Source: Mycoplasma wenyonii
GTDB taxonomy: Bacteria; Bacillota_I; Bacilli_A; Mycoplasmatales; Mycoplasmoidaceae
Length of the DNA stretch: 35,044 bases
NCBI RefSeq assembly: GCF_003265155.1
Contig: NZ_QKVO01000004.1
Coordinates: 1 to 35,044 of the forward strand
Direction of reading: 5' to 3'
Made by a program: the position numbers and the translations under genes. Each line of letters starts with the position of its first letter. The first letter of the stretch is position 1. Positions 1 through 35,044 of this stretch are shown in pieces. The notes under the pieces were generated by a model, which was given only the letters and a program-made list of their open reading frames with translations, searched no databases and was not told where the DNA came from.

Positions 1-692
1 CTTCCCCTTCCGCACTTGCAGAGCATGGCCTTTCCACCGCTTCTTCCGGCACATCAACTGGCTTAATAGAAAGAACAGTTATTTCCTCTAGTACAGATTC
101 TCACGCCACTTCTGTCAGCGACTCTTCTCCACAAACTTCTACCACCCCTCTTACTGTTCCTGAGGCCCCTGAAACTATGACTTTATCGAACCCAACCGAA
201 ATTCCTCCAGAAGTAAGTCATTTGCCCAATACTAGAGAAAAACATCTTGAAGAAACAATACAACAAGTTGAAAATGGAAATTGCAAAATCATTGATCCCC
301 TGAAACATATTTTCCAATCAGAAGGCCAAGAAGAGGCAGATTATTACTCCTTCTTTTGTGAAAATATAGGGGAAGATCTTGATATTCCTAATAAATTCGA
401 AGGAGCTTTTCCTAAGTTAATCTTTAAGAGTCGTGATTGAACTAAAGATAAAAAAATAGAGATGAAAGTGCAAACCGATATGGGTGACACGTTTTCTGCC
501 TCAGATGAAGATGAAGGCGATTACCCTTATAAAATTTCACTCTTCAGTGAATCATTTATTGATAATTCTTTACTAGAGGGAAAGTGAAATTATCACGATT
601 TTGAACATGAAGAAATAAGTAGATCGGGAGCAATAGTTAAATTCACCCACTCAGATACCAATAAAGATATTTATCTTTTATTGGATTTATAG
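1..692 (+). CDS. Orphan protein, C-terminal part (5' end outside window)
   Basis: The frame is open from the first bases (codon phase starts at base 3) and ends at TAG 690-692. It reads through TGA codons at 438 and near 585 as Trp. The visible 230 residues begin with a Ser/Thr/Pro-rich stretch of about 55 residues (SSGTSTG, TSTTPLTVPE) that looks like an unstructured stalk, followed by an acidic domain ending in ...DTNKDIYLLLDL. I recognise no family. Low-complexity Ser/Thr stalks on unique proteins are common in secreted or surface proteins of haemoplasmas, so an external location is an inference. The true start lies upstream, so whether it has a signal peptide cannot be seen. Confidence 0.75.
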
Positions 693-763
693 ACTAAGGA
701 AGTTAAATAGTTAGTTCAAACTTATAAATAAAGAGAGACTTTATTAGTAATTATTAAGAGACA

Positions 764-1780
764 ATTACATACAGTAAGTTTGGCTTATTAGCCACTTTAG
801 TTAGTGTCCCTTTTCTTTCTTTTCTCCAACAAGCTAAAGCTACCAATTGAACAAAACCTCATCTAGATGGTCTTTATACCAGAGCCTTGCTTTTTGTTAA
901 GGGACTAGAAGGCAAACCTCAATTAGTTCAAAGAAGTTCTAGCAGCAGTTCAGAATTTCCAAACAAGAATTATGAAATTCAACAAGTTTCTCAACAAGTT
1001 AGTGCAAGCCAAGCACAAACTGAAAGACCCGCTTTAATAGCCGAGTTCCCGCTAGCTAGATTAGGCCAAAAGAATTACTACAAGTATTGCATTCCTTCTG
1101 ACTCACCACTTCTAAAAACTAGTACACAGACAACAACTTCTTCTGATACAACAAACTGTAAGTTAGATTGATTTGGCTCTAATTCAACCCATGAGAAAAC
1201 CAAAAAAGAAGAAATATCCTTCTTACTAGAAACAATGGTGAAATTCATCGAAACTCAACATGTCGCAAATGTATTGATGTTCTATGATAAAAACACTAAT
1301 TTTCTCAATAATGGAACAACTGGGGGGGGCTCTTCACAAGTATTTAGTTCCATCCAACAGGCTTGCAAAGTGAAAAACAAAAACTCTAAAGAACTCATAA
1401 CAGAGCTTTTCTTTGCCCCCAAAGAGTGTCTTTTATCTCCTTCTTCAGCCAGAGTTACCTTGGAATTATTATCTTTCCCCTCTTTAACTCAAACCAACCA
1501 AACCCCAGAAATTCAAGTTACCAAGGAACAATTGACTCGCGCCAGAATATCAGGATTTCTTAGATATGGAGTATTTGAATATTCTGCGCAACCAAAGAAA
1601 ATTCCATCGTCACAGAATGGTGGAACCAAGCCACATAAAACTGCAAATTTAAAAGTTAACTGACCTCTGAGTTTTTATTTATGAAAAGAAAACGAAACCT
1701 ATTGTTTCTTAGACCCTATTTGAAGACAAGTTAAAGCTAGAGAATTAAAGTTTGAAGAGCTTAAAAATAGATGTGTTTAA
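764..1780 (+). CDS. Orphan exported protein with signal peptide and G8 tract
   Basis: One frame runs from just after TAA 755-757 to TAA 1778-1780, with TGA read as Trp at several sites (for example 1169, 1661). No ATG, GTG or TTG precedes the hydrophobic N-terminus, so I place the start at ATT 764 (about 338 residues). The N-terminus has a short polar segment with Lys, a hydrophobic core (FGLLATLVSVPFLSFL) and an A-K-A site, a convincing Sec signal peptide. The mature part is Ser/Gln-rich near its start and shows no recognised domain. A run of eight G at 1322-1329 encodes part of a Gly-Gly-Gly-Ser-Ser stretch and could slip in replication. I infer a secreted or surface protein of the haemoplasma orphan type. 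The start is the least certain part. Confidence 0.7.
1322..1329 (+). repeat. G8 homopolymer inside an exported-protein gene
   Basis: Eight consecutive G within the coding frame of the 764-1780 gene. Such tracts are rare in AT-rich DNA and are typical sites of slipped-strand mispairing. A change of one base would truncate the protein after about 190 residues. Confidence 0.85.
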
Positions 1781-1815
1781 CTTTTATTTAGTAGTCTCGC
1801 CAGTAAATAAAGAAA

Positions 1816-2064
1816 ATGTCTTTTACTTCATTAGTTTTTGCAGATTCAACTAATATAGGTTGAGGTGTTGGATTGGTCTGTGTTTTTATTTTCGGAATTC
1901 TTTTGGGTCATAAGTTAACAGCAAAGTGATTTTCTAGAAAGGTAAGTAAGCAAAATTTAATTTCTGCATCTCAAGTTAGAGAGATGTATAGACAAATAGG
2001 AAGAACTCCCACCGAGAGACAAATCAGACAAATGCTAGCTGCAGTGAATAATAAACAGGAATAA
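1816..2064 (+). CDS. YneF / UPF0154 family membrane protein
   Basis: This is an 82-residue protein with an ATG start. It has one N-terminal membrane segment (GVGLVCVFIFGILLGH, residues about 17-32) and a conserved soluble tail. The tail signature, MYRQIGRTPTERQIRQML, is close to the YneF/UPF0154 consensus (a Met-Arg-Xaa-Gly-Xaa-Xaa-Pro-Ser helix). A TGA at about residue 16 is read as Trp. The family is a small single-pass membrane protein found in Firmicutes and Mollicutes; its biochemical role is not established. It sits 47 bases upstream of the valS start on the same strand, so the two may share a transcript. Confidence 0.85.
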
Positions 2065-2111
2065 ATAACTATTTACTTTTATAGTTTCTTTCTAGTAAAT
2101 AGGATTTAAGA

Positions 2112-4616
2112 GTGGGTTACCACTCACTTTTACTCCCTCCCCCAAATCTCACTGGGGCTTTACACCTCGGACATCTCTGAAATATTATTCTGCAAGATTT
2201 CAGATTTAAGTGAGAAGAGATTAGAAAACATTACAACTATTGAGCAGTTGGAGTTGATCATGCAGGACTCTCTTTTCAATCTAAGTTCGATTCTCTTTAT
2301 AGTCAAAAATTTTCCAAAGACAATAAAGAGGAATACCTACAAGAGATGCATAAATATGCTGAAGAACTAAAGCAACACATACTTTCTCAATTCTCTTTAA
2401 TAACTTCTTCTATTTCAATTGAATCTGCAAGATATACCCTAGAAGATTCAATCCAGAAAAAAGTAGCAGATCACTTTCACACCCTTTTCTCTCAAGGACT
2501 AATTTACAAGAAAAAAAAACTAGTTAATTGAGATATCAAGTTACAAGAAGTACTAGCTGATTGTGAAGTTCACTACAAAGAAGCTAATTCCAAGCTTTAT
2601 TACCTTAAATATCCTCTAGAAGATGAACCAAATAAATATATAGTTGTTGCTACTTCTAGACCAGAAACTATCTTTGGAGATGTAGCTGTATTTGTTAATC
2701 CTGAAGATACAAGATATACAGCCTATCACAAAAAAAGAGTATTAATTGCTGGACTTAATAGATCAATTCCTGTTCTACCAGATCCTTTAGTAGATAAAGA
2801 ATTTGGAACAGGTGCTGTTAAATGTACTCCCGCACATGACCAATTAGACTGAGAGCTCTCTGAAAAACACAATCTAGAGAAATTAGAAGTCATTGATAAA
2901 CAAGGCAGATTAACTGAGTTAGCTTTACAGTTCAACTCCTTAGATAGATTAGTGGCAAGAGAAAAAGTTGTTTCCTGACTAGATTCTCTAGGACTAGTAG
3001 AAAAGATAGAAGATTATCAAACTTCTCTTTTGTTCTCAGAAAAAAGTAATAGCATAGTGGAAAAGATACTCACTGAACAATGATTTCTTTCCTGTTCCAG
3101 AATGTCTAAACAAACTATTCAAGTCATCCAAGAAAAGAGATTCAATTTCAATGTTTACCCATTAGAGCAACTAGAAAGACTTTTAAGTTATCTAGAGAAT
3201 ATGGAAGATTGATGTCTCTCTAGACAAATACTATGAGGAATAACAATTCTAATAGTGTATGACCTTGAATACAAGAGATATAGAGTTAACCAAAGAGCCA
3301 AGCAGGCATCTGAAATAGAGGAAAAGATAGTCTTAGACACTTGATTTTCTTCTTCTCTTTGACCCACTCTTGTATTTGAAGGAAAGCCTAGAGAAAAAAG
3401 CACCTTCTTCCCTCTAACTACCTTAATTTCAGGAAAGGATATTCTTCTTCCTTGAATCTCTAGAATGCTCTTTCTTTCTCTTCATTTATTTGGAAAACTT
3501 CCCTTTAAAAATGTATTTCTACATGGTCTTTTAAGAAATAAACAAGGAGAAAAGATGTCTAAGTCACTTGGAAATGGAATACTCCCAGAAGAGTTGTATA
3601 AGAAATATAGCCCAGATGTAATTAGATTGGCCTTTCTCTCAAATACTAACTATGACAGAGACCTAAAGTTCTCAGATCAAATCTTTCACAAATCCAACTT
3701 ATTTGTACATAAGCTAGAACATATCTTTAAGTTCATCTCTCAACAATTAGAAGATCATCCTTTAATAACAGAACTAACTGATCCAGTAACTTATCAGTTT
3801 GAGAGATTAAGTTGAGGAGAGAGATGAATACTTAGAGAGATTTGCTCTTTAGGAGACAAAATAGAAAGCCTTTACAGTGAGTTTGACTATTTCAATCTCT
3901 CTAAGGAAATAATTTCTTTTTTCACTGAAAAGTTTTCTAATAAGTTCCTAGAGTTCTTGAAGTTATCGGTACCACTTACAGATAACAGCATTAAGTTTGT
4001 AGCCTATATCTGTAAGCTATCCTGTAGAATACTTTATCCTTTTGTACCAGAATTCACTAAAGAGATACATCAGAAGATATTTAAAGAAGAATTAAGAGCT
4101 TATTATCCTAAAAAGTTCTATCCAGAGAAGATAACTATTAATGCCTTCAAATATGATTGATTCTTCCAATATGTCAAAGAAATAAGACAACTATATCTGG
4201 CTTTAGAACTAGATAACAACACAAAAGCCCAATTAAAGATCTACTCTATTGACAAAGACTTAAATGAGTTCCAATTAGGCATAAAAGATTTAGTTCCTTA
4301 TCTAAAAAAACTAAATCATTCAATTTCCTCTTTTGTCAACTTAGAAACTAAGCAATTAACTAATCTCCCAACTCTCAAGTTTGGAAAGTTGTATTTCGAG
4401 CTTTTATTCGAGAACCTACCAGTTGAAAAATACAAACAATATCTAGATAAGAAATTAAGTACCTTTGAGTTTGAGCTTTCCCGATCAAAAACAATACTTT
4501 CCAGAAAGAGTTTCTTAGAGAATGCCCCAGAAGAATTAAGAAAAGCCGAGAATAAGAAATACAGAGACTATTTAGCTCAATACAAGTTCTATTCTGAGCT
4601 TAGAGCGCAGTTCTAA
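2112..4616 (+). CDS. valS: Valyl-tRNA synthetase (ValS), short N-terminus
   Basis: Class I aminoacyl-tRNA synthetase that charges tRNA-Val and hydrolyses mischarged Thr. Seen in order: PPPNLTGALHLGH (HIGH motif); an editing domain with ATSRPETIFGDVAVFVNP and EFGTGAVKCTPAHD; the ENMEDWCLSRQILWG segment; LDTWFSSSLWP; the KMSKS loop GEKMSKSLGNG; and a C-terminal coiled coil rich in Lys/Glu. Many TGA codons are Trp. The frame has stops at 2082 and 2100. GTG 2112, with AGGA eight bases upstream, is the best start. This leaves only about eight residues before PPPN, where the family usually has 30-40. The segment after SRQILWG also lacks the usual R-I-P-x-W-Y and reads ITILIVY. At 834 residues the overall length is normal for a mycoplasma ValS. 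Confidence 0.93.
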
Positions 4617-4666
4617 AGACAAATAGTTATGACTAATAGTTCTTTCAGACTTATTAAGGTAATAAG

Positions 4667-5779
4667 CTGAAAAAGACATTTAAGTTATCTGAAGCTGAAA
4701 TACTTTTCAGCTCTTTAGTACTCGCCTGATCAACTATATGTGTACCACTATTCCCCCATAGTCTTTTATTTCTCTTCTTTTTCTTTGTTTATTGTTTTGT
4801 CTTTAAGCTCAACTACTTAAAGCTTTTTGTACTTTCTTCCCTTATCTGAGCTTTCTATTTTGGTTGAAAACTACTTAGTGACTTTTCTGTTAGAAGCCTT
4901 AAGTTAGCGGAACCAATACACAAATTTACCTATTGATTAAGAGATAAAGTAACTACCTTTATAGAACACAGATATGAAGGGGAATGTGGAAAGTTCATCT
5001 CCTATCTTCTCTTTAATAAGAAAGATTCAAGCTTAAAACCTATTATCAATGATTTCAGAATGCTCTCACTTTCTCACATACTAGTAGTTAGTGGTATGCA
5101 TCTAAATATTGTTGACAATGGAGTAAATAAGTTAATTAGAAAGATACCTTTTAAGTGACTCAGGAACTTAATTAACTTAACTGCCTTATCTAGTTATGCT
5201 TGAGCGACTGGATTCTCTACACCCGCTACTAGAGTATTTAGTGAAAAAGTAATACTAGCTTTTAAGAAAAAGAACATTAATAACTCTATTGCAAATTGAG
5301 CCCAATCAGTTTGACTCTCTTTCTTCTTTTTCCCTAACTCTATCTATACTTATTCCTTTTTACTTTCTTATCTATATTCTTTGTCATTCAGAATAATAGA
5401 TAAGTTAGAGTTAACCAAGTTAAAAAAACACTTAGTTAAGTTAGGATTTGCTTCTTTTTTAGGTTTCGCATTTTTCTCTTATTCAACTGGACAGATCTTT
5501 CCTCTATCAGGAATAAATCAATTATTTCTTTCTCCAATAGTTGTTTCAGTGTTTATCTATTATCTAGTAAGTTGACCCTTTAAGTTTTTGGTCCCTGTTG
5601 GCACCAAAATATATGGTTGGATGAAAGTGCTTGTGTCTAATCTAGAGATAAATAAGTCTTTTATTGATAGAGGGGTTGGATCTTATCTAGAACCCTTTTA
5701 TCTTACTTTTGGACTCTCTTTAGTTTGCTTATTGGCCTCTAAATACTATTTAGCTAAGAGAGAAAGAACTAAAAATTAG
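4667..5779 (+). CDS. comEC: ComEC/Rec2-like DNA-internalisation membrane protein
   Basis: Polytopic membrane protein of the ComEC competence family, the channel for single-stranded DNA entry. The diagnostic stretch is MLSLSHILVVSGMHLNIV, matching the family's L-S-H-L-L-A-I-S-G-L-H, followed by ATGFSTPATRV in place of the usual TGFSPSVLRA. Several hydrophobic segments precede and follow it. The length of about 370 residues resembles the short mycoplasma forms, which lack the beta-lactamase-like domain. The frame opens after TAA 4655-4657. No ATG, GTG or TTG is available before the first membrane segment, so I use CTG 4667, which has AAGG nine bases upstream; the start is uncertain. The next gene begins four bases after the stop, and comEC followed by a holA-like gene is the mycoplasma order. 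Confidence 0.75.
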
Positions 5780-5782
5780 GAG

Positions 5783-6664
5783 ATGCTCTGAATCTATCTT
5801 TCTAAGAATTTGTTTGCCTTAGAGATCAAGCAAGAAGACTTTTTCTTTAAGTTCAATAGCGAGAAGATATTGCACTTAAAGAGAGTTGATTTCGAGACTG
5901 TCAAGAATCAATTAACCCAAGTTAGTTTATTTGAAGAACATTCTCACTTTATATTTGAGGAATACACAGGCTCTTTTACAGAACTTTCTAGTCTCTTTGA
6001 AAAGATTTCTATTTCCGCTAATGTATTGATAACTAAGTCTCTTGAGAGCAAAATATACTTACCTCCCAAATTAATTAGTCAGCTAGCAGATAAAGATTAT
6101 TGGCAGTTTGAGCCTAGTATTATGTCCAAAGAAAGATATCTAACTAGATTACTAGAGAGATATAAATTAAAGAAAATATCTTCTAATCTTTTAGAGGTGA
6201 TTAAGAAAGAGGCTATGGGCTCTCACATACAACTTAAAGGAGTTTTGACCCAACTTAAGTTAGTTGTTAAGTCCAAGGGAGAGCTCACTGAAGATTTAAT
6301 TAGAAACTTAATTGAGGCAAATGATGTAGTGCCACAATTAAAAAACAAATATTTATTCTTAGAGTGGTATATTGGAGGAAGAATAAAAGATTGAGTTTTA
6401 TTTCTTAGAACTGTGTTATTTAAGAAGAATAGTTCAGGAGATACTTTACTTGAATTTTTGAAGTATTTAGCCTACTCTCTAAACTATCATTTTTGGAATG
6501 AAAGAAATGATTTAGAAGTTCAGAAATTTATAAGAGAATTTAGCTTTAATTTCCTTGTTTTTATTGAGACAGAAATATTTAAAATCAAGTCCAATTTAAC
6601 CTCTGGGGTTCTTTTCTTCTTTTGAAAACACAGACCTTTAAATAAACTTCAACTAGCTATCTAA
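5783..6664 (+). CDS. holA: Probable DNA polymerase III delta subunit (HolA-like)
   Basis: This 293-residue protein starts at ATG 5783, three bases after the comEC stop. It ends at TAA 6662-6664 and reads a TGA near 6392 as Trp. Delta is the clamp-loader subunit that opens the sliding clamp. Support is partly positional: in mycoplasmas a delta-like gene follows comEC. The layout also fits, with an N-terminal alpha/beta region (phrases such as HFIFEEYTG and NVLITKS) and a helical C-terminal half ending in hydrophobic helices, as in delta. I see no single diagnostic motif, because delta subunits diverge strongly and lack a working P-loop. An unrelated protein of the same size remains possible. 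Confidence 0.55.
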
Positions 6665-6677
6665 GCTGAAAGATTTA

Positions 6678-7838
6678 GTGAGTAATTTCACTTTAGAAAA
6701 AGAGATATCTCCAGAGATTAGTGCCTATAGTAAGTTATTTGAGTTAGCTAAAGACTACTTAACTAAGTTATCTTATTATGAGAATTTCATAAATGATGTA
6801 GCTTCTCAGGAGCCTGAAAGCTTAGAGTTTCTTTCTAGCTCTTTTAGCCTCTTAAGAGAATTAGGCAGTTTATCTGGTAATTCATCAGGAATTGAATCAC
6901 TTGTTTCTAGCTTTAAATCCAAGATCACTAAGGGAGAAAAAGACTTTAGTCCTAAACAACTAGATAAATTATTTTTTTCACCATACAAGGGAGAAAGAGA
7001 GTGGATAGATGAACTAAGTTACATACACATTTGAACTCTTAACAGCTATCAGTTAAATCTAAAGACTTGCAGTATTAATGACATTAAATCAAGTCTTAAT
7101 TCTCCAGAGCTAGAACTTGAATTAAGAGAAGTTAAGGAACAAACACAACAAGCGGAGCAACAATTTAAGAAGAAAAAAACTTCAGATTTTTCTAAGAATG
7201 GTTTTGCAGTTTATAGAAATATATTCAGTTCTAAGTTCAGCTTTGGAGATAAAGATAATGGGGAGTATGATGATGGCTTTGAGCGAATTGTTTCAAGAAC
7301 ACAAGCAATTGAAAGGTTAGAGAGAGATATTAGAGGGGGAAAGATATATATCTACAACACAAAACCAATAAGAAATCTAAAGCTAAAGAAGTTACTTTCT
7401 TATCTTTTTCTTGCTGGATTAGTTGTTAGTTGTATTACCTTCTTAAAGGCTTTCATTAGTTGTGTATCTAATAATTGTCAAGAGAATCAAGCAATATTGT
7501 TCTCTATTATGAGCTTTATTTTTTTCTTGCTGGCTAGAAATGAAAACAATAAGTTTTTAGACAATGAAAACTTCAGATATTCCTTTAGTAGAAAGATCTT
7601 CTATTATTACTTCTTCTTATCTTCATTCTTTATATTTAATAAGGCTGATTATCAAGCTTTATTTGGTACAAGTTCAGATAGTTTTCATAAAGCAATACTG
7701 GGGGTTCTAGTGTTTTTGGTAATAACCTCTATCAGCTGCTTTACTGTAGCTTATTTCTTTTTGAATCCTAAAAAGAATAAAGCTTTAATTAAGGGACTAC
7801 TTGACAAGTACTCTAACTCACCAAATCTATACAACTAG
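6678..7838 (+). CDS. Membrane protein of unknown function
   Basis: One frame runs from GTG 6678 to TAG 7836-7838 (386 residues), with TGA 7032-7034 read as Trp. The first 230 residues are soluble, charged and helical, with an acidic/Gln-rich coiled-coil-like part (EQTQQAEQQFKKKK). The C-terminal third has about four hydrophobic segments (LFLAGLVVSCITFLKAF, ILFSIMSFIFFLLA, FYYYFFLSSFFIF, LGVLVFLVITSISCFTVAYFF). It starts 13 bases after the holA-like gene. A conserved hypothetical follows the comEC-holA pair in other mycoplasmas, so it may be that ortholog; this rests on position only. No function can be assigned. Confidence 0.7.
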
Positions 7839-7883
7839 TCTGGTTAAAGAGTCTGATTAGGGATTAGACTTAGTTAAGCAACA

Positions 7884-8519
7884 ATGTTAATTAGACTAGG
7901 AGCATATGGCGCTAAGAATTCTAAGAAGAGAAAATATAAACCTTTACTTTTCTTTAACTTAATACCCAATATTGTTTTTGGAATATTTATTGGTATATTC
8001 ATAAATCTAATTCTGCTAGCTTGATTACTAATTGGATTATTTACTCAAGGAAGGGATTATCAGCTATTCTTTTATTCCTCTCTAGGGTTAATAACTTTCT
8101 TTATTTCCTATTTGATATATAGATACAAATACTTTCATATCCTAAAAGTACCTTCTTATAAGAGTTTCTTAATCTCTAGAAATAAATTGTTTTGATGAAT
8201 ATTTTGAACAGTTAATACTTGATTATTAAGCTGTTGAGCTGGAATGGTATGTATTGGTACCTTTGGAGGATTTGGTTGAAAACACTTTAATAATAAACAA
8301 ATTTTGACTTTGACAGGTGAACCTGAATTAACTAGATTAACTGGAATTATTCTTTGAATTATTCATTGATTCTTGATAGGTACTCTATCTATAAGCTATA
8401 GAAAGTTTGTAGAGTTCTTTAATAGCTGTAGAGTTAAGTTGAGAAATAGAAGAGCACAATTAAAACAATTTAAGTTAAAGGCTGAAGAAGAAGTTAACTT
8501 TGAAACAATGAAAATCTAG
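7884..8519 (+). CDS. Small polytopic membrane protein upstream of atpB (unknown)
   Basis: ATG 7884 to TAG 8517-8519 encodes 211 residues, with many TGA-Trp codons (Trp-rich core). About four hydrophobic segments are visible (the first around FNLIPNIVFGIFIGIFINLILLA split by polar breaks, then LGLITFFISYLIY, a Trp/Cys-rich segment, and ILWIIHWFLIGTLSI). The N-terminus is basic (KNSKKRKYK) and the C-terminal tail is charged and helical. I do not recognise a family. It is the first gene of the cluster that continues into atpB, in the place where many bacteria have the assembly factor atpI. A role in F0 assembly or structure is a guess from position. Confidence 0.7.
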
Positions 8520-8550
8520 AATGAGCTTTTTAGAAATAAATGAATAGTAA

Positions 8551-9075
8551 GTGGAGAGTGAAAGATGGTATAGAATACATTACTTCACTGCACAAATCCT
8601 TTTAAGTGTTTATGTCAGCGTTGCTATCATCTGGGACACAATGATTTACGTTTCAAAAAATGCTGTGGCTGGGAAATTAAATGCTACTATCACTGCCGCC
8701 ACATCTGCTTTAATTCAATATTGTTTTCTGAGTTGCAAGTACAGAGTCTCTTGTAGATTATTTAGTCTCAAGTTATTAAAGGATAATTACACTTACTGAT
8801 TAATTAAATGTTTGAATTACAGAGATAAAACAAAGAGCCTTAAAGGTTTCAAATTTAAGATATATCTCTTTCAATTACTTAGTATTTTTTCCTCAATCTT
8901 TGTATTTGCCCTAGGAAGTGTGTTGACTGCTAGTTGGAGTTATGATGGTCAAAAAGATTATTTCTTTAATAAGTGGTTTGGATTAGCAGGGGCTTTGATC
9001 TTTCCAGCAGTTAGATTATTTACCTCCTTAGTGTATATACCTAACAGAAGTTATAAATTATTCTTTAGGATTTAG
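8551..9075 (+). CDS. Small polytopic membrane protein directly before atpB (unknown)
   Basis: GTG 8551 is the first possible start after in-frame stops at 8545-8550. The frame ends at TAG 9073-9075, giving 174 residues with a TGA-Trp near 8799. Four hydrophobic segments are seen (AQILLSVYVSVAIIW, ITAATSALIQYCF, FQLLSIFSSIFVFALGSVL, WFGLAGALIFPAVRLFTSL). It ends three bases before atpB. It lacks what marks subunit c: there is no Gly-rich hairpin of about 75 residues and no acidic residue in the middle of the second helix. I therefore do not call it atpE. Its tight coupling to atpB suggests a partner in the ATP synthase membrane part, but this is inference. An ATG in another frame at 8539 leads only to a short dead end. 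Confidence 0.65.
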
Positions 9076-9078
9076 AAA

Positions 9079-9849
9079 ATGACTAGTTTAGGAGTGAATT
9101 CAATCTTTTTGAATAATATGTTGTTTTTTCAACAGACAAATGGAGATGATGCTAACAAAGTTAACAGTGTTATCTCTGGAGCTTTTATGGTTACTGTTTT
9201 GATTCTTTTCCTAGGACTCTATTACAAGATAACTCTGGAAAGAGCTAAAAATTATAAGAAACTTCCAAAGATTATTTTCTTGGTCTTCTTAATGATCAGA
9301 TGGATAAAGAGAACTACTATAGAGATGTTGGGAAGAAGATATAGCTTTGCTATTCCTTTCTTTATATACATAGTCTTTTATTTTTGGGGAACTAGCTTGG
9401 TAGGTATGCTTGGATTTCAAGGAATAAGCACATTTGCCTATATTCCTATGTCTATTGCTGGAGTAGTTTTTGTGGGAACTGTGTTTTCTGGACTTGCAGC
9501 TAAAGGTTGAGGTTTTTGTAAAGACTATTATGTTTGATTCCGATTAGGAAAAAAGAAGATACTTCCAATACCAGATGTATTGAAGATGTTGGGTGAAGCC
9601 GGAAAAGTTATTTCTCTTGGTCTTAGATTGTGAGGAAACTATTTTGCTGGAGCTATAGTCTTGTTTATGGTGAAACATTTTTTGAGTAGCTCCATAGGTA
9701 CATCTTGACAAAGCAATATCACTACACAATCTTTCTTGTTTCCATTGCATCTTTATTTTGATGTTGTAGATGGAGCTCTTCACTCTATGATCTTTCTAAT
9801 ATTGACTCTTTCTTACTGAAGCATGGCTAAGCAAGTAGAAAGCAAGTAA
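9079..9849 (+). CDS. atpB: ATP synthase F0 subunit a (AtpB)
   Basis: Subunit a forms the proton half-channels against the c-ring in the membrane. This 256-residue protein starts at ATG 9079 and has five or six hydrophobic helices. Its diagnostic helix reads SLGLRLWGNYFAGAIV, equivalent to the family's S-L-x-L-R-L-F-G-N-x-x-A-G, with the essential Arg at about residue 183. The last helix (ALHSMIFLILTLSY) matches the usual C-terminal helix. TGA is Trp at several sites, including the W of LWGN. The stop is followed one base later by atpF. In most bacteria atpE lies between the two, and here it is absent. Confidence 0.92.
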
Positions 9850-9850
9850 G

Positions 9851-10432
9851 ATGTCTGACTTTTCTAGCAAAATAAGTGAAATGGTCAAATTATTTCTTCA
9901 AGCACAACCAAGCGTCATTGCCGCTCATGCAGTCTCCTCCATTTCAGTCATTATCTTTATTGTCTATTTCTTCTGAAAGCCTACAAATAAGTTCATAAAT
10001 CAACAAAAGGAAAAGCTAGACAAGGTTCATAGTGCTTTATCGCAAGCAACTAAAGAAACCAAACAAGCTTTAACTAGTTTGCAAAAGGAACAAGAAGAGT
10101 TTCTCTTAGAGAAAAAGAAGTTTTTAAGAGAAAGAAAGGAGAAAGAGAAATTAATACTAAAACAAAGAATGGAAGAAGCGGAAAAGATGAAGCAAGAAAT
10201 TATTGCTGAAGCTCAAAAGAGAGTTCAATTAATGGAGGAGGAGGCCAAAAGAACAGTAAATCAGAAGATTATTACTCTTTCAGTTGATTTGGCTGAGAAA
10301 TTAATTAGAGGAGCAATAAATCAAAAGACTCAGTCAAAGATTATTGATGGTTATCTGGATGAATTAGATACAGTGTTTAAAGGAGCTCGCCCAGAAGCGG
10401 AAGATCTAGCTCAAGCAATTAAGAAGAGTTAG
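9851..10432 (+). CDS. atpF: ATP synthase F0 subunit b (AtpF)
   Basis: Peripheral stalk subunit linking subunit a to delta/alpha. ATG 9851 starts one base after the atpB stop. The 193 residues show a short N-terminus, one membrane helix (about residues 25-42, AVSSISVIIFIVYFFW), then a long Lys/Glu-rich helix with the family pattern of coiled-coil heptads. The C-terminus includes SVDLAEKLIRGAINQKTQ, close to the conserved A-x-x-L-I-x-x-x-I segment. The N-terminus has no lipobox, so it does not look like the lipoprotein form of b seen in some mycoplasmas. The gene belongs to the atpBFHAG run. Confidence 0.92.
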
Positions 10433-10437
10433 GCTAT

Positions 10438-11004
10438 ATGAGCTTTAATGATTCAGAGAAAGATAGGGCAAAGGTAGTTAGATTTGTAGCCGCTTTAATC
10501 TCTTGTTATGACAAAAAAACAGACTTTTTAAGACTATTGGATGAATCTAGCTCTTTACTTTCCTTTTTTAGGTCTTATGCAGAGTTTGGCACTTTCCTCT
10601 CTTCTCCTTTGTTCCCTCAAGAGCAAAAGGAGAAATTCTTAAAAGAGTTAATTAGATTATTTGCTTTTAAGCAAAGTTACTTATCTTCAACCCTATTACT
10701 ATTAGTTCAGTTTCACTTAATTAAATATCTCTCTACTTTTCTTGAGAGCTTAATTTTTAAATTAGAGATTCAATTAAATCAAAAGAGTGTCAAGGTCTTT
10801 AGTACTCAAAAATTAACTAAGACCAAGCAAAATAAGTTGGAAAAGGGCTTGAAACAGAAATTTGGAAAAGAGATCTCAATTGAGTATTTAATTTCTAGTG
10901 AGATGATTGCAGGAATAAAGGTAGAATACGATGATACTATACTTGAATGTTCTTTGTCTAAGAAACTAGCTGATATTAAAGAGAAGCTATCAGCATTGGC
11001 TTAA
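10438..11004 (+). CDS. atpH: ATP synthase F1 subunit delta (AtpH)
   Basis: Delta caps the F1 head and binds subunit b. The 188-residue protein starts at ATG 10438, five bases after atpF. The N-terminal helical domain carries the pattern of the OSCP/delta family (YAEFGTFLSSPLFPQEQKEKFL resembles the stretch ending N-P-x-I-x-x-x-x-K). The C-terminal domain ends in MIAGIKVEYDDTILECSLSKKLADIKEKL, close to the family signature G-G-x-x-I-x-x-x-D-x-x-x-D-x-S-x-x-x-x-L, although the second Gly is Ala-Gly here. Position between atpF and atpA agrees. The sequence is divergent, as is usual for this subunit. Confidence 0.88.
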   Translation: MSFNDSEKDRAKVVRFVAALISCYDKKTDFLRLLDESSSLLSFFRSYAEFGTFLSSPLFPQEQKEKFLKELIRLFAFKQSYLSSTLLLLVQFHLIKYLSTFLESLIFKLEIQLNQKSVKVFSTQKLTKTKQNKLEKGLKQKFGKEISIEYLISSEMIAGIKVEYDDTILECSLSKKLADIKEKLSALA

Positions 11005-11006
11005 AG

Positions 11007-12527
11007 ATGTCTTCACCTAGACTAGAAGAATTTGCAGAGTCGCTCAAGAGATTAATTCAAGATAAGGAGTTAACCCTTAGAGAAGAAGGAACAGGAAAAG
11101 TTCTCTCCAACCAAGATGGAATACTTTCTATCTCAGGACTTTCCAACTGTACTCTTTATGAGGTAGTTCTAATTGGTCCAGATAAGATTCAGGCTTTAGT
11201 TCTAACTCTTAGAGAAAGTAGTATTGGGGCAGTAGTTTTAGGTAGATATGACAAAGTTTCTGAGGGAATGAATGCAGTAAGAACTGAAAAGACTTTTTCT
11301 GCCCCCAACGGAGATCAATTACTAGGAAGAATAATAGACGTATTTGGAAATGCAATAGATGGTTTGGGAGAGATCAAGAATGAGAAGTGATCTCAGGTGG
11401 AGGCCCCAGCACCAGAAGTAATGGAAAGGAGTTCTGTATGTGAACCTCTTTATACAGGAATCTTGGCTATTGATGCCATGATTCCTATTGGTAAAGGCCA
11501 AAGAGAGCTAATTATTGGGGACAGACACACAGGAAAAACTACTCTTGCACTGGAAGCCATTGTTAACCAAAAAGGAAGAAATGTTAATTGTGTTTATGTC
11601 TCTGTAGGTCAAAAGAACTCTACTTTATTCCAACTATCTAAGGAACTAGAGAAAATCGGTTCCTTGAGTTATACCTGTTTTGTTGTAGCTAGCGCCTCAG
11701 ACTCACCAGCCTTGCAATTCCTATCTCCCTTTGTTGGAGTTACTATTGCAGAACATTGAATGTGAGAGGGTAAGGATGTGTTAATTATCTATGATGACTT
11801 AACACAACACGCAATTGCTTATAGAACACTTTCACTTCTTTTGAACTTCCCTCCAGGTAGAGAGGCTTTTCCTGGAGATATTTTCTATCTTCACAGCCGA
11901 TTGTTGGAAAGAGCGGGAAAGCTTTCAAAAGAAAATGGAGGAGGTTCAATTACAGCCTTACCAATTATTCAAACTCAATCAGATGACATTGCAGCCTATA
12001 TTCCTAGCAATGTAATTTCTATTACTGACGGACAATTATTCTTGAAAACCAATCTCTTTAATTCAGGCCAGAGACCAGCAATTGACTTAACTAATTCAGT
12101 CTCTCGGGTTGGAGGATCTGCTCAAGAAACAGCTATTAAGAGTATGACTAGTTCCTTGAAACTCTTCGTTTCTCAATACTATGAATTAATTGAGTTCTCT
12201 AAATTTTCCTCAGACCTTAATGAAGAATCTAAGAGAATATTTGCAATAGGTGAAAGAATACTTCCTATCCTGAAACAAGCTCCTCTAAAGCCTTTAGGCC
12301 CTAAAGATGAGTTAATGCTACTTCACCTAATCTCAACTAAGTTAATACTTGAGATTGAGAAAAAAGAATGAGTCTCTGAAGTTTGTGAAAAAGTTTTGAA
12401 TGCTTGAAGAGCACATGAGCTTTATGATAGCCTTTCACTGGCTGAAAAAGCTAGTGATAGTCTAAAGACAACTATGACTAGCTTGTTTGAGGATGAGTAC
12501 AAGCAGTTCTTATTTACTCAAAGCTAG
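11007..12527 (+). CDS. atpA: ATP synthase F1 subunit alpha (AtpA)
   Basis: Non-catalytic nucleotide-binding subunit of the F1 hexamer. The 506-residue protein (ATG 11007 to TAG 12525-12527) has a beta-barrel N-terminal domain. Its P-loop GDRHTGKT lies at residues 171-178 (family GDRQTGKT). [17 protein letters not shown] is the Walker B region, [19 protein letters not shown] follows, and the arginine-finger segment is [13 protein letters not shown] codons (about 11389, 11758, 11764, 12369) are Trp. It starts two bases after atpH. Family key residues look intact, so a working alpha subunit is expected. Confidence 0.97.
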
Positions 12528-12570
12528 TTATCAAGAATTATTTATAGACTGTTAATTGCTTAATTAACTA

Positions 12571-13443
12571 ATGTCAACAGCCACTCTTTTAATTGCCAAA
12601 AAGATTAAAGATATGCAATTCATATTGAAGGTAACAGAAGCCCTTAAATTAATCTCTTCAGCGAAGCTAAGAAACTATAAACAAATAGCTCAAAAGAGTC
12701 AAGACTACTGTAACTCTATTAAGTTTCTGTTTGAAAAGTTCTATTCGAGTTATGAACATGATTACCAACTAACTAACACTAAATTCTTTCTTGCTGAGCA
12801 GATTAACCCAAAATTAGTTCTCTTAGTAGTTATTGGAACTGATCTTGCACTTTGTGGTAGATTCAATAAACAACTAATAGATCACATAAGAAACAACTTT
12901 TCTTCTCATTTACACCTAGTAGTTTTTGGAAGAAAGCTAACAGCTTTACTTTCCAACACTCCACTTAAAGAAAAAATAATTAAGTCTTATGGTTCAGAAC
13001 TTCCTGCTAAAGAATTTTCTAAACAAATAGAAGAGATCTCTGCCTTCCTCTTAAAGGAGTATGTGAATAGAGGATGTCAATATTTACAGATACTTCACAA
13101 ATCCTTAAATAAACCCTTTAAGTTAAAGAAATTATTGCCTTTTACTGAAGATTACTTCGGCAGAGTCACCAGATCCATTAAATATGAGACACACGAATAT
13201 AAGGTAAATACTTCTGATTGTGTTATAGAGATGTTTCCTACCTTTTTTGAGAGAACCTTACAACTCTCTTTAATTGAATCTAAGATTGCTGAACACAATC
13301 TAAGAAGAGATGTAATGAGTAATGCTGTAAAGGCCGCAGAGGAAAAACTACAAGAGTATCAAATACTTTATAGAAAGATGAAACAATCTTCCATTACTCA
13401 AGAAATCTCTGAAATTACTGCAGCTATTAAGTGTAAGAATTAA
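12571..13443 (+). CDS. atpG: ATP synthase F1 subunit gamma (AtpG)
   Basis: Central rotor shaft of F1. The 290-residue protein starts at ATG 12571, 43 bases after atpA. The N-terminal helix (IAKKIKDMQFILKVTEALKLI) matches the family's I-K-x-R-I-x-S-x-x-x-T-x-K-I-T-x-A-M-x-M-V. The middle domain includes GTDLALCGRFNKQL (family S-D-x-G-L-C-G-x-x-N). The C-terminal helix ends in SLIESKIAEHNLRRDVMSNAVKAA and the conserved SSITQEISEI. The TAA stop (13441-13443) overlaps the stop of the converging gene on the other strand. Here the usual order atpA-atpG-atpD breaks. Confidence 0.95.
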   Translation: MSTATLLIAKKIKDMQFILKVTEALKLISSAKLRNYKQIAQKSQDYCNSIKFLFEKFYSSYEHDYQLTNTKFFLAEQINPKLVLLVVIGTDLALCGRFNKQLIDHIRNNFSSHLHLVVFGRKLTALLSNTPLKEKIIKSYGSELPAKEFSKQIEEISAFLLKEYVNRGCQYLQILHKSLNKPFKLKKLLPFTEDYFGRVTRSIKYETHEYKVNTSDCVIEMFPTFFERTLQLSLIESKIAEHNLRRDVMSNAVKAAEEKLQEYQILYRKMKQSSITQEISEITAAIKCKN

Positions 13444-14078
13444 AGTATCTCTCCGACTTCAATCCCTAGATTAGAATTTTCATCTCTTTCTGTGTTACTG
13501 TAAAACTCTGATTTTTCTTTACCAGTAGAGACCAATACTTTTTCTCAAAGAGAGTTAATTTGCTTTTCTTCAACTAACTTATCAAATCAATTTTTTTTGA
13601 GCAATTGAAAAACTTGTCTAATGATCTTAGAAACTTCTTTTTTTAAGTTTGGAGTGTATCTCATTTTCTGAGAGTTGAATTGATAATTATCGTTGTAAAG
13701 TAGATTTATCTCTTTTTCATTATTGAGAGTTAAAGCTAGATCTAGTTCAATATACTTGAGAGCTTTTTCTTCTATTAGGGGAGGGGTTGCAATTTTTAAT
13801 AGTAGGTTGTAATTATTGTCTGGAAGAAGAGTTAATAAAACATTAAATCAATGTTCTTTTCAAAAGAATCAGAAAGTTGGATATTTATTAGTTAAGGTTG
13901 AACATCTTTTTCTTTTTGGGAATCTACTTGTATCATATTGAGATTGCTCTAATTCTTTAATTTGTTGAGCTTTTAAGGGGGGAAGGAAGAAGACTCAAGA
14001 GTTTGTACTTTCGAATATACAATGATGACCTTCTATGGATTTATATAGCGAACCATCACATCTATAGGTGTGAATCAT
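13440..14078 (-). CDS. DUF402 family protein, probable nucleoside phosphatase
   Basis: This gene is hidden unless TGA is read as Trp; the minus frame is then open from about 14132 to stop TAA 13442-13440. ATG 14078 gives 212 residues; an upstream in-frame TTG at 14102 would add eight. The sequence follows the DUF402 (YgaC/Ntdp) pattern in order: IHTYRCDGSLYKS near the start, then EHWFNVLLTLLPDNNYNLLLKIATPP, EEKALKYIELDLALTL and the acidic LLYNDNYQF. Characterised relatives hydrolyse nucleoside tri- and diphosphates with divalent metal ions, so a nucleotide-sanitising role is likely, by homology only. The C-terminal 40 residues are extra. Its stop shares bases with the atpG stop, and it interrupts the ATP synthase genes in the opposite direction. 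Confidence 0.8.
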
Positions 14079-14149
14079 CAATAGTTCTGAAGAAGATGTC
14101 AAATAAAAATTAAGAAAGTTCCTTAAAAGACTTTAGTTCAGAAAAAGAT

Positions 14150-14690
14150 TTAAAAGATTGCTTTAGATGTGAAACCATCTTGTCATTCCAAGCCAGAATC
14201 TTCAGAAACTTTCATGTCACATTCTTTCCTATCATTTTCGCTCACACAGTTTTCTAGAGTTAACTTGATCTTGTCAAAACCTTTTTCTCAAGTTCACGAA
14301 TCCCCCTCTCCATCGTTATAAGTCCAGTTTTTAACTTTAAATACATTCTTATTGCAATTGAAAGTTGTGTCATCATAAGTGTCCCCCATCGCGCCAGTAA
14401 GTGTCCCTAGTCTAGTAGTTCCTGTTCCAAAAATTGTTAGACGATAAGTTGTTTCACCCCTCAATCTTTGTTCATTTAAGTTAATTTCTCTGTTTTGACT
14501 ACGATCAAATCTCTTTAAATAGAGTTCTTTATTCCCTCCAGAAACATTCTTATAGGCTAAAGAAAGTCTTTGTTAAAGACAAATCCTTTAATCTCATCTC
14601 CCATGCCTTTACTTTAAGTAAAGAAAGAGTTGCAGGCACTCCACAACCAAAACAAATAATACTTCTAGACAAGAGCTTAGGCAAAAACAT
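14150..14690 (-). pseudogene. Frameshifted orphan gene (exported type)
   Basis: On the minus strand ATG 14690 starts a peptide with a hydrophobic N-terminus (LLSRSIICFGCGVPATLSLL) that ends at a TAA near 14551. Shifting the frame by one base at about 14550-14565 opens a second frame. This one has no start of its own and reads AYKNVSGGNKELYLKRF onward to TAA 14152-14150, with three TGA-Trp codons (two in SWTWEKG). Together they make a signal-anchored protein of about 178 residues of the same orphan style as the other exported proteins here. A real inactivating indel, a sequencing error or ribosomal frameshifting could all explain it. I recognise no family. Confidence 0.55.
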
Positions 14691-14734
14691 AATTCTTAGT
14701 TAATAAATTTACTGAGCCTAAAAGTTAATTTATA

Positions 14735-14811
14735 TGGGGCGATTAATGGGATTCGAACCCATACATGCCTGGACCACAATCAGGTGTGTTGACCATTTCA
14801 CCATAACCGCC
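14735..14811 (-). tRNA. tRNA-His (anticodon GTG)
   Basis: The reverse complement folds as a cloverleaf with an eight-pair acceptor including the His-specific G-1:C73 pair, anticodon loop TTGTGGT (anticodon GTG), the T arm with GGTTCGAATCC, and an encoded CCA end. The gene is 77 bases. It lies upstream of the frameshifted orphan gene on the same strand and diverges from atpD. Confidence 0.95.
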
Positions 14812-14820
14812 AAATTCTAT

Positions 14821-14862
14821 TAAGGAGAAGTAAAATTTAGAATAACTGTTGATTTCTCCTTA
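14821..14862. promoter_or_regulatory. Inverted repeat between tRNA-His and atpD
   Basis: TAAGGAGAA (14821-14829) is repeated inverted as TTCTCCTTA (14854-14862); two further pairs, one of them G-U, extend the stem, and the loop is about 20 bases. It lies in the 192-base divergent spacer and is not followed by a T run, so it does not look like a plain terminator. It could be an operator or a transcript stem. The rest of the spacer is AT-rich and should hold the promoters of tRNA-His and atpD, but I cannot place them reliably. Confidence 0.45.
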
Positions 14863-14982
14863 TATCTATTCCAAAACCTCTGTGATAGGTCTAACTTAGA
14901 AGTTTAGATTATTGATTAAAGCCTTAGTTTATTGGTTATTTAAATTCAATTAATTCCTCTGTATCTTTTAAATAACTATTAA

Positions 14983-16434
<1,452 letters not shown>

Positions 16435-16437
16435 AGT

Positions 16438-17211
16438 TTGCTTCGTAAGTCTCAATTCGAAGGGTTAGCACAGAAAGTAATCAAGAATTATTACCGAGAA
16501 TTTGCAGGGAGCCTACAGAATAATTCTCATTCTCAAGCCCTTCTGTATGCACAAAAGATAGAAAGCTTAAGAGCTAACTTTCTTAACTATTTAGAAATCT
16601 CTTATACTCATTTAGCTTCAATTCAGCCTAACAGGTATTACTTAGAGAGAATCATTATTAATTTCTTGGATTCAAAAAGTAGAAAATGAGAACTATTTAC
16701 TAATTGTTCAGATTTCAAATTCAAAACTTGTTGTACTTATTCTCTAGAAGAGTTCTTAAAAAAAGACAAAATAGTAGGTGCTACATTGGTTTGTTTAGGC
16801 GATCAAACTGATCCGTCTTTAATTAGTGAAGTTGGCAAAAAACTGAGTTACTTTCAAGAAAGAAATCAAGCAGTCTATAGTTACCTAATTAGTAAAGAGT
16901 TGAACACTCTAAAAAAACAATCTTTGCAGCCCTTTTCATTTGTTTGCTATGACCCTTCAGTAGAATTAAATGATTTTGGTTCCGTTTTGTTTGGGTTCCA
17001 AAAAAACCTACAACTTAATCCTGTGTTTCTAGGGAGTGGCGGAGCAAGCTTTGACCATCAAACAAGCGAGATTAAATTGAAAAAGATACCTTACTTGCTA
17101 GAAATAGGAACTCAAAATTTAATTTCTTGGTTAGTTCTTGCTGAATATTTCGACAAATTATCACAAAAATCAAATATTCCTTTAGACTCTATTATTAGGG
17201 ATGTCAGCTAA
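16438..17211 (+). CDS. Unknown protein in the usual atpC slot
   Basis: TTG 16438 lies three bases after the atpD stop. The frame runs to TAA 17209-17211 with one TGA-Trp (16687), giving 257 residues. It is not an epsilon subunit: there is no beta-sandwich pattern, and a better epsilon candidate lies at 25274. The outline is a long N-terminal helical stretch (about 1-80), an alpha/beta middle (KIVGATLVCLGDQTDPSL and PFSFVCYDPSVEL), and a C-terminal helix (IPYLLEIGTQNLISWLVLAEYFDKL). That order loosely resembles subunit gamma, but I see no diagnostic residue. The end overlaps pyrH by 11 bases. I assign no function. Confidence 0.7.
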
Positions 17212-17905
17212 AACAAGATTACTTTTAAAACTTAGCGGAGGAGCCTTAGCCTCAAATACAAACCCTTTTTGTGAAACAAAACTTCAGAGCTTAGCCAAAC
17301 AACTAAAAGAGCTTTCACAACTTTACTCCTTAGGTATAGTTGTCGGGGGAGGAAATATTTGAAGGGGTAGAGAAGGAAGGTTAACTTTCCTAAAGTCCAA
17401 TGAGAGAGACTATGTTGGTATGGTATCGACAATTATTAATTGTTTTGTGCTTCAAAAAGCTTTAGAGGCTGAAGGATTGGCTGTTAAGTTATTCTCTGCT
17501 TTAGAAGTTGAGAGAATAACTGACAAATACACTCTCTCAGAAATTGAGTTATCTTTGAGAGCTGGAGAGATAGTCTTATTTGCTGGAGGGGTAGGAGAAC
17601 CTAGCTACAGTACTGATAGCGCAGCCATTATTAGAGCTATTGAGATTGGAGCAAAACAAGTATTAATTGGCAAAGAAGGAGTTAAGGGAATATATGACAA
17701 AGATCCAAATGTATTTAAGGATGCAGTCTTTCTTCCCAAAGTAAGCTATGATGAGATAATTTCTAAAGACTTAAAGGTACTAGATCAATCTTCTATTAAC
17801 TTAGCGAGAGACAATAAGTTAAGACTGTTGCTTTTTAATCAAGAAGCTGATAATAGTTTCATTAAAGCTTTAAAGGGAGAGATAGAATATTCAGAGGTAG
17901 TTTAG
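17201..17905 (+). CDS. pyrH: UMP kinase (PyrH)
   Basis: Makes UDP from UMP and ATP, a hexameric member of the amino-acid-kinase fold. The 234-residue protein starts at ATG 17201, inside the end of the previous gene. Motifs: LLLKLSGGAL near the N-terminus (family K-L-S-G-E-x-L), VVGGGNIWRGR, DYVGMVSTIINCFVLQKALE, LFAGGVGEPSYSTDSAAIIRA and GVKGIYDKDP. A TGA is the Trp of NIWRG, a conserved aromatic position. It is followed by frr, the conserved bacterial pair pyrH-frr. Confidence 0.95.
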
Positions 17906-17911
17906 GTAACT

Positions 17912-18469
17912 ATGGATTCTTCTAATTGAGCAGAACACTTAAAGCAAGATTTTTCCAAAATTCGATTAAGAATGTTAGAAAAACTAGAGGAGTTCAGTAT
18001 TCTAAGACTTAATCCAAAACACTTTTACAGTATAAAGGTTGAACAAGAATCAAGTCTTAGCCCCTTAGCTGAGTTAGCCTCCATTAATCTTGAGTCAGCT
18101 AGAATGCTTCACATCAAACCTTATGTAGTTAGTCAAAAGTCATTACATGAAATTGAAAAAGCTATTAAGAAGGCCAAGCCAAATGTCACTATAAATTCAA
18201 AGGACAATGAATTAATTTGTTCTATTCCTGAACCTACTGCCGAGATCAGAGAGGAAAAAATCAAAAGTAGTAAGCAAGTAGTAGAAGAAGCGAGAATAGC
18301 TCTTCGAACAAAAAGACAAGATCTACTTAAAAAATTCAAGAATTGATATCCTTCAGAAAATGAATTGCATTCAAATAAAAACTCATTAGAAAAAGAGATT
18401 TCTAGGTATCTTTCTGAGATTGAGTCAGAATGAACAAATAAAGAAAAAGAATTTAGACAACTAAAGTAA
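17912..18469 (+). CDS. frr: Ribosome recycling factor (RRF)
   Basis: Splits post-termination ribosomes together with EF-G. The 185-residue length is exactly typical. ATG 17912 starts six bases after pyrH. The first half contains domain II (LSPLAELASINLESARMLHIKPY, family P-L-x-x-x-A-x-I-x-V-x-x-x-R-x-L-x-I-x-P-x), and the second half is the helical domain I with EIREEKIKSSKQVVEEARIALRTKRQDL, matching the conserved R-x-x-x-R-x-x-x helix. TGA codons at three places are Trp. The usual order pyrH-frr-cdsA is kept, without uppS. Confidence 0.92.
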
Positions 18470-18487
18470 GGAAATGTAAGTTCTTAG

Positions 18488-19564
18488 GTGTTCTCTCTCT
18501 GATTTTCGAATCAGGAGAGAAAAGAAAGAACAAAACATTGTTTTTGACTATTTGCTTTTTTTATTGGTCTCTCCATTCTTTTAATCTGTTGGACTGCCCC
18601 TATACTAGCAGATGGAAAAGGCTCATTTCCTCTTTCTAAAGTTTTTTCTTTTCTCAAGTCTAAAGATGCCGGATCCAAAACTTTTAAGTATTTAGGGCTA
18701 TCAGTTCTAGTTTTTATCAGCTTTATTTTTGTCTATAAAAGTATTCTGGAAATATTTTCCTTAGTAACTCCTCCCACTCAATGACGTAGAGCCAAAAGAT
18801 ACCTATTTCTCTTTACAGCTTTAGCTTTAGCCCCATTACTTTGTTGTACTTTGGTAGTTGCTAAGGATGATAAAGAATGAAAAATATCTAATGCAACTCA
18901 ATATTTTTTCTTTCAGTTTTATTTCTTCATAGCTAACAGAATAGGTTGAAGATTTTTCATTAAGTTCTTATTGCCTGAAATTACTGGGGAGTCCTCTTTA
19001 GTAATTAAGAAAATAGGTGGAAAGTTAACAAGACAACATTATCTAGGCTGAACAGCTTTCTTTTTATTAGCTTTTTATCTACCAATATGGGCTTTACTGT
19101 TAGTGGTTGCTATTGCACTCTTCAATAACTCTTTTTCTTTCTTATTCGGGAGAAAGGTTGGCACAACTAGGTTGTCAGAATATAGCCCCACAAAGACCTT
19201 GGAGGGATCTATATTCGCTTCTTTTCTAGCTTGAATATGTTTTTCAGTATTAGCTATCTCATTTTTTAAGGCTAAGTGGTTTGGTCATGGAAATTTTGCT
19301 GGAAAAGAAATTCATTTTTTCATTTTTGCTGTTTTGCTCATAGGAGCCATTTCTTTTCTTACAAATTGAGGGGATTGTACCTTTAGTCTATGCAAAAGAG
19401 CTTTAGGTTACAAGAATTTTGGAAGGTTATTTGGAACCCAAGTTGGAGGTTTTTGAGATAGATTTGATAGTCTTGCCTTTCCATTATTTTTCACTTCTAT
19501 AGTTTTCTGAATAGTGTTAGCAATAATCAAGAAAGAGGTAGGATCTCCATTTAGCAGTAAATAA
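18488..19564 (+). CDS. cdsA: Phosphatidate cytidylyltransferase (CdsA)
   Basis: Integral membrane enzyme that makes CDP-diacylglycerol from phosphatidic acid and CTP. GTG 18488 follows an in-frame TAG and is the first usable start, giving 358 residues, somewhat longer than the usual 260-310. About eight hydrophobic segments are visible. Signature regions: FGRKVGTTRLSEYSPTKTLEGS (about 220-241), NWGDCTFSLCKRALGYKNFG (about 294-313, with the conserved GD) and GGFWDRFDSL (about 321-330, the family G-G-x-x-D-R-x-D-S). At least ten TGA-Trp codons explain why the frame looks broken under the standard code. It ends one base before the stop of the converging DUF2779 gene. Confidence 0.93.
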
Positions 19565-19565
19565 A

Positions 19566-21629
19566 TTAACTAAGTTTTCAGTTTATGTAATCCTTAATTA
19601 GTTCACTTAAAGCTAAGTAACTTCTACTTTTAAATCAACTAGTAAATTGAAGAAGACAGTTTTGATAGACAAGGCATTCTTCTTGTCTTTTATACTGTTG
19701 CTCTAATCACTTTACAGCCAGAACCATATTTTCTACATCTAGCTCACAATATTCTTTGAGTTGCTCTCGCAAGGAAAAAGTACTTTCTTTCGGAATCACT
19801 CAATTATTAGAAGTTAGGTGTTGGTTATCTAATTGATCTTCTGATAGATAAAAAAAGAAGTAAAGAAGTTGAGCTGTTCGCCCATCTTGAACTAACTCTA
19901 TCTCAGAATATTGTTTCTTAGAAACTAATTTAGTTAGTTTTTTTAGACTGTGAGCCCCTTCTAAAGGTCCTATTAGATTAAGTACAAGATTCTTTGAGAA
20001 TCTAAATCAATCACTTAGATCAATAGTTAATAGTCGAATTCATTCAGCGAGTCTAGAGAGTTTTTCTTCTTTCTCTTTGTATTTTTGAGATAACTTAGAT
20101 AATCACTCACACTCAAAAGTTTTGTTGAAAGAGATATAGACAATTTTTTGTTTTGCTAACTCAAAATTTCAGTTCAGTTGAAGTATGGGGTATGCAAGCT
20201 TAGTGATAATTAGTTGTTCAAATTCTTCTAGTTTCTCTTTGTCTTCCAGTATTAAGTTTTCTTTTAAATAGAGATTTTTACCTTGAAAAATTTGTAGAGA
20301 AAGCTGAGTTAGGGTTTCAGAATAGGATTCGAAGTCATAGTAGACTTTTCACTCAATTTCTAGCAATTCTTTCTGTAATTTCTGACAACCTTGAATTGAA
20401 AATATAGAGTGATTACGACTATCTAGATTTATCTCAAAAAATTTGGAGTAACAAAAAATTAGAAAGGAATCTCAGAAGGTTTTTTCTTCTGGGATTGGCG
20501 GCAAGGAACTAATGTCTATTGCCTTAATTAGTTCAAAGATTTTTTGAAAACCAACCAAAGATGAAGAGAGAATTTCAAAGTTAGGATATAAAAGTTGTAA
20601 GGCTTGTCTGTAGGCAGAAGCGCTTGATTCAAACAGCTTAAGTTGTGAATAAGTTTGATGATTTGATACTAGGGAATTTAGTGAGAGTAAATTAGTTCAA
20701 TTAATGTGTTTGTATCAATCAGAGAAAACCTCTAGATTTTCAGGAACTTCTTGAATTAGCTTACTTGCCAATTGTGTCAACATTTTCATTCGCTCAGGAA
20801 AGTGTTCTTTCAAAAGTGCGATAGCTTCGGAAATCTTTTCTGCATTTTTTTCAAATGATTCTGTGGTTTCAAAAGTTTTTTCTTCAAATTCAAAAGGAAG
20901 GTTTTTTGTCAAGCTTTGTACCTCTAGAAATCTTGAGATTTTTAGATAATCAGGAGAAGATTTTTTAGTTAATTTTTTTACTGAAGGAAGATAGTTAGAA
21001 AGATGTAACTCCCCACCGGCATCAAATCAAGCAATAAAAAACTCTTTAATTTCTATTTCTAGATATTTTTGGAAACTTAGAGAATAGAAGAGAAATTGAG
21101 GAAAGTAAGTTACATTAGGCTTGAAAGTATAGGAAAATACAAACAAGATGAAATTGTCATCAGAGACTAATAGGCCGCTAGGATTCAGAATAAAGTCAAC
21201 TCCATCTCCAGAGAAATTCTTAAGCTGAATTTTTGGTTCATAGATAAAAAAAGTGTTTATTTGGCTCGTTCTTTTGTGTTCCAGAAAAGCCTCTCAGTCT
21301 TCTTTAGTTCCCTGAAATAGATAAACCAATTGAGATTTTTCTTTTCAATTCCACAAATTAAGAAGTTCTGTGAGGAAGTCTTTATTGTGCGTAGAGCTCT
21401 CTGCTTTGTTCATAATTTTTTGAATAAGTAATTTTTTGTTTTCATATTCACTAAGAGAGAGGTTTAGTGCTTGATGTGTTTTTTCTTGGCTTGGTATCTC
21501 AGAAATTAATTCAGAAAGCTCTTGTTCGGAGAGAAAGGAAAGCTCAAAGGGAACTTCTAAAGACCTTTTAAAAACTTTGTAATTAAGACTAAATAATTGT
21601 TCTAAAGCCTTCTTTATGGGATAACTAAT
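19566..21629 (-). CDS. DUF2779 nuclease-like protein (Cas4-like plus exonuclease-like)
   Basis: A 687-residue minus-strand frame with many TGA-Trp codons. I take ATT 21629 as start because it overlaps the TAG of the upstream gene by three bases and no ATG, GTG or TTG is near. The pattern follows mycoplasma DUF2779 proteins. An N-terminal part resembles the Cas4/RecB-type fold (VDFILNPSG at about 145, FFIAWFDAGGEL). A C-terminal DnaQ-like part has YYDFES (about 433), YISFNKTFECEWLSKL, TIDLSDWFRF and YCELDVENMV (about 634), which could supply the Asp/Glu residues. Where Cas4-type enzymes have E-V-K the text reads VFSYTFK, so the first nuclease site looks lost. Substrate and role are unknown. 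It ends one base from the cdsA stop. Confidence 0.7.
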
Positions 21630-22518
21630 TCTTTTTTTGAGATTTTTGAAGTTTTAAGAGAGTTAAGAGAGGAAGAAAGAATTTCATCAGATTTCTTTTA
21701 GTTTTTTGCTTTTTCTCTAACTGTTGTTGCTCAAGTTTACTTTGCCTTTCAGCAGCCTTCTTGTCCCTGAAGTATTTAAGTTGCATTGCATAAATTCAGT
21801 GAAGCTCTGCCTCATAACTTAGAGAAGCAGTAAATAATATCTTGTATTTGTCTTTAGTACCTTTTTTTGGATTCTTAAATAATTCAATTTCTATAGCTTC
21901 TCAAGGAGTTAGAGACCGTTGTTTACTAATAGTTCTGAAACAAACTAAATATCTATTTCTAGAGATTATTTTCTTTTTTTGCTTAGTAATTCTTGAGAGA
22001 GCCTCTCCAATTAATCTTTTTTTGATTACCTTTTGAAATCTTTCAGAACCAGAGACTCTTTTATAAATATCTAGATATTCTCTGTAAATAGAGTATTTTT
22101 GAGCTAATAGATTTAAGGTTTTGAGTTCTATTGTCCTCTGGTACTCTTCTTCTTTTGGAAAAGTCTTAGTTTCTTTTTGAGCAAAAGGAATTCATTTATT
22201 TCACTTTGCTTGTCTCTTAAGTTTCTTTGGACTTAGCTTAATTCCTTGAAGTCTGGCATTTTCTATCTTTAAACTTTGCCTGACCTCACAAATGTATTCT
22301 CTCAAAGTTGAGATAGTTTGAGCCCTTGGATAAAGAGAAAGATCAGCTAATTGATGCCCTTGTCTTCCCGAAAGCTTTAGGTATTCCTTAACTATGTATC
22401 AAATGTCATCTTTTCTATTAAGTTGTTTAGCTCGCCTCTCTCTTTTTCTCTTGGTGATGAAATAAAAGGCACCAATAACAAAGAAAACTGGGAGGATCGA
22501 GTATGCTGAACTAAGCAA
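21625..22518 (-). CDS. Membrane-anchored basic coiled-coil protein (unknown)
   Basis: TTG 22518 to TAG 21627-21625 encodes 297 residues, with several TGA-Trp codons. One N-terminal membrane segment (AYSILPVFFVIGAFYFI) is followed by a very basic run (TKRKRERRAKQLNRK). The rest is a Lys/Arg/Glu-rich helical body, and the C-terminus is highly charged (AAERQSKLEQQQLEKKQKTKRN). The single helix with positive charges after it suggests the bulk lies in the cytoplasm. I recognise no family. It lies downstream of rpsT, with a perfect 9-bp hairpin between them, and is coupled to the DUF2779 gene by overlapping stop and start. Confidence 0.65.
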
Positions 22519-22528
22519 TAGAGTAAGT

Positions 22529-22551
22529 GAGGGAGGAGTATATCCTCCCTC
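22529..22551 (-). terminator. Perfect 9-bp hairpin after rpsT
   Basis: GAGGGAGGA (22529-22537) pairs with TCCTCCCTC (22543-22551) around a five-base loop. It is 8 bases past the rpsT stop and 10 bases before the TTG start of the next gene. On the minus strand the stem is not followed by a T run, so it may not terminate. Because one arm holds GGAGG, it may instead mask or present a ribosome binding site or act as an mRNA processing stem. Confidence 0.55.
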
Positions 22552-22559
22552 TTATTTAC

Positions 22560-22889
22560 TTAATTTAGTTCGGAGCTGTTTGTTTTTGTTGTGTAAGAAT
22601 TCAGCAACTCATTTAATTTTCTAGTGCATTTGGATTTAAGTCTATTGGCTCTACCCTTAGTAATTAAACCTTTGCTTTGCTTGCTATCCACAGTCTTATA
22701 TAGCTGTGAAAGGGCTTCTTTCTTTTTTTGAATTTTTTCTTCAGTTAAGTTATTGGCTTCAAGAATACTACTTAATTGTTTCTTAATTTGCTTCTTAGCT
22801 CTCCTTCTAAGTTCATATCTGATTCTCTCCTTCTTTAGCTCTTTCTCTCTAGATTTAGCCCTAGAGTTAACTTTCTTTTTTATTGCCAC
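22560..22889 (-). CDS. rpsT: 30S ribosomal protein S20
   Basis: Binds 16S rRNA in the small subunit. GTG 22889 gives 109 residues, a little longer than the usual 85-90. The protein is strongly basic and helical: the N-terminal segment RAKSREKELKKERIRYELRRR is typical of S20, and LSQLYKTVDSKQSKGLITKGRANRLKSKC matches the family's D-x-x-x-x-K-G-x-I-H-x-N-x-A-x-R-x-K-S region, with Thr-Lys-Gly in place of His-Lys-Asn. The C-terminal tail beyond the family end is Thr/Ser/Asn-rich. It sits in the minus-strand group downstream of rbgA. Confidence 0.88.
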   Translation of the reverse strand: MAIKKKVNSRAKSREKELKKERIRYELRRRAKKQIKKQLSSILEANNLTEEKIQKKKEALSQLYKTVDSKQSKGLITKGRANRLKSKCTRKLNELLNSYTTKTNSSELN

Positions 22890-22901
22890 CCTATATAAAG
22901 A

Positions 22902-23606
22902 TTAACTAAGCCACCAAGGAGTTAATTTTCTCCTTTTAGACCTTAGATTTAAAAAGTAAAGAAAGGCAATATATTCAGACTTAAATCCAAAGATCTCACT
23001 TGTTTTTTCTTTTCAAGTATTAGAAAGCTCAACTAACTCTAGAACTTTAGAACAGTCTTTTGATACCTCATACCTAATAATTTCAAACAGTCGAAGAGAA
23101 AGGTCAATTAGATTTAAGTACTTATCAAATCTTATTCCTAGTAGATTTAAGTCGTTGTCTTCTTTGTTCTTTTTAATAATGGAGAGAACATAGGATTCAT
23201 TGAAAGAAATAATGGGTTTAGGAAGATAACTTTTAATTTCTTCTTCATCTTCTCCAGAGAAGTGAGAATTTTCTAGTAAATATAAAACAGAACAGTCTAG
23301 GAAATTAACTGCATCTTGTTTGGAGAATATCTGAATATATTTCCTTCAATGAAAGTTAAGTAATTTCTCTGATTTTTTTTTGTATAGAAATGGAGAGGTT
23401 GTAGATAAAAAGATGGCTATTGCAAGTATTTGTTCCTTGTATTTTTCAAAAATAGGACCTTGAGAGAGATAATATCCTCTCTTTTTAAAGCAAGACGAAA
23501 GAATTTTATAGATACTCCTTTCTGATCCTTTTTTACTGAATATTCGCTTTCTTTGCCTGACTTTATTTTTGGGAGTTGGTTCTTTATTAACTAAAAAGGA
23601 TTTCAA
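22902..23606 (-). CDS. Basic protein of unknown function between rbgA and rpsT
   Basis: TTG 23606 is three bases after the rbgA stop; the frame ends at TAA 22904-22902 (234 residues) and includes TGA-Trp codons. The N-terminal 40 residues are very basic (KNKVRQRKRIFSKKG). The middle and C-terminal parts are mostly helical with alternating Leu/Ile (YEVSKDCSKVLELVELSNTWKEK), ending LTPWWLS. No membrane segment of full length is clear. Position between a ribosome-assembly GTPase and S20, and its basic N-terminus, fit an RNA- or ribosome-associated protein, but that is only context. I recognise no family. Confidence 0.65.
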
Positions 23607-23609
23607 GTT

Positions 23610-24446
23610 TTAGCGAGAAGGAGAGATTCCTATCTCTCAATAAAGGTGGCCAATAGTACCATTTCTGATTAATTGGAGGAATTTACGTTCAGCCAATTCT
23701 AGGGATAGATCTCCTTTCTTCTCTAACAATCTATACCTTTTAGCTAGGGAACTTAGGAAGGAGTGATAGGGAAGATTTGTGAGGCTTTCTTTAGAGTTTT
23801 CAGACAATAGCTTTTGCAATTTAACTGGGTAATTTCTTAAGAGATAGTTATAGGCTCATTCTCCGATGGTTTCATTTCCCCCTTCAGTAGCAGGTAAGAA
23901 ATCTAAAAGCCTAAATAGAATCTTTAACTCTTTGTTTAAGTTAGAAGGGAATAGTCCAGGACTATCATAAACCAATAAGGCAGTTGCGGGAATCTTGTGT
24001 CTGGAAATATTTCTGGTGGTTCCAGCCTCCGGAGACTTTTTAACTTTTCTTCTACCTATTAATAGATTTATTAGGCTAGACTTGCCACTATTTGCGCCAC
24101 CCATAATAATGAGTGAATTGGTAGCCTCTTTTGAGCTTAAAGTTAGAGCCTTTAACTTGGAATAAATTAATCTAAGAATAGCTTTTTTAGAGCTAGGTTT
24201 TCTTAAGTCAAATGAATTCTCTAATTTAGGAGAGGGAAGAAGATCTTGTTTGGAGAATATAACTAGTATCTCTTTATTGGGTCATTTTCTCTTTATTTCT
24301 TTTATGTATATCTCCCTTAGTTGTGGTACTCTTCCATCAACTACCAACAGAATTAAAGAGATATAGGGCATTAAATTAGAGATATGTCTAAAGGATTTAT
24401 GGAGATAAAGGGGTAAGTACTTAGTAGTTTTGTTAGTTTGTTGCAT
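23610..24446 (-). CDS. rbgA: Ribosome biogenesis GTPase RbgA (YlqF)
   Basis: Circularly permuted GTPase needed for late assembly of the large ribosomal subunit. ATG 24446 gives 278 residues. The motif order is permuted as expected: VVDGRVP near residue 36 (family V-x-D-A-R-x-P), the G4 region IFSKQDLL (63-70), G1 GGANSGKSS (116-124), G2 in SPEAGTTR, and G3 DSPG. A C-terminal helical domain follows. G4 is normally N-K-x-D, and here Asn is Ser. TGA codons are Trp. It diverges from tatD with only 18 bases between starts. Confidence 0.93.
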
Positions 24447-24464
24447 TTTTTTGATTTAGCTTAA

Positions 24465-25238
24465 GTGAATAAGAACACACATATAGGAATATTTGAAACA
24501 CATGTGCATTTCACTTCCAAGGAGTTTAGCCCTCATTTTGAGAGACTAGTTAGCCTTGAAAGTAACTTTCAATACTTGAATGTAGCAACCTCTTTAAGTG
24601 AGTCTAAGGAAGTAGTGGAGCAGTCAAGGGAATTTGCACAAATCTACTGTGCGATTGGAATACACCCTCTATATATTACGGAAGAAAAGCATTCTTTAGA
24701 AGAAGTGATAACCCAATTGGAGGAACTAATACTAAAGAACAAGTCTAAGGTATTGGCAATTGGAGAGATTGGACTCGATTTTTATAGAGTAACCAAAGAA
24801 GAAAGTTATGAAGAGCAAATTAAATGGTTGGAAACGCAATTAGAGCTGGCAAGAAAACATAATTTAAGTTCTGTTCTTCACATAAGAAATGCAATGTCTG
24901 AAGCAATTGAAGCCCTAAAGAAACAATCTAGTTTTTATGGAATAATTCACTCTTTTGATGGAACAAAAGAAGAGCTAAGAGAATTGCTTAGTCTTTCGAA
25001 AGATTGCTTTATCTCTTTCTCTCCTTTGATTTTTAGAAATATTGAAAAATTTAGAGAGTTAATTTCTGAAACTCCTTTAGATAGGTTATTAGTAGAAAGT
25101 GACTCTCCTTATTTGGCACTTAGTTCCACAATATGCAGATCTATTCTTAGAGTTATCTCCGAAGTTAAGAAAATTGAGCTATCAGAACTTAAGAAAATAG
25201 TAATGGAAAATAGCAAGAAAGCACTTAGAATTCCCTAG
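24465..25238 (+). CDS. tatD: TatD family metal-dependent hydrolase
   Basis: TIM-barrel metal hydrolase of the TatD family; characterised members are DNA exonucleases or 3'-end trimming nucleases. GTG 24465 gives 257 residues, the usual length. Motifs: ETHVHF at residues 11-16 (family D-T-H-x-H, first Asp replaced by Glu), YCAIGIHPLY, AIGEIGLDFYR, SVLHIRNA, GIIHSFDG and LVESDSPYLA (family E-T-D-x-P-Y-L). Metal-binding His and Glu positions are kept. It contains no TGA. It heads a plus-strand run that continues to atpC. Confidence 0.93.
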   Translation: MNKNTHIGIFETHVHFTSKEFSPHFERLVSLESNFQYLNVATSLSESKEVVEQSREFAQIYCAIGIHPLYITEEKHSLEEVITQLEELILKNKSKVLAIGEIGLDFYRVTKEESYEEQIKWLETQLELARKHNLSSVLHIRNAMSEAIEALKKQSSFYGIIHSFDGTKEELRELLSLSKDCFISFSPLIFRNIEKFRELISETPLDRLLVESDSPYLALSSTICRSILRVISEVKKIELSELKKIVMENSKKALRIP

Positions 25239-25273
25239 CCTAATTCAAAATAGGGACTTAAAATTTTAAATAT

Positions 25274-25693
25274 ATGGCTAAGTTAAAAACTCTTAAGCAA
25301 AGCTTGAAAAAGCAAGTCAAGAAAGAGGAAAAGGAGGCAAAGGAGGCAAAGGAGGTAAAACCAACTAATCCTCCTAGACATGAAAGACTTAAAGTAAATA
25401 GATTAGCTTCTCCCGATCAACCCATTAGAGTTAGAATACTTGGGCCTACAGAGATTTTTGTGAGCGAGGATGTTAAATCTCTTCAGGTAAATCTGCCTGA
25501 TGGAAAGATGTCTATTAATAGAAGATATGCCTCTGTAATTGAAAGACTAAAAGAGGGAGAGATTAAGTTAAATCTTGCCTATCCAAGTTCTTCCGGTAGT
25601 GGCCAAGAGAAGAGATATCAAATCTCCTCAGGTTGATTAATTACCTCACACAATTTGTGTGAAATATTAGTTAAAAGTTGTAAAGAAAGTTAA
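25274..25693 (+). CDS. atpC: ATP synthase F1 subunit epsilon (AtpC), displaced, Lys-rich N-terminus
   Basis: ATG 25274 to TAA 25691-25693 encodes 139 residues, with TGA 25634 read as Trp. From about residue 49 the sequence follows the epsilon beta-sandwich: IRVRILGPTEIFVSEDVKSL (family V-x-I-x-T-P-x-x-x-x-x-x-x-V-x-x-V), then LPDGKMSINRRYASVIERLKEGEIKL (family T-x-x-G-x-x-G-I-L-x-x-H-x-P-L-x-x-x-L-x-x-G-x-x-x), and a final strand around GWLITSHNLCEILVKS. The C-terminal helical hairpin of long epsilons is absent. The first 48 residues are Lys/Glu-rich and not part of the family. It lies about 8.8 kb from atpD, between tatD and a kinase gene, so assignment rests on sequence, not context. Confidence 0.75.
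25331..25357 (+). repeat. Three 9-bp tandem units in atpC
   Basis: AAGGAGGCA occurs twice and AAGGAGGTA once in a row, in frame, encoding Glu-Ala-Lys-type repeats of the basic extension. Each unit contains a perfect Shine-Dalgarno core GGAGG. A CCTCC about 14 bases further on could pair with the last one. Confidence 0.85.
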
Positions 25694-25694
25694 A

Positions 25695-26519
25695 TTGGCC
25701 AAAGAGTTAGCAAAAAAGTTCTTCCTAGATAATTTCCCTCAGTTCAGGGCTCAAATTAGAACCTTTAAGAAGATACTGGTAGGGTTTTCTAATCAGATAT
25801 TCCAGATAACTCTATTAGATGGGAGATCTTATAAGGTCAGAATAGCTGATAATAATCACCTAATCTCTAGAAAAAATGAACAAGAAGTTTTGAAATTAGT
25901 TCCAGACCCAAATTTAATAGTCTATGATAGTGCTACTGGAAATGCTATTTATAAATGGATAGTGGGAGATCAATTAAGTGCTAGATTACTAGACAGAAAT
26001 TTATTGGAAAGAATAGTTGAGTTAGCTACTGAATACCACTCTATACCCGTATCAGAACTAAAGAATATTACTGAACATGATCACTTCGATACTATTTCCA
26101 AAGTAGATCAAGATAGACAAGAATATTCTGAGTATTTTCCTGTCTATAAAGAATTAGTTGAGAAGTATCAAGATTTGCCAAAAATCTTAACTCACAATGA
26201 TATAAGTCTTAAGAATCTAATCTACTCTAATTACTATGGGATAGAGAATTTAACTCTAATAGACTATGAGTGAGCTAGACTAAATACTATCTATTGAGAG
26301 TATGGTAATTTCGCTAGAGAGTGCCAATTAACTAAAGACAAGATAATGCTTTTGGCTCAAATGTTGAATCTGAATAAAGAAATATTGCTTGACTTTGTAT
26401 TTATTGCTACTTTTTATTCTTGACAGCTAAGTTTCAGTTGAGATAGATCAGAGAGACTAGAAAAATATAGAGGTAAGTTGATCTCTCAACTAGAGAAATA
26501 CATGTCCTGAAGAAGTTAG
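25695..26519 (+). CDS. Choline/ethanolamine kinase-like phosphotransferase (LicA-like)
   Basis: TTG 25695 starts one base after atpC and gives 274 residues to TAG 26517-26519, with at least five TGA-Trp codons. The kinase motifs of the choline kinase/aminoglycoside phosphotransferase superfamily are present: an N-lobe with VGFSNQIFQI, the catalytic loop THNDISLKNLIY (His 167, Asp 169, Asn 174) and the metal-binding LIDYEWARLN (Asp 190), followed by GNFARE. In mycoplasmas such LicA-like kinases are thought to prepare choline or related head groups for lipids; the substrate cannot be read here. It may be co-transcribed with atpC. Confidence 0.85.
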
Positions 26520-26579
26520 GAGAGAACAACAAGCTAATAAATAGGGAAATAGTTACTTCTTTTTAAGACTAGATTTTTA

Positions 26580-27929
26580 GTGAAGTCTCTTCCTAGAGTA
26601 TTAATTGTTGGAGCAACAAATGTAGGGAAATCTCAATTATTTAACAGACTAATTGGGGACAGACACTCAATTGTCTTAGATAGAGAAAGTCTTACTAGAG
26701 ATTTAGTGATGAGAGAGATGACTTTGAAATCAGGAAAGCAAATCTTACTAATAGATAGTGGGGGCTACTCAGATAGGTTAGAGGATTCTATCTTTCAATC
26801 AGAAATCAATAGGTTATTGATAGAGCAAGTCAAGTTAGCTAATTTAGTGATTTTTATGTACTCTCAGACTGATGGAATTAGGTTAATAGAGCAAAAAATA
26901 TCTAAGCTATTGCATAAGTGTGCTACTTGTCCAGTCTTGCTAGTGGCTAACAAAATTGACTCTAAAAAACATCAAAAAGAATATAGCTCTTTTGAAGCGC
27001 AAAAGTTAGGTTTTCAATCTCCCTTACTAATTTCTGCAGAGCACAACATAAACATGTCTGTTCTCAAAGAAAAGATAGAAGAGGTTTGTTTTTCAAAAAA
27101 ACAGGAAGAGGTTCTTGAGATTGCCAAAGAAGAACACAATTTACTTAAGTTAGCCATTATTGGAAAGGTAAATGTGGGAAAGTCTTCATTAGTGAATGCG
27201 CTCCTAAACTCTAACTCCATCATTGTCTCTTCTGCAGAGGGAACAACTGTAGATTTAGTGGAATACAAGTTGAATTACAAGGGATCAGAATATCTACTAA
27301 TTGATAGTCCTGGTTGAAAGAAACTCAAAAAAGTGGGACTAAGAAATGAAGAGTTGGACCATCTTTCTTTTATTAGGGCCCAGAAGGCAATTAAGTTTGC
27401 TGATATCTTGATCTTTGTAATAGATTTAGATTCCACACTAAATTACCTAGATGACAAAGTAGCCAAAGAAGTCTTTGACTCTAATCTGCCTGTGATAATT
27501 GTTGTTAATAAGTGAGATCTCTTGGATTATGCTACAGGCCCACAAAGAGTTAAATATGAAGAGCTAATTAGAAAGAAGTTTTATTTCTTAAGTTGAGCTC
27601 CTATAGTATTTTTAAGTTCTAAATACTCTAAGAAATTAGAGAAATTATTTGAAGCTTTAGCACTAATTAAACAAGAAAGCAGTAGGTCTTTTTCAGAATT
27701 TGAGCTAAATAGCTTTCTTTCTAGAGCCAATTTATTCTTATTGAACTCTACTAAGTCAGTAACTCTAAATGAGATTAAGCAGGTAAAGTCTGCAATTCCA
27801 ACCTTTGTAATACATTGTTCTAATCCAGATAGGATAGATACACAGCAACTGAGATTGATAGAATCTCAATTTAGAACCTCATTGAAATGTATCTATTCTC
27901 CCATAAAGTTGTACTACAAGAAAAGTTAG
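26580..27929 (+). CDS. der: Ribosome biogenesis GTPase Der (EngA)
   Basis: Tandem-GTPase factor for 50S assembly. GTG 26580 gives 449 residues, the usual size. First G domain: GATNVGKS (11-18), LIDSGGY, ANKID. Second G domain: GKVNVGKSS (from 195), SSAEGTTVDLV, LIDSPGWKKL and VVNKWDLLD. The C-terminal KH-like domain follows, ending IKLYYKKS. TGA codons give the conserved Trp after DSPG and in NKWD. Both G domains appear intact. Confidence 0.96.
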
Positions 27930-27964
27930 CTAAAACTACTTTTTGTGTAAAATAAATTTCGAAA

Positions 27965-28249
27965 ATGAATAAGTCAGAATTACTTTCAGCAATTGCAAGT
28001 GCAACTAAGCTAACTAGAGAACAAGTTAATAGCGTATTAAACAAGTATGGAGAAATTGTTGCTGACCAATTAATTAAAGAAAAAGAGTTTACTGTTCTTG
28101 ATTTGGGAAAAATGGTTGTTTCTCCAAGAGCAGAAAGAAAAGCTTTTAATCCTACCACCAGAGAACCTATTGTTATTCCTGCAACTGTTGTTCCAAGATT
28201 TAAATTCTCTAGAAAGATAAAACAAAGAGTCGCTGAGGAAGGAAAATAG
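27965..28249 (+). CDS. HU family DNA-binding protein (first copy)
   Basis: Histone-like dimer that bends DNA. ATG 27965 gives 94 residues. Helical N-terminal part (MNKSELLSAIASATKLT, typical of HU), LDLGKMVVSPRAERKAFNPTT for the sheet and start of the DNA-binding arm, and IPATVVPRFKFSRKIKQRV as the family C-terminus. The stop is immediately followed by the ATG of a second HU gene. The 35-base upstream spacer is very AT-rich (TTGTGTAAAATAAAT) and may hold a promoter. Confidence 0.93.
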   Translation: MNKSELLSAIASATKLTREQVNSVLNKYGEIVADQLIKEKEFTVLDLGKMVVSPRAERKAFNPTTREPIVIPATVVPRFKFSRKIKQRVAEEGK

Positions 28250-28558
28250 ATGAAGAAGAAGGATTTACTGGAGGCGATAGCAAATAAAGTAGGTTGTACC
28301 CATAAAACAGCTCAAAGCGTTTTAAGAGAATTTCAATATTTTTCTATACAAGAGTTAAAGAAAGAAGGAAGTGTTTCTCTTTTGGGAGTTGGCACCTTAA
28401 AGATTTCAAAGAGAAGTGCTAGAACTGGTATTAATCCGGCAACCAAAATGAAGATTCAAATTCCAGCTAAGGAGGTTCCTAGATTAGTTCCCTCAAAGAA
28501 ACTTAAGGATATTGTTTCAGGAAAAGTGACTGATATCTACGCAACCTTCGAATACTAG
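28250..28558 (+). CDS. HU family DNA-binding protein (second copy)
   Basis: This 102-residue HU-like protein starts at ATG 28250, right after the first copy's TAG. It shows MKKKDLLEAIANKVG, LLGVGTLKISKRSARTGINPAT (family G-x-G-x-F-x-x-x-x-R-x-x-R-x-G-x-N-P), then IQIPAKEVPRLVPSKKLKDIV. It is closer to the HU consensus in the arm region than the first copy, and ends with an extra tail SGKVTDIYATFEY. The two share the fold but differ at many positions. They may form heterodimers, as HU pairs do elsewhere, but this cannot be read from sequence. Confidence 0.93.
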   Translation: MKKKDLLEAIANKVGCTHKTAQSVLREFQYFSIQELKKEGSVSLLGVGTLKISKRSARTGINPATKMKIQIPAKEVPRLVPSKKLKDIVSGKVTDIYATFEY

Positions 28559-28573
28559 TTTTTACTAGTTAAG

Positions 28574-28876
28574 TTGTCAGAGGAAAAGGGGGGCCATTCT
28601 CCCCTTTTTCTTGATGAAAAATCCATTAGAGAGATTCTTCAAAAAGCCTCAAGCGCTCTTTTCTTTGCCTCCCCTGAAGAAATAGTTGAGGAAGCTGTTC
28701 AGTTAATTCAATCTATGGGGGAAGACTTAAATAGGCTTAGTCAGTTGTCTCTAGAGAATTTTGAACCTTTTACTTCTCATGATTCTTTATCTTTAAATGA
28801 AATAGATGATTTCTACAAGAAATTAATTGATAAGACTAGCAAAGAGAGCTATGTTTCTCCTCATACAATAAATTAG
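28574..28876 (+). CDS. gatC: Asp/Glu-tRNA amidotransferase subunit C (GatC)
   Basis: Small subunit of the GatCAB enzyme that turns Glu-tRNA-Gln (and Asp-tRNA-Asn) into the amide form. TTG 28574 gives 100 residues. The family core is LDEKSIREILQKASSALFFASPEEIV followed by a helix and the loop DLNRLSQLSLENFEPFTS. The gatC-gatA-gatB order confirms a weak individual match. The first 11 codons overlap a terminator-like hairpin, so the real start may be ATT 28625 or another unusual codon. Confidence 0.75.
   Translation: MSEEKGGHSPLFLDEKSIREILQKASSALFFASPEEIVEEAVQLIQSMGEDLNRLSQLSLENFEPFTSHDSLSLNEIDDFYKKLIDKTSKESYVSPHTIN
28584..28609 (+). terminator. Terminator-like hairpin overlapping the gatC start
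   Basis: AAAAGGGG (28584-28591) pairs with CCCCTTTT (28601-28608), loop nine bases, with the T run reaching 28609. It lies about 25 bases after the second HU gene, as expected of an intrinsic terminator, yet it is inside the first codons of gatC. It may end the HU transcript, or act as an attenuator in front of gatCAB. Confidence 0.5.
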
Positions 28877-28922
28877 TCTTACAGAGAGTTAGGCTTTAAA
28901 TATAAAGCATAGGTTTTAAGCC

Positions 28923-30461
28923 ATTATTACTAAACAACAACTCCAACAAACTTTAGGAATATTAAGAAAAGGTAATGGCGCAAAGCTATTATCTTCTATT
29001 CCCAAAGAAGCCATTATTGAGACTGATCCTAATTGAGAGAAAGGGGCGATAGAAATTCTTAAAAATATAAGGAAGAAAAGAGTAAGAGCTTTACTTTTTC
29101 CTTCTCGTAAGAAACCAGTTAAAAGTCTTGTTTATTCCCTAAAAAACTCTATCTACATTAAAGATAAGCTGTCCTCGGGGGGCTCAAATGCCTTATTAAC
29201 TCATTTCCCCCCTTTTTCTTCAACTATCTATAAAAAGTTGTTTGATGCTGGAGCTGTTCACATTTGCTCTTCAGCATTAGATGAGTTTGGGATGGGAGGT
29301 GCGGGAGTTTTCTGCAACACTGGATTATTAAGTAATCCGCATGATGAGAATAGAGTTTGTGGTGGATCAAGTTCTGGCGGAGCTTATTTAGTTAGTAAAG
29401 GTTTAGTTGATTTCGCAATTGGGACTGATACTGGGGGATCAATTCGAACACCAGCATCTTATACCTCTTTATATGGCTTTAAGCCTTCTTTTGGTTTGGT
29501 GTCTAGAGAAGGAATATTACCTCTTTGTACACTGTTAGATACTCCTTCTATTATCTCTACTTCTGTGGAGATTATTGCTAGAGTATTGAGTGTTATTTCT
29601 GGGTCAGATCCTTTAGATCTAACTACTTTAAAGAGTCAGCAAAAAGCCTTTCATAAATTTCCTAAACCAAAGAAGCTATTGTCAACTTATAAATCTGAAG
29701 ATAAACCCAAAAAACTAAGCTTTGTGGTACTTGATGAGTTACAAAGATATCCAGAGGACAGAACTTTATCTCAACAAGAGACCAAGATCAAAGAAAGTTA
29801 CAGTAACTTAATTAATAGATTGAATCAAGATTCCAGTTGTGAATTATTCTCTGAAACTTTAGGAAAAATTCCTTTAGACTTAGCAGAGTTAACTTACAAG
29901 ATTATTGCTTACAGCGAGGCAATAACTCACTATTTTTCTTTAAATGGTTTAGTTGTTCCTTGATCAAATCTTCAAGTAAGTGACGTGTCTTTTAACAGCA
30001 AATTTCCAGTTGATAAGAAATATCAAGAGAAAGCCCGAGAAATTAGAGAAAAAATGGGAAGAGAAGTTCAATTAAGACATTTAATAGGATATTTCTTTTT
30101 GTATCAATCAAATTATCAGAATATATATCTAAAAGCTAGAAGATTAATGAGTGCATACAGTCAAAATATGAAGAGAATTCTCTCAGAAGGAAAGATATTG
30201 ATTTCTCCAACAACTCCTACAATAGCTCCATTACTTGAAAACTTTTCTAATAGCTATCAAGTAGATAACTGTAGCTCTGTGTTGCTCTTGTCCAATTTCA
30301 GCGGTACTCCTGCAATTTCTATTCCCTGACTAGAGTATGAAGCTAAATACTATGAAAAAACCTCTACAGTTTATGTTGGACTTCACTTAACTGCTAAAAG
30401 AGGAGAAGATCACTATCTTCTTTCAGCAATTAAGTATCTAGAAACTAAGAAATTACTTTAA
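28923..30461 (+). CDS. gatA: Asp/Glu-tRNA amidotransferase subunit A (GatA)
   Basis: Amidase subunit that releases ammonia from Gln for the Gat reaction. The frame opens after TAA 28917-28919; no standard start precedes the conserved part, so ATT 28923 (or ATT 28926) is chosen, giving about 512 residues. Amidase signature: catalytic Lys in IYIKDK (about residue 80), GGSSSGGA (147-154) with the cis-Ser, and GTDTGGSIRTPASY with nucleophile Ser at about 173. FKPSFGLVSREGILPLC is the GatA pattern. Several TGA-Trp codons occur (29034, 29961, 30327). A GC-rich G6/C6 stem with a T5 tail lies within the early part of the gene. All key residues appear present. Confidence 0.93.
29177..29217 (+). repeat. 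G6...C6T5 inverted repeat inside gatA
   Basis: GGGGGG at 29177-29182 faces CCCCCC at 29207-29212, followed by TTTTT (29213-29217), with a 24-base loop. The stem-plus-T-run form is like an intrinsic terminator, although the loop is long. It encodes conserved-region residues, so it may just be codon choice. Confidence 0.4.
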
Positions 30462-30465
30462 AAAA

Positions 30466-32184
30466 TTGACAGAAGAAATTAATAACAACAACTTTCAATT
30501 AAAGATTGGGCTAGAGATTCACTTAGCCTTAAAGACCAAATATAAAGCCTTTTCAGCTACTAAGACAGGAGCCAATTCCTATACCTCATTGGGACTTATT
30601 GGAACTTTACCACAAATAAATACTTTCGCAATTAGATCTGCATATAAGATGGCTTGAGCGACTCACTCCGATATTCCGAAGAAACTAACTTTTGAGAGAA
30701 AATCCTATTTCTACTTTGATTTGCCCAGAGGGTATCAAATTACTCAACATCTAAATCCCATCGGCAAGAATGGACATATTTTTCTTCCTAATCTAAAGAA
30801 AAAAGTAGTTATTAGGTCAGTCTCTCTAGAAGAAGATACTGCAGCCCATTCAATGCCAGAAAACTTAGGTGGTAACTATCAACTTACTTGCCAAAGGTTA
30901 GGGGTACCTTTGATAGAAATAGTGACGGAACCAGAGTTAACGAGTGCTGAAGAAGCCATTGAATGTGTTAAGTTAATTAGATTTCTGTCTTTCATACTGA
31001 AACTTTCTAAGGCAGAATTGGAAAGCGGACAACTAAGAGTGGACTTAAATGTTTCTTTGGTTGATGAAAATGGAGAAGCAAAAACTGGCAGGGCAGAAAT
31101 TAAGAACTTAGCTTCTTATAAGGCAATTGAGCAGTCTACAGTCTTTATCAAAAAACACTTTCTTGAAAAAATGACTCAAAAGGATGTAGACATATTTGCC
31201 AATGAAACTTTTAACTGAACAGAAAAGACATCTAGCTTAACACTTTTGAGAGATAAGATGACTGAGGCAGATTATTTATTCATTCCAGAGAGTTGTATTC
31301 CAGAAATTACCTTACCTCTGGATATAAGAGAGAAATTAATTTCCGAGACAGATCAAGACCGTTTAAACAAAATCTTTAAAGAAATACAGAATAGTAAGTT
31401 AGCAGATAGAGAGCGACAAGAGATTATTGCAAGCTATGACTTTTTCTGAGAATGTTGCAGAATACAAGAGATACTTAAGAATTGAGCTAATGCTTACTTT
31501 GTACTTAAGATCTTTCACTCTGTAGGAGGCAAAAAAGAAACCTTTAATAACCTAATAGCGTTCTTGCATGGATTAGTAGCCAATCTATTTAAAGAAATAG
31601 ACATAAAGGCTTTCAAATTCAATAACTGAAAGGTAAGAGAGTGCTGTAAGAGACTTAATAGATTTCTAACATCTGTTGATCCAGTAGTAGAGTACTATAT
31701 TTCTCTTCCAACCATTGAAAAGGATGAGATTGTGCAATTATGTGAAGAAACCATTGATTCAAAAAGAGAAGAGTTAATGAAGTTGACAGAAAGAGAAGAG
31801 AAAATCTCTTCTTTCCTGTTGGGAGTCATTAGAGAAAAGTTCCAAGAAAAAGTAGAGATGTCTGAAGCCAAATTAATAGTTGATATGAAGCTAAAAAATT
31901 TCATTAACAGAATAATTAATGGCCCTCCTGAGCCAGAACCAGAGCCCGAAGAGCCAGAACCTACCACTAAATTAGGTCAATGAAGAAAGAAAAGACGAGA
32001 AAAGAAAAAAGAAGAGGAAGAGATAGCCGAGGGAGAAAAGGAAAAAGAAGTGTTGGAGGAAGAAGCGGAACAAGATGCTCAAGTGCAAGAAATGACTGAA
32101 GATGAGGGAATAAAAGAAGTTCTTGAGGAGTTTGGTCAAGAGCCACAAGAAATATTTGAAGAAGAAGAGATTGAATCTTTTTAA
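30466..32184 (+). CDS. gatB: Asp/Glu-tRNA amidotransferase subunit B (GatB), long acidic tail
   Basis: Kinase/transfer subunit of GatCAB that activates the misacylated tRNA. TTG 30466, four bases after gatA, gives 572 residues where about 475 is usual. Motifs: LKIGLEIHLALKTK with FSAT, KSYFYFDLPRGYQITQ (family K-N-Y-F-Y-P-D-L-P-K-x-Y-Q-I-S-Q), SVSLEEDTAA, NRxGxPLxEIV-like QRLGVPLIEIVTEPEL, QLRVDLNVSL and the helical YqeY-type C-terminal domain. From about residue 485 an added tail starts with a Pro-Glu repeat (PPEPEPEPEEPEP), then Lys/Arg- and Glu-rich blocks. TGA-Trp codons occur at seven or more sites. The tail is not part of the family. Confidence 0.94.
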
Positions 32185-32268
32185 CTAATTAGCGGTTGTT
32201 AAATTCAATTAGATTTATTTAAATTAATGAGTGTCTTATTTATAGTTGAGAGTTGTTATAGATTTCAA

Positions 32269-32287
32269 ATTAAAAATGCTTTTTAAT
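32269..32287. terminator. AT-only hairpin between gatB and ptsI
   Basis: ATTAAAAA and TTTTTAAT are perfect inverted arms of eight bases around TGC. It could serve as a weak terminator of gatCAB, having only A-T pairs, or lie within the ptsI promoter region. The rest of the 133-base spacer is AT-rich, with TATAGT- and TATAGA-like hexamers near 32242 and 32257. Confidence 0.35.
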
Positions 32288-32317
32288 CTTTACTCTTAGA
32301 AATAGTAACTTAGGAAT

Positions 32318-34060
32318 ATGCCTAAGGTTATTAAGGCTTTAGGTATTGGAGAGGGAGTTGTAGTTAGTAAGGCATACATACTCAAGAAAGCAGAACTTAA
32401 ATATGAAAAAGAATCTAATTCTTCTCCTGAGCAAGAGTTTTACATCTACCAAAGTGTAGAAGAAAAAGCTATTAAACAAATTGATCAATTAATTAAGCTA
32501 GCTTCACAGAATATATCAGAAGAAAAAGCAGATATATTTAGAGCCCACAAAGAAATACTTAAAGATGAAGAAATTAGGAATGAAATAAAGGAAAGAATAT
32601 TTAGTGAAAATTGTTCATTAGCTTGGTCAATTGCCTCTGTCTATGATAGATATTCTCAAACTTTTAGAGAAATGCCAGACAGTTATTTTCAAGAAAGAGC
32701 ATCTGACTTACAAGACTTAAAAGAAAGACTATTAACAATAGCTCTTAATGCAGAAAGTGATGAATTAAGTTCCATTGACAGCGAATGCATAATAGTTGCA
32801 AAAGATTTAACTCCTAGCGAGACTTCATTATTAAACAGGAGATACATCAAAGCTTTTGTTACTGAATTAGGAGGAGTTACTAGCCATTCTGCAATTATGG
32901 CCAAAACTATGGGATTTCCAGCTATAGTATCTGCAAAGGACGCAACCTCATTAATTAAAAACGGAGAGCTAATAGCCATTGATACTAGTGCTGGTTCGGT
33001 TCATTTTGATCTAGAGGGAGATGAGAGACTCTTGAAAGAACTTCAATTGAGAGAGCAGAAGTTTGAAGAAACTAAGTTAATCTGAGAAAGTTACAAAACC
33101 AAGAAGTGCAAAACCTTGGATGGTAAGAGCATTCCTATTCTAGGGAATATTGGACAGCCTTCAGATATGCCAAAGGTTAGAGAGTTTGGAGGAGAAGGTG
33201 TTGGTCTCTTTAGAACAGAGTTTCTATATATGAAAAGCAGGGATTGACCTTCAGAAGATCTTCAATATGAAGCCTATAAGAAAACACTAATGGATCTTCA
33301 CGACAATGAAAGTCTTACCATTAGAACTTTAGATATAGGGGGGGATAAACATCTAGACTATTATCAATTCCCAGAAGAAATGAATCCCTTCTTAGGGTAT
33401 AGAGCTATCAGAATGAGCTTGAAAGAAAGAGAACAATTCATAGTTCAATTAAGAGCTATATTAAGAGCTAGCAAAGATGGAAATATCAAGATCATGTTTC
33501 CAATGATCACTACCTTTGAAGAGTTCATTGAAGCTAAAAGAACAGTAATGGAAGTAAAACACCAATTAGAGCTAGAAGGACATAAATTTGAATACAATAT
33601 CCCTGTTGGTCTAATGATTGAGGTTCCTGGAGCGGCTTTAATTACTAAACAATTAGCAAGAGTTGCTGACTTTTTTTCTATTGGCTCAAATGACTTAATT
33701 CAATACACCAATGCAGTAGATAGAATGTCTGAGAATGTAAATAATCTTTATCAACCAAACTCTCCCGGAGTTTTAAGACTTATCCAAATGGTTGTTAAGA
33801 ATGCTAATGAAGCAAATATTGAAGTGAGTGTTTGTGGTGAAATGGCCAGTTCCCCCCAATCAGCAGTTTTATTAATCGGAATGGGAGTCAATAAGCTGTC
33901 TATGTCCGCCCCATCTATTCCAGTAATCAAGAGAGTTCTTAATAATATAAGCTTTTCTGAGGCTAAGAGGTTAGTTGAAAGAGCATTAGAACAAAATTCT
34001 GAACAAGAAGTATTGGCAATGGTAAATAAGTATCTAGAAGAAAGTAATATACTTCTTTAG
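32318..34060 (+). CDS. ptsI: PTS enzyme I (phosphoenolpyruvate-protein phosphotransferase)
   Basis: Takes phosphate from PEP and passes it to HPr, starting PTS sugar uptake in the cytoplasm. ATG 32318, with AGGA just upstream, gives 580 residues, the normal length. The active-site segment is ELGGVTSHSAIMAKTMGFPAI with phospho-His at residue 190. The PEP-binding barrel shows GVGLFRTEFLYM, TIRTLDIGGDKHL, NPFLGYRAIR, IMFPMITTFEE, GLMIEVPGAA, FSIGSNDLIQYT and VCGEMAS. Two TGA codons (33082, 33245) are Trp. No HPr or EII gene is next to it, so it appears monocistronic. Confidence 0.97.
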
Positions 34061-34080
34061 CTTTCTGCTTTAGTTAGGAA

Positions 34081-35044
34081 GTGCCTTCCCAGAGGGGGCT
34101 TAAGCTCCTTCTATCTGTTCTTGGATTTCCTGCCGGTGCCGGAACCATTGCATATACACTTTCTGGACGCTACACGTCTCTCATGAACTTTGATGGTACA
34201 TTCTTTCTAGTTAAAGCCACTCAAGAACTTTATGATGATGGAATTCCTAAAGTACCAAAGGATGTGCAAGATGCTATGGATTGAGTATTGGGTAGAAAAG
34301 ACACTGAATATAAAAGCTCTGGAAATGGGCAGGCAAGAAGAAGAAAGAAAAGAGAAACAGAGCAACAATCCCAAACTCCTCAAGTAACTTCTTCTGATTC
34401 AACAACTCAAGAAGAAAAGCCTGAAATCTTCGCCGATGATTCTAAAAAGAAGAAATATTGATGTAGATATTTTGACTACTCAGGAGGGAGAGATAATGTC
34501 ATTATGCAATATGACCCCTTCTGTACTCTCTACAATGTTTTTGATCTCAAAAGTCTAAATTCATCTTTACAACAAGCAAGTACTGATACAACCAGCCAAA
34601 TCCAAAACAAACAAATAACAGTTAAACTTGAAGATTTTCAAGCTAAGACAGAAGATTTAGAAAAAAAGAGATTAAAAAGCAATGCTGAATTTAAGAAAGG
34701 AGGTTTCTATGTTTTGAAACTTGATAAGAACAAAATACCTCAAGCCAATAGCACTTTCACTATAGAAATAACAAAGCCTGGAAAAGATAAATGAAGGGCA
34801 GAAAAGACTTATCAACCAAAAATTTCAGCTGTCAAAATTCAAGCACAATTAACTGGAGACCCATTTGATAGTGTTAAATTAATTTTTTCCAATCCTCTAC
34901 CCTCTTCTAGACTGTTAGTTAAAAAAGTCAATGAGACTGTAACTGTTGTAGATTCTTCTGAACTATCTACTTCTCCCCCTTCAGAAGATGAAGACGCCTC
35001 ATATTACTTTAAAAGTAGTAAAAATGGTGACGAAAAGCTATATG
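34081..35044 (+). CDS. Exported orphan protein, N-terminal part (3' end outside window)
   Basis: GTG 34081 opens a frame that runs to the end of the window (321 residues seen), with TGA-Trp codons at about 34282, 34459 and 34792. The N-terminus has basic residues and a hydrophobic segment (GLKLLLSVLGFPAGAGTIAYTLSG), a signal peptide or anchor. A basic patch (ARRRKKRE) and Ser/Thr/Gln-rich linker follow, then beta-rich, acidic sequence. I recognise no family. Style and position at the end of a housekeeping block match the exported orphans at the window start, so a haemoplasma secreted or surface protein is an inference. Confidence 0.7.

Follow-up and report, generated by a model that had tools for sequence, protein, structure and literature searches.

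Subunit c genes of the ATP synthase outside the atp operon in Mycoplasma wenyonii and a putative poly-G frameshift switch

Few parts of the near-universal ATP synthase are as well conserved as subunit c, which bacteria nearly always encode by one operon gene. The mammalian genes ATP5MC1-3 specify near-identical mature c proteins with differing N-termini, and in both mammals and Trypanosoma brucei it is a mitochondrial presequence, removed by cleavage, that makes up the variable N-terminus. Subunit c isoforms of T. brucei are described in a previous study (PMC3542316), and several subunit c genes are a feature that M. wenyonii shares with T. brucei and with mammals. However, no import exists in M. 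wenyonii, which sets its variable c extension apart from a mitochondrial presequence.

A second point of comparison is Campylobacter jejuni NCTC11168, for which one paper counts 29 loci containing G/C runs of at least 7 (PMC4965091). There, as in atpE of M. wenyonii, the run is intragenic and its length sets the reading frame. The known targets of this type are mainly surface structures, whereas the tract considered here is part of the gene for a core bioenergetic subunit, and its switching is putative.

Closer still, a paralogous family 'ATP synthase C subunit (n = 2)' has been reported for M. suis (PMC3091866), and 'ATP synthase subunits' have been listed among hemoplasma paralogues, a hint at duplication (PMC3958358). 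These lists come from the window's genus and concern the gene family treated here, but they give counts alone; the text searched there mentions neither loss of the operon copy nor up to eight copies, variable N-termini or poly-G tracts. Going by the literature searched, subunit c duplication is already known; operon loss, family size, variable N-termini and poly-G in atpE were not found described in the freely accessible papers, and those on hemoplasma poly-G phase variation or atpE contained just general tandem-repeat statements for M. haemofelis.

An atp operon without a subunit c gene

We analysed a stretch of 35,044 nucleotides (the window) of the M. wenyonii INIFAP02 assembly, which comprises 596,665 bp in 37 contigs with an N50 of 35,044 bp (PMC6256526), using translation table 4. 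A first-pass annotation of this DNA had placed atpB and atpF one base apart, and this is indeed the arrangement, with the TAA stop codon of atpB at 9849, a G at 9850 and the ATG of atpF at 9851 (Table 1). It had also stated that bacteria usually keep atpE at this site, in agreement with the position of atpE directly 3' of atpB in 27 out of 33 family genomes whose atpB was located, and that no subunit c hairpin is visible in the window. The whole assembly was searched with PF00137 in six frames, stop-to-stop and independently of start codons (E<=10), and zero matches were obtained on the window's contig, so that an overlooked c ORF with an unusual start can be rejected.

The products of the other atp genes, subunits a, b, delta, alpha, gamma, beta and epsilon, match F-type families, and the idea that the operon encodes a second, F1-like ATPase is unsupported. 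Nor is epsilon missing, for atpC is located outside the operon, approximately 9 kb from atpD, yet within the window. Subunit a retains the essential Arg within ISLGLRLWGN and can be aligned to E. coli subunit a (1c17_M, E 3.6e-5). Its profile scores are 65-80 bits in the window's genus compared with 104-150 in other genera, low values that suggest fast evolution.

Some further features of the region were noted. Opposite-strand ORFs and the tRNA-His gene split atpG from atpD (window 13440-14810), and in Candidatus Mycoplasma haemolamae a comparable opposite-strand ORF lies between these two genes. An ORF of no known family (257 aa) is situated between atpD and pyrH (window 16438-17211), with an ORF of similar size at the same position in Ca. 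M. haemolamae. Directly 5' of atpB (window 7884-9075), two hydrophobic proteins without known family are encoded, the order of which is kept across the M. suis/wenyonii group.

Table 1. Location of the atp genes and neighbouring features of M. wenyonii INIFAP02; positions are those of the window, except for the atpE copies, which are on contig C33
Feature	Position	Strand	Basis	Remarks
atpB, F0 subunit a	9079..9849	+	PF00119 (ATP-synt_A), E 9.5e-22	256 aa (table 4)
atpB-atpF spacer	9850..9850	no strand	sequence	1 base (G), normal atpE site
atpF, F0 subunit b	9851..10432	+	PF00430 (ATP-synt_B), E 4.7e-7	ATG start at 9851
atpH, delta	10438..11004	+	PF00213 (OSCP), E 4.7e-23	
atpA, alpha	11007..12527	+	PF00006, E 1.8e-76	
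atpG, gamma	12571..13443	+	PF00231, E 6.9e-42	
tRNA-His	14735-14810			between atpG and atpD
atpD, beta	15004..16434	+	PF00006, E 8.2e-73	
atpC, epsilon	25274..25693	+	PF02823, E 1.4e-8 at 25427-25678	
atpE copy 1	133-429	minus strand of L004	PF00137 match C33:154-342	frame open
atpE copy 2	7930-8223	minus strand of L004	PF00137 match C33:7951-8139	frame open
atpE copy 3	9567-9887	minus strand of L004	PF00137 match C33:9588-9776	frame open

Subunit c genes on another contig and in related genomes

The first-pass annotation had reasoned that atpE must lie elsewhere, be replaced or be lost, and the profile search decides for the first of these, as contig C33 carries three intact genes that match PF00137 (64.6-66.1 bits against a cut-off of 24, E 1.7e-18 to 3.9e-18). 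Loss or replacement of subunit c is refuted by these genes, in which the ion-binding Glu and the hairpin are conserved, and we are close to certain that atpE has been relocated out of the operon. The three copies alternate with genes of paralogous membrane-protein families, and two of them are near purB-dnaK, a neighbourhood that with its c copies is common to INIFAP02, M. wenyonii Massachusetts and M. ovis. The copy count for INIFAP02 may be too low, as the assembly is a draft of approximately 7x and C33 starts beside copy 1.

The closest solved sequences to the c core are the bacterial c-rings 4bem, 3zk1 and the sodium-specific 1yce (1e-15), of which we take 1yce to be the Ilyobacter tartaricus and 4bem the Acetobacterium woodii c-ring. 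The core forms a two-helix hairpin, the ARNPE polar loop and AVCESVAIY of which align with 1yce. Assuming that the Na+-specific signature consists of Gln32, Val63, Glu65, Ser66, Thr67 and Tyr70 (I. tartaricus numbering), five of the six positions are kept and Thr67 is replaced by Val; in its sequence, the ion site of the relocated c resembles a Na+ site. With the F-type rings 1yce and 4bem, the M. wenyonii subunit shares the core of two helices, the ion-binding Glu and, at the positions of Na+-type sites, Gln, Val, Ser and Tyr; it differs from them in the Val at position 67, the variable extension and the several near-identical genes outside the operon.

The six genomes of the family that depart from the usual atpE position are INIFAP02, M. 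wenyonii Massachusetts, M. ovis, Ca. M. haemominutum and two others (G016 and G062); in G062, from another genus of the family, atpE lies approximately 28 kb from atpB (contig C3). Operon copies are absent from the first four, which contain three, eight, three and one intact atpE genes, respectively, M. ovis having in addition two broken ones, of which 307199 is frameshifted and 541829 is a fragment. The close atpB-atpF junction without a c gene is likewise present in M. wenyonii Massachusetts, M. ovis and Ca. M. haemominutum. Alongside an operon copy, Ca. M. haemolamae has six distal atpE genes and M. suis and M. parvum one each. In a tree of five atp proteins, the four genomes that lack an operon copy group together as a single clade with bootstrap support of 100, and therefore a single loss of the operon copy is likely.

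Two other arrangements were seen. Ca. M. haemobos has four tandem c genes behind atpB as well as a degenerate c-like ORF (L122:5758-6003, minus strand; 27 % identity), in which Asp occupies the Glu position and the Gln partner is lacking. M. wenyonii Massachusetts encodes two EF-Tu proteins that are 100 % identical (L106:1975-3156 and L108:6269-7450), each gene being near an atpE copy.

Conserved core, variable extension and poly-G tract

The relocated c proteins carry a hypervariable N-terminal extension of approximately 17-38 residues, in which protein identity within a genome is 31-49 % compared with 97-98 % in the core. An AlphaFold model of the Ca. M. haemolamae homologue (mean pLDDT 69) consists of a short N-terminal helix, a disordered link, flexible and with glycine, and a helical hairpin, the extension region being of low confidence. 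When the 60-residue core was compared between paralogues, pairs from M. wenyonii and M. ovis differed by 0-5.5 nonsynonymous versus 9-35 synonymous changes; haemolamae pairs also had 0-5.5 nonsynonymous changes, with synonymous sites saturated. Core dS between paralogues ranged from 0.2 (INIFAP02) up to saturation (haemolamae), and dN was mostly <=0.04, reaching approximately 0.1 for the suis and parvum pairs. At the sequence level, these counts show very strong purifying selection on the two-helix core. Since the protein cores are near-identical despite this synonymous divergence, several of the atpE copies are very probably functional.

Within the extension is a run of 7-9 G, usually G8C. 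In INIFAP02, G8C is found approximately 50-60 nt 5' of the core and in frame in all three copies. The run is inside seven of the eight extensions of M. wenyonii Massachusetts, the eighth run being just upstream, and it is present in all three intact M. ovis copies and in five of seven haemolamae copies; no poly-G tract was found in the atpE copies of M. suis, M. parvum and Ca. M. haemominutum or in any operon copy inspected. The start-side frame differs from that of the core in M. wenyonii Massachusetts 234606 and 236023 (nine G) and in haemolamae 283079. In both Massachusetts copies an ATG or GTG lies just 5' of the core, and the frame shift might, judging from the sequence, delete just the extension. 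A homopolymer in the 5' coding region, the length of which sets the frame, is present in every INIFAP02 copy and occurs in and out of frame in relatives.

On both strands of the INIFAP02 genome, runs of G7, G8, G9 and G10 number 13, 120, 7 and 0, respectively, where the dinucleotide content predicts approximately one run of at least 8, an over-representation of about 100-fold. M. ovis has 120 G8, 20 G7 and 2 G9 runs. In both species the lengths peak sharply at 8, mostly followed by C (in INIFAP02, for example, at window 1322-1329 and L004:16406-16413); the peak is broader in other species of the genus, and in M. haemofelis and M. haemocanis the runs are nearly absent. All nine long G runs in 69 kb inspected are in an open frame with an upstream start codon, and the runs are often close to the 5' ends of surface-paralogue ORFs. 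Because the over-represented long runs sit in open frames, atpE appears to share a hypermutable device of paralogous surface-type genes. The notion that polyglycine is kept for protein reasons is disfavoured by the exclusive use of a GGG..GGC run, although GGG accounts for only 9 % of Gly codons, and by the run's reading frame, which differs between genes. On balance, we favour the view that the tract mediates phase variation of atpE.

Origin and role of the relocated family

We propose, with good but not full confidence, that a c-ring is present and that its subunit c comes from a relocated, expanded multigene family with a poly-G frameshift switch. The comparisons show that an extra atpE first arose outside the operon within this hemoplasma genus and that the operon gene was deleted later; the simplest account is a single deletion, in the ancestor shared by M. 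wenyonii, M. ovis and Ca. M. haemominutum. Having moved into variable-gene islands, atpE would have expanded and gained the poly-G tract as a frameshift switch. We infer that slipped-strand frameshifting at the tract would make the c-producing copies and the displayed N-termini differ between cells, while several near-identical cores would allow at least one gene to stay on and mixed rings to form. Switching of an essential subunit would be tolerable because the cores are redundant and near-identical; among the genomes examined, none depends on one tract-bearing atpE, the single copy of Ca. M. haemominutum being without a tract. In c-rings generally, both ends of subunit c face outward, and the variable extensions would therefore be exposed on a wall-less parasite. 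A role of the family in surface variation or immune evasion is conceivable on these grounds, if short of probable. It is more doubtful that the whole c supply would come from poly-G-switched surface-island genes, giving mixed rings with changing extracellular N-termini.

The strongest rival, possible though in our opinion rather unlikely to suffice, is gene dosage alone. With about ten c subunits in the ring of each enzyme, several separate copies would replace the high translation of an operon atpE, and the tracts and variable N-termini would have hitchhiked from surface-gene islands. Purifying selection on all intact copies is consistent with this, as is the monocistronic appearance of several M. 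wenyonii Massachusetts copies, which have divergent or convergent neighbours. However, one relocated copy suffices in Ca. M. haemominutum and one operon copy in most mycoplasmas, and dosage leaves unexplained why a GGG-codon tract should be maintained and read in varied frames while both its flanks diverge.

Alternatively, G8C could be a recombination or gene-conversion signal, or a DNA or RNA element of island genes, through which atpE N-termini are exchanged and cores homogenised; we consider this unlikely. The tract length is nearly fixed at 8 (120 G8 versus 7 G9 runs in INIFAP02, 120 versus 2 in M. ovis), which is narrower than fast slippage predicts, and therefore recombination or another signal is possible. 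The sharp G8-then-C peak in these two genomes points the same way, as do the INIFAP02 cores: p among them is 0.05-0.11, and every core of M. ovis or M. wenyonii Massachusetts is more distant, even that of M. ovis 311909 beside purB (0.16). Against such a signal stand the mixtures of lengths 8, 9 and 10 in other species of the genus and the copies in which the start-side frame is disconnected from the core.

That the distal copies are decaying by-products of island duplication, only one being used, is improbable. The frameshifted copy and the fragment in M. ovis would fit decay, but none of the three INIFAP02 copies is broken, paralogue dS is high or saturated at the low dN values given above, and decaying duplicates would not be expected to show such constraint in all intact copies. 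An assembly artefact or contamination, with C33 stemming from another hemoplasma and atpE lost in INIFAP02, might be suspected because the draft has low coverage and comes from a mixed blood sample (PMC6256526) but is highly implausible, given that C33 purB (70-71 %) and dnaK (86-89 %) are about as expected relative to M. wenyonii Massachusetts and M. ovis, that the window's own atp genes are comparably distant from these two (atpA 90-91 %, atpG 77-81 %), that both closed genomes show the same arrangement and that contamination is estimated at 0.47 %.

In this case a relocated family of several genes encodes subunit c, and its hypermutable tract is also that of the surface-antigen paralogues. 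If switching of these copies does occur, a core energy-converting machine would be under phase variation, and it would provide a natural test of mixed-subunit tolerance in c-rings and of immune pressure on their outward ends. Should a phase-variable rotor prove true, a bioenergetic enzyme would belong to the repertoire by which a wall-less blood parasite of cattle varies its antigens.
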